From contig JARKOY010000149.1 of the NCBI GenBank assembly GCA_029975555.1, positions 62,001 to 126,000 of the forward strand: 64,000 nt of DNA. Direction: 5' to 3'. Source of the DNA: Spirochaetia bacterium. Its GTDB lineage: Bacteria; Spirochaetota; Spirochaetia; Treponematales; Rectinemataceae. A program made the translations under genes and the position numbers. Below the pieces are notes generated by a model. The model was not told where the DNA came from and made no database searches. It was given only the letters and a program-made list of their open reading frames with translations. Shown piece by piece: positions 1 to 64,000 of this stretch; positions within the stretch are counted from its first letter, which is position 1, and the number at the start of each line of letters is the position of its first letter.

Positions 1-1823
1 ATGTCGGAGTTGGAAAGAATCGGCCTCTGCAGCTTGAGTTGTCTGCAGTGTTCGGGGGTCTCTTCGAGGAGGTTTTTCTGTGTTCCGATATAGTTTTCGA
101 GCGACATGACCGCCGACTCTCGGTACGGATCGATCGCGGGATTGGTCACTTGCGCGAATCGTTGCCGGAAGTACGCATAGAGCGGTGCCGGCGTTCGCGA
201 GAGAATTGCAGGCGGCTTTTTGGTCCCCATCGCAGAGACGGTCTCCTGCTTTTGAAGGAGCATCGGCTTTAAAATATTCATCGTGTCGTTGTCGTATTTG
301 AAATACGAGACGAGATATTGAAGCTCCGCGCTGGAAGGCCGGACGTCCGGGGCGGAGAAGAGGCCCCGCAGCTCGATTCGGTTTGTCTCGAGCCAGCGGC
401 GGTATGGTTTTTGTCTGCTGATGTGAGCCTTGATCTCCGCATCGCTGAGGAGCCTGCCGTGTTGGGTGTCGGCCAGCAGCATTTCGCCGGGCCGCAGAAT
501 ACCGCGCTCGAGGATGTCCGCTTCATCGATGTCGAGTACGCCGGCCTCGCTCGCCCCGATGAATCGCCCGGATTTGGTGAGCAAATACCGAAAGGGGCGC
601 AACCCATTGCGGTCGAGCGCGGCACCCACGACGCATCCGTCGGTAAAGCTCATGGCGGCCGGGCCGTCCCAGGTTTCCAGCATTGCCGCATGAAAGTCGT
701 AATAGGCCCTCTTGTCGTGCGAAATCTGTAAGCCTTCGCCGAAAGGTTCCTGCACCATCATCGCAAAGACCTGCTCGGGGCTTCTTCCTGCGTGTACCAG
801 AAGCTCGAAGATATTGTCGAAGATTGCGCTGTCGGAGCCCGTGGGATCGAGTATGGCGATGTCTTTGAAAAAATCTGCGCCGAAAAGCGGCGAAACCATG
901 GTCGCCTGCCGGGCCTTCATGGAATTGATATTCTTGCGGAGCGTGTTGATCTCGCCGTTGTGGGCGATCATGTGGAATGGTTGGGCGAGCGGCCACGAAG
1001 GGAAGGTGTTGGTGCTGTATCGCTGGTGCACAATCGCAAACTGACTTTCGAACAGCGGATCCCTGAGGTCGGGGTAGAAATTGGCAAATTGCGATGCGAC
1101 GAACATGCCTTTGTAGACGATCGTGCGGGCCGAAAGCGAGGGAATGTAGAATTCGTCATTGGAGAATCCCGCCTGTCGGGCTTCCTTCTCGATGTATTTT
1201 CTGAGGATGAAAAGGCTGCGCTCGAAGTCGTCGCCTTGGAGGCCATGCGCAGGTGCGGGGGCAGCGGCCGACGCGGAGGCTGCGAGTGATGCGGAGGCCG
1301 CCGATGGCGCAAGAGCAGCCTGGCAGATGCGTGGCATTGTCTTGTTGGCCCGCTCTCCGAGCACCTGAGGGAGGGTGGGCACATCGCGCCAGCAGAGGAT
1401 GGCAAAGCCGTGCACGGCCGCGATATCGGCCACAAGTGCCTTCGCCTTGGAGAATGCCTCGCGCTGGGCAGGCAGGAAGAACATGCCGATTCCGTACGGC
1501 AGGGCTGCATGTGCCGCACGTATGGCGCCCTCGATGTCCATTTCTCGGCGGAAAAAGCGGTCGGGTATTTGGCAAAGGATGCCTGCGCCGTCGCCGGTCT
1601 TTTTGTCGCCTCCGACAGCGCCGCGGTGCTCGAGGTTCTGCAGAATGGTGAGCGCGTCGGAGATGACGGTGTGGCTCGGCCCATTTTTGAGATCAGCGAC
1701 AATGCCGAGGCCGCACGCGTCGTGTTCGTGCTCGGGACGGTAGAGACCGCTTTGAGCTGGCAAGAGATTTTTGGTCGCACTGTGGCGAGGTTCAAATTGC
1801 TCTACAATATCGGCTCGCCTCAT
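1..1823 (-). CDS. gltB: Glutamate synthase large subunit, N-terminal part (cut by window edge)
   Basis: The reverse strand encodes about 607 residues that read as the N-terminal part of the glutamate synthase (GOGAT) large subunit. It covers the class II glutaminase domain, which releases ammonia from glutamine, and the start of the central region. The frame opens MRRADIVEQF and reaches EHEHDACGLG, where Cys37 fits the catalytic cysteine exposed after propeptide removal. Further motifs are LQNLEHRGAVGGDKKTGDG, the VHQRYSTNTFPSWPLAQPF block, MIAHNGEINTLRKN and GLRPFRY, all typical of GltB. Residues of roughly 168-194 form an Ala/Ser/Pro-rich insertion. ATG 1823 is the first in-frame Met, with only a weak SD. 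The gene sits next to icd and acn, which supply its 2-oxoglutarate. The FMN, iron-sulfur and C-terminal domains lie outside the window. Confidence 0.93.
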   Translation of the reverse strand, partial: MRRADIVEQFEPRHSATKNLLPAQSGLYRPEHEHDACGLGIVADLKNGPSHTVISDALTILQNLEHRGAVGGDKKTGDGAGILCQIPDRFFRREMDIEGAIRAAHAALPYGIGMFFLPAQREAFSKAKALVADIAAVHGFAILCWRDVPTLPQVLGERANKTMPRICQAALAPSAASASLAASASAAAPAPAHGLQGDDFERSLFILRKYIEKEARQAGFSNDEFYIPSLSARTIVYKGMFVASQFANFYPDLRDPLFESQFAIVHQRYSTNTFPSWPLAQPFHMIAHNGEINTLRKNINSMKARQATMVSPLFGADFFKDIAILDPTGSDSAIFDNIFELLVHAGRSPEQVFAMMVQEPFGEGLQISHDKRAYYDFHAAMLETWDGPAAMSFTDGCVVGAALDRNGLRPFRYLLTKSGRFIGASEAGVLDIDEADILERGILRPGEMLLADTQHGRLLSDAEIKAHISRQKPYRRWLETNRIELRGLFSAPDVRPSSAELQYLVSYFKYDNDTMNILKPMLLQKQETVSAMGTKKPPAILSRTPAPLYAYFRQRFAQVTNPAIDPYRESAVMSLENYIGTQKNLLEETPEHCRQLKLQRPILSNSD

Positions 1824-1907
1824 AGGGCTGGAAGCGCCTGCGTGAGGCGCATCGGAAAGAAGATTTTGCGATTTACAACGATAATTATGCACCTCGCTCT
1901 TGCTTTG

Positions 1908-1921
1908 TTGCATATTTATGC
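1908..1921. promoter_or_regulatory. Operator-like motif upstream of gltB
   Basis: TTGCATATTTATGC lies 85 nt upstream of the gltB start. The same 14 bases occur at 5395-5408 inside the acn/gltA divergent region, where they form a full palindrome. Here the right arm is only 5 of 7 matched. The remaining 1824-2042 sequence is AT-rich and holds no gene that I can support. Confidence 0.45.
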
Positions 1922-2042
1922 CTTCCTTTGCGTTGCTGCCGATAGTAACAGGCCTGACCCGCAGAATCAAGAGGTCGCTGCCTCATCGAAAATTGAAGAG
2001 AAGCGAAACCCACGTCTCCCCATTGCCTCATCGAAGCTCGAT

Positions 2043-3293
2043 TTATTCCATGTTTGCTATGATTTCCTTTGCAAAGTCGGAACAAGAAAGCATCGTGGCC
2101 CCTTCCATGTGGCTGGCCAGATCATGGGTCACGCGCTTTTTTGCAATCGAGCCGACCATGCCTTGCTGAATCAGACGGGCGGCCTCGATCCATCCAAGGT
2201 GTTCGAGCATGAGGCCTGCGCTCAGGATGAGAGAACCAGGATTGGCCTTGTTCTGCCCCGCCAGGTGTGGCGCCGTGCCATGGGTCGCTTCGAAGATAGC
2301 TGCAGAATCCCCTATATTTGCTCCGGGGGCCATGCCGAGGCCGCCGACCTGCGCGGCGCAGGCATCGGAAAGATAATCTCCATTGAGATTTGTTGTGGCG
2401 ATGACCGAATATTCTTCGGGGCGGAGGAGCAATTCTTGGAACATTGCATCGGCAATGACATCTTTGATGACCACCTTCCCGGGAGTGGGAACGGCCCCTG
2501 GTCCGTAAATGGTCTGTTGGGGAAATTCCGCCTGGGCGAGTTCGTACCCCCATGTTCGGAAGGCTCCCTCGGTATATTTCTGAATATTGCCCTTGTGGAC
2601 CAAGGTGACCGATGGAAGTCCCATCGCAAGCGCATATTGAATTGCTCGGCGGATGAGGCGCTTTGAGCCTGCTTCGCTTATGGGCTTTATGCCAATGGCG
2701 GTCGCCGCAGTGTCCGTAATCTTGTTGCCCTCATGGGGTGTTGCATTGATTGCTTCGATGATGGCGAGCGCTTCGGCGCTGCCAGCTGGCCATTCGATGC
2801 CTGCATACACATCTTCGGTGTTTTCGCGGAATATGACCACGTCGAGCCGTTCGGGGTGCTTCATCGGCGAAGGCACGCCCGGAAAATAGCGCACGGGCCT
2901 GACGCACGCATACAAGTCGAGTTCTCTCCGGAGCGCCACGTTGATCGATCGAATACCGCCGCTCACGGGTGTTGTTAAGGGTCCTTTGATCGCTACTTTG
3001 AATTTCCGGATCGCGTCCAAGGTCTCCGCAGGCAGCCATGCATCTTCACCATAGACAGAGAGCGCTTTTTCGCCTGCATATATTTCGAGCCAGCTGATCT
3101 TTCTTTTCCCACCATAGGCTTTCTGGACCGCGGCATCGACGACGGTGCGCATGGCGGGGCTGATGTCCTTGCCGATGCCATCTCCTTCGATAAAGGGAAT
3201 GATGGGGTTGTCGGGGACGTTGAGTGCACCACCCTTGTCGACCTCGATTGCGCTGCCCTCGGCAGGCACGATCAGCGTGGAACATGCTTTCAT
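2043..3293 (-). CDS. icd: Isocitrate dehydrogenase (NADP-type)
   Basis: A 416-residue isocitrate dehydrogenase that oxidatively decarboxylates isocitrate to 2-oxoglutarate in the cytoplasm. Length and sequence match the E. coli-type enzyme. Visible motifs are [12 protein letters not shown] near residue 35, the substrate-binding segment [22 protein letters not shown], the [13 protein letters not shown] block, [14 protein letters not shown] with the catalytic Lys, and [19 protein letters not shown] near the cofactor site. The start ATG overlaps the end of acn by 4 nt (3290-3293), so the two are translationally coupled and belong to one operon. With gltA and gltB it completes an acetyl-CoA to glutamate route. 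NADP use is inferred from family resemblance only. Confidence 0.95.
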
Positions 3294-5290
3294 GGTTGGT
3301 CCTCCTGTGGTGTAGTCTCTCTTGTACCGGTGAGCTCCTTGAGCGCACGGCGCGCCGCGTTGAGCGCTCCCCCTGCGCGGAGTATTTCGATCTGGCGCTC
3401 CGAGAGGGTGTGCTTTGTCGTGAATGACTCGCCTGTGGTCAGATTCTGCACTTCGATTCTGTTGTCTCTCAGCCCCTCGAAAAGGTTTTCGATCGTTAGG
3501 CGGTCGCCTTGCCTGGTCTTTGCAGCGTCGCGGGGGTTGTCAAACACGAGTGGGACAATCCCGGCGTTCACGAGATTCTGGTGGTGAATTCGAGCATAGG
3601 ATTTGGCGATAACCGCGCGGACTCCCAAAAAGCGCGGGGCCAAGGCCGCGTGCTCGCGGCTCGACCCTTGGCCGTAATTTTCTCCCGCGACGAGAATGCC
3701 ACCCACTGCAGCGCGCGCCCGCTTGGGGAACGAAGGATCGAGGGCATTGAAGCAGTATTCCGAAATGGCCGGAAGATTCGAGCGGAGCGACAGTATCTTG
3801 CTGCCTGCAGGCAGAATGTGATCCGTGGTGATGTTGTCGCTCATCACCAAAAGCACTTCGCCTTGGATTGTGTTGGGAATAGGTTCGAAGTCGGGCAGAG
3901 GAGCGATGTTGGGGCCGCGCCGTATGGTCTGCGAGCGCCCTTCTGGCTTCGGGAAGATGATCATCGAGTCATCTACCACCATGGGGTCGGGGCCGCAAGG
4001 AGGCTCTATACTGCCCATGTCGCGCGGATCGGTGATGACGCCCGTTATTGCGGATGCTGCCGCAGTTTCTGCACTGACAAGGTAGACGAAGGCATCTCTT
4101 GTGCCTGAGCGCCCTTCAAAGTTGCGGTTGGATGTGCGCAATGAAATGCCGCCTGTTCTTGGAGCCTGACCAATGCCGATGCATGGCCCGCAGGCAGATT
4201 CGAGGATGCGCGCTCCGGCCTCAATTAAATCGGTCAGGATGCCCGCGCGGCTAATCATGAGCAGCGTCTGTCGCGAGCCGGGGGCAATCACCAGACTGGT
4301 TCTTTCTGCAACGTGGCGCCCTTTCAAAATTTTGGCGCTCACTGCCAAGTCACAATACGAAGCATTCGTGCAACTTCCGATGAAGCACTGGTCTACCGGT
4401 GTTCCGGCAACAGTCCGCACCGGTACGACCTTGTCAGGCATGTGCGGCAGCGCAATGAGCGGCTCCAGGGCTGAAAGGTCGATCTCAATTTCTTCGTCGT
4501 ATGCTGCATCGGCGTCAGCGGCGAGGGGGACAAAATCCTGTCCGCGCCCCTGCGCTTCGAGGAAACATTGTGTCTGCTCATCGCTCGGAAAGACTGAGGT
4601 GGTTGCGCCCAATTCTGCGCCCATGTTCGCAATGGTCGCTCTCTGCGGGATGGTGAGTGTTTTCACGCCTTCACCTGAATATTCGAATATCTTTCCTACA
4701 CCACCTTTTACTGTTAATCTGCGCAAAATTTCGAGAATAATATCTTTTGCGCTCACCATTGGTCCAAGTCTACCTTTGAGATTGATCCGTACGATCTTCG
4801 GATAGGGAAATGAGAACGGCAAACCTGCCATCGCAAGTGCAACGTCGAGCCCGCCTGCTCCAATGGCCAGCATGCCGAGCGCTCCTGCAGTAGGCGTATG
4901 GCTGTCGGATCCTAAGAGCGTCTTGCCGGGAACGCCGAATCGTTCTAGGTGGACCTGGTGGCAAATTCCATTGCCCGGCCGCGAAAAAATAATGCCATAT
5001 TTCGCAGCGACATCCTGGAGGTACGTGTGGTCGTCGGCATTTTCGAAGCCGACCTGAAGCGTGTTGTGATCGACGTAGCTCACCGATCGTTCGGTTTGTA
5101 TATGTTCGACACCCAAGGCCTCGAACTGTAGATAGGCCATGGTGCCGGTTGTATCCTGCGTGAGCGTCTGGTCGATTCTGATCGGCAGTTCTTTACCCTG
5201 CAATGCAGAGGAGGGTTTCCCTGTGTCGAAGAAAGCCCCCTCTATTGCATGACGTGCAAGCAGCTTTTGAACCAGGTTCATTCCAGCCAT
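3290..5290 (-). CDS. acn: Aconitate hydratase
   Basis: A 666-residue aconitase that isomerises citrate to isocitrate using a [4Fe-4S] cluster. N-terminal cluster and substrate motifs include [19 protein letters not shown] and [22 protein letters not shown]. The cluster cysteines are in [14 protein letters not shown] and [15 protein letters not shown]. The swivel domain follows, with [20 protein letters not shown]. This length fits the shorter, mitochondrial-like aconitases of anaerobes rather than the roughly 890-residue AcnA. ATG 5290 has SD TAGGAG at good spacing. The gene is first in an acn-icd operon that diverges from gltA. A TATACT-like -10 can be placed at 5348-5353 on the reverse strand, but its -35 is weak. 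Confidence 0.95.
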
Positions 5291-5394
5291 ACCATTCTCC
5301 TATTGAACCGAACAATTTTCATGTCGCAGCCTTGCAGACCAGCACGCAGTATATTCATTTTTCCAAAAATAAGGAATATCTATACCACCCCATC

Positions 5395-5410
5395 TTGCAT
5401 ATTTATGCAA
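5395..5410. promoter_or_regulatory. Palindromic operator candidate between acn and gltA
   Basis: TTGCATATTTATGCAA has perfect 7-base arms around TT. It lies in the 170-bp divergent region between acn and gltA, about 50 bp upstream of each plausible transcription start. Fourteen of its bases recur upstream of gltB (1908-1921), so one regulator could act on all three transcripts. TTGCAT itself could also be the -35 of gltA, with TATTAC at 5420-5425, although the 19-nt spacer is long. Confidence 0.5.
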
Positions 5411-5460
5411 AACATGGTTTATTACATCGCATTTCATAGCCGCCAAATGAGGAGGTGCCT

Positions 5461-6798
5461 ATGGACATGCAGTATCATCTCGCCAAGATTTTCGAGAATA
5501 ATACCATTGAAGAGAATTTATACTCGCTCTACGACGTCAAGCGAGGCCTGAGGAATGCAAATGGCACCGGCGTCGTCGTCGGTCTTACGAGGGTCGGCGA
5601 TGTTCATGGCTATATCATGGACGAAGGCGAACGCGTGCCCGTGGACGGAAAACTTTACTATCGAGGCATCGATGTCGAAATGCTGGTGCACCATGCACAG
5701 CAAGAAAATCGATATGGATACGAAGAAGCAGTCTACCTTTTGATGTTCGGGGATCTCCCTACAAAGGACGAGCTCGATGCGTTTACGCGCTATCTCGGAG
5801 AAAAACGAGCGCTGCCCGACAACTTTGCCGAAGATAGCATCATGAAAGCCCCTTCCCCCAACATCATGAATAAATTGGCCCTGTCGGTGCTCGCCTGTTA
5901 CGCCCACGATCCCAATCCGGAAGATATGTCCCCGGAAAATGTGCTGCGCCAGTGCCTCGAGCTTATCGCCCGATTTCCCACCATTGTGGCATATTCCTAT
6001 ATGGCGAAAAAGCATTACTACGATCGAGAGAGCCTTTTCATTCATACTCCCGCCGCCAATGGATCGACTGCCGAGACGCTCCTTTCCCTCATACGGCCTG
6101 ATCAGAAATTTACTCCACTCGAGGCCGAAGTATTGGACCTCGCGCTCATCCTCCACGCCGAGCACGGTGGAGGCAACAACTCTACCTTTACCGTCCGCGT
6201 CGTCACCTCGGCAGAGACGGACACCTATTCGGCCATCGCTGCCGGCGTAGAGTCCCTGAAAGGGAACAAACACGGCGGCGCCAACATTAAAGTCATGGGC
6301 ATGATGGAAGACATTAAAGCTTCGGTGAAGGATTGGTCGGACGAAGAAGAGGTGGCGGCATACTTGGCCACGCTGTTGAGAGGAGAGGCGTACGATCGCA
6401 CAGGCCTCATCTATGGACAGGGGCATGCGGTCTACACGCTGTCCGATCCTCGCGCGAGCCTACTGCGCAGTAAGGCTGAAGAGCTTGCGGCGGCGAAGGG
6501 GTTTGAAAAGGAATTTCAGCTCTACCGCACGATCGAACGCCTGGTGCCGAGTGTGTTCCAACAGGTGAAGGGTTCGGCCAAACCGATTTGTACCAATGTG
6601 GATTTTTATTCCGGTTTTGTCTACCACATGCTCGGCATTCCTGAAGAACTCTATACCCCGATCTTCGCGATCAGCAGGGTGGCCGGATGGTGCGCCCATC
6701 GAATGGAGGAAATAGTGGCAGGCGGCAGAATTATTAGGCCTGCAAATAAATGTGTGCAGCCCAGGCGTGCATACATACCTTTGGCGGAGCGACATTAG
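5461..6798 (+). CDS. gltA: Citrate synthase
   Basis: A 445-residue citrate synthase condensing acetyl-CoA with oxaloacetate. It shows the large alpha domain with LYYRGIDVEMLV, then LILHAEHGGGNNSTFTVRVV with the catalytic His, SLKGNKHGGANIKVMGMM, IYGQGHAVYTLSDPRA, and VDFYSGFVYHMLGIP with the catalytic Asp. It is of the kind seen in clostridia and spirochaetes, about 445-450 residues. The GTG at 5455 falls inside the SD (GGAGGT 5451-5456), so ATG 5461 is the better start. The gene diverges from the acn-icd operon and feeds it citrate. Its stop codon TAG (6796-6798) is the first three bases of a dispersed repeat. Confidence 0.95.
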   Translation: MDMQYHLAKIFENNTIEENLYSLYDVKRGLRNANGTGVVVGLTRVGDVHGYIMDEGERVPVDGKLYYRGIDVEMLVHHAQQENRYGYEEAVYLLMFGDLPTKDELDAFTRYLGEKRALPDNFAEDSIMKAPSPNIMNKLALSVLACYAHDPNPEDMSPENVLRQCLELIARFPTIVAYSYMAKKHYYDRESLFIHTPAANGSTAETLLSLIRPDQKFTPLEAEVLDLALILHAEHGGGNNSTFTVRVVTSAETDTYSAIAAGVESLKGNKHGGANIKVMGMMEDIKASVKDWSDEEEVAAYLATLLRGEAYDRTGLIYGQGHAVYTLSDPRASLLRSKAEELAAAKGFEKEFQLYRTIERLVPSVFQQVKGSAKPICTNVDFYSGFVYHMLGIPEELYTPIFAISRVAGWCAHRMEEIVAGGRIIRPANKCVQPRRAYIPLAERH

Positions 6799-6812
6799 TG
6801 CTCTCAACCTTG
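6796..6812 (+). repeat. Single copy of the dispersed AGTGCTCTCAACCTTGGGTA repeat
   Basis: TAGTGCTCTCAACCTTG matches the outer 17 bases of the repeat found as inverted pairs near 14.8 kb and 37.2 kb. Its leading TAG is the gltA stop codon. No inverted partner is visible downstream before the next gene, so this looks like a solo or decayed copy. Confidence 0.6.
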
Positions 6813-6869
6813 TGCTTGCTGTACACAGCCCATGAATCTGCTCCTCATCCATAGAAAAGAGTTGGCGTT

Positions 6870-6886
6870 GGACGAGCAGATCGTCC
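6870..6886. promoter_or_regulatory. Dyad next to the glycosidase promoter
   Basis: GGACGA-GCAGA-TCGTCC is a perfect 6-base inverted repeat that ends one base before the -35 hexamer at 6887. The position would suit a regulator of the downstream lipoprotein glycosidase gene. Confidence 0.35.
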
Positions 6887-6915
6887 TTGCATTTATTATG
6901 GCAACTTATGATAAT
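6887..6915 (+). promoter_or_regulatory. Sigma-70-type promoter for the lipoprotein glycosidase
   Basis: TTGCAT (6887-6892), a 17-nt spacer and GATAAT (6910-6915) precede the ATG at 6945 by about 30 nt. The predicted start site is near 6922. Confidence 0.5.
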
Positions 6916-6944
6916 ATCTATAGAAAAACACAGGAATTTTGCCT

Positions 6945-8086
6945 ATGCGCGCGGTGAGAATTGTGCCGATGGGCATATTCTTCGTTTTTTCCCTCGTGTG
7001 GACAGGATGTGGGAGAAATCCTGCCGGTGTGGGCGAGCTTCCCCACGTCAATGTCGACACTGTGTTCGAGCTTCAGGGCTTCAATATATGCGCCTGGGAC
7101 AAGAACGGGTGGAGCAATGAAGCGCTCGTCGACAAAGCTCTAAACTTCGCGCTGGAAGAGGGCGCGAATTTTCTTGCGCTGGACTGGCCGGTCAATTTCA
7201 ACGACGACGGCACGATGGTGGCGTTCGAGCATTCGCTTCATCCACATTGGGGTGATATCCAACGGCTCATTGGAAAAGCCAAGCGACATGGATTCTTTCT
7301 CATGCTCAAGCCTCATACCACGAAGGCAGACAGCGCGGAAAATCGCAATATCTGGAACACCGATACCGCCTACTTCCTTCCTGGCACATTCTTTCCTGCC
7401 TACAAGGGCTATCTCGAAGAACTTGCCGACTTTGCGACGCAAAACGATGTCGACGCCATCTGCATCGGCACCGAGATGAACCACCTCGATACCGATTATC
7501 ATGTGACCAGTGGGCTGAGCTTGTCCAGGCTGTGCGGGCGCGTTTTCAGGGGCTCGTCGCCTACGATGCGCTGTTCAATCGTTTGTTGAGATCAGTGCCG
7601 GACATCGAGGAGGTGTGCTTCTGGGATGTGGTCGACCTCGTCGGAGTATCGCTCTACGTGCCGGTGACGCGCAACGATGCTGCGAGCGTGGAGGACATTC
7701 GGCGCGGTTGGTTCGAGAGCCTCGAGTCTGAGCCCGCGTTCGAGATCGGCGATGTCATCGAGTATCTCAAGGGCATTGCACACAACGCGGGCAAGCCGCT
7801 CATGGCGCTGGAAGGTGGATACCAAAGCGTGAACGGCGGCTTGTACGACATGTCGGGTCCATCTTACGAGAAAACAGTGAACTATGACCTGCAGCGCCGC
7901 GGGCTGGACGCGTACCTGGGGGTCTTGTCTGAAAACAACGACGGCTGGTTCAAGGGCGTGAGCCTGTGGCAACTTACGCCCTCAATGCTGAGTTCTGGCA
8001 ATCTCCAGACGATCTGGCACACGCAGGAATTTACGGTGTACGGAAAGCCTGCCGCGGATGTGGTGAAGGCGCATTTTTTCCGGTAG
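6945..8086 (+). pseudogene. Lipoprotein glycoside-hydrolase-like TIM barrel, frameshifted
   Basis: Two overlapping frames together encode one glycosidase-like protein. Frame one (6945-7589) starts with a lipoprotein signal, MRAVRIVPMG then hydrophobic residues and VWTGCG, with a lipobox-like Cys. It continues with GFNICAWDKNGWSNEALVD and IGTEMNHLDTDY, whose Glu is a plausible acid/base. The second frame reads WAELVQAVRARFQGL from 7511 and runs to 8086, with MALEGGYQSVNGG offering a second Glu. A single base appears lost between about 7491 and 7511, since codon TGG at 7511 continues the protein one frame over. No slippery heptamer is visible. The fold resembles GH113/GTA-TIM type hydrolases, with no substrate evidence. 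It could be a true pseudogene or a sequencing error. Confidence 0.6.
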
Positions 8087-8090
8087 TTTA

Positions 8091-8119
8091 TTGACAGTAT
8101 GTCTCGGTCACTCTATTGT
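8091..8119 (+). promoter_or_regulatory. Sigma-70-type promoter for the purine nucleoside phosphorylase
   Basis: TTGACA (8091-8096), a 17-nt spacer and TATTGT (8114-8119) give a start site near 8126, with a leader of about 23 nt before ATG 8149. Confidence 0.65.
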
Positions 8120-8148
8120 CGGGGCAGCTGAACGTATGCGGGGACAGT

Positions 8149-8985
8149 ATGTACACATTTGAAGATATCCAGTTGGCTGCGGCTCTTCTTCGGGAGCGGT
8201 TGGGGGATGCGCCGGCGTGTGCGCTCGTGCTTGGTTCGGGGCTTGGGGGCTTTGCGGAGGCGCTTGAGCATTCAGTCTCCCTGAACTACAGGGATATTCC
8301 TGGTTTCCCATTTTCTACGGCGCCGGGACACGCGGGGCGTTTTGTGGCGGGGCTCGCCGAGGGGGTGAAGGTGCTTGCGATGCAGGGAAGGTTCCACTGC
8401 TACGAAGGATGGCACGCCTCCCAGATAGCATTTCCGGTGCGAGTGTTGCGGGCATATGGAGTTCGGATACTCTTGCTCACGAATGCTGCCGGCGGCGTAA
8501 ATACGGATTTCAGCCCCGGTGATTTTATGCTCATCAAGGACCACATCAACCTGTCGGGGCGGAATCCTCTCGTGGGCGCCAACGATGAGCGCATCGGTCC
8601 GCGGTTTCCCGATATGAGTAAGGTCTATGATCCTGCGCTTCGCCGGCTCGCGCGCGATGCCGCACACAGCATCGGAATCGGTCTCCACGAAGGAGTGTAT
8701 GCGTGGTTTCTCGGTCCGAGTTTTGAGACGCCAGCGGAAATTCACATGGCCCGCGTGCTTGGCGCCGATGCGGTCGGTATGTCGACGGTCCCCGAAGTGA
8801 TAGCCGCGGCACACTGTGGCATGCGGGTGCTCGGTATCTCGTGCATTACGAACATGGCGGCAGGGATTCTCGATCAGCCGATTACGGCCGAAGAAGTGCT
8901 CGCGATTTCGGCGCGCAGGCAACCTGACTTTGCCGCGCTGGTGAAGCTGATTCTTGCGCGGATCGATGCCGAACAATACGCGTGA
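8149..8985 (+). CDS. Purine nucleoside phosphorylase
   Basis: A 278-residue trimeric-type purine nucleoside phosphorylase. It cleaves inosine or guanosine with phosphate to base and ribose-1-phosphate in purine salvage. Family motifs are LVLGSGLGGFAEAL (phosphate binding), MQGRFHCYEGW, LLTNAAGGVNTDFSPGDFMLIKDHIN and GPSFETPAEIHMARVLGADAVGMSTVPEVIAAAHCGMRVLGIS with the purine-binding Glu and the conserved Met. A TTG at 8116 extends the frame, but ATG 8149 has GGGGA at suitable spacing and gives the usual family length. The gene has its own promoter and converges with pcm. Confidence 0.93.
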   Translation: MYTFEDIQLAAALLRERLGDAPACALVLGSGLGGFAEALEHSVSLNYRDIPGFPFSTAPGHAGRFVAGLAEGVKVLAMQGRFHCYEGWHASQIAFPVRVLRAYGVRILLLTNAAGGVNTDFSPGDFMLIKDHINLSGRNPLVGANDERIGPRFPDMSKVYDPALRRLARDAAHSIGIGLHEGVYAWFLGPSFETPAEIHMARVLGADAVGMSTVPEVIAAAHCGMRVLGISCITNMAAGILDQPITAEEVLAISARRQPDFAALVKLILARIDAEQYA

Positions 8986-9018
8986 TGGCGCAGCGCTCGC
9001 AGGCTGCACACCCTTGCT

Positions 9019-9669
9019 TTAGATATCGCTCACGCCGTGCCGCATCGGCACGAAGGCCACGTCGAACAGCGCTTCGGTGTCGAAGTGCGCGCCGCGCCGT
9101 GTCGTGCGCACGAGCGTCTGTGCACCCAAGGGCCCTACTGGGGCGACAAGCCTTCCGCCGTCGGCGAGCTGGCGCAGCATTGCGTTCGGAATATCGGATG
9201 GGGCGGCGCTGAGAACAATTGCATCGAAGGGAGCCTCTTCTTCCCAGCCGTAAAAACCGTCGCCGAGCCTGAATTCAACATTGTCAATCTTGAGAGACGC
9301 AAGCGTAGCGCGCGCCCGCTCTAGGAGGACGGCGATCCGCTCTACGGTGTAGATTTCTTGTGCGAGCAGGGAGAGCACCGCCGTCTGGTAGCCCGAACCC
9401 GTGCCTATTTCGAGGACTCGCTCGCTTCCTTTAAGCGCAAGCGCCTCTGCCATGAATGCGACAATGTAGGGCTGAGAAATCGTCTGGCCTGACCCTATGG
9501 GTAAAGGGTAATCGTCGTAGGCTTCAGCGCTGTAGGATTGTGGTATGAAGAGATGTCGCGGCACCGCGCGCATGGCCTCGAGCACGCGTCTGTCTCTCAC
9601 GCCGCGCGCGGCGATCTGCGACCAAACCATAACGTCGCGCTCATCCTTGCGCTCTTCACATGTCATCAT
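9019..9669 (-). CDS. pcm: Protein-L-isoaspartate O-methyltransferase
   Basis: A 216-residue Pcm that methylates isoaspartyl residues in damaged proteins using S-adenosylmethionine. It carries the N-terminal substrate region with RHLFIPQSYSAEAYDDYPLPIGSGQTISQPY, SAM motif I VLEIGTGSGYQTAVLS, and the GDGFYGWEEEAPFDAIVLSAA block. Its length is normal. It starts MMTCEERKDERDVMVW. A TATAAT (reverse strand, 9685-9690) lies 15 nt upstream of the start, so the leader would be about 8 nt and contain a purine-rich AGAGAAG. The gene stands alone, convergent with the phosphorylase. Confidence 0.93.
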   Translation of the reverse strand: MMTCEERKDERDVMVWSQIAARGVRDRRVLEAMRAVPRHLFIPQSYSAEAYDDYPLPIGSGQTISQPYIVAFMAEALALKGSERVLEIGTGSGYQTAVLSLLAQEIYTVERIAVLLERARATLASLKIDNVEFRLGDGFYGWEEEAPFDAIVLSAAPSDIPNAMLRQLADGGRLVAPVGPLGAQTLVRTTRRGAHFDTEALFDVAFVPMRHGVSDI

Positions 9670-9791
9670 GGTCTTCTCTGATTAATTATAGCATAAGGAA
9701 GAAAATATTATTCAATTCTCTCTGTGGCCACATCGGTTTTTGACCATATCGATTGGCACCCCAGGACGCAGTAAAAATAAAAATTTGTATT

Positions 9792-9820
9792 TTGAGTTGA
9801 TTTGTGCTACGTTTTACATA
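9792..9820 (+). promoter_or_regulatory. Promoter for the ATP-grasp/B12/opine operon
   Basis: TTGAGT (9792-9797), a 17-nt spacer and TACATA (9815-9820) precede a strong SD (GAGGAGGA) and ATG 9839. The surrounding sequence is conspicuously AT-rich for this chromosome. Confidence 0.5.
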
Positions 9821-9838
9821 GAGGCCGAGGAGGATCGT

Positions 9839-10888
9839 ATGATACTGCAGATCATCATGAAGAGGAATTTTGACCCAATCATTGCAGCAGAAAAGGCGGT
9901 CTCGTATGCGCGCATGACGGGAATTTACAGTGGGGCTGGGTTTGATGCTAATTTTTCTTATGCAAATGAAATAGATGATATTTTGTCTGTGATTGTCGAA
10001 AATAAACCTGATTTGGTGTTGTGTGGCATTGATCATTTACCTGATAGAAATGCGAATATTATAATATCGCATAACGTTCATAAGTGGTTTGAATTACATA
10101 ACGTTCATTATATCGGTTCTAGTCCTGATACGATAGAACTCGCGCTTTCTAAGGTCGCCCTCAAGCGCAGATGGGAAGCCTTTGGCATTCGGACACCACC
10201 GTTTGTTTTCATCGGCGGCGCGCAAGATTATGGCCCTGCGCTCGAAGAGCTTGTGTCGCTCAACGCATTCCCTTATATCGTGAAGCCCGAGAATCTCGGC
10301 AACTCACGGGGCATCGACGAACACAACATCGTATGGAGTGCAGCCGATCTAGAGCCCGTGCTCACGAGGGTGCGCTCGCAGTATGGGGGAGCCTTGCTTG
10401 TCGAGCACTATCTCGGCGCATACTCCGACGTCGCCGAGATCACCTGCGCCATGATATGGGGACCAGATTCCATGCGCTGTATGCCGGCACGGGTCAATCT
10501 TGTGCAGCCGAAGCGCTTTCACCTCATCACCACAGACGACAAGGATGGCAACCGTACATTCTTAAGTCCGCTGGATCCTGAGGTGGCAGCATCCTTTGTG
10601 CCCTTTGCGCAGAAGGCCTTTGAGGCTGCAGGTGTGCGCGATTATGCGCGGGGAGATTTTTTCTTCGCCGACGGGAAACTGTGGGCGATCGAGATCAATG
10701 GTCAACCTATGATCCCTGACCGCTGGTTTAAAGGAGCGGTGCAGTTTGTCGGTTTGTCTGAGGCGCAGTACCTTGTGGGCATCGTCGCCGCTGGATACCG
10801 TCGACTCCGCTCGGAACGTCGCATTGCGGAGCCATTTCCGGCCGGGGCGCAGGCTCTTCTCAAAGGGACCATATTGGATGGTTTCTGA
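9839..10888 (+). CDS. ATP-grasp ligase, D-Ala-D-Ala-ligase-like
   Basis: A 349-residue ATP-grasp protein resembling D-alanine--D-alanine ligases and carboxylate-amine ligases. The N-terminal third has the preATP-grasp look (LVLCGIDHLPDRNA). The ATP-binding region includes FPYIVKPENLGNSRGID, and the metal-binding end is YARGDFFFADGKLWAIEINGQPM, where the EIN triad matches the family. The substrate is unknown. ATG 9839 follows GAGGAGGA at good spacing. The first 300 bases of the gene are AT-rich, and the rest has the normal GC-rich composition, with the change near 10140. An exact 12-base repeat, CATAACGTTCAT, occurs at 10070 and 10097 and encodes HNVH twice. It heads an operon with a B12 protein and an opine-dehydrogenase-like enzyme. 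Confidence 0.75.
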   Translation: MILQIIMKRNFDPIIAAEKAVSYARMTGIYSGAGFDANFSYANEIDDILSVIVENKPDLVLCGIDHLPDRNANIIISHNVHKWFELHNVHYIGSSPDTIELALSKVALKRRWEAFGIRTPPFVFIGGAQDYGPALEELVSLNAFPYIVKPENLGNSRGIDEHNIVWSAADLEPVLTRVRSQYGGALLVEHYLGAYSDVAEITCAMIWGPDSMRCMPARVNLVQPKRFHLITTDDKDGNRTFLSPLDPEVAASFVPFAQKAFEAAGVRDYARGDFFFADGKLWAIEINGQPMIPDRWFKGAVQFVGLSEAQYLVGIVAAGYRRLRSERRIAEPFPAGAQALLKGTILDGF

Positions 10889-10955
10889 ACACGGCCATGC
10901 CGTTACGGCGCGCCTCAGGATGCCGGGCGATCAAAAGCGCACGGGGGAGTTCTGA

Positions 10956-12905
10956 ATGTATAACGTCAGTCAGCATGATGTCGTCGGCCTCGTAAAGCCT
11001 GCGATCGATGCCCACACGCTGGGCATTCTTTCGTTTGCCCAGATTCTCCGGGACTGCGGAATTCGGGTGGAGATTGCAGACGAAGCTGTGGGCAAGGAGA
11101 TAGACGCGATATTGGAACGCGCGTCGATCGAGACCTTGACCCGATGGATACGCGCAAAAAACATCGATGTCCTCGGGTTTTCATACCGGCTCGACCCTGA
11201 GCGCGGGGTGGTGATCTTCGCGCGACTTGTCGGGCAGCTGCAGAGCGCAGCGCTGCTTGCGAGGGATGGAGGCCCCCTGAAGGCGCTCTGGTTTGCAGGG
11301 CTTCCTCCCGCATGCGAGGCTGTAGTGCAGAGGCTGCCTTTTGTGGACGCCGTCTTCCGGGGCGACGAGACGTATCAGGAGATTCTGGAGACTCTTGGTC
11401 TGCCTGCGCATCTCATGCCCGATCAGGCCGAAGCCGAGCTCGCCTACGACCGGGCGCGCCTCGAATTCGGTGCCGAAATCGTCCGCAACCGCGCTTACCT
11501 TGACGTCGCTCCCGTCGACCGATCCGGCTCGCTTGGCTTCGGCCTTCGCGGCGAACGTCTGATCGATCGGGTGCGCCACGGAATAGCCCACGGGCTGCCG
11601 CCCCTCATGCGCGCCCATGTCGGCCCCTATGCAGAAGACCGTGCGCAGGCGGTAGCGCTGTTCCTCGACTGGACCTCACGCCTTGCGAAGGGTGGACTCC
11701 TCGATGTGCTTTCTATCGGCTCGTCGCAGCTGACGCAGAGCAATTTCGGCGAAGACTGGTCTGGACTACCCAACGGCGGCGGTGTCCCGATCAACAGCGC
11801 GGAGGAATACCACCGCGTGTGGCAGGCTGCGCGGCCCATGCTCGTGCGCACCTACGCGGGGACGAAGCATGTACCGCGCATGGCGAAGATGCATGAGGAA
11901 GCGCTCGACATATGCTGGCACGCCCTCTCGTTCTGGTGGTTTTCGAAGCTCGACGGGCGAGGCGAGAACACCGTCCTGCAGAATCTCGAAGAACATTTTG
12001 AGGCGCTGCGGTACATCGCGACAACTGGCAAGCCCATGGAGCCGAATGTGCCGCACCATTTCGCGTTTCGCGGCAGCGACGACGTCGGCTACGTCGTGTC
12101 GGGCTACGTCGCGGCGAAGGCGGCAAAAGCGCAGGGCATTCGAACGCTCATCCTGCAGACCATGCTCAATACGCCGAAGTACACCTGGGGCATCCAGGAC
12201 CTTGCCAAGGCGAGGGCGCTGCGCATGCTGGTGCGCGAACTGGAAGGGCCTGACTTCGCGGTGATACTGCAGCCGCGCGGCGGGCTCGATTATTTTTCGT
12301 CCGATATGGAGAAGGCTCGCGCCCAGCTCGCTGCGGTGACGATGCTGATGGACGATATCGAGCCTGACAACGATGCGAGCCCACCGATTATTCACGTGGT
12401 GAGCTATTCTGAGGGCGTGAGGCTCGCGGACCCCGAAGTCATCGAGGAATCGGTGCGGATCACGAGGTACGCGCTGTCCGAGTACCGCCGACTTAAGAGA
12501 AAAGGCGACATGCCGGAATACGGGAAAATGCCTGTTGTGGAGGCCCGAACGAAACATTTGTACGACGAGGCGCGCCGCATGATCAGGTTCATCGAGGCGA
12601 CAATACCAGCCCCCTACAGCCCCCGGGGACTCTACGCGATGATGAAAGGCGGCGTATTCCCGCTTCCATGGCTCAGCGCATGCAAGGAAGAGTTCGAGGA
12701 GGCGGTGCATCAGCCCGTCTTGTTCATGCACGGCGGAGTACAGGCCGTGGACCGCGAAGGAAAGCCGCTTTCGGTGAGCCAGCGCCTGTTCAGAATCGCA
12801 CAAAATCTCGAGCGGATGGGCTTTGCGCCTTCGAGCGTGCGGCAGCTGGATTCACTGCGACACGCCCGCGGAGAAGAGAAGGAGACGCATGGTGAAAAAG
12901 ACTGA
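10956..12905 (+). CDS. Cobalamin-binding protein with mutase-like domain
   Basis: A 649-residue protein whose N-terminal 150 residues look like a B12-binding domain. The DxHxxG signature is seen as DAHTLG at residues 18-23, followed by FSYRLDP and a WFAGLPP turn. This arrangement would bind cobalamin with the His displacing the lower ligand. The remaining 450 residues (for example LSIGSSQLTQSNFGEDW, GGGVPINSAEEYHRVW, NVPHHFAFRGSDDVGYV, LILQTMLNTPKYTWGIQD, VILQPRGGLDYFSSDMEKAR) suggest a TIM-barrel mutase body loosely like the glutamate mutase E family. A B12 domain at the N-terminus of such a body is less common. GGGGGAG precedes ATG 10956. The end overlaps the next gene by 17 nt. The substrate is not known. 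Confidence 0.6.
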   Translation: MYNVSQHDVVGLVKPAIDAHTLGILSFAQILRDCGIRVEIADEAVGKEIDAILERASIETLTRWIRAKNIDVLGFSYRLDPERGVVIFARLVGQLQSAALLARDGGPLKALWFAGLPPACEAVVQRLPFVDAVFRGDETYQEILETLGLPAHLMPDQAEAELAYDRARLEFGAEIVRNRAYLDVAPVDRSGSLGFGLRGERLIDRVRHGIAHGLPPLMRAHVGPYAEDRAQAVALFLDWTSRLAKGGLLDVLSIGSSQLTQSNFGEDWSGLPNGGGVPINSAEEYHRVWQAARPMLVRTYAGTKHVPRMAKMHEEALDICWHALSFWWFSKLDGRGENTVLQNLEEHFEALRYIATTGKPMEPNVPHHFAFRGSDDVGYVVSGYVAAKAAKAQGIRTLILQTMLNTPKYTWGIQDLAKARALRMLVRELEGPDFAVILQPRGGLDYFSSDMEKARAQLAAVTMLMDDIEPDNDASPPIIHVVSYSEGVRLADPEVIEESVRITRYALSEYRRLKRKGDMPEYGKMPVVEARTKHLYDEARRMIRFIEATIPAPYSPRGLYAMMKGGVFPLPWLSACKEEFEEAVHQPVLFMHGGVQAVDREGKPLSVSQRLFRIAQNLERMGFAPSSVRQLDSLRHARGEEKETHGEKD

Positions 12906-14034
12906 CTGGGGCGGCATCGTCGAATACCTCGACCGTGTCGCCGCAAAAGGGAAAGAGATGGTCTGGTGCGTCGCCGGTGCCGGCAATGGCGGCATCGCGA
13001 TGGCGGGGCATCTCGGGATACTTGGGTTCCCCGTCCAGATGTACAACCGCACCGACGAGCATTTGAATGCGATCCGCTGGTATAAGGGAATCGACATCGA
13101 GGGCAGCGTCCAGGGCTTCGGACCTGTGCTCCTCGCGAGCTCACACATTGAAGAGGCGATGAACGGCGCGGACGTCATCATGATCGTGACGCCGTCGACG
13201 GCCCACTATGGGCTGGCCACGATTATGGCTCCATTTCTCAAGGATGGGCAGATTGTGGTGCTCAACCCGGGGAGGACGGGGGGTGCGCTCGAGTTCCGCG
13301 CGGTGCTCGAGCGGCAGCACTGCGGCGCCAAAGTCGTGATCGTGGAAGCACAGACCTTCATCTATGCCTCGCGGATGATCTCTCGCCACAGGGCCCACAT
13401 CTACAGGGTTAAGAACGGAGTGCCCGTGAGCGCCCTGCCTTCATTCCTCACTCCTGTGGTGCTCAAGGTCCTCGATGTGGCTTTTCCTCAGTTCATCGCA
13501 GGGAGCAATGTGCTCGCGACGAGCCTCGAGAATATCGGGGCGGTCTTCCACCCCGCACTCACCCTCATGAATGCCGCGTGGATCGAATCCACCGGCGGAG
13601 ATTTTGAGTACTATCTTCAGGGCATTTCGCCATCTGTCGCCAAGGTCCTCCAGGCGATCGACGATGAGCGGCTCGCCCTCGCCCGGGCCTTGGGCATCAG
13701 GACGGTCTCCGCGAGGGAGTGGCTCTATCTGACCTACGATGCCTCGGGTGCCGACCTCTGCAGCGCGATTCGGGCGACCACGAGCTATGCGGGCATAAAG
13801 GCGCCGCGCACGATCGATCACCGCTATGTCTGGGAAGATGTTCCCATGAGCCTTGTGCCGATGGCGAGCATGGCGCAGATGTACAAGGTCGACACTCCGA
13901 CCATCGATCTGACCATCGACCTGGCCAATCTCATGCACGGATGTGATTACCGCGCCAATGGACGGACCGTCCGCACACTGGGCATCGAAGGGCTGTCGGT
14001 GGAGGACCTCCATCGGCTCGTCACCGAAGGCTGA
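12889..14034 (+). CDS. Opine (octopine/nopaline-type) dehydrogenase-like protein
   Basis: A 381-residue two-domain dehydrogenase. The N-terminal Rossmann domain has CVAGAGNGGIAMAGHLG near residue 28, followed by VQMYNRT and DVIMIVTPSTAHYGLA. The C-terminal helical domain (GSNVLATSLENIGAVFHPALTLMN, where a His is expected to be catalytic, and YLTYDASGADLCSAI) fits the NAD/NADP octopine/nopaline dehydrogenase family. Such enzymes reductively condense an amino acid with a 2-oxo acid, or run the reverse oxidation. The ATG at 12889 has AAGGAG and overlaps the B12 gene, so it is translationally coupled. Its partners suggest that it consumes or makes a modified amino acid rather than a crown-gall-type opine. 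Confidence 0.75.
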   Translation: MVKKTDWGGIVEYLDRVAAKGKEMVWCVAGAGNGGIAMAGHLGILGFPVQMYNRTDEHLNAIRWYKGIDIEGSVQGFGPVLLASSHIEEAMNGADVIMIVTPSTAHYGLATIMAPFLKDGQIVVLNPGRTGGALEFRAVLERQHCGAKVVIVEAQTFIYASRMISRHRAHIYRVKNGVPVSALPSFLTPVVLKVLDVAFPQFIAGSNVLATSLENIGAVFHPALTLMNAAWIESTGGDFEYYLQGISPSVAKVLQAIDDERLALARALGIRTVSAREWLYLTYDASGADLCSAIRATTSYAGIKAPRTIDHRYVWEDVPMSLVPMASMAQMYKVDTPTIDLTIDLANLMHGCDYRANGRTVRTLGIEGLSVEDLHRLVTEG

Positions 14035-14051
14035 ACATAAGGAGGAAGCGA

Positions 14052-14738
14052 ATGAACGAAATAATAAATAGCGTATGGAATTGGGTAGAAGCCCTGCCGT
14101 CGGCGATCGGGGCGGTGCTCCTTTTGATCGTGGGCTGGGGCGTGGCGAAGCTCCTCAAAATAGTTGTGCCTGCATTGCTGGTATGGCTCAAATTCGATGT
14201 TCTGGCAGGGAAGATCGGGGTCAACGAGTTTTTGCGCAAGGGCCATGTCCAGTATGCGCCGTCGAAGCTTGTCGGCGTCTTCCTCTATTGGGTCGTGATG
14301 CTCGTTTCACTCGCCGCGGCTGCATCGATGCTGGACAAGCGCGCGGCGGAGTCGATCTGGTCGTGGCTGTTCGGGGCGATACCGACGATCCTCGCCGCGG
14401 GGATCACCGCCGTAATCGGCGTGCTCATCGTCCAGTTCCTTTCGAATTTTGTGCTGACCATCATGAACAATGCCGGAGTCGGTTCCGGCTCGCTGGTGCA
14501 GAAGCTCATCCGGGCAGTGGGCTACATCATCGTGGTGGTGATGGTCATGGGCCAACTTGGCCTGGGACAGTCGATCGTGAGCATCCTCCTTTTGCTCATG
14601 ATAGGTTCGGTGGCGCTGGGAGTCGCGATTGCGATCGGTCTCGGCTGCAAGGACATGGCCAGGCAAATGATCGAGGGCATCATCACGGCGATCCGGGAGC
14701 GAGAGCGCGCTTCTCACGGCACGGACCTGGAGGGCTAA
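14052..14738 (+). CDS. Channel-like membrane protein with TM-helix repeats
   Basis: A 228-residue integral membrane protein with about five hydrophobic segments (for example AIGAVLLLIVGWGVAKLL, VGVFLYWVVMLVSLAAAASML, IPTILAAGITAVIGVLIVQFL, VGYIIVVVMVMGQLGLG, ILLLLMIGSVALGVAIAIGLG). It ends soon after GLGCKDMARQMIEG. This is the TM-helix-repeat pattern of CmpX-like relatives of small mechanosensitive channels, without the MscS beta domain. GGAGGAAG precedes ATG 14052, 17 nt after the opine dehydrogenase stop, so it is probably the last gene of that operon. It may release solute or product, which is an inference from context only. Confidence 0.7.
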   Translation: MNEIINSVWNWVEALPSAIGAVLLLIVGWGVAKLLKIVVPALLVWLKFDVLAGKIGVNEFLRKGHVQYAPSKLVGVFLYWVVMLVSLAAAASMLDKRAAESIWSWLFGAIPTILAAGITAVIGVLIVQFLSNFVLTIMNNAGVGSGSLVQKLIRAVGYIIVVVMVMGQLGLGQSIVSILLLLMIGSVALGVAIAIGLGCKDMARQMIEGIITAIRERERASHGTDLEG

Positions 14739-14740
14739 AT

Positions 14741-14899
14741 TAGTGTTCTCAACCTTGGGTAAAGATTAAAGCGAAAGAAAAGGCAGCACACCAAGAGATC
14801 AGGACGCGCGCCGAACTCTCGGTGCCTTCAAACCTTTCCGCATTGTAGGCCTTTCTCCGCGCGTTCCCTTTTGCTTCGTACCCAAGGTTGAGAGCACTA
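14741..14899. repeat. 159-bp element bounded by inverted copies of the dispersed repeat
   Basis: The left end TAGTGTTCTCAACCTTGGGT (from 14741) and the right end (14879-14899, inverted) match in 20 of 21 bases. The 116-bp interior has no coding potential and shows only imperfect extension of the arms. The element fills the gap between the convergent channel gene and plsC, and its right end supplies the plsC stop codon. It is MITE-like, but no target-site duplication is obvious. Confidence 0.6.
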
Positions 14900-15832
14900 C
14901 CTGTTTTTCTCGTAGAAGGCTCTTTTTTCGGCGATCATGTCGTGGACTATCGCATCGATCTCTTTTTTTTCTGTTCTCCCAAGAGTCGTGGTCTCTATGG
15001 GAGAGCAGAACTCGACGAAGACGCGCTTGTACGGATTGATGTGGAAGCTCCCGGGGCGGATGACCCTGTCCGTACCGTAGAGGCAAATCGGGACGATGGG
15101 CGTGCCCGTGAGCACTGCGGAAAAAATCCCACCGCGGTTGAAGGGATCGATGCCCTTTCCCTGGTGCATGTGTCCTTCCGGGAAGAGAATCAAACTGCGC
15201 CCCTTCCTCAGGCGGCGCGCCATGGATTTGAAGGCGGCCAGCGCCGATTTCGGGTTGCTCTGATCGATGAACACGGAGCCGCTCGCGCGCATCCAGTATG
15301 CAATGACAGGGATTCTCTGAAAGATGGCATTTGCAACGAATGCCGCGCGCTGGGGTATCGTAGTGAAGAGCACGGGAATGTCCGCCGGCGAACGGTGATT
15401 CGAGACAAACAGATAAGTTTGGTCCGGCTTTAAGTGCTCTATGCCCCGAACATCGAGCCTCATTTTGGTTATTTTCAGGACAGATTTTGCCCACTGAGAA
15501 ATGGTTTGAAAGACATAGCGCTCGAGTTCGGCTTCGTCTTTGATGAAGAACGTGTGGGGGATGCGCCGCATCGTCTTGATGGTCCGGATGAGGATTCGGG
15601 GTAGGAGAAAAAGTCTATCTTCTTTCATCGCCACGTGCAAAAAGCGGAAGAGGGGGACCTTGCTCCGCAGGGCTATCTCCGCGTAGCGGTTGGCGTCTAT
15701 CTCATGCGCGGCCTCATCCTTTTCTGCGAGCGCCGCCGGTTTGGGTAAATTTCTGGGCTGATCGTCGAGCTCAGGTCTTCCGTCCACCCGATCTTTTTTA
15801 AGATCGATGTCTTCTTTATAAAATCTTGCCAA
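14897..15832 (-). CDS. plsC: 1-acyl-sn-glycerol-3-phosphate acyltransferase family protein
   Basis: A 311-residue acyltransferase of the PlsC family, which esterifies the sn-2 position of lysophosphatidate in phospholipid synthesis. The catalytic HX4D motif is NHRSPAD, and the acyl-acceptor motif is LFPEGHMHQGKG, followed by TGTPIVPICLYG. The C-terminus is basic. A short hydrophobic stretch precedes the active site. No ATG is available near the N-terminus. I chose TTG 15832 because AGAGGA lies about 7 nt upstream. An alternative TTG at 15865 adds 11 residues. The stop TAG (14899-14897) is formed by the outer end of a dispersed repeat. The gene follows rhaA in the same direction after a gap, so independent expression is possible. 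Confidence 0.85.
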   Translation of the reverse strand: MARFYKEDIDLKKDRVDGRPELDDQPRNLPKPAALAEKDEAAHEIDANRYAEIALRSKVPLFRFLHVAMKEDRLFLLPRILIRTIKTMRRIPHTFFIKDEAELERYVFQTISQWAKSVLKITKMRLDVRGIEHLKPDQTYLFVSNHRSPADIPVLFTTIPQRAAFVANAIFQRIPVIAYWMRASGSVFIDQSNPKSALAAFKSMARRLRKGRSLILFPEGHMHQGKGIDPFNRGGIFSAVLTGTPIVPICLYGTDRVIRPGSFHINPYKRVFVEFCSPIETTTLGRTEKKEIDAIVHDMIAEKRAFYEKNR

Positions 15833-15919
15833 CGCCGTTTTCCTCTTTTGGCCTCTATGTTCCAAAATTGCCTGAAGAAAGTCAAGGGCGGAAGGGATTA
15901 GACTAGGCTAAGAGTTTCG

Positions 15920-17176
15920 TCAACTACGCTTGGAAAGTATTCTCTTTTCGTAGTCCTTCACATCTTCGATCCATGCTGGGCCATAGGGAACGTCTTGAGT
16001 TTCGCAGTAGTGGCGCCAGACCTGAGCAAAAGGCAGCGAGTGCGCCTCTTCGGAGAAGGCGAGACGGGCACCGAAGTCTCCTCTCTCCTCTTCGGCCCTC
16101 ATCGCCTCGACTGGTTCGAGGAAGGCGTAGAGGAGGGCCCGCTGTAGGCTGCGGGAACCGATGATCCAGGCCGAGATGCGGTTGACGCTGGCATCGAAAT
16201 AATCGAGGGCGAGGTAGACTCTGTCCCAGACACGCATGCGTACGATTTCCCTGCAGATGTCGGTGAGCGCGTCGTTCCAGATGATGATGTGGTCCGAATC
16301 CCAGTGGAGGCCTCGGCTGGCATGAATGACCAGATATGGCACATAGAGGAGCGTGGCGGAGATTTTGTCCGCGATGTTCTCCGTCGGGTGGAAGTGGCCC
16401 ATGTCGTAGCAGATGCCGATGGCCTTCTGCATCGCATAGCCGAGATAGAATTCGTGGGAACCTGCGACGTAGGACTCCGAGCCGATGCCGAAGAGTTTCG
16501 ACTCGACGCAGTCGAGGACGCGGTCGTTGGGCATTTTTTCGGCGTAGATCGCGTCGAGGGATTCCTTGAGCCTGAGGCGAGGGCCGAGTCGGTCTGCGGG
16601 CATGTCCTTGGAGCCGTCCGGAACCCAGAGGTCGTTGACGACAAAGTCTTTCAGCGTGTCGGCGATGGCCTGGGCGATGCGCCTGCTCGCCTTTCCATGT
16701 TCGACCCAGAAAGAACGGATATGGCTGTCGGGATGGGCGAGGGTCCAGCCGCTTGCCGCGAGGGGATGTGACATGAATGTCGGATTGAAATCGAGCCCTA
16801 TCTTTTGCTCCTTGGCCCAGGCAATCCAGTTGCTGAAGTGACGGGCCTCGAGCGAGGAGCGCTCGACTTTCTCCCCATCCGTCTCCGCATACATGGCGTG
16901 GAGGTTGAAGCGCTTCTTGCCAGGAATTTGGCTGAAGGCGAATGTGGCGTCGGAGCGCAGTTCTTCGGCATTGCGCGCGCGGCCGGGGTAGTTGCCGGTA
17001 GCGAGGATGCCACCAGTGAGGGATGTGGCCCCGTCGAAGCCGATGACATCATCCCCTTGCCAGCAGTGGATCGAGATGGGTATCGATGCGAGGGTTTTCA
17101 GCACCTGATCCGTGTCGATGCCGAGTTCGGCATATATTTCGCGCGCTGCCTTGTATTCTTGCTCTGTTCTGGACAT
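15920..17176 (-). CDS. rhaA: L-rhamnose isomerase
   Basis: A 418-residue L-rhamnose isomerase converting L-rhamnose to L-rhamnulose, close to the 419 residues of the E. coli enzyme. Characteristic stretches are SIPISIHCWQGDDVIGFD, GNYPGRARNAEELRSD, NLHAMYAE, GLDFNPTFMSHPLAASGWTLAHPD, CYDMGHFHPTE and SRGLHWDSDHIIIWNDAL, which hold the metal-binding and catalytic His, Asp and Glu residues. The ATG at 17185 abuts its SD (GGGAGG), so ATG 17176 with 9-nt spacing is preferred. It is the last gene of the rhamnose operon, directly after rhaD. Confidence 0.95.
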   Translation of the reverse strand: MSRTEQEYKAAREIYAELGIDTDQVLKTLASIPISIHCWQGDDVIGFDGATSLTGGILATGNYPGRARNAEELRSDATFAFSQIPGKKRFNLHAMYAETDGEKVERSSLEARHFSNWIAWAKEQKIGLDFNPTFMSHPLAASGWTLAHPDSHIRSFWVEHGKASRRIAQAIADTLKDFVVNDLWVPDGSKDMPADRLGPRLRLKESLDAIYAEKMPNDRVLDCVESKLFGIGSESYVAGSHEFYLGYAMQKAIGICYDMGHFHPTENIADKISATLLYVPYLVIHASRGLHWDSDHIIIWNDALTDICREIVRMRVWDRVYLALDYFDASVNRISAWIIGSRSLQRALLYAFLEPVEAMRAEEERGDFGARLAFSEEAHSLPFAQVWRHYCETQDVPYGPAWIEDVKDYEKRILSKRS

Positions 17177-17206
17177 GAACTTCATCCTCCCTTCTCTCGT
17201 CCACTT

Positions 17207-18349
17207 TTATCGTCGCGATGCTATGGATGCTCGATACTTTTCTACTTCCCAATTGCGAATAAATTCGATGTCGGCGCTCTCCATAGGATGAGCTCCCCCA
17301 AAGGCCCCGGCGTACCACGCGATTTTGGCGGCATCGGTGAAGAGTAGGCAGGCGCGCTCGGCGGCCGCCCTGTCCTTGCCGAGGCCAAAGATGCCCACGC
17401 CCTGGACGGCGAGGATTTTGGGAAGTTCACCGTGGAGGGCGCGGTACGCATCGATCTGTTCCTGCAGGGAAGCCGGATCTTGTGCTTGGCTTTGGCTGAC
17501 GAAAAGGGGCCACGCTCCCGCGTAGACGATGTGGTCCGGCGTGAATGGTGCGGCGAGGGGCAGGAAGGTTCCGGAGCTCGCAAGGAAGTGGCCCACCACG
17601 GAATTTAACGTAAAGAAAAATGTTACGTTAAATTTTGAAGTGGCCTCTTCGACCGCCGTGCGGATTTTTTCAATCGTGGCCTTTTCCACGGAAGAAAGGC
17701 TGTCGTGCACTCCGGGTTCCTGCGGCAGCGCCCTTACCTTCGCCCTCAGCGTGGCGAATATGGAATCGTACCGCGCTTGAATCTCTTCGGCGCTATCCGC
17801 CGCGACGAATACGCCGTGGTTCTGCAGAAACAATATGGTATACGGGCTTTTGCCCGACTGTCTTCGTGTTTCAAAGATTGTGCGGACTGCATCGGCCAGG
17901 GTGTACCCGGGGGTGATGTAGGGAAGCACCGCCGCCTCGCCTTCAAACAGTGTCTGTGCGGCGTCCAGCGCTTTTTGCGCACAGAGCATGCCGTTTATCA
18001 GGGCCGGATGCAGATGCACGACAAATCTGAAGGGGAACAATGCATGCAGGAGCGTCTCTACGCTCGGGCGCCCAGTCTGCCCCGGCAATCGCGCCGCGAG
18101 CATGTGTTCGAGCACGACCTTCTCCCGTTCATCGGAATTCGAAGGTAACTCGATAGTGAAGACTGCCTTGAGCTTGGAAAGCGAAAGGTGCACAAAGCCA
18201 GCGGCGTCGATGGTCCCAAGCTGGACCCCCGAAGCCTTGACGGCGATGGTGTCGCCATCCTTCTGCGAAGTGTTTCCGCCCCCGGCCAACACATAGTCAG
18301 GATCGGCGCCGAAGCGGCGCGAAAGCCGAACAATGGGATCAAGGTCCAT
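17207..18349 (-). CDS. rhaD: Class II aldolase, rhamnulose-1-phosphate aldolase type
   Basis: A 380-residue zinc aldolase of the class II aldolase/adducin fold. It probably cleaves L-rhamnulose-1-phosphate to dihydroxyacetone phosphate and L-lactaldehyde. Metal ligands and the active site are seen in VLAGGGNTSQKDGD, VVHLHPALINGMLC and FLQNHGVFVAADS. It resembles the aldolase half of the bifunctional aldolase/lactaldehyde dehydrogenase (YuxG/RhaE group) but lacks the dehydrogenase half. Lactaldehyde must therefore be handled by another enzyme. A perfect 12-base inverted repeat lies inside the gene at 17602-17634. AAAGG precedes ATG 18349. It sits between rhaM and rhaA. Confidence 0.88.
   Translation of the reverse strand: MDLDPIVRLSRRFGADPDYVLAGGGNTSQKDGDTIAVKASGVQLGTIDAAGFVHLSLSKLKAVFTIELPSNSDEREKVVLEHMLAARLPGQTGRPSVETLLHALFPFRFVVHLHPALINGMLCAQKALDAAQTLFEGEAAVLPYITPGYTLADAVRTIFETRRQSGKSPYTILFLQNHGVFVAADSAEEIQARYDSIFATLRAKVRALPQEPGVHDSLSSVEKATIEKIRTAVEEATSKFNVTFFFTLNSVVGHFLASSGTFLPLAAPFTPDHIVYAGAWPLFVSQSQAQDPASLQEQIDAYRALHGELPKILAVQGVGIFGLGKDRAAAERACLLFTDAAKIAWYAGAFGGAHPMESADIEFIRNWEVEKYRASIASRR
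17602..17634. repeat. Perfect AT-rich inverted repeat inside rhaD
   Basis: AATTTAACGTAA and its exact complement TTACGTTAAATT are separated by 9 nt. They encode part of KFNVTFFFTLNS in the rhaD frame. The arm is notably AT-rich in a GC-rich gene and could form a 12-bp hairpin or bind a dimeric protein. Confidence 0.6.
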
Positions 18350-18385
18350 GGTAGCTGCCTTTATATTCTTTTATTTTCTTTTCTT

Positions 18386-18700
18386 TCAATCCATGTGGAA
18401 CATTTCGGTGAGGGGCCACACCTTGGGCGAATTGTCGGGATTCGTCTCCATGAGGTCTTTCATAGAGTCCCACCACCTGCGGACGACGGGGCTTTGCGGC
18501 AGAGCATCGTCCGTGGCATCGTCCGCGAGCCTCTGTATTGCAAAGAGCCGCAGCGTCTCCGGATCGAGGTAGATCGAATAATCCGAGACTCCCGCCTTTC
18601 GGAGCTCGGCCTTGAGTTCCGGCCAGATTGCATCGTGGCGGCGCCGGTACTCGGTCTCGTTTCCCGGCTTCAGCTGCATCGCAAACGCGTTCCGCTTCAT
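18386..18700 (-). CDS. rhaM: L-rhamnose mutarotase
   Basis: A 104-residue protein matching the standard length of RhaM, which interconverts alpha and beta anomers of L-rhamnose so that the isomerase sees the right form. Motifs are AMQLKPGNETEYRRRHDAIWPELK with the conserved His, and VRRWWDSMKDLMETNPDNSP near the end. The start MKRNAFAMQL at 18700 has AAGGAG about 8 nt upstream. An upstream extension to 18766 gives no family match. It lies between the transporter and rhaD. Confidence 0.95.
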   Translation of the reverse strand: MKRNAFAMQLKPGNETEYRRRHDAIWPELKAELRKAGVSDYSIYLDPETLRLFAIQRLADDATDDALPQSPVVRRWWDSMKDLMETNPDNSPKVWPLTEMFHMD

Positions 18701-18791
18701 CCTCTGTGCTCCTTTTTCCTGAATGGCGAAGCGCGAGCCGGCAAACATCTGCACCGGCCCGCGCACTCCGTCTAATCTGCACTCCCTCTCA

Positions 18792-19805
18792 TCAGTAGAC
18801 TTTCTTCCACTCTTCGATGTTGCTCTTGTCGAACTTGAACGGAGGTCCGAGCAGGACTTCGGTGCCGCCGTCGGGCGCCTTGGTGATCGTGTAGTTGCCG
18901 AGGCGGCCCGCGCTGAACTTGTCGCCCACCTTGCCGGTGATTTTGCCGCTCACGAGTGCAGTGGCGACGTAGGACCCCAGGTATCCGACATCGATCGGGT
19001 TCCACAGGAACATGTAGGGACACACGCCGTTATTGATGTACTCCGCCATTTCGGAGGGCAGGCCGAGGCCGGTCAGGAACACTTTGCCCTTGAGTCCCTT
19101 GTCGGTCAAGACCTTGCCGGCCGCCGCGATGCCCACGGTGGTGGGCGCGATGATGACCTTCAGGTTCGGATAGGAGCGAAGGAGCCCTTCGGTTTCGGAG
19201 ACCGACTTGTCGCGCAGATCGTCGCCATAGGCGATCTTGACCAGCTTGAGGTCCTTGTATTCGGGCTTCGCGAGCTCTTTTTTCATGAAGTCGATCCAGA
19301 TGTTCTGGTTGGACGCCTGGCTCGTCGCCGAAAGAATGGCGATCTCACCCTTGCCGCCGGCCATGTCGTAGGCTGCCTTGATGAGCGTCTGACCGATCTT
19401 TTCTGAGTCGGCCTGGTTGACGTGGGTCAGGCGCGCCTGCGGATTGACCGAAGAGTCGAGGGAGAACACCTTGATCCCCTGAGAGCTTGCCTTTTTGAGG
19501 ACGGGCGTGAGGGCATCGTAGTCGTTTCCGACGATGCAGATCGAGGCGACTTTCTGGGCGATCAGCTGCTCGATGATCTGAATCTGCGCCTCGGCGGTGG
19601 GGAGATCGGGCGAGCGGAGGATCGCCTCGAAGCCCTGCTCCTCGATGCCGACCTTGAATCCTTCCAGCTGTTTTTCGCCGTAGGGGTTGCCCGTGTTCTT
19701 GAACACGATGGCAAATTTCGGCTTCTCCGCGGCAAATACCGAGGAAGGAACGATGAGCGTCAGTGCGACGAGCACCAGCGCTGCCACGGTGATTGTTTTT
19801 TTCAT
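18792..19805 (-). CDS. rhaS: Rhamnose ABC transporter substrate-binding protein
   Basis: A 337-residue periplasmic sugar-binding protein of the type I (ribose/rhamnose) family. The signal peptide is MKKTITVAALVLVALTLIVP ending near VFAAEKP. The mature part starts PKFAIVFKNTGNPYGEKQLEGF and contains IEQLIAQKVASICIVGNDYDAL, VFSLDSSVNPQ, SATSQASNQNIWIDFMK and KVIIAPTTVGIAAAGKVL, which are binding-lobe elements. ATG 19805 follows a GGAGGC SD. The last permease ends one base before it. Rhamnose specificity is inferred from the neighbours rhaM, rhaD and rhaA. Confidence 0.9.
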   Translation of the reverse strand: MKKTITVAALVLVALTLIVPSSVFAAEKPKFAIVFKNTGNPYGEKQLEGFKVGIEEQGFEAILRSPDLPTAEAQIQIIEQLIAQKVASICIVGNDYDALTPVLKKASSQGIKVFSLDSSVNPQARLTHVNQADSEKIGQTLIKAAYDMAGGKGEIAILSATSQASNQNIWIDFMKKELAKPEYKDLKLVKIAYGDDLRDKSVSETEGLLRSYPNLKVIIAPTTVGIAAAGKVLTDKGLKGKVFLTGLGLPSEMAEYINNGVCPYMFLWNPIDVGYLGSYVATALVSGKITGKVGDKFSAGRLGNYTITKAPDGGTEVLLGPPFKFDKSNIEEWKKVY

Positions 19806-19806
19806 G

Positions 19807-20865
19807 TCAGCCTCCTTGAGCTGAATTTCCATGAATATCTGATCCGTCTCCCGCATCGGACCGACGCGTTGGAGCGGATAGTTTCCTTGGTGGTGATGAG
19901 CTTTGCCTGTCGGTGAAATTCTGAACGAGCACCGACAGGATCAGCAGAATTCCGAGTATGATGAGAATTACCTGTGCAGAGACGTTGCGCAGGCCAAGTC
20001 CGTAGTTCAGAAAACCGATGAGGAAGATCGAGATGAGGGGGCCCGTTATCCGCCCTTTGCCACCGTTGGTGCTGATACCGCCGAGCACCGTCATGGCGAT
20101 GGCGTCGAGCTCGTAGTTGAGCGCGACATTCGGCCGCGTGCTGCCCATGCGCGAGGTCAAAAAGAGCGAGGTAAAACCGGCCATGAGGCCCGCGAGCATA
20201 CTCACGCCGAGGATGATGCGCTCCGTGCGGATGCCGGAATATTCGCAGGCCGTCTTGTTGCTGCCGACTGCGTAGATCATGCGGCCGAAGCGTGTGGTGT
20301 GCAAAAGCACGGCGAAGACGATCGCCATCAGCACAAACACAATCAGAATAAAAGGTATTTTCCCGATATAGCCCCATGCAAGGAAACTGAACCATGAGGG
20401 GAACTTTCCGGCAGAACGATCCTCGAGGATCACGTACGCAATGCCGCGGAAGACCGTCATGGTGCTGAGCGTGATGATCGTCGCGGAGAGCTCTTTGAAC
20501 TTAATCTGCAGAAAACCGTTGATGAAGCCGCAGGTCGTGCTGACGAGGAGGGCGAGCACCATTGCGAGCGGCATGGGCAGTCCTGCGTTATACGACACCG
20601 CCATCAACACGGAGCTGAGCGCGACAATCGAGCCTACGGACACATCGATGTTGCCGAGGATGATGATCATGGTCATCGGCAAGACGAGGAAGGCCTTGTC
20701 GAGGAAGTTCATCGGCGTGCTCAGAAAAGTATCGAGGGTGAGATAGTAGGGGCTCAGGAATGCATTGACCACGTTCACCGCCAGAAAGAGCACGACGAGG
20801 AACATTTCCCACCGGTACTGGTGCAGGCCGCGCGGTTTGTTGCTATCGATCGTTGTCTTTTCCAT
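19807..20865 (-). CDS. rhaP: Rhamnose ABC transporter permease (RhaP/RbsC family)
   Basis: A 352-residue permease of the ribose/rhamnose importer family, with eight to ten predicted membrane segments. Family signatures are LPMTMIIILGNIDVSVGSIVALSS, CGFINGFLQIKFKELSATIITL, YAVGSNKTACEYSGI and the EAA-like AIAMTVLGGISTNGGKGRITGPL. The start MEKTTIDSN at 20865 was chosen because upstream residues lack family character. The soluble C-terminal tail is Ser/Arg-rich. It forms a heteromeric channel with the adjacent permease. Assigning P versus Q is arbitrary. Confidence 0.88.
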   Translation of the reverse strand: MEKTTIDSNKPRGLHQYRWEMFLVVLFLAVNVVNAFLSPYYLTLDTFLSTPMNFLDKAFLVLPMTMIIILGNIDVSVGSIVALSSVLMAVSYNAGLPMPLAMVLALLVSTTCGFINGFLQIKFKELSATIITLSTMTVFRGIAYVILEDRSAGKFPSWFSFLAWGYIGKIPFILIVFVLMAIVFAVLLHTTRFGRMIYAVGSNKTACEYSGIRTERIILGVSMLAGLMAGFTSLFLTSRMGSTRPNVALNYELDAIAMTVLGGISTNGGKGRITGPLISIFLIGFLNYGLGLRNVSAQVILIILGILLILSVLVQNFTDRQSSSPPRKLSAPTRRSDAGDGSDIHGNSAQGG

Positions 20866-20879
20866 CTTTCGCTTCTCCC

Positions 20880-21968
20880 TCAGATCGCGCGCTTTTTCAG
20901 CACAAGCGTGTCGTTCCGGCGCTGCAAGAGCACATTCGAGATGATGGCCGCAAGGATCACGAGTCCCTGGATAAACTGCTGCCAAAACGGCGAGATATTG
21001 ATGAGCGGCAGGGCGTTCGCCAGGATGCCGAAGAGGATCGAGCCCAGCAGAATGCCAGAGACCTTGCCCCGACCGCCCGCCACGCTGACCCCGCCCAGCA
21101 CCGTTGCAGCGATGACGTTCATCTCGTAGCCGACCGCCGTGTCGCCCTGGGCGGAGGCGAATTTGCTCACCCACAGCACGCCAGCGAGCCCCGCGAGCAG
21201 CCCCATGAGCGCATACACGAGGAGAACGATGCGCTTTCGCTTGATGCCGATGAGTTCTGCAGTGTCGGGGCTTGAGCCGACCGCGTAGATGTAGCGGCCT
21301 GTTCTCGTTTGATTTATGAAATAAGTGTAGAGAATATAAATTACTATTGCAAAAAGAATTAAATTGCTGATCCCGAACGTGGTGCCGGTGCTCAGGTTCT
21401 TGAATCCCGCCGACATCTGGTAGGCGCTGACCCATTTGCCCTTGCTGATGAGGTAGGTCATGCCCCTCAGGATATTCATGAGGCCGAGCGTCGCGATGAT
21501 GGGCAAGATTTTGAAATATGCGACGAGCACCCCGATGACGAGCCCCGCGGCGAGCCCGATGGCCATCCCTTGGACCAACGACAGAAAGGGCGAGATGTCG
21601 GGGTGGGCGCTCACGGTGAGCGAGGTGATCATGCCCGAAAGCGCCATCGTGGAGCCGATCGAAAGATCAATGCCGCGCGTGATGATGACCATCATCATGC
21701 CGACGGCAAGAATGCTCAGGATGGCGGTGTTTGCGAGCAGATCCTTGATGTTCGAGATGCTTAAGAATTTTGGGTTCCGGAGCTGAAAAATGGCCGACAG
21801 CACAAGGATGAAGATGAGAAGGCCCAGTTCTCGGAACGCTTCGGAATTGCGGGTCAGCTTTGAGAAGAGACCTGCGAGGCGGCTGTTCGGCCTGGCCTCG
21901 AAATTGCGGGGCTGGATATTCGCGTCGCCCCTGGGGCCGTTCGGATTCAAGTTACCCTGCGATTGCAT
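20880..21968 (-). CDS. rhaQ: Rhamnose ABC transporter permease (RhaQ/RbsC family)
   Basis: A 362-residue permease homologous to the next gene. A hydrophilic N-terminus of about 45 residues precedes the membrane segments (LGLLIFILVLSAIFQLRNPKF, AVGMMMVIITRGIDLSIGSTMALSG, GLAAGLVIGVLVAYFKILPII). The EAA-like loop is VIAATVLGGVSVAGGRGKVSG. ATG 21968 has GGGAGA upstream, whereas the in-frame ATG at 21983 lacks an SD. The chosen start overlaps the ATPase stop by 17 nt. It pairs with rhaP and is energised by rhaT. Confidence 0.88.
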   Translation of the reverse strand: MQSQGNLNPNGPRGDANIQPRNFEARPNSRLAGLFSKLTRNSEAFRELGLLIFILVLSAIFQLRNPKFLSISNIKDLLANTAILSILAVGMMMVIITRGIDLSIGSTMALSGMITSLTVSAHPDISPFLSLVQGMAIGLAAGLVIGVLVAYFKILPIIATLGLMNILRGMTYLISKGKWVSAYQMSAGFKNLSTGTTFGISNLILFAIVIYILYTYFINQTRTGRYIYAVGSSPDTAELIGIKRKRIVLLVYALMGLLAGLAGVLWVSKFASAQGDTAVGYEMNVIAATVLGGVSVAGGRGKVSGILLGSILFGILANALPLINISPFWQQFIQGLVILAAIISNVLLQRRNDTLVLKKRAI

Positions 21969-23472
21969 GCGCTTCTCTCCCATGAGCGGTCATTGCGGCT
22001 TCGAGGATGGCCTCCTGCGTCGCCTTCGACGTTTCGAATTCGGCGGATTTGCGACCTTCGCGGATGACCACAATGCGGTCGCTCATGCCCATGACCTCGG
22101 GCATCTCGCTCGAAATCATGATGATGCCATAGCCTTCTTCGGCGAGCTGGTTCATGATGCGGTAGATTTCGGTCTTTGCGCCGACGTCGACGCCCTTGGT
22201 GGGTTCGTCGAGGATGATCAGCTTGAGCTTTGATGTGAGGAGTTTTGCGACGATGAGCTTCTGCTGGTTTCCTCCGGAAAGGGTGGACGCCTTTGCGTAG
22301 ATGTGGCTCGTCTTGACCTTGAGGCTCTCCGTCAGACGCAGTGCGATCTCCTTTTCTTGAGAAGGCTGCATAAACCCTCTGCGGCAGAAATGCTTGAGCG
22401 ATGCGAGCGTGATGTTCCGGATGATGTCCCAGTCGAGCACGAGGCCCTGCTTCAGTCGGTCCTCGGGCAGGTACCCGATGCCGTACGAGAGCGCATCCGC
22501 AGGCGTGTGAATCGAAATCTCCTTGCCTTCGAGGAAGAGCCTGCCTGCGTCGTGCGGGGAAATGCCGTAGATACTCTCGCAGATTTCGGTCCGGCCAGCG
22601 CCTACGAGGCCGGTCAGCGCAAGGATTTCGCCGCGCCGCACGGAGAAGGAGACATCCTTGAAGAAGCCCGTCCTCGACAGGCCCTCGACCCTGAAGATCT
22701 CTTCGCCGATGGCCGCATGCCGAGATGGGAAATACTGCGTGATTTCTCGGCCCACCATGCCCTGTACAAGCCGCGCCTGTTCGAGGCCTTGAACGTCCCA
22801 CGTGGCGATGTAGTGACCGTCGCGGAGCACGGTGACCCGCTCGGCGAGCCGGTACATGTCCTCGATCCTGTGCGAGATGAAGATGATGGAGACGCCCTTG
22901 TCGCGAAGGCCTTCCGTGATGCGGTAGAGGTCCTCGCACTCGCGGCGCGAAAGCGGGGCGGTGGGTTCGTCCATGATGAGAATTTTTGCGTCCACGGAGA
23001 GCGCTTTGGCTATCTCGACGATCTGCTGCTGGGCGATGGAGAGGCTTCCCATCGTGGCCGAAGGGCTGAAGTCCGCGTCGAGGCTCTGAAGCAGGGCCTC
23101 GGCTTTCTTGCGCAGTTCGCGCCAGTGTATCTTCCGTGTGAGGGAGTCGAAGCTCTCGTGTCCCAAAAACATATTCTCGAGTACCGAAAGGTCGGGGAAG
23201 CATGCGACATGCTGATAGACTGCCGCAATGCCGAGCCTCTGCGCATCGAGGGGGCTTCTGAAGCGAATGGGCTGCCCATTGAACAGTATTTCGCCTTCGT
23301 CGGGGTGATAGACGCCGGTGATGATTTTGATGAGCGTGGACTTACCGGCGCCATTTTCGCCCATGATCGCGTGGATCTCAGCGGGTTTGAGCTGAAAATG
23401 CACATCTTTCAGCGCCTGCACGCCAGGGAAAAACTTTGAGATGTGACGCAGCTCCAGAATATACTCCGCCAT
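21952..23472 (-). CDS. rhaT: Rhamnose ABC transporter ATPase (tandem ABC, RbsA family)
   Basis: A 506-residue protein with two ABC domains, as in RbsA/RhaT. The first domain (residues 1-240) has Walker A MGENGAGKSTLI, signature LSIAQQQIVEIAKAL and Walker B ILIMDEPTAPL. The second domain has the altered P-loop TGLVGAGRTEICESIYG, the signature LSGGNQQKLIVAKLL and Walker B LIILDEPTKGVD. This degenerate second P-loop is normal for the family. ATG 23472 has GGAAGGTG upstream. It is the second gene of the rhamnose operon, after the isomerase-like gene. Confidence 0.92.
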   Translation of the reverse strand: MAEYILELRHISKFFPGVQALKDVHFQLKPAEIHAIMGENGAGKSTLIKIITGVYHPDEGEILFNGQPIRFRSPLDAQRLGIAAVYQHVACFPDLSVLENMFLGHESFDSLTRKIHWRELRKKAEALLQSLDADFSPSATMGSLSIAQQQIVEIAKALSVDAKILIMDEPTAPLSRRECEDLYRITEGLRDKGVSIIFISHRIEDMYRLAERVTVLRDGHYIATWDVQGLEQARLVQGMVGREITQYFPSRHAAIGEEIFRVEGLSRTGFFKDVSFSVRRGEILALTGLVGAGRTEICESIYGISPHDAGRLFLEGKEISIHTPADALSYGIGYLPEDRLKQGLVLDWDIIRNITLASLKHFCRRGFMQPSQEKEIALRLTESLKVKTSHIYAKASTLSGGNQQKLIVAKLLTSKLKLIILDEPTKGVDVGAKTEIYRIMNQLAEEGYGIIMISSEMPEVMGMSDRIVVIREGRKSAEFETSKATQEAILEAAMTAHGREAHAIAG

Positions 23473-23486
23473 TGCACCTTCCTTCG

Positions 23487-24905
23487 TTAGCAAATTTGAT
23501 GACACTCTGTGCCTAAAAGCGCCGCGATCTTCGCAATCTCCGACGCGACGTGGCCCACGCCGATCGCGCAGTGGTGCGCTGGCCCTTCGCTGGACCACGC
23601 CTCAGAGAATGTCCGTGCGGGGAGCGGAAAGCGGTAGCGGCTGTTGGTGTTGCCTATCTGAAGGGTGGGACCGGGAACCGATTCCCCCTCGGCCGTCAGC
23701 AGAAAGATTTTCCCCCCCGCGCCTTCCACCACCGACAGCAGCGTCACCGGCCCGTGCCGAACGCGCATCTGTATGGACAGCCCTTTGCCCGGTTTGCCGT
23801 GGTAGAGCGACAGAGGCACGAGCTTCACCTTTCCTTCGGCGATCGCGGCGTGCGCCGGTCCGTCGTGCCCCCACAGGACCACGTCATCCTCATAGTCGAT
23901 GAGATAGAACTCAGAAAAAGAGCCGCCAGCGCCCAGGAGGTCCAGAATCTTCATCGCGATGACGTTTTTCACTTCGCACTCGCCCGCGACCGGCACGTGG
24001 TGCGCGGTGAGCAAGGTGTTACCCGCAATGACCGAGGTGACGACATCCTGGTGCTCGTTGCCGGGGGTCCCTTCGTAGTAATAGGCCATCGCCCCAAGCT
24101 TCTTTTCATTCACCAGAGCATCGAGGGCGCAGGCGGTGCGAGCCGCGCGCACAAGTTCGGCCTCTTCACACTCGGGCACCACCTCGAATTCCTCTCGGAA
24201 CTGCGCGATCTTCGCCTCGATCTTGGCCGGGCTGACATTGCGGTGGAGCTGGGCGAGATGATCCATCTCGATGAGATTGAACTGGCTGCCGAATATGCCG
24301 GACACGCGCGTCACATCAGTGTACACATCGAGCATGCCCTCGTAGTAGTGGCCCAGAATACCGATGTTCGTGCGCCGCAGCGATTCGACGACCTGCGCGG
24401 CACGGACCCAGCTCTGAAGCTCGCGTTCGACGAAGGCCTCGCCGCGGAATCCAGTGATCATATGGTAGGGTATGCCGTTTCTGTTGAACACGTTCGCGAT
24501 TTCAGGCACGCAGCACGACTGACAGTTCGCGAGCCACTCGCCGGTCATGAGGGCCCGGTCGCCGAGGCCGTTGAACCATTCGTAGTCTATCTTTTTTGCT
24601 GGCTGCACATTGAGGATGACGAGTGGCACGCCGGCTTCGCGGGCAACCGGCAGCACCGTCTGCGACAGCGCGTAGGTCGTGATGTACAAAAAGACGAGGG
24701 ACACCCCGTTTTCGCGAAGCAGCGTTCCTGCGGCGCGGGCCTTCTCCACAGTGTCGACGAGCCCCGCGTCGACCACACGGGCACCGGCCCGTTCGAGGAT
24801 GGTCCTTGTTTCTGCCTGGTATCCTTTCAGCCTTTCCTCAAGTCCTGGGAACTGCGCCCAGTACGTGTTGAGGCCGATCCCGAATAGCCCTACCGTCGGA
24901 TTCAT
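23487..24905 (-). CDS. L-fucose/L-arabinose isomerase family protein
   Basis: A 472-residue protein resembling the sugar isomerases of the AraA/FucI superfamily. It starts MNPTVGLFGIGLNTYWAQFPGL and has LVFLYITTYALSQTVLPVAR, NRNGIPYHMITGFRGE, GILGHYYEGMLDVYTDVTRVSGIFG and EGTPGNEHQDVVTSVIAGNTLL. Since rhaA is present, its role is unclear. It may isomerise a second deoxy sugar such as fucose taken up by the same transporter, or be a non-catalytic relative. It is first in the rhamnose operon, 14 nt before rhaT. ATG 24905 has no SD, and a TATACT lies 7 nt upstream, so a leaderless transcript is possible. Confidence 0.75.
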   Translation of the reverse strand: MNPTVGLFGIGLNTYWAQFPGLEERLKGYQAETRTILERAGARVVDAGLVDTVEKARAAGTLLRENGVSLVFLYITTYALSQTVLPVAREAGVPLVILNVQPAKKIDYEWFNGLGDRALMTGEWLANCQSCCVPEIANVFNRNGIPYHMITGFRGEAFVERELQSWVRAAQVVESLRRTNIGILGHYYEGMLDVYTDVTRVSGIFGSQFNLIEMDHLAQLHRNVSPAKIEAKIAQFREEFEVVPECEEAELVRAARTACALDALVNEKKLGAMAYYYEGTPGNEHQDVVTSVIAGNTLLTAHHVPVAGECEVKNVIAMKILDLLGAGGSFSEFYLIDYEDDVVLWGHDGPAHAAIAEGKVKLVPLSLYHGKPGKGLSIQMRVRHGPVTLLSVVEGAGGKIFLLTAEGESVPGPTLQIGNTNSRYRFPLPARTFSEAWSSEGPAHHCAIGVGHVASEIAKIAALLGTECHQIC

Positions 24906-24912
24906 AAGAAGA

Positions 24913-24940
24913 AGTATACGGCAGCTTTCGCAGCGCACAA
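24913..24940 (-). promoter_or_regulatory. Rhamnose operon promoter, probably leaderless
   Basis: On the reverse strand a TTGTGC (24940-24935), a 16-nt spacer and TATACT (24918-24913) end 7 nt before the start codon at 24905. Transcription would begin at or next to the A of ATG. The -35 is weak, as expected for an activator-dependent promoter. Confidence 0.5.
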
Positions 24941-25020
24941 TGGATTTTATTGTTTTGGTGATAGACATTTCTCGTATTCGCCGTTTTTCTCGGCCTGCTT
25001 GCCTGCAGCGGAAAATCCAT
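24940..25020. promoter_or_regulatory. Paired operator arms in the rhamnose divergent region
   Basis: ATGGATTTT (24940-24948) and its inverse complement AAAATCCAT (25012-25020) flank the divergent region, 63 bp apart. One arm abuts the -35 of the operon promoter. The other lies in the -35/-10 spacer of the regulator promoter. This geometry fits an AraC-type regulator that controls both directions. Confidence 0.45.
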
Positions 25021-25027
25021 GTATAAA
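24999..25027 (+). promoter_or_regulatory. Promoter of the AraC-type regulator
   Basis: TTGCCT (24999-25004), a 17-nt spacer and TATAAA (25022-25027) end 13 nt before ATG 25041. The predicted leader is about 7 nt, with only a weak purine run (AAGAAG). Confidence 0.55.
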
Positions 25028-25040
25028 CAGAAAAGAAGAC

Positions 25041-25931
25041 ATGGAAAATATCGCAGAGCGCGCATTTTTCCGCTATCTCACCTACTCGGAAGAGGATGAG
25101 CGCTGGGAGATGGTGTGCACCGACGCGGGCTACACCGAAGTGCCCCCCTACACCATCTACCCCCCCAACAAGGAAGGGCACCCGCGCATGTTCCAGCGCG
25201 TCGCGGTCGGCCGCACGCTCAACGAGTATCAGATGATCTACGTCACAAAAGGTGAGGGTATCTTCGAAACCATGGGCAGCCGCTATGAGGTCAAGCCTGG
25301 CTCCGTCATCACGGTGTTCCCAGGTATCCGGCATTTTTACAAGCCGGTTTATGAGGTCGGCTGGATGGAGTATTGGGTGGGCTTCAAGGGCGCGCACTTC
25401 GAACTATTGCGCGAGCGCGGCTTTCTCAATCCGCAGCAGCCATTCCTCGAAATTGGGCTTCAGAATGACATTCTCGATCTTTACAGCGAGATCATCGAGG
25501 AAGTGCGCGACCAGAAACCGCTCTACCAGATCGTCGCATCCGCAAAGATTCTCTCGCTCATCGCCGAAGTCAACGCGTGCGCGCGCAGGCGGGCGCAGAC
25601 CTCACACGCCGCGCAGATCGTCGAGGCTGCAAAATTCATCATGGCGGAAAAGATATACGGAGATATCGATATTTCGAGCATCGCAAGCCAGCTGGGCATC
25701 AGCGTCTCGAGGCTCAACGACATCTTCAAGACCTACACCTCGATGACGCCCTACCAGTACTACATCCACATCAAGATCCACGCGGCGAAAAGCCTGCTGG
25801 AGCAGGGGGAGCTTTCGGTCAAGGAAGTAGCCTACCGGCTAGGCTTCGAGGATCAGTATCATTTTTCGCGGCTTTTTAAGCAGAAGACCGGCATCGCGCC
25901 GTCGCAGTGGCGCGCCTTTATGTACGAGTGA
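25041..25931 (+). CDS. AraC-family transcriptional regulator
   Basis: A 296-residue AraC-type regulator. The N-terminal cupin-like sensor domain (residues 1-150) contains MIYVTKGEGIFETMGSRYEVKPGSVITVFPGIRHFYKP. The C-terminal part (about 195-292) carries two helix-turn-helix motifs, DIDISSIASQLGISVSRLNDIFKTYTSMTPYQYY and LSVKEVAYRLGFEDQYHFSRLFKQKTGIAPSQWR, the second being the family signature. It is transcribed divergently from the rhamnose operon and most likely activates it with L-rhamnose as ligand. The gene symbol is left empty because RhaR and RhaS roles cannot be told apart. Confidence 0.9.
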   Translation: MENIAERAFFRYLTYSEEDERWEMVCTDAGYTEVPPYTIYPPNKEGHPRMFQRVAVGRTLNEYQMIYVTKGEGIFETMGSRYEVKPGSVITVFPGIRHFYKPVYEVGWMEYWVGFKGAHFELLRERGFLNPQQPFLEIGLQNDILDLYSEIIEEVRDQKPLYQIVASAKILSLIAEVNACARRRAQTSHAAQIVEAAKFIMAEKIYGDIDISSIASQLGISVSRLNDIFKTYTSMTPYQYYIHIKIHAAKSLLEQGELSVKEVAYRLGFEDQYHFSRLFKQKTGIAPSQWRAFMYE

Positions 25932-25984
25932 AGCCGCCCTGTGTCTTTGCCATTCCTCACGTCGGCGTGGAGCTTCGGTGCGCC

Positions 25985-27442
25985 TCAGTCGTGCGATAGC
26001 TGCTTGAGCCGCCCAAGTTCTTCGTTGATCCGCTTTTCCAAGAAAGAGAGTTCGCGGTCGGAGAGTCCAAGCCCCAGAGACACTGTCCCCGTACCTGCTT
26101 CGATGACGAGTTCCTTAAGGTAGCGACCGTTGATTCGCACTGATGTGCGCCGCACGCGCGCCCTTCCGAGGTCGGAAATGCGGACCTGCTGCGCCGAGTT
26201 CGAGAAGAGGCCCGTGCTCTTTTTCAAAAGCCCATCGGGCGTTACGAACAGCTCGGTCTGGGTGAGCGTCGGTCTGAGAAGAGATTTTGCCATGGTGATG
26301 CCTACGACCCAGAAGGGGATGCTGAAGATGGGGAAAAATATAGGCGCGTGCATGCGCATCGTCATCGTGGTCCAGAAGAAAACGAAGCCGAGAAAGACGA
26401 TGGGAAAGACCGCAAATCCGCCCGAGGCTCCCTGACGTCTCCTCGGTATTTTGACGTAGAGCCCCGGATTGAGGGACTGAATTTCGAGCGTGCTGTCGGA
26501 TGGCAACAGCGTGCTGTCGGATGGCAACGCCGAAGGGTACTCCGGCGCCTCGACCTGATCGGAAAGTGCCTCGCCCTGAAGGAAGGATGCGGTTCCAGGC
26601 AGTGGCAGTTCTCCTCTTAGAATTGAGGCCGCGTTGGCCGCGGACAGAGAACGGCGGTCCGGATCGGGGTCGAGCCAGTTGTTCAGCACGTACGACAGGC
26701 GCGGGGACATGTACAGAAGTCCTGAGAGGTCGATCTTCAGATTGCGCGTCGGCAGTTCGGCCGGATTTCGGCCCGTGAGCATAAAGACCGCGGTGGCGGC
26801 GGCGCCGTAGAGGTCGGATCGGTGCGTCGCTCGCCCGGACACCTGCTCCACGGGGATGTAGCCCGCCGTGCCCACGAGCGTGGCGCCCGGGTAGAGGGCG
26901 GTGCGAATCGCGTCCTGTACGCCTGAAAAGTCGACGAGGGCGATGTGTCCGTCGGGCCGCAGAATGAGGTTCCTGGGATTGATGTCGCGGTGCACGATCG
27001 GCGGGCGCAGGCTGCCTATGTAGGAAAGGACATCGGCCAGTTCCGCGAGTATTCGTTCGATCTGTTCTTCGGTGAATTTTTTACCCGAGGCGATGTATGC
27101 CTCGACAGTCTCGCCTTGGATGTACTCCATGACGAGCACGAAGAGAAAGTCGCCTTCCAGGGTGGCATCGAAGCTCTCGATGTAGGTGGGTATCCGCGGA
27201 TGGATGAGGGTGCGCAGGATATCCGCTTCGCGCTTGAACTGGTCGAGCGGCTTCCAGGATGTGGTCTCGGCGATATCGAAGATTTTCAGGACGACGCGCG
27301 AAGTGGAATCCTGGCCTGTGGACTGCCCTGTCTCTTGGTCCTTCGCCGCCTCTGTCCGCCGCGCGAGCCAGGTGGAGGCCGTCACACCCTTGCCTAGGCG
27401 CCGCTCGAGGACGTAGGGACCGATGCTGTCGCCCGCCTTCAC
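25985..27442 (-). CDS. Atypical membrane Ser/Thr protein kinase
   Basis: A 485-residue Hanks-type kinase. The Gly-rich loop is LGKGVTASTWLA, the catalytic Lys is in VVLKIFD, and the helix-C Glu probably lies in QFKREADIL. The catalytic loop reads HRDINPRN where HRDxKxxN is usual, and the Mg-binding motif reads DFS instead of DFG. Both changes are visible, and their effect on activity is unknown. The kinase domain ends near residue 290. It is followed by a linker with a 7-residue tandem repeat (LPSDSTL twice), then two hydrophobic segments (AVFPIVFLGFVFFWTTMTM and FFPIFSIPFWVVGITMA) and a cytoplasmic tail. Its start overlaps the TPR gene stop by 4 nt. Confidence 0.85.
   Translation of the reverse strand: MKAGDSIGPYVLERRLGKGVTASTWLARRTEAAKDQETGQSTGQDSTSRVVLKIFDIAETTSWKPLDQFKREADILRTLIHPRIPTYIESFDATLEGDFLFVLVMEYIQGETVEAYIASGKKFTEEQIERILAELADVLSYIGSLRPPIVHRDINPRNLILRPDGHIALVDFSGVQDAIRTALYPGATLVGTAGYIPVEQVSGRATHRSDLYGAAATAVFMLTGRNPAELPTRNLKIDLSGLLYMSPRLSYVLNNWLDPDPDRRSLSAANAASILRGELPLPGTASFLQGEALSDQVEAPEYPSALPSDSTLLPSDSTLEIQSLNPGLYVKIPRRRQGASGGFAVFPIVFLGFVFFWTTMTMRMHAPIFFPIFSIPFWVVGITMAKSLLRPTLTQTELFVTPDGLLKKSTGLFSNSAQQVRISDLGRARVRRTSVRINGRYLKELVIEAGTGTVSLGLGLSDRELSFLEKRINEELGRLKQLSHD
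26489..26530. repeat. 21-bp tandem duplication inside the kinase gene
   Basis: Two adjacent 21-bp units (26489-26509 and 26510-26530) differ in one base. They encode the repeated LPSDSTL in the linker between the kinase domain and the membrane segments. The repeat keeps the frame. Confidence 0.85.
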
Positions 27443-28008
27443 TCGTCTTCCTCGCTGTCGGGTGTCTCGCCGCTTCTAAGCCTTGCCATGCGCAGATGTG
27501 CGAGCGCGTGTGCGCGCTTTTCGTCCATGCCGAGTTCCTCGTAGGTGTCTGCGAGGTTAAACCAGGCCTCGCTGAAATCGGCGTCCAGTGCGACGGCCTT
27601 TTCAAAACAGTCGCGCGCGCTGTCGTAGTGCTGCGAGCGGAACTCGACGACGCCGAGGTCATTCCATGCGGGAGCGAATGCCGGATCCTTGTCGAGCGCT
27701 TTTCTGTAGAATTCCCTCGCCGAAGGGAAATCGTCCTGCTCGTACGCGAGCAGACCAAGGCCGTGCAGCACTTCAGGATCGTCGGGGACCATCTGGAGTG
27801 CTGAAAGGAGGTCTTTGCGGGCCGCTTCGATGTTGCCGGAAAGTCGATGTGCTTCGGCCCGGTTGAAAAGAATTCCAGGCCGCGATGGGTCGAGGGAGAG
27901 GGCCTTTGTCAAGAGTTCTATCGCGTCTTGATGTCGTCCTGCATCGATGAGCGAGGCGGCACGGTTGTTGAGCTCGGCGACGGTTTTGTTTTTTTCGGAA
28001 TTTGCCAT
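27439..28008 (-). CDS. TPR-repeat protein
   Basis: A 189-residue protein made almost entirely of tetratricopeptide repeats, about four units from residue 10 to 165. Examples are ELNNRAASLIDAGRHQDAIELLTKALSLDP, LHGLGLLAYEQDDFPSAREFYRKALDKDP and AWNDLGVVEFRSQHYDSARDCFEKAVALD, then an acidic tail. TPR proteins are scaffolds for protein binding. Start ATG 28008 has GGAGG 9-10 nt upstream. It is translationally coupled to the downstream kinase (4-nt overlap), so it may present substrates to the kinase or regulate it. Confidence 0.88.
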   Translation of the reverse strand: MANSEKNKTVAELNNRAASLIDAGRHQDAIELLTKALSLDPSRPGILFNRAEAHRLSGNIEAARKDLLSALQMVPDDPEVLHGLGLLAYEQDDFPSAREFYRKALDKDPAFAPAWNDLGVVEFRSQHYDSARDCFEKAVALDADFSEAWFNLADTYEELGMDEKRAHALAHLRMARLRSGETPDSEEDE

Positions 28009-28142
28009 TGCAAATGCCTCCAGATGAAAGATAATTGAAATAACGACTTTCGTCATCTGCAGTGGGGGTTGCGGCGTGAAATGTATGGAGAATTCTTGGA
28101 TGCATGGTGCGTGTGGCGCCTTTGATGCGAGAGGGGGGGTAC

Positions 28143-28171
28143 TTGAGCTTTTTTTATCGAAAAGCTATTAT
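28143..28171 (+). promoter_or_regulatory. Hydrogenase operon promoter
   Basis: TTGAGC (28143-28148), a 17-nt spacer and TATTAT (28166-28171) give a predicted start near 28178, with a leader of about 63 nt before hydC. The whole region 28140-28230 is AT-rich. Confidence 0.6.
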
Positions 28172-28196
28172 GGTTTCGCTATTTATTTATCGATAA
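28153..28196. promoter_or_regulatory. Repeated TTTATCGA operator candidates at the hydrogenase promoter
   Basis: TTTATCGA occurs at 28153-28160, inside the promoter spacer, and again at 28186-28193, just after the expected start site. The repeats are 33 bp apart, about three helical turns. The second is part of the perfect palindrome TTATCGATAA (28187-28196). Confidence 0.4.
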
Positions 28197-28240
28197 TACT
28201 ATATTTAATTTATTGAATATTTTTGAGGAGGAGCCGCAAG

Positions 28241-28717
28241 ATGATCGCAGGCGATATCGAATTCTCTGGCGAACTACAGTCGTACATCGACGAGTGGAGC
28301 AAGAAGGAAGGCGGGCTCGTGATGATGCTCCACCGCATCCAGAACGAATTTGGCTATGTGCCGAGGGCCGCGGCGGAAAAGCTCTCGCTCGTCTCGGGCA
28401 TTCCGCTTGCAAAGATCTACGGCGTCATCACGTTCTATCACTTCTTTAAAACGACGAAGCCCGGCAAACACAAAATCTCTGTCTGCATGGGAACGGCCTG
28501 CTATCTCAAGGGAGGGCAGGAACTGCTCGGGGAGACTCGCTCGATCCTTTCGATCGAGCCCGATGAAGTGACCGACGATGGGCTCTTCAGTGTGGACGAA
28601 GTGCGCTGCCTCGGCTGCTGTGGTCTGGCTCCTGTCATCATGATCGACAATGAAGTGTACGGAAAACTCACAAAAGAACAACTGCCGGACATCATCGCGA
28701 AATATCGCGCGCGCTGA
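28241..28717 (+). CDS. hydC: NuoE-like [2Fe-2S] subunit of bifurcating hydrogenase
   Basis: A 158-residue thioredoxin-fold [2Fe-2S] protein like NuoE/HydC. The cluster cysteines are in CMGTACYLKGG and, further on, RCLGCCGLAPV. The N-terminal helical region is typical (LVMMLHRIQNEFGYVPRAAAEKLS, IYGVITFYHFF). In the electron-bifurcating [FeFe] hydrogenase this subunit joins the NADH/flavin module. ATG 28241 is preceded by GAGGAGGAG. It is the first gene of the hydrogenase operon. Confidence 0.92.
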   Translation: MIAGDIEFSGELQSYIDEWSKKEGGLVMMLHRIQNEFGYVPRAAAEKLSLVSGIPLAKIYGVITFYHFFKTTKPGKHKISVCMGTACYLKGGQELLGETRSILSIEPDEVTDDGLFSVDEVRCLGCCGLAPVIMIDNEVYGKLTKEQLPDIIAKYRAR

Positions 28718-28722
28718 ACGCG

Positions 28723-29262
28723 ATGCATTGTACCATCGGTGATTTTGTGCTCGATGTGGTGGAGAATGCTGTGGATGCAGGTTCGAATCTCATCGAGGTC
28801 GACATCGACGAGGCGCAGGATGGCGTGCATGTCCGCATTTCAGATGATGGATGCGGCATGAACTCGGAGGAGCGCAGGAGGGCGCTCGACCCTTTGAGCA
28901 ACAGCGGTGCAAAGCACCCAGGAAGGAAGGTTGGACTTGGCCTTCCGTTCATACAGCAGGCGGTGGAGCAAGCGGAAGGTTCGTTCAGCCTGCAGTCGGA
29001 AAAGGGAAAGGGCACGGACGTGCGTTTCTTTTTCCCTGCGTCGAATATAGATAGCCCGCCCCTCGGCGATGTGGTGTCGCTCTTTGTCGCGCTGCTCGGC
29101 ATGGCCGGTTCGTGTGAGCTGAAATTACGGAGGACGAGAGCGCGCGATGGGCTTTCGTATGAGGTGAAAAAAAGCGAGCTCGTCGAGGCGGTCGGAGATC
29201 TGTCATCCGCCTCGTCGCTGTCGCTCGTGCGGCAATTTCTCGCATCTCAGGAGGAGGAGTAG
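28723..29262 (+). CDS. Hydrogenase-operon HATPase-domain protein
   Basis: A 179-residue protein with a histidine-kinase-like ATP-binding fold in its first 110 residues. The N box is DVVENAVDAGSNLIEVDI, the G1 box ISDDGCGMNSEE, and the G2 region GLGLPFIQQAVEQAEGSFSLQSEKGKGTDVRFFFP. There is no HisKA domain, transmembrane part or receiver. Similar short ATPases sit between the NuoE-like and ferredoxin-like genes of [FeFe]-hydrogenase operons in other anaerobes. Their role is not settled, with regulation or assembly proposed by context. Spacing is 5 nt to both neighbours, so it is co-transcribed and probably co-translated. Confidence 0.85.
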   Translation: MHCTIGDFVLDVVENAVDAGSNLIEVDIDEAQDGVHVRISDDGCGMNSEERRRALDPLSNSGAKHPGRKVGLGLPFIQQAVEQAEGSFSLQSEKGKGTDVRFFFPASNIDSPPLGDVVSLFVALLGMAGSCELKLRRTRARDGLSYEVKKSELVEAVGDLSSASSLSLVRQFLASQEEE

Positions 29263-29267
29263 AGCAT

Positions 29268-29663
29268 ATGGCGAAAATGACCCTCGATCAGCTTCGTGCG
29301 CTTCGCGCGCAGAAGCAGGAGGAGCTCGGAAAGCGGAATGTGGAAGGCAAGGATATCCAAGTGATCGTCGGCATGGGAACCTGCGGTATAGCGGCCGGGG
29401 CGAAGCAGACCTTCGACGCGATCGTCGCGGCGCTCGAAAAGCACAACATGGCGGGAAAAGTCGTCGTGCGGCAGACGGGCTGCATGGGGCTGTGCTACGT
29501 CGAGCCGACGGTGGAAGTCGTGATGCCCGACATGCCGACGGTGATCTATGGCAAGATGACGAGCGATGTCGCGGTAGAGATTGTGGTGAAGCACCTGAGC
29601 GCGCACAGCCTGCTCGACAGCCATATTTTCGACAGGCCGGCCGTCGACATCGTGAAACACTGA
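29268..29663 (+). CDS. [2Fe-2S] ferredoxin-like hydrogenase subunit (HndB type)
   Basis: A 131-residue thioredoxin-like [2Fe-2S] ferredoxin. An N-terminal helix (TLDQLRALRAQKQEELGKRN) precedes the fold. The cluster cysteines are in MGTCGIAAGAKQT and RQTGCMGLCYVEPTVEV, and the C-terminus is PTVIYGKMTSDVAVEIVVKHL. This matches the HndB-type subunit of NADP-reducing or bifurcating hydrogenases. It carries electrons between the flavin subunit and the catalytic subunit. It lies immediately before hydB. Confidence 0.9.
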   Translation: MAKMTLDQLRALRAQKQEELGKRNVEGKDIQVIVGMGTCGIAAGAKQTFDAIVAALEKHNMAGKVVVRQTGCMGLCYVEPTVEVVMPDMPTVIYGKMTSDVAVEIVVKHLSAHSLLDSHIFDRPAVDIVKH

Positions 29664-29677
29664 GTCGGGAGCATGGT

Positions 29678-31465
29678 ATGGCGTACAAGAACTTTATTTT
29701 GGTCTGCGGCGGAACGGGCTGCGAATCTTCCCGGAGCGATGAGATCTATAAGGGTCTGATCAGAGAGGCAGAGGCTTTGGGTGTGAGCCACGATGTCCAG
29801 GTCGTCAAGACCGGGTGCTTTGGGTTCTGTGAAAAGGGGCCCATTGTCAAGGTCCTCCCCAGCGAATCGTTCTATGTGGAAGTGAAGCCTGAAGACGCCC
29901 ACGACATCATCGCGGAACAGGTGATAAAAGGGCGCGAAGTGACCCGGCTTCTCTACCGCAAGGACAGAAAGAGCGATATCACGAAGCTCGAGGACATTGG
30001 GTTTTACCAGAAACAGTTTCGCATCGTCCTGCGCAACTGTGGTGTCATAAATCCCGAAAGCATCGACGAATATATCGCACGCGACGGCTACAGGGCGCTT
30101 GAGAAGGCTCTCTTCGAGATGACCCCCGAAGAGGTCATCGCCGAGCTCAAGGCTTCTGGGCTCCGCGGCCGCGGCGGCGCAGGCTTCCCGACCGGCATGA
30201 AGTGGGAGGCGGCGCGCAAGGCTCCGGGCGACGTCAAGTACATCGTGTGCAACGCCGACGAGGGCGACCCAGGCGCCTACATGGACCGCTCCACCATCGA
30301 GGGAGACCCGCACAGCGTCCTCGAAGGGATGGTCATCGCAGCCCGCGCGGTGGGCGCGAATTTCGGGTACATCTACATCCGCGCCGAATACCCGCTCGCC
30401 ATCGAGCGACTCAAGATCGCCATTCAGCAGGCGAAAGAGTACGGCCTTCTGGGCAAGGATATTTTAGGTTCCGGCTTCGATTTCGATATCGAGATACGCC
30501 TCGGCGCGGGGGCCTTTGTCTGCGGCGAGGAGACGGCGCTCCTGCAGTCCATCGAAGGCAAGCGCGGCATGCCTCGGCCGAAGCCGCCCTTCCCTGCGAT
30601 CAAAGGTCTGTGGGGTAAACCTACAGTAATCAACAATGTCGAGACGCTGGCGAACGTGCCGGTGGTCTTGATCCGCGGCGCAAAGTGGTTCTCGTCGATC
30701 GGCACGGACAAATCCAAGGGCACGAAGGTGTTCGCCCTCACCGGCAAGATCAACAACTCCGGCCTCATCGAAGTGCCGATGGGCACCACGCTCCGCGAGA
30801 TCATCTTCGACATCGGCGGCGGCATAAGGAACGGCAAGAAGTTCAAGGGTGTGCAGACGGGCGGCCCCTCCGGCGGCATCATCGTCGAGAAGGACCTCGA
30901 CACGCCGATCTCCTACGAGTCGCTCACCGCGCTCGGCTCGATGATGGGCTCAGGCGGCATGATCGTGATGGATGAGGACGACTGCGTCGTGGACGTCTCG
31001 AAGTTCTACATGGCCTTCTGCGTCGATGAATCCTGCGGAAAGTGCGCGCCATGCCGCATCGGCACGAAGCAGATGTACGGCCTTCTGGACAAGATTTCGA
31101 AGGGGCAGGGGGAGGAGGCCGATCTCGTCAAGCTCGAAGAAATCGGCAGGGCCATGACCAAGGCCTCGCTCTGCATGCTGGGAGGTTCGGCGGCGAATCC
31201 TACGCTTTCGACGCTCCGGCATTTCCGCGACGAGTACCTCGAACACATCCGCGACAAAAAGTGTCGCGCCGGCAAGTGTAAGTCCCTCGTGGTGTATGAA
31301 ATCGATCCGACGAAGTGCATCGGCTGCGGACTGTGCGCACGCCGCTGTCCTGTGCCGTGCATTACGGGCGAGAAGAAAAAGCCGCACGTCATCGATGCCT
31401 CGAAGTGCCTCAAGTGCGGCGAATGTTTCGCCGCCTGCAAGTTCGGTGCGGTCGTCAAGCGCTAA
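29678..31465 (+). CDS. hydB: Bifurcating hydrogenase flavin subunit (NuoF-like)
   Basis: A 595-residue HydB. It has an N-terminal thioredoxin-like [2Fe-2S] domain (VCGGTGCESSRSDE and KTGCFGFCEKGP). The NuoF core follows, with the FMN/NADH-binding glycine motif LRGRGGAGFPTGMKWEAA, CNADEGDPGAYMDR, LGAGAFVCGEETALLQSIEG and the [4Fe-4S] motif ESCGKCAPCRIGT. The C-terminal ferredoxin domain has two [4Fe-4S] sites (CIGCGLCARRCPVPC and CLKCGECFAACKFG). It exchanges electrons among NADH, ferredoxin and HydA by flavin-based bifurcation. ATG 29678 was chosen over an out-of-frame ATG at 29673. It is followed by hydA after 18 nt. Confidence 0.94.
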   Translation: MAYKNFILVCGGTGCESSRSDEIYKGLIREAEALGVSHDVQVVKTGCFGFCEKGPIVKVLPSESFYVEVKPEDAHDIIAEQVIKGREVTRLLYRKDRKSDITKLEDIGFYQKQFRIVLRNCGVINPESIDEYIARDGYRALEKALFEMTPEEVIAELKASGLRGRGGAGFPTGMKWEAARKAPGDVKYIVCNADEGDPGAYMDRSTIEGDPHSVLEGMVIAARAVGANFGYIYIRAEYPLAIERLKIAIQQAKEYGLLGKDILGSGFDFDIEIRLGAGAFVCGEETALLQSIEGKRGMPRPKPPFPAIKGLWGKPTVINNVETLANVPVVLIRGAKWFSSIGTDKSKGTKVFALTGKINNSGLIEVPMGTTLREIIFDIGGGIRNGKKFKGVQTGGPSGGIIVEKDLDTPISYESLTALGSMMGSGGMIVMDEDDCVVDVSKFYMAFCVDESCGKCAPCRIGTKQMYGLLDKISKGQGEEADLVKLEEIGRAMTKASLCMLGGSAANPTLSTLRHFRDEYLEHIRDKKCRAGKCKSLVVYEIDPTKCIGCGLCARRCPVPCITGEKKKPHVIDASKCLKCGECFAACKFGAVVKR

Positions 31466-31483
31466 AGGCAGGGAGAAAATACT

Positions 31484-33268
31484 ATGGTAAACGTCAAGGT
31501 CAATGGAATACCCGTTCAAGTCGCCGAGGGCTCGACCATGCTCGAGGCCGCGAAAAAGGCTCACGTCAAGATACCGACCCTCTGCTACAACCCCGATCTG
31601 TCGCCGTGGGCGGCCTGCGGCATCTGTGTGGTGAAGATCGAAGGCTCGAACAAGATGCTGCGCTCCTGCTGCACTCCGGTGGCCGAAGGCATGAGCATCA
31701 TCACGAACGATCCAGAGCTGGTGCAGACCCGGAAGACCGTCATCGAGCTCATCCTCTCGACCCACCCGGACGACTGCCTCGCATGCCCTCGCAACCAGGC
31801 ATGCGAGCTTCAGACCCTCGCGCAGGAGTTCGGCATTCGGGAACAGCCCTACAAGAAAATGGTGCGCGACATTCCCCCGGACACATCCACCGGCTCTCTC
31901 ATCCTCAACCCCTCGAAGTGCATACGCTGCGGGCGCTGCGTCGAGGTCTGCCAGCAGATGCAAGGCGTGTGGGCGGTGGAGTTCCTCGGACGCGGCGAAT
32001 CCATCCGCATCGCCCCCGCCGCCGACGTCAAGCTCGGCGACAGCCCCTGCATCAAGTGCGGCCAGTGCTCCGCGCACTGCCCGGTCGGCGCCATCTACGA
32101 GAACGACCAGACCAAGCTCGTCTGGGACGCCCTCATGAAGGAAGGCCCCGACGCCAAGACCTGCGTCGTCCAGATCGCGCCCGCAGTCCGCGTCGCACTC
32201 GCCGAATCCTTCGGCTTACCCCCGGGGACAGACCTCACCGGTAAAATTTACACGGCCCTCCGTCGCCTCGGCTTCGACGCCGTCTTCGACACGAACTTTT
32301 CGGCCGACCTCACCATCATGGAAGAGGGCACCGAGCTCGTGCACAGGCTCACCGGAGCGCTCAAAAACGGCATGCAGCAGGCTACCGCTGACCGCAGCCT
32401 GCCGCTCATCTCCTCCTGCTGTCCGGCCTGGGTCGATTACATGGAGAAGTACTATCCAGACATGATTCCGAACTTCTCCACGGCGAAGAGCCCTCAGCAG
32501 ATGATGGGCGCCATGATCAAGACCTACTGGGCCGCAAAGGCCAAGGTCGATCCGGCGAAGATCTATTCGGTCTCCATCATGCCCTGCACTGCGAAGAAAT
32601 TCGAGAACGACCGCGACAAAACGATGTACTCCTCAGGGTACAAAGATGTCGACGTCACGCTCACCACCCGAGAGCTCGCGCGCATGATCAAGCAGGCGGG
32701 CATCGATTTCCTCAACCTGCCGGATTCGGAACCGGACAGCCCCCTTGGGCCCTACTCCGGCGCCGGCGTCATCTTCGGCGCGACAGGCGGCGTCATGGAG
32801 GCTGCGCTCAGGACAGCGTATTTCCTCGTGACGAAAGAAGAACTCAAGGATGTCAATTTTACCGCCGTGCGGGGGCTTTCTGGGATCAAGGAAGCCACGG
32901 TGCACATCAACGGCATTGCTCTGCGCGTGGCTGCGGCACACCAGATGGGCAACATCGCGACGGTCCTCAACGAAGTGCGCAGGGCACGGGCCGAGGGCAG
33001 AGAGACGCCTTGGCACTTCATCGAAGTGATGGCCTGTCGCGGCGGATGCATCGGCGGCGGCGGGCAACCGTACGGAGCGACCGACGAGGTGCGCAAGCTC
33101 CGCATACGCGGTATCTACGACAACGATGAAAAGCAGGAATACCGCTGCTCGCACGACAACCCCTACATCAAGCAGGTGTACGAGGAGTTCCTCGAAAAGC
33201 CGGGCAGCCACAAGGCGCACGAGCTGCTGCACACGCACTATGTGGAGAAACCGCTGTATCTCAAGTGA
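31484..33268 (+). CDS. hydA: [FeFe] hydrogenase catalytic subunit
   Basis: A 594-residue hydrogenase that interconverts protons and H2. The N-terminal [2Fe-2S] domain has LCYNPDLSPWAACGICVVK. The His-Cys3 site is THPDDCLACPRNQACELQ, and the two [4Fe-4S] sites are CIRCGRCVEVCQQ and CIKCGQCSAHCPVGA. The H-cluster motifs are L1 SSCCPAW (Ser in place of the usual first Thr), L2 MPCTAKKFE and L3 EVMACRGGCIGGGGQP. The C-terminus adds a short extension ending KPLYLK. It is the last gene of the operon. Maturation genes hydE, hydF and hydG are not in the window. Confidence 0.96.
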   Translation: MVNVKVNGIPVQVAEGSTMLEAAKKAHVKIPTLCYNPDLSPWAACGICVVKIEGSNKMLRSCCTPVAEGMSIITNDPELVQTRKTVIELILSTHPDDCLACPRNQACELQTLAQEFGIREQPYKKMVRDIPPDTSTGSLILNPSKCIRCGRCVEVCQQMQGVWAVEFLGRGESIRIAPAADVKLGDSPCIKCGQCSAHCPVGAIYENDQTKLVWDALMKEGPDAKTCVVQIAPAVRVALAESFGLPPGTDLTGKIYTALRRLGFDAVFDTNFSADLTIMEEGTELVHRLTGALKNGMQQATADRSLPLISSCCPAWVDYMEKYYPDMIPNFSTAKSPQQMMGAMIKTYWAAKAKVDPAKIYSVSIMPCTAKKFENDRDKTMYSSGYKDVDVTLTTRELARMIKQAGIDFLNLPDSEPDSPLGPYSGAGVIFGATGGVMEAALRTAYFLVTKEELKDVNFTAVRGLSGIKEATVHINGIALRVAAAHQMGNIATVLNEVRRARAEGRETPWHFIEVMACRGGCIGGGGQPYGATDEVRKLRIRGIYDNDEKQEYRCSHDNPYIKQVYEEFLEKPGSHKAHELLHTHYVEKPLYLK

Positions 33269-33383
33269 AGCAGATGTGGGGCAGGCAATAGGCGCGCATT
33301 TGCGCGCGGAATTGCGAAGAGGGGCGTCGCCATGCATGCGCACCCCAACATGTGGGCGGGGGAGGGCATAGAGCGCCGCCCCG

Positions 33384-34583
33384 CTACACCCGCGGCGCGT
33401 GCATCACAATGTGCATGTGTGCTTCGCGGGCAAGGCCGAGATGGTTTTCGCTGCGCTCCTCCAGCGCCTCGGCCTCGATGAGGTCTCCGCGTGCGAGCTG
33501 GAAAAAGTCGAGCGAACGGGCATGGAGATCGTCCTGGGCTGCCGAAATCGTCCTGAGTGGGCCGGTGTCGGTACAGACGATGTACCGGATGCGCCCCGCC
33601 TTGTTGCGTAGGGGCTCCGAGACGATCCGGCCACGGATACTGCCCGGCGCGGCCGAGGGGCGCGGCATGGCGCCTGCATTTTCGGTATCGGCGCTCCTTT
33701 CGGGCAGTTTCTTGAACGCCACCCACGCAGCCTTGAGCGATGTGCGGTCGAGGCCTGCAGCGTTTGCCAGTTCGGTGATGAGCGGCGGGGCTTCCCACGG
33801 CCATTCAGAAAAACAGGGCCTTCCTTCGAGGGCGAGCATTGGACATGATTTCGAGTGTAGGCAGGGCCCGACGCAAAAAAGTGCATTCCCTTGAGTCTGC
33901 GTCGACGAAAGAAGCGCATCGCGCAGCACCAAGAGCGGAATGCTCGTGTAGTGCGCCGAAGGCTCCACGAGGAGCAAGATACCGCCGGTCCGCAGCGCCG
34001 GCAGGAGCCGCAGCACAAAGTCGCGCCGCCTCTCGAGCCAGTTGGGTGCCTCCTGCCACAGTTCGTTCAGGCTGTGCGATGCGACGATGAGGTCAAAGTT
34101 CTCTCCGGGAGGCACGCAGAAATTTTCAAGCTTGGTACATTGAGTTTGTATCTCGAAATTCTCTTCGACATCTGCGCTTTCACATCTCGCCGCAGCAGCC
34201 ATACCTCGAGCAAGGGCGAGCGCCTTTTCGCTTTTGTCGACCAGAAAAGCCTTCCTGGCCCCGAAGACATTCGCCGCGAATGAGGCGGGGCCGGGCCCGC
34301 TGCCGATGTCCAGCACCGAATGGATCTCCGGAAGCTGATGCCTCGCGTCAAGCTCCGCAAGAATCATCGTCGTTTCATACAATGAAACGGCCCAATAATA
34401 CAACAGGTATGCCTGGAGCGAGCTACGCTCGTCCATATACCCGGATGCGATCCGGGCCCTGTCTCCTGTGAGTCCACGCTGGAGGGTGCGGAGGTTTCTG
34501 GCGACGATCCGCACGTCGGTATGCCTATCGATGCCCTGCTTGACGCTGATGTCGTACCAGAAACGGGTCTTCTGAAGTATCAT
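33384..34583 (-). CDS. Rsm22-like small-ribosomal-subunit methyltransferase family protein
   Basis: A 399-residue SAM-dependent methyltransferase of the Rsm22 type. Motif I is SVLDIGSGPGPASFAANVFG, followed by FLVDKSEKALALARGMA, LIVASHSLNELW and GGILLLVEPSAHYTS. A Cys-rich stretch typical of the family is GPCLHSKSCPMLALEGRPCF followed by SEW. The C-terminal part probably forms an OB-like RNA-binding domain. Rsm22 relatives act on the small ribosomal subunit, and the bacterial target is unproven. ATG 34583 gives a sensible N-terminus (MILQKTRFWYD), and a longer frame upstream overlaps the divergent promoter and looks non-coding. The gap 33269-33383 after hydA holds a GCGCGC-ATTT-GCGCGC palindrome (33292-33307) but no clear terminator. 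Confidence 0.82.
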   Translation of the reverse strand: MILQKTRFWYDISVKQGIDRHTDVRIVARNLRTLQRGLTGDRARIASGYMDERSSLQAYLLYYWAVSLYETTMILAELDARHQLPEIHSVLDIGSGPGPASFAANVFGARKAFLVDKSEKALALARGMAAAARCESADVEENFEIQTQCTKLENFCVPPGENFDLIVASHSLNELWQEAPNWLERRRDFVLRLLPALRTGGILLLVEPSAHYTSIPLLVLRDALLSSTQTQGNALFCVGPCLHSKSCPMLALEGRPCFSEWPWEAPPLITELANAAGLDRTSLKAAWVAFKKLPERSADTENAGAMPRPSAAPGSIRGRIVSEPLRNKAGRIRYIVCTDTGPLRTISAAQDDLHARSLDFFQLARGDLIEAEALEERSENHLGLAREAHMHIVMHAPRV

Positions 34584-34622
34584 GCTGTCCGATTGTAACG
34601 CTAGCCCCTTTCCAGGTCCATA

Positions 34623-34652
34623 TTGTTCAAATTCTTTTTCTGATAGTATAAT
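34623..34652 (+). promoter_or_regulatory. Promoter of the diguanylate cyclase gene, near-leaderless
   Basis: TTGTTC (34623-34628), an 18-nt spacer and a perfect TATAAT (34647-34652) end 11 nt before ATG 34664. The leader would be about 5 nt and has no SD. Confidence 0.6.
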
Positions 34653-34663
34653 GAAAGAATAAA

Positions 34664-36100
34664 ATGAAAATCGATGCTTCGACCATAAGGGCGCTCTTTG
34701 TCGACTCTTCTCTTTCGAACTTCTTCTCGGAGACTGACCTTTTTTATGTCGATTTCTCGTCGAAGACCGCACGGTCGTGTTATACGCTCCGTTTCTTCGG
34801 GTACGAAGACGAAGATCTACTGAATATCGCCTCCGGGGCTTTATCTGTCCACGAAGCGGATAAAGAGAGGGCGGGCATGTTCATACACCGCCTCATGGCG
34901 AACGAGGTGGACAGCGCCATCGACGCATTCAGGCTCGCTTCAAAAGACGGTTCGAGCTATCATTGGGTCCGGTTTTCGGCCAAGGTCGTCACCCGAGATG
35001 AAAAAGGCCAGCCCGAGGCCCTGATCGGCCATGTGCTCGACGTGGACGACCTGATCAGCTCTCAAGAAGAGATACGCAACCGCCTCGTCGAGATCGATGC
35101 CATGCGGGAGCTCATCATTGCGATCAACAAGAGTCTCGATTTCGAGGAGACCTTTGCGCGCGTCATTGAGCAGCTGCACCGCATCATCCCTTTCGACAGG
35201 GCCAGCGCGCAGTCCCTTGTCAACGACAGGCTCTCCGTCATCGCCGGATTCGGCTATTCGGAAAAGGAGTTGGAGGGGCTCAGCTTCCCTGCTCAGGGCA
35301 TCGACAATCCTGCTGTCAGGGCGATTCGCGAGCGCAAGATCGTCATCTGCAACAATGTCCCTGCAGAATTTTCCGGGTTCATCAGCGCTTCCAAGGACTT
35401 TACTCCGCTTTCGTGGCTCGGAATTCCGCTTGTGTACGAAGACAAGGTCATCGGGCTTCTGGCGCTGGACAACAAGGATCCGAATGCATACAACGATCAA
35501 CATGTGCGCGTGCTCAGTTCACTGTCCGACTATATTGCGATCGCACTGGAACATGCACGTAAACATCAGCTCGTGACCTATCAGGCCATGACCGACAAAC
35601 TCACCGGCCTCGCCAACCGGTATGGCCTCGAGACGCGCGGCATGGAAATCTTCCAGCAGTCGATCGAGCAGGACCAGTCGATCGGCGTGCTGATGATCGA
35701 TATCGATCATTTCAAACAGATCAACGATTCCTATGGACACGCCTACGGCGACACCGTGCTCAGGTCGATCGCTCAGGCCATCCGTGCACAGATACGGAAC
35801 AAAGATTATGCTGTACGCTACGGAGGGGAGGAATTCGTGGTGATCCTGCCGGGGCTGGGGTCCCGCGAAGCCCTCATCGTCGCGGAGCGGCTGCGCATCA
35901 AGATTTCGCAGATGACGATCGACAAAGATCGGAAGTTCCCGACGGTGAGCGTCGGCATCTACGCCGCCATACCTGGGTCCCTCGATATTCTGCACGAATT
36001 CATTCATAGGGCCGATTTGGCGCTCTATGCCGCCAAAGAGGCCGGCAGAAACCGTTCGCGCGTGTGGTCGACCAACCCCGAATTCTATGTGAACGGATGA
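34664..36100 (+). CDS. PAS-GAF-GGDEF diguanylate cyclase
   Basis: A 478-residue soluble sensor that likely makes cyclic di-GMP. Residues 1-125 look like a PAS domain (RLASKDGSSYHWVRFSAKVV is its typical PAC end). About 145-300 form a GAF domain (DFEETFARVIEQLHRIIPFDRASAQSL to LLALDNKDPNAYNDQHVRVLSSLSDYIAIALEHAR). About 315-478 form GGDEF, with DKLTGLANRYGLE, DIDHFKQINDSYGHAYGD and the active-site RYGGEEF. An inhibitory I-site RNKD lies five residues before GGEEF, so product feedback is expected. There are no membrane segments. The signals sensed are unknown. The gene converges with trpS. Confidence 0.93.
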   Translation: MKIDASTIRALFVDSSLSNFFSETDLFYVDFSSKTARSCYTLRFFGYEDEDLLNIASGALSVHEADKERAGMFIHRLMANEVDSAIDAFRLASKDGSSYHWVRFSAKVVTRDEKGQPEALIGHVLDVDDLISSQEEIRNRLVEIDAMRELIIAINKSLDFEETFARVIEQLHRIIPFDRASAQSLVNDRLSVIAGFGYSEKELEGLSFPAQGIDNPAVRAIRERKIVICNNVPAEFSGFISASKDFTPLSWLGIPLVYEDKVIGLLALDNKDPNAYNDQHVRVLSSLSDYIAIALEHARKHQLVTYQAMTDKLTGLANRYGLETRGMEIFQQSIEQDQSIGVLMIDIDHFKQINDSYGHAYGDTVLRSIAQAIRAQIRNKDYAVRYGGEEFVVILPGLGSREALIVAERLRIKISQMTIDKDRKFPTVSVGIYAAIPGSLDILHEFIHRADLALYAAKEAGRNRSRVWSTNPEFYVNG

Positions 36101-36112
36101 AACGCGGCCCGA

Positions 36113-37162
36113 TCACTCGGTTCTCTTGCGCCTCTCTTCGGCCTTGCGCGAAATGCGGTTCCACACCGCGCTCAGGCCCATGGCTTTTTTTGCCATAGAG
36201 AGGGTGATGCGCGCCTCTTCGCGCATGCGCATGGTGCCCTCGTAGATGATTTCTTCGACGAGCCCCTTCTGAGACTCGTAGTACGCGCGGCGCTCGCGGA
36301 TGGGGTCGAGGAAGGCATTGATCGCGCTGATGAGTTTTTCTTTTACCTCGACGTCGCCTACGGTGCCTGTCCTGTAGCGCGCCTTCAGGTCCTCGACTTC
36401 GGCTTTGTTGGGGTTGAAGGCGTCGTGGTAGATGAACACGGGATTGCCTTCGACGGTGCCGGGGATGTCGGCGCGCACGCGCTTTGGGTCGGTGTACATG
36501 GACATCACGCGCTTTCGCACGGTTTTTTCGTCGTCGGAGAGGAAGATCGCGTTGCCGAGGCTCTTCGACATCTTGGCGTTGCCGTCTGTCCCTACGAGCG
36601 AGCCGTATTCCGACACCATGACCTCCGGGATGGGGAAGGTCTCGCCGTAGAGAAAATTGAAGCGGCGCGCAATTTCCCGCGTCACTTCTACGTGGGCCTC
36701 GTTGTCCTTGCCGACGGGCACAAGGTGGGCGCGCGGCAGAAGAATGTCTGCCGCCTGAAGCACTGGGTATCCCAAAAGTCCGAAAGGCATCTCTTCGATG
36801 TGCGCATTTTGGGCCATTTCTTTGAGACTTGGCACGCGCGAGAGCCTCGGCACGGTGATGAGATTCTCGAAGAAGAGAGAAAGCTCGGTCACCTCGGGCA
36901 CGGCGGACTGCAGGTAAATCACCGACTTTGCAGGGTCGATGCCGACCGACAGATAGTCGAGCACTGCGGAGCGGACATTCTCGGAGAGTTGCTCTATGTT
37001 TTCTTTTTCCGGCTTCGTGGTCAGAGTGTGAAGATCGGCGATGATGAAGAAACATTCATATTCATCCTGAAGTCGCACGCGATTTGCCAACGAGCCGACA
37101 TAGTGGCCGAGGTGTAGTTTGCCGGTGGGCCTGTCTCCGGTAAGAATGCGCTTTTTCTCCAT
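36113..37162 (-). CDS. trpS: Tryptophan--tRNA ligase
   Basis: A 349-residue class I aminoacyl-tRNA synthetase charging tRNA(Trp). The HIGH-equivalent is [14 protein letters not shown] and the KMSKS loop is [14 protein letters not shown]. Other family stretches are [55 protein letters not shown] and [11 protein letters not shown]. Length is typical of bacterial TrpS. ATG 37162 follows GGAG at 9-nt spacing. I see no T-box leader upstream. The region instead holds a large hairpin repeat at 37231-37296. Confidence 0.96.
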
Positions 37163-37230
37163 GATTATGCTCCAGGGAATGAAAATGTGTAGCTAGTGTA
37201 GCGAATCACGAAAAAAAGGGCAATGAGCGT

Positions 37231-37296
37231 AGTGCTCTCAACCTTGGGTAAGGATTGCAGCTTAGGCGCCTGGTTTTACCCAAGGTTGAGAGCACT
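37231..37296. repeat. Perfect 21-bp inverted repeat (paired copies of the dispersed repeat)
   Basis: The arms 37231-37251 and 37276-37296 are exact complements (core AGTGCTCTCAACCTTGGGTA) around a 24-nt loop. In RNA or single-stranded DNA this would form a long stable hairpin. It lies between divergent trpS and the hydrolase gene. No U-run follows directly, so it is not a standard terminator. Confidence 0.8.
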
Positions 37297-37327
37297 GTCC
37301 TAGCACAGCCCCCTCCGGCGACAATAT

Positions 37328-37356
37328 TCCAAAAGCGCCCTCGCATGCGCTAGAAT
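37328..37356 (+). promoter_or_regulatory. Possible leaderless promoter of the hydrolase gene
   Basis: TAGAAT (37351-37356) ends 6 nt before ATG 37363, and no SD is visible. The -35 region at 37328-37333 (TCCAAA) is poor. AATATTC (37323-37329) and GAATATT (37353-37359) form an inverted repeat around the -10. Confidence 0.4.
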
Positions 37357-37362
37357 ATTTAC

Positions 37363-38310
37363 ATGTGGCTTATCCTCATGCTCTATGCCGTGCTGGTCGT
37401 CGTGCTGGGCTGTACAAGTTATGTGCTCATGTTCCGGCCCAAATTCAGAAGTCTTGAGTTTACGAAGCAATACTCGCTGGAGAACGGGGAGATCGACGAA
37501 GGTTTTCTCGGGCTCGACTGGAAAGAATGGACCTTCCGTTCGCCCCACGGGTATGCCCTGAAAGGCCAGTACCTGCGCGGAAAAGCGGATGCCCCGGCCG
37601 CGCTCTTCGTGCACGGCATCACGTGGACGCGCTATGGTATGGCCAAATACATGAGGCCTTTCATCGAGCTGGGGTGGAACGTGGCCGCCTTCGATCTGGC
37701 GGGCCACGGCGAAAGTTCTGCGCCGAGGAGTTTTTACCCTTCGTTCGGCTTTTACGAGAAATTCGATGTGAAAGAGGGCGTCAAAGCGCTCCGCTCGCTC
37801 TTCCCGAGGGCTCCTTGCTACGGGCTCTTCGGAGAGTCCCTTGGCGCGGCGTCGGTGCTGGAGTATGCCCCTTTTGCAGGCAAGGCTACCTCGAGGGAGA
37901 TCGATTTCATCGTGGCCGACTGTCCGTTTTCCTCCGCATGGGAGGAACTCATGGAACAGTACAGGATGATTCATGTGCCCAATTTCTTTGCGTGGCCGGC
38001 CGCCCAGTTGCTCCGCGGGCTCGCTCGCCTTCTGCGCGGGTTCGACATCAAGGAAGCTTCGCCGATCAAGGCGGTCGTACAGACCGACGTGCCGATACTG
38101 TTTGCGCACGGCATGGAAGACAGGTATGTGCCGACCATCATGAGTGTGCGCATGGCCAGCGCGCGGATGGCGAACAATGTGGGCCTGACCGAGCTTGTAC
38201 TTATTCCCGGCGCCGGGCATGCGAAGGGCATTGTGACGGATAGGGTGCGCTGGCTGGCTGGCGTAATGGCATTCATCGAGCGCGTCCGCAGCGAGAAAGG
38301 AGGACACTAG
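37363..38310 (+). CDS. Membrane-anchored alpha/beta hydrolase
   Basis: A 315-residue alpha/beta-hydrolase. The first 25 residues form a membrane anchor or signal (MWLILMLYAVLVVVLGCTSY). The core begins near residue 65 with the oxyanion segment LFVHGITWTRYG. It continues through FDLAGHGESS and the nucleophile elbow GLFGESLGAASVL. VPILFAHGMEDRYVP carries the probable catalytic Asp, and PGAGHAKGI carries the His. The substrate is unknown and could be an ester, thioester or acyl lipid. The thioesterase gene follows by 2 nt, suggesting one operon and possibly related acyl chemistry. Confidence 0.85.
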   Translation: MWLILMLYAVLVVVLGCTSYVLMFRPKFRSLEFTKQYSLENGEIDEGFLGLDWKEWTFRSPHGYALKGQYLRGKADAPAALFVHGITWTRYGMAKYMRPFIELGWNVAAFDLAGHGESSAPRSFYPSFGFYEKFDVKEGVKALRSLFPRAPCYGLFGESLGAASVLEYAPFAGKATSREIDFIVADCPFSSAWEELMEQYRMIHVPNFFAWPAAQLLRGLARLLRGFDIKEASPIKAVVQTDVPILFAHGMEDRYVPTIMSVRMASARMANNVGLTELVLIPGAGHAKGIVTDRVRWLAGVMAFIERVRSEKGGH

Positions 38311-38312
38311 CC

Positions 38313-38717
38313 ATGGAACTCAAGGTGGGGCTCGTCGCAGAGAAAGACATCGTCGTCGAAGACAGACACGTCGCGTCGCATTTGGGGTCGGGGGGTGTGC
38401 CCGTCTACGCGACGCCGATGATGGTGCTGCACATGGAGGAAACATCTCGTCTGGCGGTGGACCATCTGTTGGGTTCGGACGGCGCGACAGTCGGGGCCTC
38501 GATGGCAGTGCGGCACCTCGCACCGACACCGAAAGGCATGAAGGTACGCATACGCGCGGAGCTCGTGAAGATCGACGGGCGGATGCTCACGTTCAAGGTC
38601 GAGGCCTGGGACGAGGTCGAAAAAGTCGGCGAGGCCGAGCACGTGCGCGCAATCATCAGCATGGCGAAGTTTGCCGAGCGGATCGAAAAGAAAAAGCAAG
38701 CCGCCGCGCAGCGATGA
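38313..38717 (+). CDS. Hotdog-fold thioesterase, FlK family
   Basis: A 134-residue single hotdog domain of the fluoroacetyl-CoA thioesterase (FlK) group. Expected active-site residues are visible: Thr in YATPMMVLHMEETSR, Glu in the same helix, and His in AVRHLAPTPKGMKVRIRAEL. Most members are general acyl-CoA thioesterases, so fluoroacetate detoxification should not be assumed. An AGGAGG SD lies before ATG 38313. It is coupled to the hydrolase gene upstream. Confidence 0.88.
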   Translation: MELKVGLVAEKDIVVEDRHVASHLGSGGVPVYATPMMVLHMEETSRLAVDHLLGSDGATVGASMAVRHLAPTPKGMKVRIRAELVKIDGRMLTFKVEAWDEVEKVGEAEHVRAIISMAKFAERIEKKKQAAAQR

Positions 38718-38763
38718 GCGCGACACTGCGCGACGGCCACCTTTCGGCGGAAGGCTGCCTTGC

Positions 38764-39552
38764 CTACATGCTCTTCCAGAACTTGTAGAATTTGCGCTCG
38801 ACCGTATCGAGGTCGAGGTACGGATAGAATTTGCCGGGCTTTCCATGCTCCGCGAACATGAAGCCCTCCTTGAGATATTTATACGAGATGCGGTCGATCG
38901 GGCAGTCGAGCGAGATACCCTTCACCACTTTTCCGGGCGTGGTGCGCACCTCTTCGATGGCCGAGACCAGCCTCGCGGGGTGTATGCCCGGGACATAGCA
39001 GCGGATCAATGGATTTTCCTCGTACTCTCTCAGGAATTCCTGCGTGTCGAACTCAAGAAGCGTGAAGGCCATTTTGGGAGCGCCCTTCGAGTTGCGTGGA
39101 TCGGTGATGAATTGTCCAAAATCGTGGCAGTTGAGCTTGGTGAGCACGATGAAGCGCAGGGGGCTCACCTCCAGCATGATCCGGAATTCGTCGGTATCGA
39201 TCGAGGGTTCGTAAGGTTTAGCCTCGAGCTCGATGTAATCGCCGAGTGAGTCGCTGATGTAGAGTTTGCCGAGCGCGCTGTAGTCCATATGCTCCAACAC
39301 GCGGTAGCTCTTGATGAATTTGGTGGCCTTTGGCCTGCCGTCCTCGTGCGGCTTGAGTTCGGAATAGGCGGTGTCGATGTCGAAATAGGGGTGTCTGAAT
39401 TCGGGATCAATTTCGACGAAGATCAGTCTGCCTTCGAAATATCGCGTGGAACCTTGGACATAGTGCTTTATGAAATGTTCAGGCTCGAGCTGGGATGCAA
39501 TGAGGGAATGATTCGGATGGACGATCATATAGAGGTGTTTTTCGTTCGCCAT
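38764..39552 (-). CDS. Conserved-looking protein of unknown function
   Basis: A 262-residue soluble protein I do not recognise. It starts MANEKHLYMIVHPNHSLIAS, and the sequence is rich in aromatic and charged residues. It has segments such as FEGRLIFVEIDPEFRHPYFDID, KATKFIKSYRVLEHMDY, MLEVSPLRFIVLTKLNCHDFG, IRCYVPGIHPARLVSAIEE and GKFYPYLDLDTVERKFYKFW. There is no signal peptide or membrane segment. Start 39552 follows AGGAGG at 9-nt spacing. A clear promoter lies at 39626-39654. It is monocistronic. Confidence 0.8.
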   Translation of the reverse strand: MANEKHLYMIVHPNHSLIASQLEPEHFIKHYVQGSTRYFEGRLIFVEIDPEFRHPYFDIDTAYSELKPHEDGRPKATKFIKSYRVLEHMDYSALGKLYISDSLGDYIELEAKPYEPSIDTDEFRIMLEVSPLRFIVLTKLNCHDFGQFITDPRNSKGAPKMAFTLLEFDTQEFLREYEENPLIRCYVPGIHPARLVSAIEEVRTTPGKVVKGISLDCPIDRISYKYLKEGFMFAEHGKPGKFYPYLDLDTVERKFYKFWKSM

Positions 39553-39625
39553 GGGGCAAACCTCCTTAAACTCTCCAGCGCGGGTGCTCATCGTGTGCTC
39601 GGAGAGCCTAATTTTATTAGCAATC

Positions 39626-39654
39626 TATATACATTTTTGAGAGAAATTCTTCAA
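39626..39654 (-). promoter_or_regulatory. Promoter of the unknown gene 38764-39552
   Basis: On the reverse strand TTGAAG (39654-39649), a 17-nt spacer and TATATA (39631-39626) lie about 75 nt upstream of the start codon. The leader would include the strong SD. Confidence 0.6.
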
Positions 39655-39705
39655 TAGTTATTCGCGATGATACAGTGAAAAAGTTGCATGTGAAAGGGAT
39701 GTGCG

Positions 39706-41754
39706 TCAGCGCCAGATTGTTCGCAGGAGTGGCGCCAGCACGAGCGAGATGACGGCCATCAGTTTGATGAGGATGTTGAGCGAAGGCCCTGCGGTGTCTT
39801 TGAAAGGGTCTCCGACCGTATCGCCGACGACCGCGGCGCGGTGCGCGCCGGAGCCCTTGCCCTCTGCGCTACGCGCCTCGATGAGTTTCTTTGCATTGTC
39901 CCATGCGCCGCCCGCATTCGACATGAATATGGCGAGCAGGCCTCCAGACACCGTGGCCCCGACAAGAAGGCCCGTGAGTACCGCAGGACCACCGATGAGC
40001 CCTGCAAGAATGGGCGCCAGAATGGCGGAGACACCCGGAAGAATCATGCTTTTCAGTGCCGTGCGCGTCGAGATGTCGACGCAGCGCCGGTAGTCGGGTT
40101 CTTCGCTTCCTTCGAGGATGCCCGGTTTAGAGCGGAATTGCCTGCGAACTTCTTCGATCATCGCGAAGGCGGCCCGATAGATGGCGTCCATGGCGAGCGA
40201 GCTGAAGAAGAAGGGGATCATCGCACCGATGAACAGGCCTATGAGCACACTTGGGTTCGCCAGGTTCATCGTCTCGAACGAAAGTCCGGCTGCGCTGAGG
40301 AAGGCGACGATGAGGATGAGCGAGGTAAGGAGCGCTGAGCCTATGGCGAATCCTTTGCCAATGGCCGCGGTGGTGTTGCCCACGGCATCCAGCGAATCGG
40401 TGATTTTTCGGACTTCTGGTTCCATTTCGGACATTTCGGCAAGCCCTCCGGCGTTGTCGGCGATGGGGCCGTACGCGTCGACGGAGAGCTGAATGCCGAG
40501 CGTCAGGAGCATGCCGAGGCCTGCAATGCCGATGCCGTACAGCCCCGCGAGCCAGTTTGCAAGCCCAATCGCGAGCCCGATGACGAGGATCGGGAACACT
40601 GTGGAACTCATGCCGACGCCTAGCCCTGAGATGATCGTCGTGGCCGCGCCAGTTACGCAGGACTTTGCGATCTTGCGTACGGGAGGCGTATCGGAGCCTG
40701 TGTAATACTCGGTAATGAGGCCGATGGCGGTCCCCGCGACGAGCCCCGTGATGCAGGCAAAATAAATGCCGAGCCAGCCGGCGCCGCCGACGGTGAGTCG
40801 AATGACTGGCAGCAACAGGACAATTGCGATGATCGCAGCGCCGATGGACCCTGCGTTGAGCGCCCTCTGGGGGTGTTGTGCGCGGCTGAGATGTACAAAG
40901 AGCGTCCCGATGAGTGAGGCGACCACACCTGTTCCTGCCGCGATGAGCGGCAGTATGGCCAGCCGCAGCTGCACCTCAGAGGGTGCGGATACCGTGATGC
41001 CGAGCACCATGCAGCCGATGATGGAGCCAGCGTAGGACTCGAAGAGGTCGGCGCCCATGCCCGCCACGTCGCCCACGTTGTCGCCCACATTGTCGGCGAT
41101 GACCGCAGGGTTGCGGTGATCGTCCTCCGGTATGCCGACTTCGACTTTGCCCACCAGATCTGCCCCGACATCGGCGGCCTTCGTGTAGATGCCTCCGCCT
41201 ACCCGCGCGAAGAGCGCCATCATTGAGGCACCGAGCGAAAATCCGGAAATGATCGGAAGAACAGTCTCCGAGAGCAACCCCTCTGCGTTCGGCATGAGAA
41301 GCAGAAGTCCGAGCAGGCCGCCGATGCCAAGGAGTACGAGGCCGACGACCGTCATTCCCATCACCGAGCCGCTTGAAAACGCGATCTTGAGCGCCGGCAG
41401 CACCCCTCTCTGGGCGGCTTCGGCTGTCCGGGCGTTGGCTTTGACCGCGATATTCATGCCGAACCACCCTGCAGAGGCCGAGAGGACTGCGCCGATCAAA
41501 AAAGAGATGCTCTGCAGTTTCAGAATGCCGAGATTGAAGAAAAAGAGAAGGAGCGCGACGACAGGAATAATGAAACCCACTGTCCGATATTCCCTTGTGA
41601 GGAAGGCGTGGGCTCCATCTTCGATATATCCGGAAATTCGTGTTACCGTAGGGTTGTAGAGAGGTATTTTTTTGATGACGTTGCTTGTAATCAAGGAGTA
41701 CACAAGCGCCACCAGGGCGGTGAGGACGGAGACGATCACCCCACTCGATAGCAT
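39706..41754 (-). CDS. hppA: Membrane-bound ion-pumping pyrophosphatase
   Basis: A 682-residue integral membrane pyrophosphatase with about 16 membrane helices. It couples PPi hydrolysis to H+ or Na+ export. The catalytic blocks are GGGIYTKAADVGADLVGKVE, GIPEDDHRNPAVIADNVGDNVGDVAGMGADLFESY and, near the C-terminus, GDTVGDPFKDTAGPSLNILIK. The stretch GNTTAAIGKGFAIGSA has Ala where K+-independent enzymes have Lys, which fits the K+-stimulated class. Whether it pumps Na+ or H+ cannot be decided by eye. ATG 41754 has AAAGGAGGT upstream, and a longer upstream extension is not hydrophobic in the family way. Confidence 0.95.
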   Translation of the reverse strand: MLSSGVIVSVLTALVALVYSLITSNVIKKIPLYNPTVTRISGYIEDGAHAFLTREYRTVGFIIPVVALLLFFFNLGILKLQSISFLIGAVLSASAGWFGMNIAVKANARTAEAAQRGVLPALKIAFSSGSVMGMTVVGLVLLGIGGLLGLLLLMPNAEGLLSETVLPIISGFSLGASMMALFARVGGGIYTKAADVGADLVGKVEVGIPEDDHRNPAVIADNVGDNVGDVAGMGADLFESYAGSIIGCMVLGITVSAPSEVQLRLAILPLIAAGTGVVASLIGTLFVHLSRAQHPQRALNAGSIGAAIIAIVLLLPVIRLTVGGAGWLGIYFACITGLVAGTAIGLITEYYTGSDTPPVRKIAKSCVTGAATTIISGLGVGMSSTVFPILVIGLAIGLANWLAGLYGIGIAGLGMLLTLGIQLSVDAYGPIADNAGGLAEMSEMEPEVRKITDSLDAVGNTTAAIGKGFAIGSALLTSLILIVAFLSAAGLSFETMNLANPSVLIGLFIGAMIPFFFSSLAMDAIYRAAFAMIEEVRRQFRSKPGILEGSEEPDYRRCVDISTRTALKSMILPGVSAILAPILAGLIGGPAVLTGLLVGATVSGGLLAIFMSNAGGAWDNAKKLIEARSAEGKGSGAHRAAVVGDTVGDPFKDTAGPSLNILIKLMAVISLVLAPLLRTIWR

Positions 41755-41806
41755 TGGAGACCTCCTTTTTGGAAAAAGACTTGGGCGTGTGTTACATTGA
41801 TGACAC

Positions 41807-41836
41807 ATTATAGGGGTTGCTTTCAACATCTGGCAA
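41807..41836 (-). promoter_or_regulatory. hppA promoter
   Basis: On the reverse strand TTGCCA (41836-41831), an 18-nt spacer and TATAAT (41812-41807) give a start near 41800 and a 46-nt leader. Confidence 0.6.
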
Positions 41837-41938
41837 TATAAAAAAGTAATGAATGCCCAGTTGTCCATGTGTCTGAAAAAAACGCGCGGCGCACGGCCCC
41901 ATCGCTGCAGGATTTTTATAATTATGCGTTTTAAAACC

Positions 41939-41967
41939 TTGACAAAAGTGCTGATTTGTATTTTTAT
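41939..41967 (+). promoter_or_regulatory. Promoter of the arg leader and argCJBD
   Basis: A consensus TTGACA (41939-41944), a 17-nt spacer and TTTTAT (41962-41967) predict transcription from about 41974. The RNA would carry a leader of about 200 nt before argC, containing a small ORF. The hppA-to-argC gap (41755-42177) therefore holds two opposing promoters and the leader ORF. Confidence 0.6.
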
Positions 41968-41997
41968 GGAGGCACTTTGTTTTTGGGAGGGGCATAT

Positions 41998-42108
41998 ATG
42001 GAATGCTCACTTCTCACTTCTATCGCCTCACAATCCTTGAGTTCTCTGTGGAGAACCCTCCGTATCTTCCATTCCTACCGAACGCTTCTTCTCTTCCGTC
42101 GTCGTTGA
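41998..42108 (+). CDS. Putative arginine leader peptide upstream of argC
   Basis: A 36-codon ORF with its own SD (GGGAGG 41985-41990, 7 nt before the ATG). It starts MECSLLTSIAS, contains six Arg codons, and ends with CGT CGT CGT TGA, three consecutive Arg codons before the stop. It lies between the consensus promoter at 41939 and argC. The downstream 70 nt are pyrimidine-rich. A 6-bp hairpin (GTTCTC-TGTG-GAGAAC, 42041-42056) falls in the coding part, and TGCAC/GTGCA (42116-42132) can pair after it. This is the layout of a translation-coupled attenuator in which ribosome stalling at scarce Arg would relieve termination. Translation is not proven. Confidence 0.6.
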   Translation: MECSLLTSIASQSLSSLWRTLRIFHSYRTLLLFRRR

Positions 42109-42177
42109 TTCCTTCTGCACCGCACGCGTGCATTTCGCTGTTTTCCCCATTACACTTGTGAGTGAAAGGAGATGCCC

Positions 42178-43227
42178 ATGGTTCATGTGGGTGTTTTGGG
42201 AGCCACCGGCTATGCGGGGCTCGAATTGACGAGAATTCTGCTCCAGCATCCTGAGGTGGACAAACTCAGCGCCTCTTCCGTCAGTTTTGAAGGGAAATCG
42301 CTCGAAGACGTCTATCCTTCGATGGTGAACCGGCAGAGTGACACGGCGCTCCCTGAGCTTAAAAAGGCTGAGGATGTCATAGCTGCGGCCGATGTCGTCT
42401 TTTCCTGCCTGCCGCACGGCCACGCCGAGGAGGCGGGCTACCAGTGTGTGTCGGCGTCCAAGCCCTTCATCGATATCTCTGCGGATTTCAGGTTCGGTAC
42501 ACATGAGGATATCTTCAAAAAATGGTATGGCGCCGGCTATACGTATCCAGAGCTGCACGCCGTGGCGGTGTACGGGCTTCCAGAGCTGCACCGCAAGGCC
42601 ATAAAGGGTGCGGCGCTCATCGCGAATCCTGGCTGCTATCCAACCTCTGTGGAGCTCGGCCTCATGCCCGCGCTCCAGGGGGGAATCGTGGAGCTCTCGA
42701 GCATCGTGATCACCTCGATGTCCGGAGTGACGGGCGCAGGCAGGGAGCCGAGTCAGACGACGCACTACCCCGAGGCCGCAGATGCCGCCTCGCCGTACAA
42801 GGTGGGCTCGCACCGTCATCAGCCGGAGATCGACCTTGTGCTTTCGGAGATGGCGGGCGCGCCCGTACAAAGCGTGTTTACGCCGGTGCTGGCGCCCATG
42901 AACCGCGGGATCGTCAGCACGATCTGTTTCAGGCTTGCGCGCCCGTTGTCTGCGGCCGACCTGCACGCGATCTACGAGGAACGCTATGCGGACGAACCCT
43001 TTGTGCGCGTGCTGCCTCTCGGCAGCACGGCTTCGAACCGTTTCGTCAAATTTTCGAATTACTGCGACATTTCGGTGCATCTGTCGGCGGACGGCGAACG
43101 GGCCGTCGTTGTTTCGACGATCGACAACATGGTGAAAGGCGCGGCTGGTCAGGCCGTGCAGAACATGAATATTCTTCTGGGCTTCGAGGAAACAGAAGGG
43201 CTCAGGTTCATTCCGCCTGCGTTCTGA
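42178..43227 (+). CDS. argC: N-acetyl-gamma-glutamyl-phosphate reductase
   Basis: A 349-residue ArgC, which makes N-acetylglutamate semialdehyde with NADPH. The Rossmann motif is VGVLGATGYAGLELTRIL. The active-site Cys is in IANPGCYPTSVELGLMP, with SGVTGAGREPS and the His of SHRHQPEID nearby. The ATG at 42172 abuts the SD (AAAGGAG 42165-42171), so ATG 42178 (MVHVGVLG) at 6-nt spacing is preferred. It is the first structural gene of argCJBD, and a leader peptide precedes it. Confidence 0.95.
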   Translation: MVHVGVLGATGYAGLELTRILLQHPEVDKLSASSVSFEGKSLEDVYPSMVNRQSDTALPELKKAEDVIAAADVVFSCLPHGHAEEAGYQCVSASKPFIDISADFRFGTHEDIFKKWYGAGYTYPELHAVAVYGLPELHRKAIKGAALIANPGCYPTSVELGLMPALQGGIVELSSIVITSMSGVTGAGREPSQTTHYPEAADAASPYKVGSHRHQPEIDLVLSEMAGAPVQSVFTPVLAPMNRGIVSTICFRLARPLSAADLHAIYEERYADEPFVRVLPLGSTASNRFVKFSNYCDISVHLSADGERAVVVSTIDNMVKGAAGQAVQNMNILLGFEETEGLRFIPPAF

Positions 43228-43244
43228 AAAGCAAGGAGGGTGTG

Positions 43245-44462
43245 ATGAAACAAACGAGGGGCGGTATCACCGCCGCGAAAGGTTTTTTGGCCTCCGGCAT
43301 TCATGTCGGAATTCGCAAAAACAGGGAAAAGAAGGACCTGGCCCTGATCTGGTCCGAAGTGCCCTGCGCCGCGGCCGCGGTCTACACGACGAACAAGGTC
43401 AGGGGCCAGCCTATCATTGTGACGCAGGAGCACCTCGCCGACGGTCGGGCTCAGGCGATCATCGCCAATTCCGGCAACGCGAACACCTGCACGGGAGAAG
43501 AGGGCATAAAGGCTGCACGCCGCATGGCCGAACTCGTGGCACAGTACATGCCAGTCAAAGCCGAGGACGTGATCGTGGCATCCACAGGCGTCATAGGGCA
43601 GCAGCTCGACGTGTCCGTCATCGAGGCGGGTATGCCTGAGTTGGTGAAGGCGCTCTCCAAGGGCGGCTCGATCGACGCCCGCGAGGCCATCATGACCACC
43701 GACACGATGAAGAAAGAAATCGCCGTGGTGGAAGAGATCGGCGGCGTCCCGGTGACCATCGGCGCCATCGCGAAGGGTTCTGGTATGATCCATCCCAACA
43801 TGGCCACCATGCTCGCCTTTATCACCACCGACTGCGCGATCACTCCACCGATGCTCCAGAAGGCCCTCAAAGACGTGGTGCGCGTGAGTTTCAACCGGGT
43901 CAGCGTCGATGGAGACACCAGCACGAACGATATGGTCTGTGTGCTCGCGAACGGTATGGCGGGCAACCCTCTCATCGAAACCGAAGACACCAATTACGGC
44001 GAATTCCGCGACGCGCTCCAATTCGTCTGCGTTGAGCTCGCCAAAATGATCGCGCGCGACGGAGAAGGGGCGACGCGGCTCATCGAGTGCACTGTGAGTG
44101 GTGCGGTGTCCGAAGAACAGGCCGAATCGCTGGCCAAGGGTATCATCACCTCAAGCCTCGTCAAGACGGCGATGTTCGGCGCCGATGCGAACTGGGGCCG
44201 GATTCTCTGCGCCATGGGTTATACGAGGCAGGATTTCGATCCGGACAAGGTCGATGTCGCCTTCGAGAGTCCTCGAGGCTACATCGAAGTGTGCAAGGCC
44301 GGTTCTCCCCTTCCGTTCAATGAGGAGAAGGCGAAGAAGATTCTCAACAATCAAGAAGTGGAGATTATCGTAAACCTGCACGCGGGCGATGCAGAAGTCA
44401 CCGTGTGGGGCTGCGATCTGTCGTACGAGTACGTGCGGATCAATGGCGATTATCGGACATAG
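43245..44462 (+). CDS. argJ: Glutamate N-acetyltransferase / amino-acid acetyltransferase
   Basis: A 405-residue ArgJ. It recycles acetyl groups from N-acetylornithine to glutamate and may also use acetyl-CoA. The precursor is cleaved autocatalytically at the Thr of HPNMATMLAFITTD into alpha and beta chains. Other conserved blocks are AIIANSGNANTCTGEEG, SFNRVSVDGDTSTNDMV and KTAMFGADANWGRILCAMGY. The short MKQTRGGITAAKGF start at 43245 follows GGAGGG. No argA is needed if it is bifunctional. It sits 17 nt after argC. Confidence 0.95.
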   Translation: MKQTRGGITAAKGFLASGIHVGIRKNREKKDLALIWSEVPCAAAAVYTTNKVRGQPIIVTQEHLADGRAQAIIANSGNANTCTGEEGIKAARRMAELVAQYMPVKAEDVIVASTGVIGQQLDVSVIEAGMPELVKALSKGGSIDAREAIMTTDTMKKEIAVVEEIGGVPVTIGAIAKGSGMIHPNMATMLAFITTDCAITPPMLQKALKDVVRVSFNRVSVDGDTSTNDMVCVLANGMAGNPLIETEDTNYGEFRDALQFVCVELAKMIARDGEGATRLIECTVSGAVSEEQAESLAKGIITSSLVKTAMFGADANWGRILCAMGYTRQDFDPDKVDVAFESPRGYIEVCKAGSPLPFNEEKAKKILNNQEVEIIVNLHAGDAEVTVWGCDLSYEYVRINGDYRT

Positions 44463-44473
44463 GAGGTCCAGAG

Positions 44474-45334
44474 ATGGATGAACAATTCAATGCGGACGTG
44501 CTCATAGAAGCGCTGCCCTACCTGCGCAGATTCAACGGCAAGATCATCGTCATCAAATACGGCGGCGCCGCCATGATCAACGAGGGCGTGCGCCAGTCTG
44601 TCATTCAGGACCTCATCCTCATGCAGCAAGTGGGAATGAAGCCAGTGCTCGTACACGGCGGCGGCCCGGAGATCGACCGCATGCTCAAAAAGCTCAACAA
44701 GGAGGCCGTATTTGTCGAAGGCTTGCGCTACACCGACGACGAGACCATGGAAATCGTGCAGATGGTGCTCGCCGGCAAGGTGAACAAAGACCTCGTGGAG
44801 CTGTTTTCGAGAGCTGGAGGGAAGGCTATCGGAATCTGCGGCAGCGACGGTGGGCTCTTTATAGGAAAGCGCCTTCGCAAGAACGGGCAGGACCTTGGGC
44901 TTGTCGGCGACATTCAAACCGTAAACACAGAGATGATCCGCACGCTTCTGGACAACGGCATCATCCCCGTGGTCGCGAGCATTGCGCTCAGAGGAGACGA
45001 AGAAGGAGGATTCTACAACGTCAACGCCGACACTGCGGCCGGTTCTCTCGCAATTGCGCTCAAAGCAGAAAAGCTCATTCTGCTCACGGACGTGCCGGGC
45101 GTCATGGAGGACAAGACGGACCTCGGCACGCTCATCCGCGAGATGGACGTGCAGATGGCCAAGACGCTCATGAAGAAGGGCGTCATCAAGGCGGGCATGA
45201 TTCCCAAGGTCGAAGGATGCCTGCAGGCGCTCGCCCAGGGCGTGAGCGCGGCGCACATCGTCGATGGACGCTCTCCGCATTCTCTTTTGGTGGAATTGTT
45301 TACTGATACCGGCATGGGGACGATGATACGATGA
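44474..45334 (+). CDS. argB: Acetylglutamate kinase
   Basis: A 286-residue amino-acid kinase phosphorylating N-acetylglutamate. The ATP-binding motif is IVIKYGGAAM, followed by VLVHGGGPEIDRMLKKLN, the substrate stretch EGLRYTDDETMEIVQMVLAGKVNKDLV, and NVNADTAAGSLAIALKAEKLILLTDVPGV. The length and the N-terminal helix (DVLIEALPYLRRFNGK) suggest the hexameric, arginine-inhibited type, so feedback control is likely. AGGAGGT precedes ATG 44474. It overlaps argD by 4 nt. Confidence 0.96.
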   Translation: MDEQFNADVLIEALPYLRRFNGKIIVIKYGGAAMINEGVRQSVIQDLILMQQVGMKPVLVHGGGPEIDRMLKKLNKEAVFVEGLRYTDDETMEIVQMVLAGKVNKDLVELFSRAGGKAIGICGSDGGLFIGKRLRKNGQDLGLVGDIQTVNTEMIRTLLDNGIIPVVASIALRGDEEGGFYNVNADTAAGSLAIALKAEKLILLTDVPGVMEDKTDLGTLIREMDVQMAKTLMKKGVIKAGMIPKVEGCLQALAQGVSAAHIVDGRSPHSLLVELFTDTGMGTMIR

Positions 45335-46500
45335 AAGAGCGATTCATGAACACCTACGCGCGGACCGGCCTTGTGTTGGACCATGGGGCTGGCGCGCACC
45401 TTTTTGCAGTGGACGGGACCGAATATATCGATTTTACGGCGGGCATCGGCGTGAATTCATTGGGACACGGACACCCGAAGCTTGTGGCGGCGATCGCCGC
45501 GCAGGCCGCGAAGCTCATGCACGTCTCCAACTACTTTATGACGGAGCCTTCGATGGAGCTTGCAGACAGGCTGACGGAGGCGACAGGTTTCGACACCGTC
45601 TTCTTCTGCAACTCAGGCGCCGAGGCGAACGAGGGCATGTTCAAGCTGGCGCGCAAGTATGGTTCATCGAAGAACCCCGACAAGAACGTCATCGTGACGC
45701 TGAAACAGTCATTCCACGGCAGGACGATCACCACCGTGACGGCGACGGGGCAGGACAAGTTCCACAGGTTCTTCGGGCCGTTTACGCCGGGTTTCGTTTA
45801 CGCCGAGCCAGGAGATATCGGTGCGCTCGATGCGCTGCTCGGCCCGAACGTGTGCGCCTTCGTATTCGAGCCGATCCAGGGCGAAGGCGGCGTGCGGATA
45901 ATCTCGCACGAGTACCTTCGGGCTGCGGAAAGGCTGTGCCGCCAGCGGGACATCCTCTTCTGCGCGGATGAGGTTCAGACGGGGATCGGCCGAACCGGTG
46001 CTATCCTTGCGTGCGAGAAGCTGGGCTTAAAGCCAGATGTGACCGCCGTGGCGAAGGGACTCGCGGGCGGCGTGCCTATCGGCGCGGTGCTCGCCAGGGG
46101 CAAGGCGGCAGACGTGTTTCAGCCGGGGGATCACGGGACGACCTTCGGCGGAGGCCCTTTGGCGGCCGCAGCGGCGCTGGTGGTGCTCTCAGAACTCGGT
46201 TCGCCGGGCTTCCTCGACGAGGTCGACCGCAAAGGCCGTCACCTTATGTCGCGGATCGAAGAGCTCAGGCACCCCGTCGTGAAGGATGTGCGCGGCATGG
46301 GCCTCATGGTGGGTATCGGCGTCGGGGTCGACCCGCACGAGGTGGTCGATGCGGCGCGGGCGCACAGGCTGCTCGTGCTGACTGCCGGCGACGATACGGT
46401 GCGGCTCCTTCCGCCCCTCGTGATTACGATGAAAGACATCGACGAGGGCGTGGCAGCGCTCAAACTGGCGCTGGACGATGTGGAAAAGGCGCACCGATAA
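45331..46500 (+). CDS. argD: Acetylornithine aminotransferase
   Basis: A 389-residue PLP-dependent class III aminotransferase converting N-acetylglutamate semialdehyde to N-acetylornithine. Motifs are FFCNSGAEANEGMFKLAR, SFHGRTITTVTATGQDKFH, FEPIQGEGGVRI, LFCADEVQTGIGRTG and the PLP lysine in VTAVAKGLAGGVPIGAVL. The ATGA overlap with argB couples translation. It ends the arg operon, and a strong terminator follows at 46573. Confidence 0.95.
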   Translation: MKERFMNTYARTGLVLDHGAGAHLFAVDGTEYIDFTAGIGVNSLGHGHPKLVAAIAAQAAKLMHVSNYFMTEPSMELADRLTEATGFDTVFFCNSGAEANEGMFKLARKYGSSKNPDKNVIVTLKQSFHGRTITTVTATGQDKFHRFFGPFTPGFVYAEPGDIGALDALLGPNVCAFVFEPIQGEGGVRIISHEYLRAAERLCRQRDILFCADEVQTGIGRTGAILACEKLGLKPDVTAVAKGLAGGVPIGAVLARGKAADVFQPGDHGTTFGGGPLAAAAALVVLSELGSPGFLDEVDRKGRHLMSRIEELRHPVVKDVRGMGLMVGIGVGVDPHEVVDAARAHRLLVLTAGDDTVRLLPPLVITMKDIDEGVAALKLALDDVEKAHR

Positions 46501-46572
46501 TCACAGAGAATCGCCATTGCGTGGCGCGGCCCTCGTTGGTGCGCCACAGGAGTCTGCAATAAAAATCTACAC

Positions 46573-46602
46573 AAGAGCGGGGCAAGGGGCCCCGCTCTTT
46601 TT
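46573..46602 (+). terminator. Rho-independent terminator after argD
   Basis: The stem AGAGCGGGGC / GCCCCGCTCT (46574-46583 and 46589-46598) has a 5-nt loop and runs into TTTTT. It closes the arg operon. The remaining gap to 46742 is AT-rich with no supported gene. Confidence 0.9.
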
Positions 46603-46742
46603 GTGGGCGCTTTTGAAACCGTTTATTTAGAAATTAGTTATAAAATAAGTTGTTGAACAATCCGCGGACCGTTTTCGGCAGCGTCTCTCTCTGGACAGGT
46701 TCCCGGCGTCCGCGCGATAATTCCTTCGTACAAGGAGCATGC

Positions 46743-47867
46743 ATGAATACGACGAAATACTCGCGCAGGCGCGCCGCGCTTGCGGCGGAGCTCGACCGGC
46801 GAGGACTCGCGGCGGCAATGATTTCCGATTTCGAGCACGGGCGCAACTCCTCGCTCCGGTACCTCTGCGGACAGCCTTCAGATGCGATGCTGGTGGTGGA
46901 TGCGCGCGGTTCCTCGGTGCTCATCGCGTGGGATATCAATATGGCGAATCGTCTGGGAGATGCGGAACACATTCTCCCCTACACCGATTTTGGACGCCAG
47001 ATCAACGACGCGCTCCGCGCTGCATTGGAACTTCTGGGCGTTCCCCAAGGTGCAAAGGTCGCGATTCCTGCTTCTACGGCCTATCCTGACTACATCGATA
47101 TGGTAGAGTCGCTCGAAGCCTTCGATCTCGTCTGCGAGAAGGACGGCGTCGACGCGTTCATCAAGGAGCTGCGGGCCAGAAAGGATGCCGACGAGATCGA
47201 GCTGTACAGGCGCATTGCGTCGCACACCGATCATCTCATGGATATGGTCGAAAAAGAAGTCTCTGCGGGAATGCTTCCCACTGAGCTCGATGTGGCGCTC
47301 TTTCTGGAGCGCGAGGCCCGAAAGATGGGCGCAGAGGGGATGGGCTTCGAGACGCTCGCCGCAGGCTCTGCCCGATCGTTCGGAATTCATGCTTTTCCAC
47401 CTTTTACAGGCGGGGCTTTTGCGGACGATGGACTTTCTATTCTGGATTTCGGTGCGCGCTTCGAAGGCTATACGAGCGACGTCACGATGAGTTTTGTGGG
47501 AGACTCGCTCACTCAGGAACAGAAGACCATGATCGAGCTCGTCGAGGATGCGCACCGCATCGCGGTCGAAGCCTGTGGCCCGGGAGTTCCTCTTCTGAAG
47601 GTGGCGACGCTCGTCGACGATATGTTCAAAAAGGCCGGTTGGAGTATGCCGCATTCGCTCGGGCACGGTATCGGCCTCGATGCGCACGAGGCGCCGATGC
47701 TCAGCATGCGCGCCTCTCCGGATGCCCTGCTGCTGCCGGGGCACATTGTGACCATCGAGCCGGGACTCTATCATCCTACCTTGGGCGGCGTGCGCCTCGA
47801 AGACGATGTCCTCATTACAGAAATGGGGGCCGAAGTGCTCACACACTCCAGAATTGTGAGGCTCTGA
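46743..47867 (+). CDS. Xaa-Pro aminopeptidase (M24 family)
   Basis: A 374-residue M24 metallopeptidase that removes N-terminal residues preceding proline. The N-terminal creatinase-like domain covers residues 1-135. The catalytic pita-bread domain follows, with metal ligands in ILDFGARFEGYTSDVTMSF (two Asp), HSLGHGIGLDAHEAPML (His), TIEPGLYHP (Glu) and GVRLEDDVLIT (Glu). ATG 46743 has AAGGAG at close spacing. It is monocistronic and convergent with pyrC. Confidence 0.92.
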   Translation: MNTTKYSRRRAALAAELDRRGLAAAMISDFEHGRNSSLRYLCGQPSDAMLVVDARGSSVLIAWDINMANRLGDAEHILPYTDFGRQINDALRAALELLGVPQGAKVAIPASTAYPDYIDMVESLEAFDLVCEKDGVDAFIKELRARKDADEIELYRRIASHTDHLMDMVEKEVSAGMLPTELDVALFLEREARKMGAEGMGFETLAAGSARSFGIHAFPPFTGGAFADDGLSILDFGARFEGYTSDVTMSFVGDSLTQEQKTMIELVEDAHRIAVEACGPGVPLLKVATLVDDMFKKAGWSMPHSLGHGIGLDAHEAPMLSMRASPDALLLPGHIVTIEPGLYHPTLGGVRLEDDVLITEMGAEVLTHSRIVRL

Positions 47868-47915
47868 GCACAAGACTGACTAACACTGTGAAACGCCACT
47901 GCCGGCATGCGCGCA

Positions 47916-47948
47916 ACAGCCGTCGCGCAACGGCTGTACCCTCCCTTT
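47916..47948 (+). terminator. Possible terminator after the aminopeptidase gene
   Basis: ACAGCCGT and ACGGCTGT (47916-47923, 47930-47937) form an 8-bp stem with a 6-nt loop. A pyrimidine tract ending TTTT follows after a few C residues, so the U-run is weak. Confidence 0.4.
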
Positions 47949-47978
47949 TGTAGCGACACTGGCTGGTGGACCTGCGCT

Positions 47979-49031
47979 TCACGGCATGAAGGTACCCTCA
48001 TTTTGTACTACCCGCCACTCGAGCCACTGCCCTGCGCACATGGGCACCGCACCTCCGAGGAGTTTTGGCACTTCCCAGGAGTTGCGCGCCAAGGTGAGCG
48101 TGCGGGTGTTGGGCGGTAGCCCGTAGAATGCTGCTCCGTGCTCCGTCATGAAGGGAATGAGTGAATCGAGACCCTCCAACGCATCGAAGAGGCTGACGAG
48201 TGCGGGCAGCGCGCTCGGCGAGGCGTAGACACCCGATGCCGAGGCATCGCACTCTTTTTTCTCGCGCGGGTGCGGCGCGGAGTCGCTGCCGAAGAAGAAT
48301 TTTTTCGAGCCCGAGAGGACCGCGGCGCGCAGCGCCTCTCGGTCAGCGGCGAACTTGAGCACAGGCTTGCAGTACAGGTGTGGATTCATCGACTCGCCGA
48401 TCATGTCGTCGATAGTGAACAGAAGGTGGTGCGCGGTGATGGTGGCGGCAAGGTTTTCGGGCCCATGTTCGACGAAACGCACGCTCTGGGCGTCAGAGAG
48501 GTGCTCCAGCACGGTGCGCAGCCGCGGATGTCGTGCGAGCAGCTTCTCCACGCTGGGCAGAAAGGCGCGTTCTCGCTCGAGCACCGGAGCCTCAGGATCT
48601 TCGCCGTGGATGCAGAGCACGAGGCCCAGCGCCTCCATCGTGCTCAGTGCCTCTTCGACTTCGTCGAATGAGCGGGGACCGTCGGCGGCATTAGTCGTCG
48701 CGCCCGAAGGATAGTATTTGCCGGCTACGGCGCCTGCGCGGGCGAGAGCCTCGATGTCGGCGCTTTTCATCCCCGGAAGGATTTTGAAGGTGAAGAGCGG
48801 CTCGAATCGTGCGTAGTCAGGAAGCGCCTCGAGGGCGCGTTCCACCTCGGCACGGTAGGCCTCAAGTCGGTGGACGTCAGAGATGGGCGGCAGCGTATTG
48901 GGCATGAGCAGCACGCGGCCGAACTGTCCCGCATGTCCCTTCGCATAGGCTATAAGCCCTTCGCTCTGACGGAGGTGAGCATGGAAATCGTCGGGTATGG
49001 GCATGGTGTATCGGTCTTTCATCCTGGACAT
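47979..49031 (-). CDS. pyrC: Dihydroorotase (class II, PyrC)
   Basis: A 350-residue zinc amidohydrolase cyclising carbamoyl-aspartate to dihydroorotate in pyrimidine synthesis. Metal ligands are in MPIPDDFHAHLRQ, the carbamylated Lys in AGKYYPSGATTNA, and the others in LCIHGEDP, VLEHLSDAQ and FFGSDSAPHPREKKE. The C-terminus is LEWRVVQNEGTF-like, as usual. Several Met codons cluster at the start. The first, 49031, has AAGGGGG upstream, and 49022 is an alternative. It diverges from murA across 64 bp that contain a perfect dyad. Confidence 0.94.
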   Translation of the reverse strand: MSRMKDRYTMPIPDDFHAHLRQSEGLIAYAKGHAGQFGRVLLMPNTLPPISDVHRLEAYRAEVERALEALPDYARFEPLFTFKILPGMKSADIEALARAGAVAGKYYPSGATTNAADGPRSFDEVEEALSTMEALGLVLCIHGEDPEAPVLERERAFLPSVEKLLARHPRLRTVLEHLSDAQSVRFVEHGPENLAATITAHHLLFTIDDMIGESMNPHLYCKPVLKFAADREALRAAVLSGSKKFFFGSDSAPHPREKKECDASASGVYASPSALPALVSLFDALEGLDSLIPFMTEHGAAFYGLPPNTRTLTLARNSWEVPKLLGGAVPMCAGQWLEWRVVQNEGTFMP

Positions 49032-49045
49032 CGGGGCCCCCTTAC

Positions 49046-49065
49046 ATAGGTCTTGCTTGACCTAT
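49046..49065. promoter_or_regulatory. Operator dyad between pyrC and murA
   Basis: ATAGGTC-TTGCTT-GACCTAT is a perfect 7-base inverted repeat with a 6-base centre. It covers the murA -35 hexamer and lies 15 bp upstream of the pyrC start, so a bound dimer could repress both directions. Confidence 0.55.
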
Positions 49066-49085
49066 TGTTCGCGAGCGCATACAGT
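49057..49085 (+). promoter_or_regulatory. murA promoter, near-leaderless
   Basis: TTGACC (49057-49062), a 17-nt spacer and TACAGT (49080-49085) end 10 nt before ATG 49096. No SD is present, and the predicted leader is about 4 nt. Confidence 0.6.
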
Positions 49086-49095
49086 ACGTACAGCT

Positions 49096-50376
49096 ATGGA
49101 CAAGTATATCATCGAAGGCGGTTATCCCATCAAGGGAACCCTCGTGCTTTCGGGCAACAAAAATGCCGCGCTTCCCTGCATCGCCGCGTCGGTGTTGACC
49201 GAAGAGCCGGTCACGCTCCGGAATATCCCTGCGATCGAAGATGTGCTCGTCATGTTCGACGTACTGCGGAATCTCGGCGGGATCGTAGAGCAGGTCGACG
49301 CGCACACCTGGCGCATCGATGCACGGAACATCTCGAACTACGAGGTGCCTGAGGAGCTTGCGAGGAAAGTGCGCGCGTCGATCCTTTTTGCGGGCCCTCT
49401 CACCGCTCGTTTCGGCAAAGCGATTCTGCCCCCTCCTGGAGGCGACACCATAGGCCGCAGGCGCATCGACACACATATCCTTGCGCTGCAAGAATTGGGC
49501 GCACGCATTTCCCTTGAGAGCACCCTTACCTTTTCGGCGACAAAGCTCGTCGGCGTGCCGGTATTTCTTGACGAAGCCTCGGTTACCGGCACGGAGAACG
49601 CGCTGATGGCCGCGGCGCTTGCCGAGGGCACGACGGTACTCATGAACGCCGCGTGTGAGCCCCACGTGCAGGACCTGTGCAGAATGCTCATGCAGATGGG
49701 GGCCGAGATTGAGGGCGTAGGCTCGAACCGTCTTACGATTCATGGAAAGAAGTCTTTGCATGGGACCGAATTCGCCATCAGCGCGGACTACATGGAGCTC
49801 GGCTCTTTCATTGGGCTTGCGGCGGTTACGAGTGGAGACCTGCGAATCGAAGGCGTGCGCACGGAGGACCTGCCCCCGCTCAAGGTGGGCTTTTCGAAGC
49901 TCGGCGTCACATGGAAGCTCGAAGGGACGGTCTTGAGGCCGAACACGATAGGCAAGCTCTGCGTCGTGCCCGATATCGGCGGACAGATTCCCAAGATCGA
50001 CGACGCGCCCTGGCCCGGATTCCCCGCCGATCTGACATCCATCATGACCGTGGTGGCGACCCAGGCCGAGGGTGTCGCCCTCATCCACGAGAAGATGTTC
50101 GAATCGCGCATGTTCTTTGTGGACAAGTTGATTTCGATGGGCGCGCGGATTGTGCTCTGCGATCCGCACCGCGCGATCGTCTATGGGCCGTCGAAGCTCG
50201 TGGGGAATGTGCTCGTGTCGCCCGATGTGCGCGCCGGCATGGCTATGGTGATCGCGGCGCTCTGTGCCGAAGGGACGAGCACCATTCACAACGTCTATCA
50301 GATTGAGCGCGGGTATGAGCGCCTCGTCGAAAGGCTTTCTGCAGTCGGCGCCCACATACGGCGCGAAGAGGAATAG
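49096..50376 (+). CDS. murA: UDP-N-acetylglucosamine 1-carboxyvinyltransferase
   Basis: A 426-residue MurA that transfers enolpyruvate from PEP to UDP-GlcNAc, the first committed step of peptidoglycan synthesis. Conserved parts include GTLVLSGNKNAALPCIAASVL, RASILFAGPLTARFGKA, SATKLVGVPVFLDEASVTGTENALMAA and the C-terminal VSPDVRAGMAMVIAALCAEG. The catalytic loop reads LPPPGGDTIGRRRIDTHI, with Asp117 at the position of E. coli Cys115. This exchange is known from mycobacteria, chlamydiae and Borrelia and makes the enzyme insensitive to fosfomycin. The gene seems to be expressed from a near-leaderless promoter. Confidence 0.95.
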   Translation: MDKYIIEGGYPIKGTLVLSGNKNAALPCIAASVLTEEPVTLRNIPAIEDVLVMFDVLRNLGGIVEQVDAHTWRIDARNISNYEVPEELARKVRASILFAGPLTARFGKAILPPPGGDTIGRRRIDTHILALQELGARISLESTLTFSATKLVGVPVFLDEASVTGTENALMAAALAEGTTVLMNAACEPHVQDLCRMLMQMGAEIEGVGSNRLTIHGKKSLHGTEFAISADYMELGSFIGLAAVTSGDLRIEGVRTEDLPPLKVGFSKLGVTWKLEGTVLRPNTIGKLCVVPDIGGQIPKIDDAPWPGFPADLTSIMTVVATQAEGVALIHEKMFESRMFFVDKLISMGARIVLCDPHRAIVYGPSKLVGNVLVSPDVRAGMAMVIAALCAEGTSTIHNVYQIERGYERLVERLSAVGAHIRREEE

Positions 50377-50393
50377 GAGATGTTCAATACGAC

Positions 50394-50425
50394 AAAAAGG
50401 CCTCGGTTTGAACGCCCCGAGGCCT
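50394..50425 (-). terminator. Terminator of the pspA transcript
   Basis: AGGCCTCGG and CCGAGGCCT (50398-50406 and 50417-50425) form a 9-bp stem with a 10-nt loop. On the reverse strand it runs into TTTTT (complement of 50394-50398). It may partly serve murA too, although no U-run follows on the forward strand. Confidence 0.75.
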
Positions 50426-50477
50426 CGTACTGAAAGATTCTTTGCCTGAGAGATTTGCAGGCGATACCTGTGCGCTT

Positions 50478-51185
50478 TTACTGCTGATTGCCGCTTCGCC
50501 CCGCATCCTCGGTGAGCATCTTCTTTTTCAGCTCTTCGAGCAAGACGTCCGCGGCCTGAGGAGAGGACTCGAGCTGTGCGAACTGCTTCTCGAGGCTGGC
50601 CCCGCTCGATGCCTCGTCGAGTTCCTTCATCGCCTCGGCGCTCGCTTCGATTTCATCGACCTTGCGCTCCATCCGCTCGAATGTTTCGAAGGCGCTCTTG
50701 TTGCCGGAAAGGCTCGACATGGTCTGGTTGATGCGCTGCTGGGCCTCGGCCCGCTTTGCCCTCGCGATGAGGATGTTCTTCTTGCGGTTGGCCTCTTCGA
50801 TCTTCGTCTGCAGCTGGCGCAGCGCCTCTTTCAATTTTTCGACCGACTGCTTCTGGGCCTCCCACTGTTGGGCGAGCTGGGTGGCGTATCCTTCGAATTC
50901 CTGCTTGCGCAGGAGCGCCTCCTTGGCGAGGTCGTCGCGCCCGGCGCGCACGGCGAGCATGGCCTTCTTTTCCCATTCGTCGGCCTTGGCCCTGTTCTCC
51001 ATCATGTCGCGCTCGAGTTTCTTCTCGTCGGCGATCGCCATCGCCACCGCCTTTTTGGATTCGATGAGCTGCTCGTTCATGTCGATGATCATCTGATTGA
51101 GCATCTTTTCGGGGTCTTCCGCTTTTGATATGAGGGCATTGATATTTGAAGAAATCACAGTTTTAAGGCGCTCGAACATACCCAT
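50478..51185 (-). CDS. pspA: PspA/IM30 family membrane-stress protein
   Basis: A 235-residue, mostly coiled-coil PspA relative. An N-terminal amphipathic helix (MGMFERLKTVISSNINALISK) is followed by EDPEKMLNQMIIDMNEQLIESKKAVAMAIADEKKLE and long heptad regions up to about residue 190, then a short acidic tail ending NQQ. Such proteins polymerise on damaged membranes as ESCRT-III-like scaffolds. GGAGGAAT precedes the start. It is third in a STAS / YbjN-like / PspA series on this strand, 3 nt after the YbjN-like gene. No pspBC or pspF gene is nearby. The distant AAA+ regulator at 53004 is not clearly PspF. Confidence 0.9.
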   Translation of the reverse strand: MGMFERLKTVISSNINALISKAEDPEKMLNQMIIDMNEQLIESKKAVAMAIADEKKLERDMMENRAKADEWEKKAMLAVRAGRDDLAKEALLRKQEFEGYATQLAQQWEAQKQSVEKLKEALRQLQTKIEEANRKKNILIARAKRAEAQQRINQTMSSLSGNKSAFETFERMERKVDEIEASAEAMKELDEASSGASLEKQFAQLESSPQAADVLLEELKKKMLTEDAGRSGNQQ

Positions 51186-51188
51186 GAT

Positions 51189-51584
51189 CTATTCCTCCGC
51201 TTTCTGAATATAGCCAGCGAGCTTTTTGTAGTGCTCCAGCAACGCGAACGATATCGATTCAATAGAAGCCAGAAATTCCTCTTTGTCAAGCGTGGCCTGC
51301 TCAAGCGTGTCGATGACGATGATGTCGTTGCCGCTGATCGCGTATGCGCCGTGCAAAAGGTCCGTGGCGTTGAGTTCGAGCAGCGTCCGGAAGAGCGGCT
51401 CAGCATTCTCCTTCGGAATCGGCATGACATCGGCACTGATGATGACGAGAGGATCGGAGAGGCTCACCAGCATTTTGGGGTAGCCTTTGTTCTCGTCTTC
51501 GATAAGCCAGGAGTTGCGCGATATCTCCTGATACGAAATGCCGAGATCGATGAGATATTGTTCGATTTTGGGCAATGTGGGCAT
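51189..51584 (-). CDS. YbjN-like / type III secretion chaperone-fold protein
   Basis: A 131-residue acidic protein. It starts MPTLPKIEQYLIDLGISYQEIS and contains WLIEDENKGYPKMLVSLSDPLVIISADVMPIP, ENAEPLFRTLLELNATDLLHGAYAISGNDIIVIDTL and ESISFALLEHYKKLAGYI. The pattern fits the YbjN/T3SS-chaperone-like fold, with no defined biochemical role. ATG 51584 has AGGAGGT upstream. It is 3 nt before pspA and probably works with it, as this pairing is tight and co-oriented. Confidence 0.65.
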   Translation of the reverse strand: MPTLPKIEQYLIDLGISYQEISRNSWLIEDENKGYPKMLVSLSDPLVIISADVMPIPKENAEPLFRTLLELNATDLLHGAYAISGNDIIVIDTLEQATLDKEEFLASIESISFALLEHYKKLAGYIQKAEE

Positions 51585-51630
51585 CTCCACCTCCTTATTC
51601 GCCAGGCGCATAGGACCGGCGATTGTACGC

Positions 51631-52173
51631 TCAGCCGAGCGTGATTGCTCCATCTGGAAAGGCCGTGATGACCGCCTCGCAGGTTTGGCAGCGCCCTCTG
51701 CCCGGACGCTCGATGTCGATGAGGGCATCGCATGCGGGGCAGCGGACAGACAGGGGGTATATGCCGCCGAAGACATTCTTCAGACTTCGTAATGCGCTCT
51801 GAGTGTCAGGCGCAGTCGTGAAGTATCCCTGGAGGCCGAGTCCCCTCTGCAACCGCTCGAGCCGCGGGCGCATGGCGCAGAGGATGAGATCGCCGCGCCT
51901 GTCCCTCAGCCTCTGCCTTAAGGACAGCATGAGCCCGATCCCCGCAGGGCCGATGTCTTCAATGGTGGAAAAATCCACCACGAGATAATGAACGCTCTCG
52001 GAGAGAATGGCATCGAAAGACCGGGCCACGGCCTCAAGGTTGGCGTCTGTGACCGCGCCGACAAAGCGGGCGACTGCGCAGTCGGGAAAATCGCTCGAAA
52101 TCTGGGACGAGATGAGGGCATCCGATCCGGGTTGGGGAATCTTCTGGATGCGCGAAAGCAGTCGCGACGGCAT
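51631..52173 (-). CDS. STAS-domain protein with C-terminal zinc ribbon
   Basis: A 180-residue protein. Residues 30-125 form a STAS (anti-sigma-antagonist) domain, with VARFVGAVTDANLEAVARSF, VHYLVVDFSTIEDIGPAGIGLMLSLRQRLRDRRGDLILCAM and RLQRGLGLQGYF. The usual phosphorylatable Ser after the D-x-S motif is replaced by Ile/Gly-type residues (DIGPAGI). The C-terminal 40 residues carry two CxxC pairs (RCPACDAL and RCQTCEAV) that fit a zinc ribbon. ATG 52173 has no SD but has a very good promoter 9 nt upstream. It lies before the YbjN-like and pspA genes, probably as one transcript. Confidence 0.75.
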   Translation of the reverse strand: MPSRLLSRIQKIPQPGSDALISSQISSDFPDCAVARFVGAVTDANLEAVARSFDAILSESVHYLVVDFSTIEDIGPAGIGLMLSLRQRLRDRRGDLILCAMRPRLERLQRGLGLQGYFTTAPDTQSALRSLKNVFGGIYPLSVRCPACDALIDIERPGRGRCQTCEAVITAFPDGAITLG

Positions 52174-52182
52174 ATCGTATCA

Positions 52183-52211
52183 ATAATAGGGGCTAGGGAG
52201 GAAAAAGTCAA
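52183..52211 (-). promoter_or_regulatory. Promoter of the STAS-YbjN-pspA transcript, near-leaderless
   Basis: On the reverse strand TTGACT (52211-52206), a 17-nt spacer and TATTAT (52188-52183) end 9 nt before ATG 52173. The -35 overlaps the stop codon of the upstream reductase gene. No SD is present. Confidence 0.65.
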
Positions 52212-52957
52212 ATAAGGCTCACGATGGCGCCGGACGCGATGCAAGGGTCTGCGTCGATGAGCTCAAGTCCTACGAGGGCGATCTGCTCGGGGCGAGCGAG
52301 CGAGCCTGTCGCGGTGAGCGCTGCATGGCGGACTTTGGCCTCGTCGTCGAGGTATTCGGTCTCGGTGGGGCCTGGACAGACCACGACCGCGGCCACATCG
52401 TGAGGAGCTCCCACTTCGGCGATGGATTTTGCGAGGACTCCGAGGCCTGTCTTTGCCGACGCGTATGCGGCCGTTTTCTTGTACGCCCGAATGACGTCGG
52501 TCCTGGTGCCGCCGAAAAAGAGAAATCTGCCGTACTTGCGCCCGAGCATGCCCGGCAAAAAGCGGCTCGCCAGCGCGCCGGGGAGTGCCAGGTTGGCCAG
52601 CGTGAGCCACTCCCACTCTTCGGCGGTGCACGTTTCGAGGGGTTTCTCCAGAAAGGGCCCGAAGGCGCAGACGACGATGTCGGGTTCGACTCCGATGTGA
52701 CCGAGCCTGACGTCGAGCGCACGGATAAATCCGACGGGGCCGTCGAACGTCGCATCGAATGTCTCGCAGTCCCCTAGACCCAGCCCACGCGTCCGTTCTG
52801 AAGCGTGCCTGCCGTGCACGAGAAGCCTTGCACCGCGGCGCGAAAGTTCGATGGATACGGCTCGGCCGATCCCGCCCGACCCTCCGACGATGAGGGCGAA
52901 TTTTCCTTGAAACGTCGAGGATTGCTCCTGCGGGTTTTCCATATTCGCTGTCTCCAT
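52208..52957 (-). CDS. Short-chain dehydrogenase/reductase
   Basis: A 249-residue SDR oxidoreductase. The cofactor motif is ALIVGGSGGIGRAVSIELSRRGARLLVHGR, where the Arg after the second strand suggests NADPH. VVCAFGPF occupies the NNAG position. FGGTRTD follows, and the catalytic YASAKTG gives the YxxxK pair, with CPGPTETEYLDDE after it. The substrate cannot be told. Start ATG 52957 follows GGGGAG at 9 nt. TATACT (reverse strand, 52987-52982) could be the -10. The gene lies between the AAA+ regulator and the STAS gene. Confidence 0.85.
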   Translation of the reverse strand: METANMENPQEQSSTFQGKFALIVGGSGGIGRAVSIELSRRGARLLVHGRHASERTRGLGLGDCETFDATFDGPVGFIRALDVRLGHIGVEPDIVVCAFGPFLEKPLETCTAEEWEWLTLANLALPGALASRFLPGMLGRKYGRFLFFGGTRTDVIRAYKKTAAYASAKTGLGVLAKSIAEVGAPHDVAAVVVCPGPTETEYLDDEAKVRHAALTATGSLARPEQIALVGLELIDADPCIASGAIVSLI

Positions 52958-53003
52958 GTGCCGATACTCCCCACCGATATAGTATACCACCAACGCCCTG
53001 CGC

Positions 53004-54263
53004 TTAATCCTTTCCTGGTCCGAGCCGGGATATGCCCGTCAAAAATTCAATGTCGTCCGCACTGATTTTACCCGCGATCCTCCGTGCACAGGCCCTCGCG
53101 ATGACCGACTGCAGCTCGCGGATGTTGCCAGGCCAGTCATGTGTGGACAGTTTGTCGATGGCATCGTCTTCGATGTCGTAGATGTCTTTTGAGAATTGCG
53201 TGCAGAAGTGGCGGGCGAGCAGGGGAATATCTTCTGTTCTTTCTCGGAGCGGCGGAATTTCTATGATGAAGTCCGCGATGCGGAACAAAAGGTCGTTTCT
53301 GAAGCGTTTTTCGGCCGCCAGATCGATCAGATTCAGACACGAGGCGCTCACGAGCCGAAATTGAGCCGAATGGGCCTGCGTACTGCCCAGCCTGCGATAT
53401 TCCTTGGTTTCGAGTACACGGAGCAGGCTGGGCTGGGACGCAGTCGAAAGGTTTCCGATTTCATCCAGAAAGAGTGTTCCGTTGTGCGCCTGCTCTATTG
53501 CGCCGCTCCTCGAAGGGGCGTCCGTGTACGCTCCCCGTTCGGTGCCGAACATTTCGCTCTCGAAGAGCGTCTCAGGGATGGCGGCACAGTTCAGGGCGAC
53601 GAAGGGGTTGTGCTTTCTCTTGCTCCATGAGTGCAGAGAACGTGCGGCGAGCTCTTTGCCCGTTCCCGTTTCTCCTATGATGAGGACAGGGCGCTGTTCA
53701 TCGGCGTAGGCGCGGATTTGGGAGATCATCCGGCGGAATTTCTTGCTTTTGCCTATGATCGGAGAATGCGCGTCGGCGAAAGGATACTTGAGGGCCTGCC
53801 GTGCAGGGCTTGCTACGGGCGGAGCGCTGGCACCTTTCACCAGCGAAAGGATCATTGGGGGGATTTTTTTGATTTGAGGAGGTGGGTGGATGATATGTAC
53901 GTCACAGGAGGGCAGCGCTTCTAAAGCCTCCAAGATGGATTTGCCCGGCACGTCGGACGCCGCTCCATGAATGAAGGCCTGTTCTCCGAATTTTACCATG
54001 ATGAATATGGAAAGGTGCGAACAGGTTTCTTCCTCAGACCTTGCACTCAGAATACTGCGGTAGATGCAATTGAGATGGCACGCATTGAAAGCATGGTCCT
54101 GAGATGCAAAGCCGAAGAGCGCAATTGCCGGCTTCTGGGCTTCCATTATTGCGCCCAACTCGAGCAGATTGCCCGCGATCGACACTTCGAACAGTTTGCT
54201 GAGCGCCACCGCCACCGCCCGAATCCTGCTGGAATCCTGATCGTAATAGAGCAACTTTTGCAT
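53004..54263 (-). CDS. Sigma-54-type AAA+ regulator with altered GAFTGA loop and no HTH
   Basis: A 419-residue protein. The N-terminal 170 residues are a divergent sensor or receiver-like region (MQKLLYYDQDSSRIRAVAV). The AAA+ domain (about 170-390) has SPIIGKSKKFRRMISQI, Walker A IIGETGTGKELAARSLH, the loop FGTERGAYTDA, Walker B GTLFLDEIGNLS, FRNDLLFRIADFIIEIPPLRERTEDI and the sensor region DWPGNIRELQSVI. The loop that contacts sigma-54 is GAYTDA instead of GAFTGA. The protein ends 30 residues after the AAA+ core without a Fis-type helix-turn-helix. It may act without DNA binding, or independently of sigma-54. No SD is visible before ATG 54263. Confidence 0.82.
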   Translation of the reverse strand: MQKLLYYDQDSSRIRAVAVALSKLFEVSIAGNLLELGAIMEAQKPAIALFGFASQDHAFNACHLNCIYRSILSARSEEETCSHLSIFIMVKFGEQAFIHGAASDVPGKSILEALEALPSCDVHIIHPPPQIKKIPPMILSLVKGASAPPVASPARQALKYPFADAHSPIIGKSKKFRRMISQIRAYADEQRPVLIIGETGTGKELAARSLHSWSKRKHNPFVALNCAAIPETLFESEMFGTERGAYTDAPSRSGAIEQAHNGTLFLDEIGNLSTASQPSLLRVLETKEYRRLGSTQAHSAQFRLVSASCLNLIDLAAEKRFRNDLLFRIADFIIEIPPLRERTEDIPLLARHFCTQFSKDIYDIEDDAIDKLSTHDWPGNIRELQSVIARACARRIAGKISADDIEFLTGISRLGPGKD

Positions 54264-54391
54264 TATTGGGTTTTGTTGTAACAGATTGAGGGCAAGGTTT
54301 CAAGAGCCTAAAGCGCTTTTTCTATCCGATCTTCCGGGCGCTCGTGCTCGTCTGCGGCTGCGTAGTTTCTTTCACCAGTGGTACCGCTTGT

Positions 54392-54883
54392 CTAATATAG
54401 AAATCCAAAAAGCCACAGCGGTATCTTGCGATCGTATCCATATTCCAGATTGTCCGCAGCAATGTATGCATCGGGAACGTGTCGTATCTGTTTTCGGGTC
54501 TTGTTTTTGTCGCCTACTTCGATCGTATATCGGCCATCTATCAGAAAATCCCCAGACTCGGAATACGCTACATTGTGGGAATATGAAAGCTGGTTTGCAA
54601 GGTACTTGCCGCCGCGTTTGACAAATGCATCTGCAAGCTCGGGTAAACTGTGCTCGGTAAACCACAGATTGTCCAGACTGACATAGATCACTTTACTCAG
54701 GTCGTCGCCGAATGTGGTTTTGATATGCTGAAGTAAAAGCGTTGTTTTCCCTACACCACGAGCGCCGCGCAGTACGACAAGGCGCGCATTCCATGCGATC
54801 GAGTCTGTGAGAGAACGAATGAAAGTAAGATTCGTGGCTGCAACTTTGCGTTTGAACAATTCAATAAGTCGTTCCATGCGCAA
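54392..54883 (-). pseudogene. Internally deleted AAA ATPase (DUF4143 type) remnant
   Basis: A 163-residue open frame that joins the two ends of a normally 380-400-residue ATPase. Residues 1-90 hold the AAA start with LVVLRGARGVGKTTLLLQHI (Walker A) and KVIYVSLDNLWFTEHSLPELADAFVKRGGK. From about residue 94 the text jumps to the C-terminal nuclease-like domain, YTIEVGDKNKTRKQI followed by YIAADNLEYGYDRKIPLWLFGFLY. The middle, including Walker B and the helical domain, is missing. The frame is intact across the junction near KYLANQLSY. A functional product is unlikely. Gaps 54264-54391 and 54884-55007 hold nothing recognisable. Confidence 0.7.
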
Positions 54884-55007
54884 ACTATATCATTACTATA
54901 GACTAGTTGTACATTATAATAACCAAAAGTCCTTTAAAATTGGTTATTATAGTAACCATTTGGCGCCAAACATTCACGTGGCTCCATGCGGCGCATTTCC
55001 CTCCGTG

Positions 55008-55706
55008 TCATCGCCCTGCGAACCAGCGCAGGATGGGCCCGTAATAGAAGAAGATGCCGCTCCTCGTCGTGCCCATGTGGCGGGGTATCCAGCGCTCCCC
55101 CGTGGGAATTGGATCTCCCACGAGGATCAGGTCCGGGTCGCCTTTTTGAATGGCCTGGATGAGGGCAGATTCTTCCTGCCTACGGTACAGGCCGTGCATG
55201 CTGCCCACGATGGTGAGCTCCGGATATGTCGCGCGGATATTCTTTTCTGCCTTTATGAGGGTCAGGGAGTGGCCCCCGAGCAGAAATATCGAGCCGTGTT
55301 TCTTTTCGATGGCCGAGAGGAGCAGGGTGAGCACTTTTTGAGGTCGGTAGGCTTTGGGGCCTTTTCCCTCAATCGCAAGGTCCTCGGCTTCCATGGTTTC
55401 GTACAGTGCGTCGAGCAAGAGTTGATGAATAAAGGGCACAGGCCAGAGGCGCGCCGCATGAGCGCCCTGTGTGCGCGCCTTTTCCGATAGGTTCGGCTCT
55501 TGGGACAGCACGAGATCGGCGCTGGCAATCATCGAACCGTATTCATCGCGGCTTTTAGCGTTGTGCCAACGACGTGAGTCCATGAAACAGATCTGGTGGT
55601 TCCGCTCATCGTCCCACAGATATGGCAGCGCAGCGAGCGCAAACCGGGAAGGGAAATCGATCCGCACGCCGTCGAAGACCGTACAGGGGATATTCAGGCT
55701 TTCCAT
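55008..55706 (-). CDS. WecG/TagA/CpsF-family glycosyltransferase
   Basis: A 232-residue member of the GT26 family, which transfers sugars such as N-acetylmannosaminuronate to lipid-linked intermediates. Visible motifs include FLLGGHSLTLIKAEKNIRATYPELTIVGSMHGLY, ALIQAIQKGDPDLILVGDPIPTGERWIPRH and the final GIFFYYGPILRWFAGR. The N-terminal part (FDGVRIDFPSRFALAALPYL, SADLVLSQEPNLSEKART) is less conserved. The lipid or polymer it modifies is not evident. It overlaps rsmE by 13 nt, in a ctp-rsmE-wecG-like operon. Confidence 0.82.
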   Translation of the reverse strand: MESLNIPCTVFDGVRIDFPSRFALAALPYLWDDERNHQICFMDSRRWHNAKSRDEYGSMIASADLVLSQEPNLSEKARTQGAHAARLWPVPFIHQLLLDALYETMEAEDLAIEGKGPKAYRPQKVLTLLLSAIEKKHGSIFLLGGHSLTLIKAEKNIRATYPELTIVGSMHGLYRRQEESALIQAIQKGDPDLILVGDPIPTGERWIPRHMGTTRSGIFFYYGPILRWFAGR

Positions 55707-56512
55707 ATGGCTCTCTCTATGCTGAGGGTGCGGACGACGGAGATTGCGAAGATGGCGGCGGTTTCCACCCGCAAGATTGGCCCTGCTGCGTGGTGGAGCA
55801 CGAAGCCCATCGTGGCAAAGGCCGCGCAGTCGTCTTCCGAGAGGCCTCCTTCAGGTCCTATGGCCACGACGATCCGATTTTTCTCGGTCGAAAGGAGGGC
55901 GTGGAGCGGCTTCGATGCTTCTTGCTCTGCCTCGTGAAAGAGAATGCGCACTGCACGTTCTTTGTCGAATCCCTTCGCGTTCAATTGAGCATCCAGCGTC
56001 TCAAGTCGTTCAGCGGCCACGATGTCAGTCTTGATGAGCGAGCCCGATTGCTGGAGGGCTTCGCGGATGATGCGTCGTCGCCGTTCGAGCTTTGAGGCTG
56101 CGCGGTCTGGGGGCTCCGCCCCTACGCAGTATTGAGTGATGACGGGAATAATGAGTTCGACGCCGAGCTCCACCGCCTGCCGTATGATGAGATCGAATTT
56201 CTGGCCCTTGGGCAGGGCCTGGACGAGGGCGATCTGGGGCCACTTTTCTTCGTGCAGAGCTTGGGCATCGCGGGCCATCGAATCCGACGGAGCTTGTGCA
56301 GCCAGGGAGACCTTCGCCCCGCGCGGTTCGTCCGAGAGAAGGGTACATCGGAAGCGGGTTCCCGTCTCATCCATCGCGTCGAAAGTATCTCCTGCACGCA
56401 TGCGCCGTACGCTGACGAGGTAGTGGCTCGTTCTGGCATCGAGCACGCAGGTCTCTTTGCCCCCCTGGTTACCAGGAAGCACGATTTGGCGCATCGGAGA
56501 GGCCTCGCTCAT
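55694..56512 (-). CDS. rsmE: 16S rRNA m3U1498 methyltransferase
   Basis: A 272-residue SPOUT methyltransferase of the RsmE family. The N-terminal PUA-like domain (MRQIVLPG, HYLVSVRRMRAGDTFDAMDETG) is followed by the knot domain with KWPQIALVQALPKGQKFDLIIRQAVELGVELIIPV, VAIGPEGGLSEDD and GPILRVETAAIFAISV. These are the SAM-binding loops. An ATGA overlap links it to ctp, so it is translated from the same message. The next gene starts before its stop. Confidence 0.93.
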   Translation of the reverse strand: MSEASPMRQIVLPGNQGGKETCVLDARTSHYLVSVRRMRAGDTFDAMDETGTRFRCTLLSDEPRGAKVSLAAQAPSDSMARDAQALHEEKWPQIALVQALPKGQKFDLIIRQAVELGVELIIPVITQYCVGAEPPDRAASKLERRRRIIREALQQSGSLIKTDIVAAERLETLDAQLNAKGFDKERAVRILFHEAEQEASKPLHALLSTEKNRIVVAIGPEGGLSEDDCAAFATMGFVLHHAAGPILRVETAAIFAISVVRTLSIERAIWKA

Positions 56513-57978
56513 TCGCCCGAATCGTGGACTTGCGCCAGCGTCTTGGTGCTGTTGAGCGTCTTCTCAAAATCCGGCGATGCTATGAGCTCGAGCGCCTTCT
56601 GCAGCTGGACATCGTATTCGAGGTCGTAGACCCGTGCCGGCTGGGAGCGCTCGGCCTCGTCGCGGACGAGTTTTTCAAGAATGAGCGTTGGAATTGCATA
56701 CTTCTTCGCGAGCTCGGCGGCGAAGGCTTTTCGCTGTTCGATGCTCGGCTGAGGAGTCGTCTGCAGGTAGCGCGCGATATCACCGGCGTCGTAGAGCCTC
56801 TGGACTTCTTTCAACTCTTTGTCGCTCAAGGTGGGTTCGGCAACGCTGATGTCCGGCTCGATGCCGACTTTGTCGATATTGACTCCGCTCGGCGTATAGT
56901 AGCGGGCCATCGTGAGCTTGAAGCCGACCTTGTCGAGGGGGAATATCTGCTGCACGGAGCCTTTGCCGTAGGTTTTTTCCCCGAGGAGGAGGGCGCGCCT
57001 CGTGTCTTTCATCGCGCCGGCGAATATCTCGGAGGCAGAAGCCGAGCCTTGATTGATCAGGACGATCATGTGGTCGCTCTGAGGGATGACGAGGTCAGAT
57101 TTTGCCCTGTATTCGTAATTTTCGGAGGCCGTGCGTCCCTTGGTGGAGACGATCGTACCGGAAGACAAGAAGAGGTCGCTGACATCGACGACCGACGACA
57201 GAAGCCCGCCCGGATTGGAGCGCACATCGAGCACGAATCTGTCGATCCCTTTCTTCTTCATGTCCTGCAGCACGGCCTTCATCTGAGGGGCAGTGTTGGG
57301 ATTCCACTCGATGATGCGGACGTAGCCGACGTTCCCCTGCGCGGTCGTGATCACCGCGTTTTTGATGGCAGGAATTTCAATCTTGCTGCGCGTGAAGGTC
57401 ACTTCGAACTCGTAAGTTCCGCGCCTGAACGTGAGCACCACCGTGGTTCCTGGTTCGCCTTTGATTTTCGCGGAGGCCTTGTCGGTGCTCAAGGGTGCGG
57501 TGTCCTCGCCGTCGATTTTGATGATGAGGTCTCCCGGACGGATGCCCTCCTTCCATGCGGGGGTATCCTCGATGGGCGAGACGACCTCGATGTAGCGAGG
57601 CGCATCTTCGGATGGGACCGTGGCCTGCTTGGAGATATAGAGGCCCACCCCCCCGTAGGAGCCCGTGGTGTCGGACATGAGGTCGGACATCATGTCCTCA
57701 TCCAAAAATGTTGAGTATGGATCGTTGAGCGAGTCCATCATGCCTTTGATGGCGCCCTGATAGAGTTTGGAAGGATCGGGCTCGTCGACGTAGTTCTGCA
57801 GGATGAACTGAAAAATATTCTGCAGCAGCTGGGAATACTGTTTTGCATCGGGAGTCTTGGTCTGCTGTGCATACAACTCCGGCACGGAGACGGTGACGAA
57901 TGAAAGCCCAAGGATGAGGGCAAACGCGAGCAAGGGAATCAGCCGCTTGCGCACGGCAAGGCTATCGCTGTGGTTCAT
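56509..57978 (-). CDS. ctp: C-terminal processing protease (S41)
   Basis: A 489-residue periplasmic serine protease. The signal peptide covers about residues 1-37 (RLIPLLAFALILGLSFVTVS, then ELYAQQ). The PDZ domain (about 105-190) has GGVGLYISK and PAWKEGIRPGDLIIKIDGED. The protease domain has RFVLDVRSNPGGLLSSVVDVSDLFL, with the catalytic Ser in NQGSASASEIFAGAMKD and Lys in LLGEKTYGKGSVQ. It trims C-termini of envelope proteins. AAGGAG precedes ATG 57978. It heads the operon with rsmE. Confidence 0.94.
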   Translation of the reverse strand: MNHSDSLAVRKRLIPLLAFALILGLSFVTVSVPELYAQQTKTPDAKQYSQLLQNIFQFILQNYVDEPDPSKLYQGAIKGMMDSLNDPYSTFLDEDMMSDLMSDTTGSYGGVGLYISKQATVPSEDAPRYIEVVSPIEDTPAWKEGIRPGDLIIKIDGEDTAPLSTDKASAKIKGEPGTTVVLTFRRGTYEFEVTFTRSKIEIPAIKNAVITTAQGNVGYVRIIEWNPNTAPQMKAVLQDMKKKGIDRFVLDVRSNPGGLLSSVVDVSDLFLSSGTIVSTKGRTASENYEYRAKSDLVIPQSDHMIVLINQGSASASEIFAGAMKDTRRALLLGEKTYGKGSVQQIFPLDKVGFKLTMARYYTPSGVNIDKVGIEPDISVAEPTLSDKELKEVQRLYDAGDIARYLQTTPQPSIEQRKAFAAELAKKYAIPTLILEKLVRDEAERSQPARVYDLEYDVQLQKALELIASPDFEKTLNSTKTLAQVHDSGE

Positions 57979-58047
57979 CGTGATCGACTCCTTCGGAGAT
58001 TCATTTTATATTAATGATATCCAAAATGTGGCGTTTTTGCTACTGTC

Positions 58048-58076
58048 TTGACTCTGCGGGGTTGCACCACTAGACT
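58048..58076 (+). promoter_or_regulatory. Promoter of the membrane protein-lgt-nadE operon, near-leaderless
   Basis: TTGACT (58048-58053), a 17-nt spacer and TAGACT (58071-58076) end 10 nt before ATG 58087. No SD is present. Confidence 0.6.
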
Positions 58077-58086
58077 CCAAGTCGAT

Positions 58087-58560
58087 ATGCGCCGTTCTCC
58101 GTGTTTGTTGATGGCCGGAATCGTGGCATTCTTCCGCGTCTTTGTGCTCGGCGTTGCGGCGGTCTCTGTAGGAATGACCGATTATGGTGGCGTCTCATCG
58201 GCTTTGCTCAGGATATTTCAGGTATATGATCTTTTCTTTGTCTATATTGTGATGCTTCAGTATTTCAAACCCGCGGTGCGGGAGTTTCTCAGAATGCCCT
58301 CGCTCGTGGTGGCGAGCGCGTCTTTTGTGCTCAGCGCGCTCGCCCTGTTCGCTTTTGTGCACGCGTCGAAGGCTTCTTTTCCGGCCGATTTTGTAAGGAC
58401 TGGCGGCTCGATGCTCGTGCTGCTCTTGCTGGACGTTTTGGTGGTGGGGCTCCTCGCGCTGGATGTGCTCAGGCATCAAGTTCCCCGCGAAAAAGGACAT
58501 GGAGAGCAGTCGCAGGCTCATGACACCATTGAAGATGAAACGATGCACGAGGTTCACTGA
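58087..58560 (+). CDS. Small integral membrane protein of unknown function
   Basis: A 157-residue protein with about four hydrophobic segments (CLLMAGIVAFFRVFVLGVAAVSVGM, YDLFFVYIVMLQYF, LVVASASFVLSALALFAFVH, SMLVLLLLDVLVVGLLALDVL). A hydrophilic His- and Glu-rich tail (HGEQSQAHDTIEDETMHEVH) follows. I do not recognise a family. ATG 58087 was chosen because the promoter ends 10 nt before it. An open frame from TTG 58048 would start inside the promoter. Its stop overlaps the lgt start by one base, so the two are coupled. Confidence 0.7.
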   Translation: MRRSPCLLMAGIVAFFRVFVLGVAAVSVGMTDYGGVSSALLRIFQVYDLFFVYIVMLQYFKPAVREFLRMPSLVVASASFVLSALALFAFVHASKASFPADFVRTGGSMLVLLLLDVLVVGLLALDVLRHQVPREKGHGEQSQAHDTIEDETMHEVH

Positions 58561-59630
58561 TGGTTGCGATGCTTGAATTTCCGAAATGGCTTTCGCCAGA
58601 GATTATTCCTGGTCTACCTTTCAGGTGGTACGGCCTCATGTACCTCCTGGCGTTTGCGGTCACCTGGCTTCTGTTCAGGAGGGAGTCAAGGCGGCTCGGC
58701 GCGCCGTGGACCGAGGACGAAGCGGCGAACTTCTTCATCTGGGGAATAGTGGGGATTCTGCTCGGCGGCAGGCTTGCGGGGACCTTGATCTATGAGCCGA
58801 CGAACTATTACTGGATAAAGCCGTGGTTCATATTCTGGCCCTTCGACGAGTCGGGGGCCTTTGTCGGTTTTCAGGGGATGTCCTACCACGGTGGATTTGT
58901 GGGGCTCATCGTCGTGAGCTTGATCTGGTGCAAGGTCCATACGTGGAACTGGCTCGACTGGGCGGACCTCATCGCGGTTGCCGCCCCTTTGGGCTACACC
59001 TTCGGGAGGCTCGGCAATTTTATAAACGGCGAACTCTGGGGCAAGGTGAGCACGGCGCCCTGGGCCATGATTTTCCCGAATGCGGAGCGGTTCTCCGCAA
59101 AAGAGCCATGGGTGCAGGAGGTGGCGCGTAAGGTGGGCATTCGCCTGGTGTCCATGAACGATATGGTCAATCTGCCCCGCCACCCTTCGCAGCTCTATGA
59201 GGCACTCCTGGAGGGAGTGGTGCTGTGGCTCGTCCTCTGGTTCATCGTGCGCAAGCGCCGCACCTACCGCGGCAAGAGTGTCGCGGTGTATTCGCTGGGC
59301 TACGGAGTTGCGCGCTTCATCGTCGAATATTTCCGTGAACCAGATTCTGGCCTGGGATATATTCTGCCGCTGGGTGTTCCAGATGCGCCCACTGCGCGCT
59401 TCATGTCGGTCTTTAATTTTTCGATGGGACAGATTCTGAGTTTTCTGATGATCGTGGCGTCCATCATCTTTATGGTGTATGCGCGCAAGCACTTCAGCAT
59501 AAGGCCGGGAGAACCTATGTTTGTCGACGCGTCGAAGACGCCTGCCAGCTCTGGCGGGCGCGACGCTTCCCGGAGCGCTTCGAAGTTCGATGCGTCCAAG
59601 GCCCGCAAACTGCGAAAAAAGATACAATAG
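58560..59630 (+). CDS. lgt: Prolipoprotein diacylglyceryl transferase
   Basis: A 356-residue membrane enzyme that transfers diacylglycerol to the lipobox Cys of prolipoproteins. Family elements include FRWYGLMYLLAFAVTWLL, SYHGGFVGLIVVSLIWCK, the signature YTFGRLGNFINGELWGKVS, RHPSQLYEALLEG and VARFIVEYFREPD. It is longer than most Lgt because of a C-terminal Lys/Ser-rich cytoplasmic tail of about 45 residues. It is translationally coupled to the preceding membrane protein. Its presence agrees with the lipoprotein signal seen at 6945. Confidence 0.95.
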   Translation: MVAMLEFPKWLSPEIIPGLPFRWYGLMYLLAFAVTWLLFRRESRRLGAPWTEDEAANFFIWGIVGILLGGRLAGTLIYEPTNYYWIKPWFIFWPFDESGAFVGFQGMSYHGGFVGLIVVSLIWCKVHTWNWLDWADLIAVAAPLGYTFGRLGNFINGELWGKVSTAPWAMIFPNAERFSAKEPWVQEVARKVGIRLVSMNDMVNLPRHPSQLYEALLEGVVLWLVLWFIVRKRRTYRGKSVAVYSLGYGVARFIVEYFREPDSGLGYILPLGVPDAPTARFMSVFNFSMGQILSFLMIVASIIFMVYARKHFSIRPGEPMFVDASKTPASSGGRDASRSASKFDASKARKLRKKIQ

Positions 59631-59642
59631 CGGAGGTGCGCC

Positions 59643-61364
59643 ATGAGGGTATCTCTCGTTCAGCTCAATTCGACCATAGGCGATTTTAAGGGCAATGCCG
59701 ACCGCATGCTCGCCATTGTCGACCGGATCCTCGCCACGTTTGCGGCTTCCGAAAAGCCGGACCTGATTGTGTTTCCGGAGCAGAGCCTGTGCGGCTATCC
59801 TCCCATGGACCTGCTCGACCAGGAATCGTTTTTGTTTGGCTCCATTGCGGCGCTGCGCCGTCTTCAGAAGCTTCTGCCGGCGAACATCGCCGTCGGTGTC
59901 GGCTATGTCGACAAAAACCGCGAGAGGGCGGGCAAATCGCTCGTCAACACCTACTCGGTCCTCTACAACGGCAGAGTGGTCTTCACGCAAGCGAAGACCC
60001 TCCTGCCCACCTACGACGTGTTCGACGAGGCGCGGTATTTCGAGCCCGCCCGTGCCCGGCATGTGTTCGCGCAGGGCTGCGGCCGAGTCGGCTTCGCGAT
60101 CTGCGAGGATTTTTGGTGGGAAGCGCCCGACGCTTCGCAGAAATATAGAATCGACCCCGTGAAGGAGCTCATGGATGAAGGTGCGGATGTCTTGATCGTC
60201 CCATCCGCATCTCCCTTCATTGCGGGGAAATTGACCACGAGGCTCAATCTCGCCGAGAAGGCGGTGCGTTCAGGATCGATCCCTGTGCTGTACTGCAATG
60301 CGGTCGGGGCCAACGATTCCCTTGTGTTCGACGGGAGGTCTTTTGCGATGGCGGAGGACACTTCCATCCGCGGCATGTGCGGTTGGGGAGAGGAGGTCCT
60401 CACGTATGACACGAAGAGTGGCCAGGCCAGTCGGCTTGTGCTCGATACTCCCTCGGCCTTGCCTGAAATTCTGGATGGACCTACAGATGTCCAGGTCGAG
60501 CGGTACGAGGAAATCAGGCGCGCGATACTCGTAGGCATTCAGGATTACCTTAGAAAATCAGGTTTTTCTCGTGTGTGCCTCGGCCTCTCGGGAGGTATCG
60601 ACTCGGCGCTCGTCGCTGTCCTCGCCGCGCAGGCCCTCGGCCCTCAGAATGTGACATGCATTTCCATGCCGAGCCGTTTTTCAAGCTCGGGCTCGCTCGA
60701 CGATGCCGTGGAGCTCTGCCGCCGCAACGGGCTGCGCCTCGAGCGCATCCCCATCGAGGTGCCCTTCACTGCATTTCTCGACACGCTCGCCGTGCCTTTT
60801 GCCGGGCGCCCCTACGATACGACCGAAGAGAATTTGCAAGCGCGTATCCGGGGCACGCTCCTCATGGCGTGGTCGAACAAATTCAATGCGCTCTTGTTGA
60901 CCACGGGCAACAAGAGCGAAGTTGCCACCGGCTACTGCACCCTTTACGGCGACATGAACGGCTCGCTCGCGCCCATCGCAGACCTCTATAAAACCGAAGT
61001 CTATGGCCTGGCCGCGTATCTCAACGAGACCGCTGCGGCGCAGGGCAGGGAGGAGCCGATTCCTGAGGCGATTATGCACAAGGCCCCGAGCGCGGAACTC
61101 CGCCACAACCAGAAAGATCAGGACACCTTGCCCGAATATGCGGTACTCGACGGAATTTTGCGATTATATATAGAAGAAAATCGTACGATGGACGAAATCG
61201 TGGAAGCTGGCTACGACCGCACCACGGTCCGCCGAACCCTCGAGATGACTGCCAAGGCCGAGTACAAGCGCAGACAGGGGGCACCGGCCATCAAAGTCTC
61301 GAAGCGTGCCTTCGGCGTGGGGCGCCGTCTTCCGCTCGCTCGCGCGATTCACGAGGTGAACTGA
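59643..61364 (+). CDS. nadE: Glutamine-dependent NAD+ synthetase
   Basis: A 573-residue two-domain enzyme making NAD from deamido-NAD, ATP and glutamine. The N-terminal nitrilase-like amidase (1-270) has the catalytic Glu in LIVFPEQSLCGYPPMDLL, Lys in VFTQAKTLLPTYDVFDE and Cys in GFAICEDFWWEAP. The C-terminal synthetase (290-573) has the PP-loop LGLSGGIDSALVAVLAAQALG, TTGNKSEVATGYCTLYGDMNG and PSAELRHNQKDQDTLPEY. GAGGTG precedes the start, 12 nt after lgt, so it belongs to that operon. Confidence 0.95.
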   Translation: MRVSLVQLNSTIGDFKGNADRMLAIVDRILATFAASEKPDLIVFPEQSLCGYPPMDLLDQESFLFGSIAALRRLQKLLPANIAVGVGYVDKNRERAGKSLVNTYSVLYNGRVVFTQAKTLLPTYDVFDEARYFEPARARHVFAQGCGRVGFAICEDFWWEAPDASQKYRIDPVKELMDEGADVLIVPSASPFIAGKLTTRLNLAEKAVRSGSIPVLYCNAVGANDSLVFDGRSFAMAEDTSIRGMCGWGEEVLTYDTKSGQASRLVLDTPSALPEILDGPTDVQVERYEEIRRAILVGIQDYLRKSGFSRVCLGLSGGIDSALVAVLAAQALGPQNVTCISMPSRFSSSGSLDDAVELCRRNGLRLERIPIEVPFTAFLDTLAVPFAGRPYDTTEENLQARIRGTLLMAWSNKFNALLLTTGNKSEVATGYCTLYGDMNGSLAPIADLYKTEVYGLAAYLNETAAAQGREEPIPEAIMHKAPSAELRHNQKDQDTLPEYAVLDGILRLYIEENRTMDEIVEAGYDRTTVRRTLEMTAKAEYKRRQGAPAIKVSKRAFGVGRRLPLARAIHEVN

Positions 61365-61401
61365 GAAGAGCGCTGCGGACGGAGCGCGGTACATCCGTGG
61401 A

Positions 61402-62163
61402 TCAGGTGCCCAGCGCCTCGCGTATCACGTCGGCTTCGTCCGAAATGATGCCGGAGGCGCCACGCGCGACGAGGTCGCAGGCAGTCTTCGGATCGTTTAC
61501 TGTCCATGGGATTACGGGCTTGCCGGACAACCGCAGGTACAGCGGTAGATGCGGCACAAGGCTCGCCTCGGGTTTCAGAAAATCCACATTGGCGATCAGG
61601 GCTCCCTCGCCGTGCCGCAAAAACCAATACAGTTCGCGGGAGCGGCTCCATATGATGCCGATGGGAATCCCCGGCTCTGCCCTGCGGAAATGTCGCAGCG
61701 CGAATGGGTTGAATGAGGAGACGACGCAGCGCTTTTCCAGGCCGAAAGCCCGGATCGTCGCTGCGACCTTTGAAGCGAGGCCGGTGTCCGAGGCGCTGCG
61801 GCTTTTTAATTCAATGTCGTAATATGGCCGGCTTCCAAACTCTTCGAAGATCTCATCCAAGAGCGGTATCTGTGCCCCGATCGACAGCCTTCTGAGCTCA
61901 GCGAGCGTCGAGCCCTCGAGGGGGAGGTCGCGCGCAGGCTCGTCAGGGCGCGCACGTCGTTCGATGCGGCCGGTGGTGTCGTCGTGGAAGACGACGAGTT
62001 TCCCGTCGCTTGTCAAATGGACGTCGAGCTCGATACCGGGTACGCCCGCGTCGAGGGCCGCATGGAAAGAGCTGATGGTGTTTTCGAGGAACTTACGGTT
62101 TAGCCCGCGGTGTGCGAAGAGAAGTGGGCGGGGAAAGTCGGGGAGCATCGCTGATCGGTCCAT
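61402..62163 (-). CDS. glpQ: Glycerophosphodiester phosphodiesterase
   Basis: A 253-residue cytoplasmic GDPD releasing glycerol-3-phosphate from glycerophosphodiesters. The active site is in LLFAHRGLNRKFLENTISSF (HR and ENT), GIELDVHLTSDGKLVVFHDDT (metal-binding Glu, Asp and the second His) and YYDIELKS. The C-terminal PVIPWTVNDPKTACDLVARGASGIISDEAD is typical. There is no signal peptide. ATG 62163 has AAGGAG upstream. It converges with nadE and follows the coiled-coil gene. Confidence 0.93.
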   Translation of the reverse strand: MDRSAMLPDFPRPLLFAHRGLNRKFLENTISSFHAALDAGVPGIELDVHLTSDGKLVVFHDDTTGRIERRARPDEPARDLPLEGSTLAELRRLSIGAQIPLLDEIFEEFGSRPYYDIELKSRSASDTGLASKVAATIRAFGLEKRCVVSSFNPFALRHFRRAEPGIPIGIIWSRSRELYWFLRHGEGALIANVDFLKPEASLVPHLPLYLRLSGKPVIPWTVNDPKTACDLVARGASGIISDEADVIREALGT

Positions 62164-62287
62164 GTGGTCTCCTTCGGATGATGTTGTCGCAGGGCCGCGG
62201 GGGCATCCGCAGGAAACGTCGCGCACCTACGATGAGCACGTGGGCGTGACCATGCCTGCACCCTCTGCGCCTGCGTCCTCTGCGCCT

Positions 62288-62851
62288 TCAAAGCAGGCCC
62301 ATCTTTTTCTTCAGCTCGGCGAGGGCATCGTCGATAGAGCCAGCCGGCGGGTTGTTCGGAGGGCGAGATGAGGTTTCGGCCCCTGGAGCCTCTGGTGTCG
62401 CGGCTGCGCCTGCAGCACTGCCGCTGGCGTCTTTGCCTGCCGCGGTCCCTCCGTCTGGGGCGCCTTGGCCAGGTCCTGCGGGTTTTTCTTCGCCCAGATC
62501 GCCGACGATCATCGAAAGTTCGGCTAAGAGCAGGTCTGGGTCGACCCTGCGCTGCTTTGCCTTGATGATGGGAAGGGCTTCGCGCAGTTGTCCGATGTCG
62601 CGACGGAGGCTTGCAAGCTCGAGCGAGAGTTCCTGCGCCTTGGCCTCGAGTTCAGAAGCCTTCTGCGAGGCCGCTTCCGAGAGCTCCGGCATGGCGCGGG
62701 ACCGTGCCAGTGCGGCCTTAGACTTCCATTCCTCTGCCTGGGACTTCAGTGCGGCGATCTCTTTTTCATATTTTTTTGCGTCGGTCGCATACGCGAGCAG
62801 CAGTTCCGACGCACCCTCGTAATCGAGTTTGGAGAGCTCTTGGGGTGTCAT
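62288..62851 (-). CDS. Coiled-coil protein of unknown function
   Basis: A 187-residue protein with a long coiled coil (about residues 10-95, for example KKYEKEIAALKSQAEEWKSKAALAR and ASELEAKAQELSLELASLRRDI). A low-complexity Gly/Ala/Pro linker (about 125-170) follows, then a short C-terminal helix, SIDDALAELKKKMGLL. I recognise no family. ATG 62851 has GAGGT at 8-nt spacing, and an ATG 6 nt earlier is too close to it. The linker suggests a flexible tether between two interaction sites. Confidence 0.7.
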   Translation of the reverse strand: MTPQELSKLDYEGASELLLAYATDAKKYEKEIAALKSQAEEWKSKAALARSRAMPELSEAASQKASELEAKAQELSLELASLRRDIGQLREALPIIKAKQRRVDPDLLLAELSMIVGDLGEEKPAGPGQGAPDGGTAAGKDASGSAAGAAATPEAPGAETSSRPPNNPPAGSIDDALAELKKKMGLL

Positions 62852-62972
62852 GGCCATATACCTCGCTGCTATTGTACCTGAAGCCATTTGAATGTACCAG
62901 TCTTCAGACCATTAGAGGATTGAGCGCGTCCCTGAGGCCGCTCCATGGCTTGGGTCCACTTGGATAAACTCC

Positions 62973-63002
62973 TTGTCTTTTATGCCGCCCAGGCGCTATC
63001 GT
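62973..63002 (+). promoter_or_regulatory. mnmE promoter, apparently leaderless
   Basis: TTGTCT (62973-62978), an 18-nt spacer and TATCGT (62997-63002) end 7 nt before ATG 63010. Transcription would begin at or beside the start codon, and no SD is present. Confidence 0.5.
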
Positions 63003-63009
63003 ACGTGCT

Positions 63010-64000
63010 ATGTCACGAACCTATTTCGACCGCTCGGCGCCGATCGCTGCGCTGGCGACGCCGGAAGGCCGCTCTGCGCTCGCGGTGATTCGGACTTCCG
63101 GGGAGAAGGCCATCGCCCTTGTGGCGCGCTGTTTCTCTCGGCCACAGGCGCTCCTTAGTGCCGAAGGCTACCGCGCGGTTCACGGATGGATTTTTGATCC
63201 ACACTTGCAGGAGCGCCTCGATGAGGTGGTCGCGCTGGTGTTTCGCGCGCCGCACTCGTTTACTGGCGAAAATGCGGTTGAGATCATGTGCCACGGCTCG
63301 CCTGCGGTTGTGCAGCGGATACTCGATGTCCTGTATGCCCAGGGGTTTGCTCCCGCCCTTAAGGGGGAATTTTCGTTTCGCGCCTTCACCGGAGGAAAGA
63401 CCGACCTTGTACGGGCCGAGGCCATCAATGAACTTGCGCAGGCCTCCTGTGAAGCCGCCCGTCAGGATGCACTTCTGAGACTTACGGGCGCCCTATCCCG
63501 GACGCTGGAGGAAATACGAAGCCTGATAGTGGCTGTGCTCGCGGACATCGAGGCGAGGCTCGATTATCCTGAAGAGGAGGGGCCCGACGAGATGGCGCAC
63601 TGGGTGCAGTCCATACAGCGCGCTCAAGACGAACTCTCCGATCTCATACGAAGCTATCCCGGTGGCCGGCTGCGTCAAGAAGGGGTCCTGGTGGTGATCG
63701 CCGGAAGGCCGAATGCGGGCAAGTCCAGTCTATTCAACCTGCTTGTCAGGGAAGAGCGCGCAATCGTGAGCCCAGAGCCAGGCACGACGCGCGACTGGTT
63801 GGAGTCGTGGGTGTCGATCGGGGACTTTGCGGTGCGGCTTGTCGACACCGCAGGTCTCAGAAACAGCGGCAACGCGGTGGAGGCTGAGGGAGTGCGCCGC
63901 TCCCATGCGCTTTTGGACCGTGCGGATATGATACTCTACCTCGTCGACGGGACTGTCGGCCTCGACGATGAAGACAGGACCTTTGTCGAAAGGCATCCCG
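63010..64000 (+). CDS. mnmE: tRNA modification GTPase MnmE, N-terminal part (cut by window edge)
   Basis: The first 330 residues of MnmE, which with MnmG modifies wobble uridines of some tRNAs. The N-terminal folate-binding domain has APIAALATPEGRSALAVIRTSG, and PHSFTGENAVEIMCHGSPAVVQRIL with KGEFSFRAFTGGKTDLVRAEAINEL. The helical domain leads to the inserted G domain, with G1 VIAGRPNAGKSSLFNLLV, G2 PGTTRDWLE and G3 LVDTAGLRNSGN. The frame is open to the right edge, so the rest of the G domain and the C-terminal CxGK are outside. The start lacks an SD. Confidence 0.95.
   Translation, partial: MSRTYFDRSAPIAALATPEGRSALAVIRTSGEKAIALVARCFSRPQALLSAEGYRAVHGWIFDPHLQERLDEVVALVFRAPHSFTGENAVEIMCHGSPAVVQRILDVLYAQGFAPALKGEFSFRAFTGGKTDLVRAEAINELAQASCEAARQDALLRLTGALSRTLEEIRSLIVAVLADIEARLDYPEEEGPDEMAHWVQSIQRAQDELSDLIRSYPGGRLRQEGVLVVIAGRPNAGKSSLFNLLVREERAIVSPEPGTTRDWLESWVSIGDFAVRLVDTAGLRNSGNAVEAEGVRRSHALLDRADMILYLVDGTVGLDDEDRTFVERHP

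Follow-up and report, generated by a model that had tools for sequence, protein, structure and literature searches.

Arginine operons are usually described as being under the control of the ArgR repressor, and the locus analysed here raises the question of whether a short reading frame in front of argC, ending in three arginine codons, adds a ribosome-mediated layer of control. The window (the whole stretch of 64,000 nt that was analysed, taken from an assembly of 3.27 Mb) carries on its forward strand the promoter TTGACA-N17-TTTTAT (41939..41967), with the -35 element TTGACA at 41939-41944 and, after a 17-nt spacer, the -10 element TTTTAT at 41962-41967. Direct reading gave the same coordinates as the sequence-only reading of this DNA, and the promoter is kept among congeners; a promoter scan of the window did not list it (its -10 element departs from TATAAT). 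Transcription is expected to start near 41974. A Shine-Dalgarno (SD) sequence, GGGAGGGG (41985..41992, forward strand), identical in eight congeners, precedes a leader ORF of 36 codons (41998..42108, forward strand, ATG at 41998), translated up to its stop as MECSLLTSIASQSLSSLWRTLRIFHSYRTLLLFRRR. As had been claimed, six of its codons are Arg codons, and it ends in CGT CGT CGT (42097-42105) and the stop TGA (42106-42108); comparison with congeners marks these codons (42097..42108) as putatively regulatory.

Further along the same strand come a small hairpin read directly from the sequence (TGCAC-CGCACGC-GTGCA, 42116..42132, without a U-run), the argC SD AAAGGAG with its start codon (42165..42180, from reading and congeners) and the operon itself. 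Profile matches identified argC (N-acetyl-gamma-glutamyl-phosphate reductase, 42178..43227; TIGR01850, 382.8 bits against a cut-off of 233.6), argJ (43245..44462; TIGR00120 and NF003802), argB (44474..45334; TIGR00761) and argD (45331..46500; TIGR00707), the last three likewise above cut-off, confirming that the leader stands before the first arginine-biosynthesis gene. The argC start is more likely at 42178 than at 42172, since the ATG at 42172 lies directly against the SD, a minor correction to an earlier description whose coordinates and counts were otherwise accurate. The other flank of the leader region, opposite to argCJBD, is occupied by a divergent membrane pyrophosphatase gene.

Of three conditions that the sequence-only reading had named as refuting it, two were tested and neither refuted it. 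Alignment of argC upstream regions, for the first of them, found the leader ORF at the same place in all eight argC-bearing species of the genus, always with 36 codons and no indel, and with its terminal Arg codons kept; the spacer 3' of the ORF varies between 61 and 65 nt. The other test, on synonymous and nonsynonymous change, revealed coding constraint, pN/pS across the eight congeners being 0.52 in the leader frame versus 1.12 and 1.01 in the alternative frames. A further ORF (42003-42161), which overlaps the leader out of frame, is open in seven of eight species and broken in L005; it was set aside as a gene in view of this break and a pN/pS of about 1, and its openness probably reflects the low stop density of C/U-rich RNA.

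The constraint extends to the end of the peptide. Within the genus, codons 28, 35 and 36 encode Arg in 8/8 species and codon 34 in 6/8, by means of CGT, CGC and CGA. CGT is rare in the genes of the window (5.5% of 271 Arg codons) yet accounts for 17 of the 22 terminal Arg codons of the genus's argC leaders, and codon choice is therefore also non-random. Across 39 argC leaders, 81 of the 117 residues in the last three positions were Arg (20.9 expected, with a maximum of 35 in 2000 within-peptide shuffles) and every leader (39/39) had at least one Arg there, counts to be read with the selection of leaders in mind, as SD and position decided which ORFs were taken in the window's family (f1) and in family f2, whereas elsewhere terminal Arg was part of the criterion. 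Between genera the terminal Arg codons switch among CGT, CGC, CGA, AGG and AGA, and the rest of the peptide diverges. Both general marks of an amino-acid attenuator, namely a short ORF under coding constraint that separates the promoter from the first structural gene and a concentration of codons for the product of the pathway, are found here. The comparison of relatives establishes the leader peptides as real, and makes arginine-responsive control by the leader very likely.

Terminal-Arg leaders were found 5' of argC in most of family f1, in one f2 genome, in genus g74 of family f3 and in ten species of family f5. In other f1 genera the leader sequence is very different, although it still finishes with Arg or Arg-Lys, e.g. 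MKRSYPLYLPTLLTPGLEPRAPRLYPVRR and MTYTGKSPTSAFSITAFARPSFLPLALLSPPLRRR (peptides are written up to the stop); no argC leader was seen at one f1 locus (L018), and a possible one ending VGSR is present at another (L019). The single f2 genome has a leader reading MTYKPSRKG...ARLRRR, the seven leaders of g74 end in LRRRQA, LRRRRA or LRRR, and the ten of f5 include the ends SRLR, SRFRRFR and RLRLRRR. Final residues thus vary widely (RRR, RRQA, SRK, RRP, CLR, RFR), and no peptide core is conserved across genera. Several f5 leaders have their ATG about 6-7 nt past the -10 element and are probably carried by leaderless mRNAs. No leader was found upstream of argC in many other f5 and f3 species, in many of which an ARG-box-like site adjoins the argC start. 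A sample of 51 argC upstream regions belonging to the remaining orders of the class gave no convincing terminal-Arg leader; they show argC with ARG-box-like sites, or with an upstream neighbour that by eye reads as the end of argR. In many other Spirochaetia (L236-L264) the gene directly 5' of argC reads as argR, giving an argR-argC arrangement. Outside the spirochaetes, no comparable leader was recognised by eye in a scan of the argC upstream regions of 80 genomes gathered by protein similarity.

A second set of leaders was found in front of the family's argG, which lies at a separate place in the genome: 16 of 21 members have a leader ORF with terminal Arg. In the window's own genome it reads MKIHSPVWRYLIFHKARLRQR (L272), and its ATG lies about 6 nt past a TATATT -10 element, so placed that the mRNA is probably leaderless. 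Congeners end in MKMHSLIWHFLMFHKARLRRR and ..KIRLR, other genera in RRLRRR, SRLRRR and RLRRP. R-L-R occurs near the end of 16/16 argG leaders and is encoded as CGCCTCCGT in 14/16, in a search that demanded Arg near the end, not RLR, and that left the start codons of several leaders uncertain; the near-fixed nucleotides hint at constraint beyond the Arg codons alone. A similar ending, RLRRS, lies upstream of argG in L285, outside the 16 counted. Among the remaining five members, four have ARG-box-like sites near the argG start, without a leader. The f5 species showed no comparable leader at argG, which in several of them directly follows a gene reading as argD, and no leaders were found upstream of argF or carA. 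In one assembly carA occurs twice, preceded by almost the same upstream sequence (L327, L328; G000:C43:5673, C108:16001), reflecting either a recent duplication or mixed strains.

The sequence-only reading had proposed ribosome-mediated attenuation in an operon of the ArgR-controlled type. The leader evidence supports this proposal, with the proviso that ArgR has not been replaced: argR gave a profile match above cut-off in the window's genome, and ARG-box-like sites accompany the promoters. In the window, an ARG-box-like palindrome, TTTATAATTATGCG, with three mismatches to TGMATWWWWATKCA, lies 5' of the -35 element (41915..41928); it is better kept in congeners (TTCATAATTATGCA), three of which have a single mismatch at the same place. 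A second site, TGTATTTTTATGGA (41957..41970, two mismatches), overlaps the -10 element and is weak in the window species, whose leader promoter thus has degenerate ARG boxes with 2-3 mismatches. In several other genera a site with 0-1 mismatches precedes the leader ATG by about 80 nt. Overall, matches with at most one mismatch were present within 110 nt before the leader ATG in 23/39 cases, against 0.2 expected from shuffles, and the position of ARG-box-like matches was mostly constant, near -80 or, for the leaderless type, near -25. Because argR is present and ARG-box-like sites occupy fixed places at the promoters, control of argCJBD is probably double, with ArgR repression and leader peptide acting together.

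Elsewhere in the assembly, TGMATWWWWATKCA occurs once without mismatch, at window positions 5396-5409 between divergent aconitase and citrate synthase genes, which suggests ArgR control over 2-oxoglutarate/glutamate supply. One-mismatch matches lie before a gene reading as glutamate synthase and at ornithine aminotransferase- and proA-like genes (names by reading). Paired ARG-box-like sites are also present at 1875-1922 of the window, where a gene on the minus strand, glutamate synthase by reading, begins.

The stretch following the leader had been described as having weak hairpins and no classical U-run terminator, and both observations held. The whole leader RNA of the window folds no better than shuffles (z = +1.05), and no U-run terminator was found after it. 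An intrinsic terminator was likewise absent after the leader in 36/39 species, including all eight of the genus, and the three positives (1.4 expected) all belong to genus g44 of the SRLR-ending leaders (L168, L173, L180), in which an ACGGTA-loop-TACCGT hairpin and a U-run follow the stop. A possible competing pairing, TCTCAAAT/ATTTGAGA, accompanies this terminator and is perfect in L180 only. Small stems resembling the 42116..42132 hairpin are present in several congeners, and consensus folding of the leader region in the genus was not significant (z -1.0 and +0.6).

Composition was more distinctive than folding. Over the 120 nt from the leader ATG, C minus G is 0.18, the 99.7th percentile of the window; the candidate Rho-loading region, C-rich and G-poor, was placed at 42006..42125 on the forward strand (C minus G = 0.24 over 120 nt). 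C exceeds G also just past the leader stop, in all groups; in the genus itself U and C are equally abundant in that region, and no pause site could be shown there. As a sign of Rho loading this C-richness, which partly follows from the codons used, is suggestive, not diagnostic. A rho gene in the window's genome scored above its cut-off. In f1 genera an invariant hairpin, GGCG-N5-CGCC, adjoins the leader stop. Beyond it lie a stretch rich in C and A and another hairpin, in which some changes (3 pairs) are compensatory. These elements could plausibly belong to a region of Rho loading and pausing, where the start of the first hairpin would be covered by a ribosome that had stopped at the terminal Arg codons. 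In L010, L012-L015 and L017, an invariant GGCGNNGACCGCC including a fixed GAC lies directly 3' of the stop, before a C/A-rich stretch.

How a leader of this kind would act can be read in several ways. Occlusion of the argC SD, which the sequence-only reading had named together with Rho, would be a form of translation attenuation: the end of the leader would pair with the SD, which would be freed by a ribosome stalling at the Arg codons. In agreement with this, many leaders outside the genus contain CUCC or CCUCC in their last codons, complementary to GGAG, RNAalifold pairs such leader ends with GGAG in g74, and the argC SD of the window is predicted to be mostly paired (8 nt, 11% unpaired). 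Across the 39 leaders, however, the real codons had no advantage over synonymous ones in pairing with the SD region (mean z +0.07), and masking the footprint of a stalled ribosome did not raise SD accessibility (mean change -0.014). Having failed both tests, this half of the earlier proposal appears unlikely, whereas the Rho half fits the C-rich, G-poor composition and stays unproven. Classical attenuation through an intrinsic terminator and an antiterminator hairpin could be recognised in g44, with its terminator, U-run and possible competing pairing, and perhaps in the six f1 sequences where a conserved hairpin adjoins the leader stop, but the lack of any terminator-like site in nearly all species, the genus's eight among them, and a leader folding weaker than shuffles leave it with very little credence.

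The peptide itself might alternatively be the sensor, its R-L-R or R-R-R C-terminus arresting the ribosome in response to a ligand such as free arginine or macrolides and not to uncharged tRNA. RLR and RYR are described stalling motifs of antibiotic-responsive leaders (PMC8632094, PMC12121999), and RLR recurs in all the argG leaders, mostly encoded by the same nucleotides, and in several argC leaders. Against an arrest peptide stand the widely varying final residues with no core shared across genera and the fact that the downstream genes are all arginine-biosynthetic; we consider this reading rather improbable. Its more specific form, in which the R-L-R or R-R-R end is an arrest sequence sensing free arginine on the ribosome in two operons, layered on ArgR, is doubtful to a still greater degree; if true, it would give the arginine attenuator peptide of fungi a counterpart among prokaryotes, in one spirochaete order. 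Finally, the ORF could encode a functional small basic protein or have arisen by chance, with ArgR alone controlling the operon, in keeping with the presence of argR and ARG-box-like sites and with the many f5 species whose argC has only such a site by its start and no leader. Coding constraint makes a chance ORF very unlikely, and a protein function would leave unexplained both the terminal Arg in otherwise unlike peptides and its recurrence on argG, so that this account is the most remote of those considered.

Because the leaders have in common a C-rich, G-poor composition, few terminators, no support for SD occlusion and a genome with rho, Rho-dependent attenuation is favoured. We propose, with a probability only slightly better than even (roughly 0.55), that the leader senses arginine and acts in cis on argCJBD alongside ArgR repression, a ribosome stalled by starvation preventing Rho-dependent termination. 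When charged arginyl-tRNA is low, the ribosome would stall at the terminal Arg codons and remain on the RNA, over and beside the C-rich stretch, which extends along the ORF and beyond its stop; Rho would then be unable to load or to catch up, and RNA polymerase would continue into argC. When arginine is ample, the ribosome would finish and depart, and Rho would end transcription on the exposed C-rich RNA before argC, with ArgR repressing the promoter in parallel. The comparison of relatives supports a coding ORF, selection of its terminal Arg codons and the occurrence of such leaders at the family's argC and argG alike; that starvation is the signal and Rho the effector, and in which direction control runs, is what we infer.

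In the open-access literature searched, outside which most subscription journals lie, no leader-peptide attenuator for arginine biosynthesis was described. The leaders reported here belong to one spirochaete order and precede argC and, within a single family, argG as well; many have Arg codons right at the stop, and nearly all lack intrinsic terminators. Collectively they offer natural material for testing leader-peptide control, possibly via Rho, and the gain, combination and loss of repressor and attenuator. In some, the start codon appears to open the mRNA; leader-peptide control in this phylum would then include leaderless translation.

Among known systems, Salmonella orf34 and E. coli speFL offer a likeness. 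In orf34, the Salmonella speF leader, two consecutive Arg codons sense arginine and Rho is involved (PMC6386406), and according to a later paper stalling just 5' of the speFL stop codon affects Rho (PMC7815308). The shared features are a short leader ORF, consecutive Arg codons sensing arginine, Rho-dependent premature termination and a stop whose position matters (PMC6386406; PMC7815308). There are also differences: orf34/speFL controls ornithine decarboxylase, and thus polyamine synthesis, not arginine synthesis, and its Arg codons 12 and 13 lie in the middle of a conserved HIRRT domain (PF10940), whereas the spirochaete leaders precede argC or argG and have their Arg codons at the end. Membership in the SpeFL/Orf34 family (PF10940, DUF2618) was set aside, eight leaders having given no Pfam match up to E=1; the leaders had no NCBIfam match either, and no Rfam match in the window at gathering threshold.

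In E. coli tnaC, the ribosome is retained right at the end of the leader ORF and masks a Rho-loading site next to it. The TnaC peptide causes this arrest when induced by tryptophan, and its operon is catabolic; here, unlike in tnaC, codons for the end product suggest starvation sensing for a biosynthetic operon. Attenuators of the trp/his/leu type use intrinsic terminators and antiterminators. The spirochaete leaders resemble them in having, between the promoter and the first gene, an ORF rich in codons for the amino acid of the pathway (PMC1183508). They differ from that type in the missing intrinsic terminator of 36 of the 39 species with argC leaders. Mycobacterial leader ORFs have Cys codons at or near their end, and some of their mRNAs are leaderless, as seems to be the case for some f5 argC leaders; the amino acid and phylum differ, and probably the effector too. 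Compared with the other Spirochaetia sampled, whose argC stands without a leader-peptide layer, and with ArgR-controlled arg operons, with which it shares argR and ARG-box-like promoter sites, the operon described here is set apart by the leader peptide added to its probable control by ArgR.
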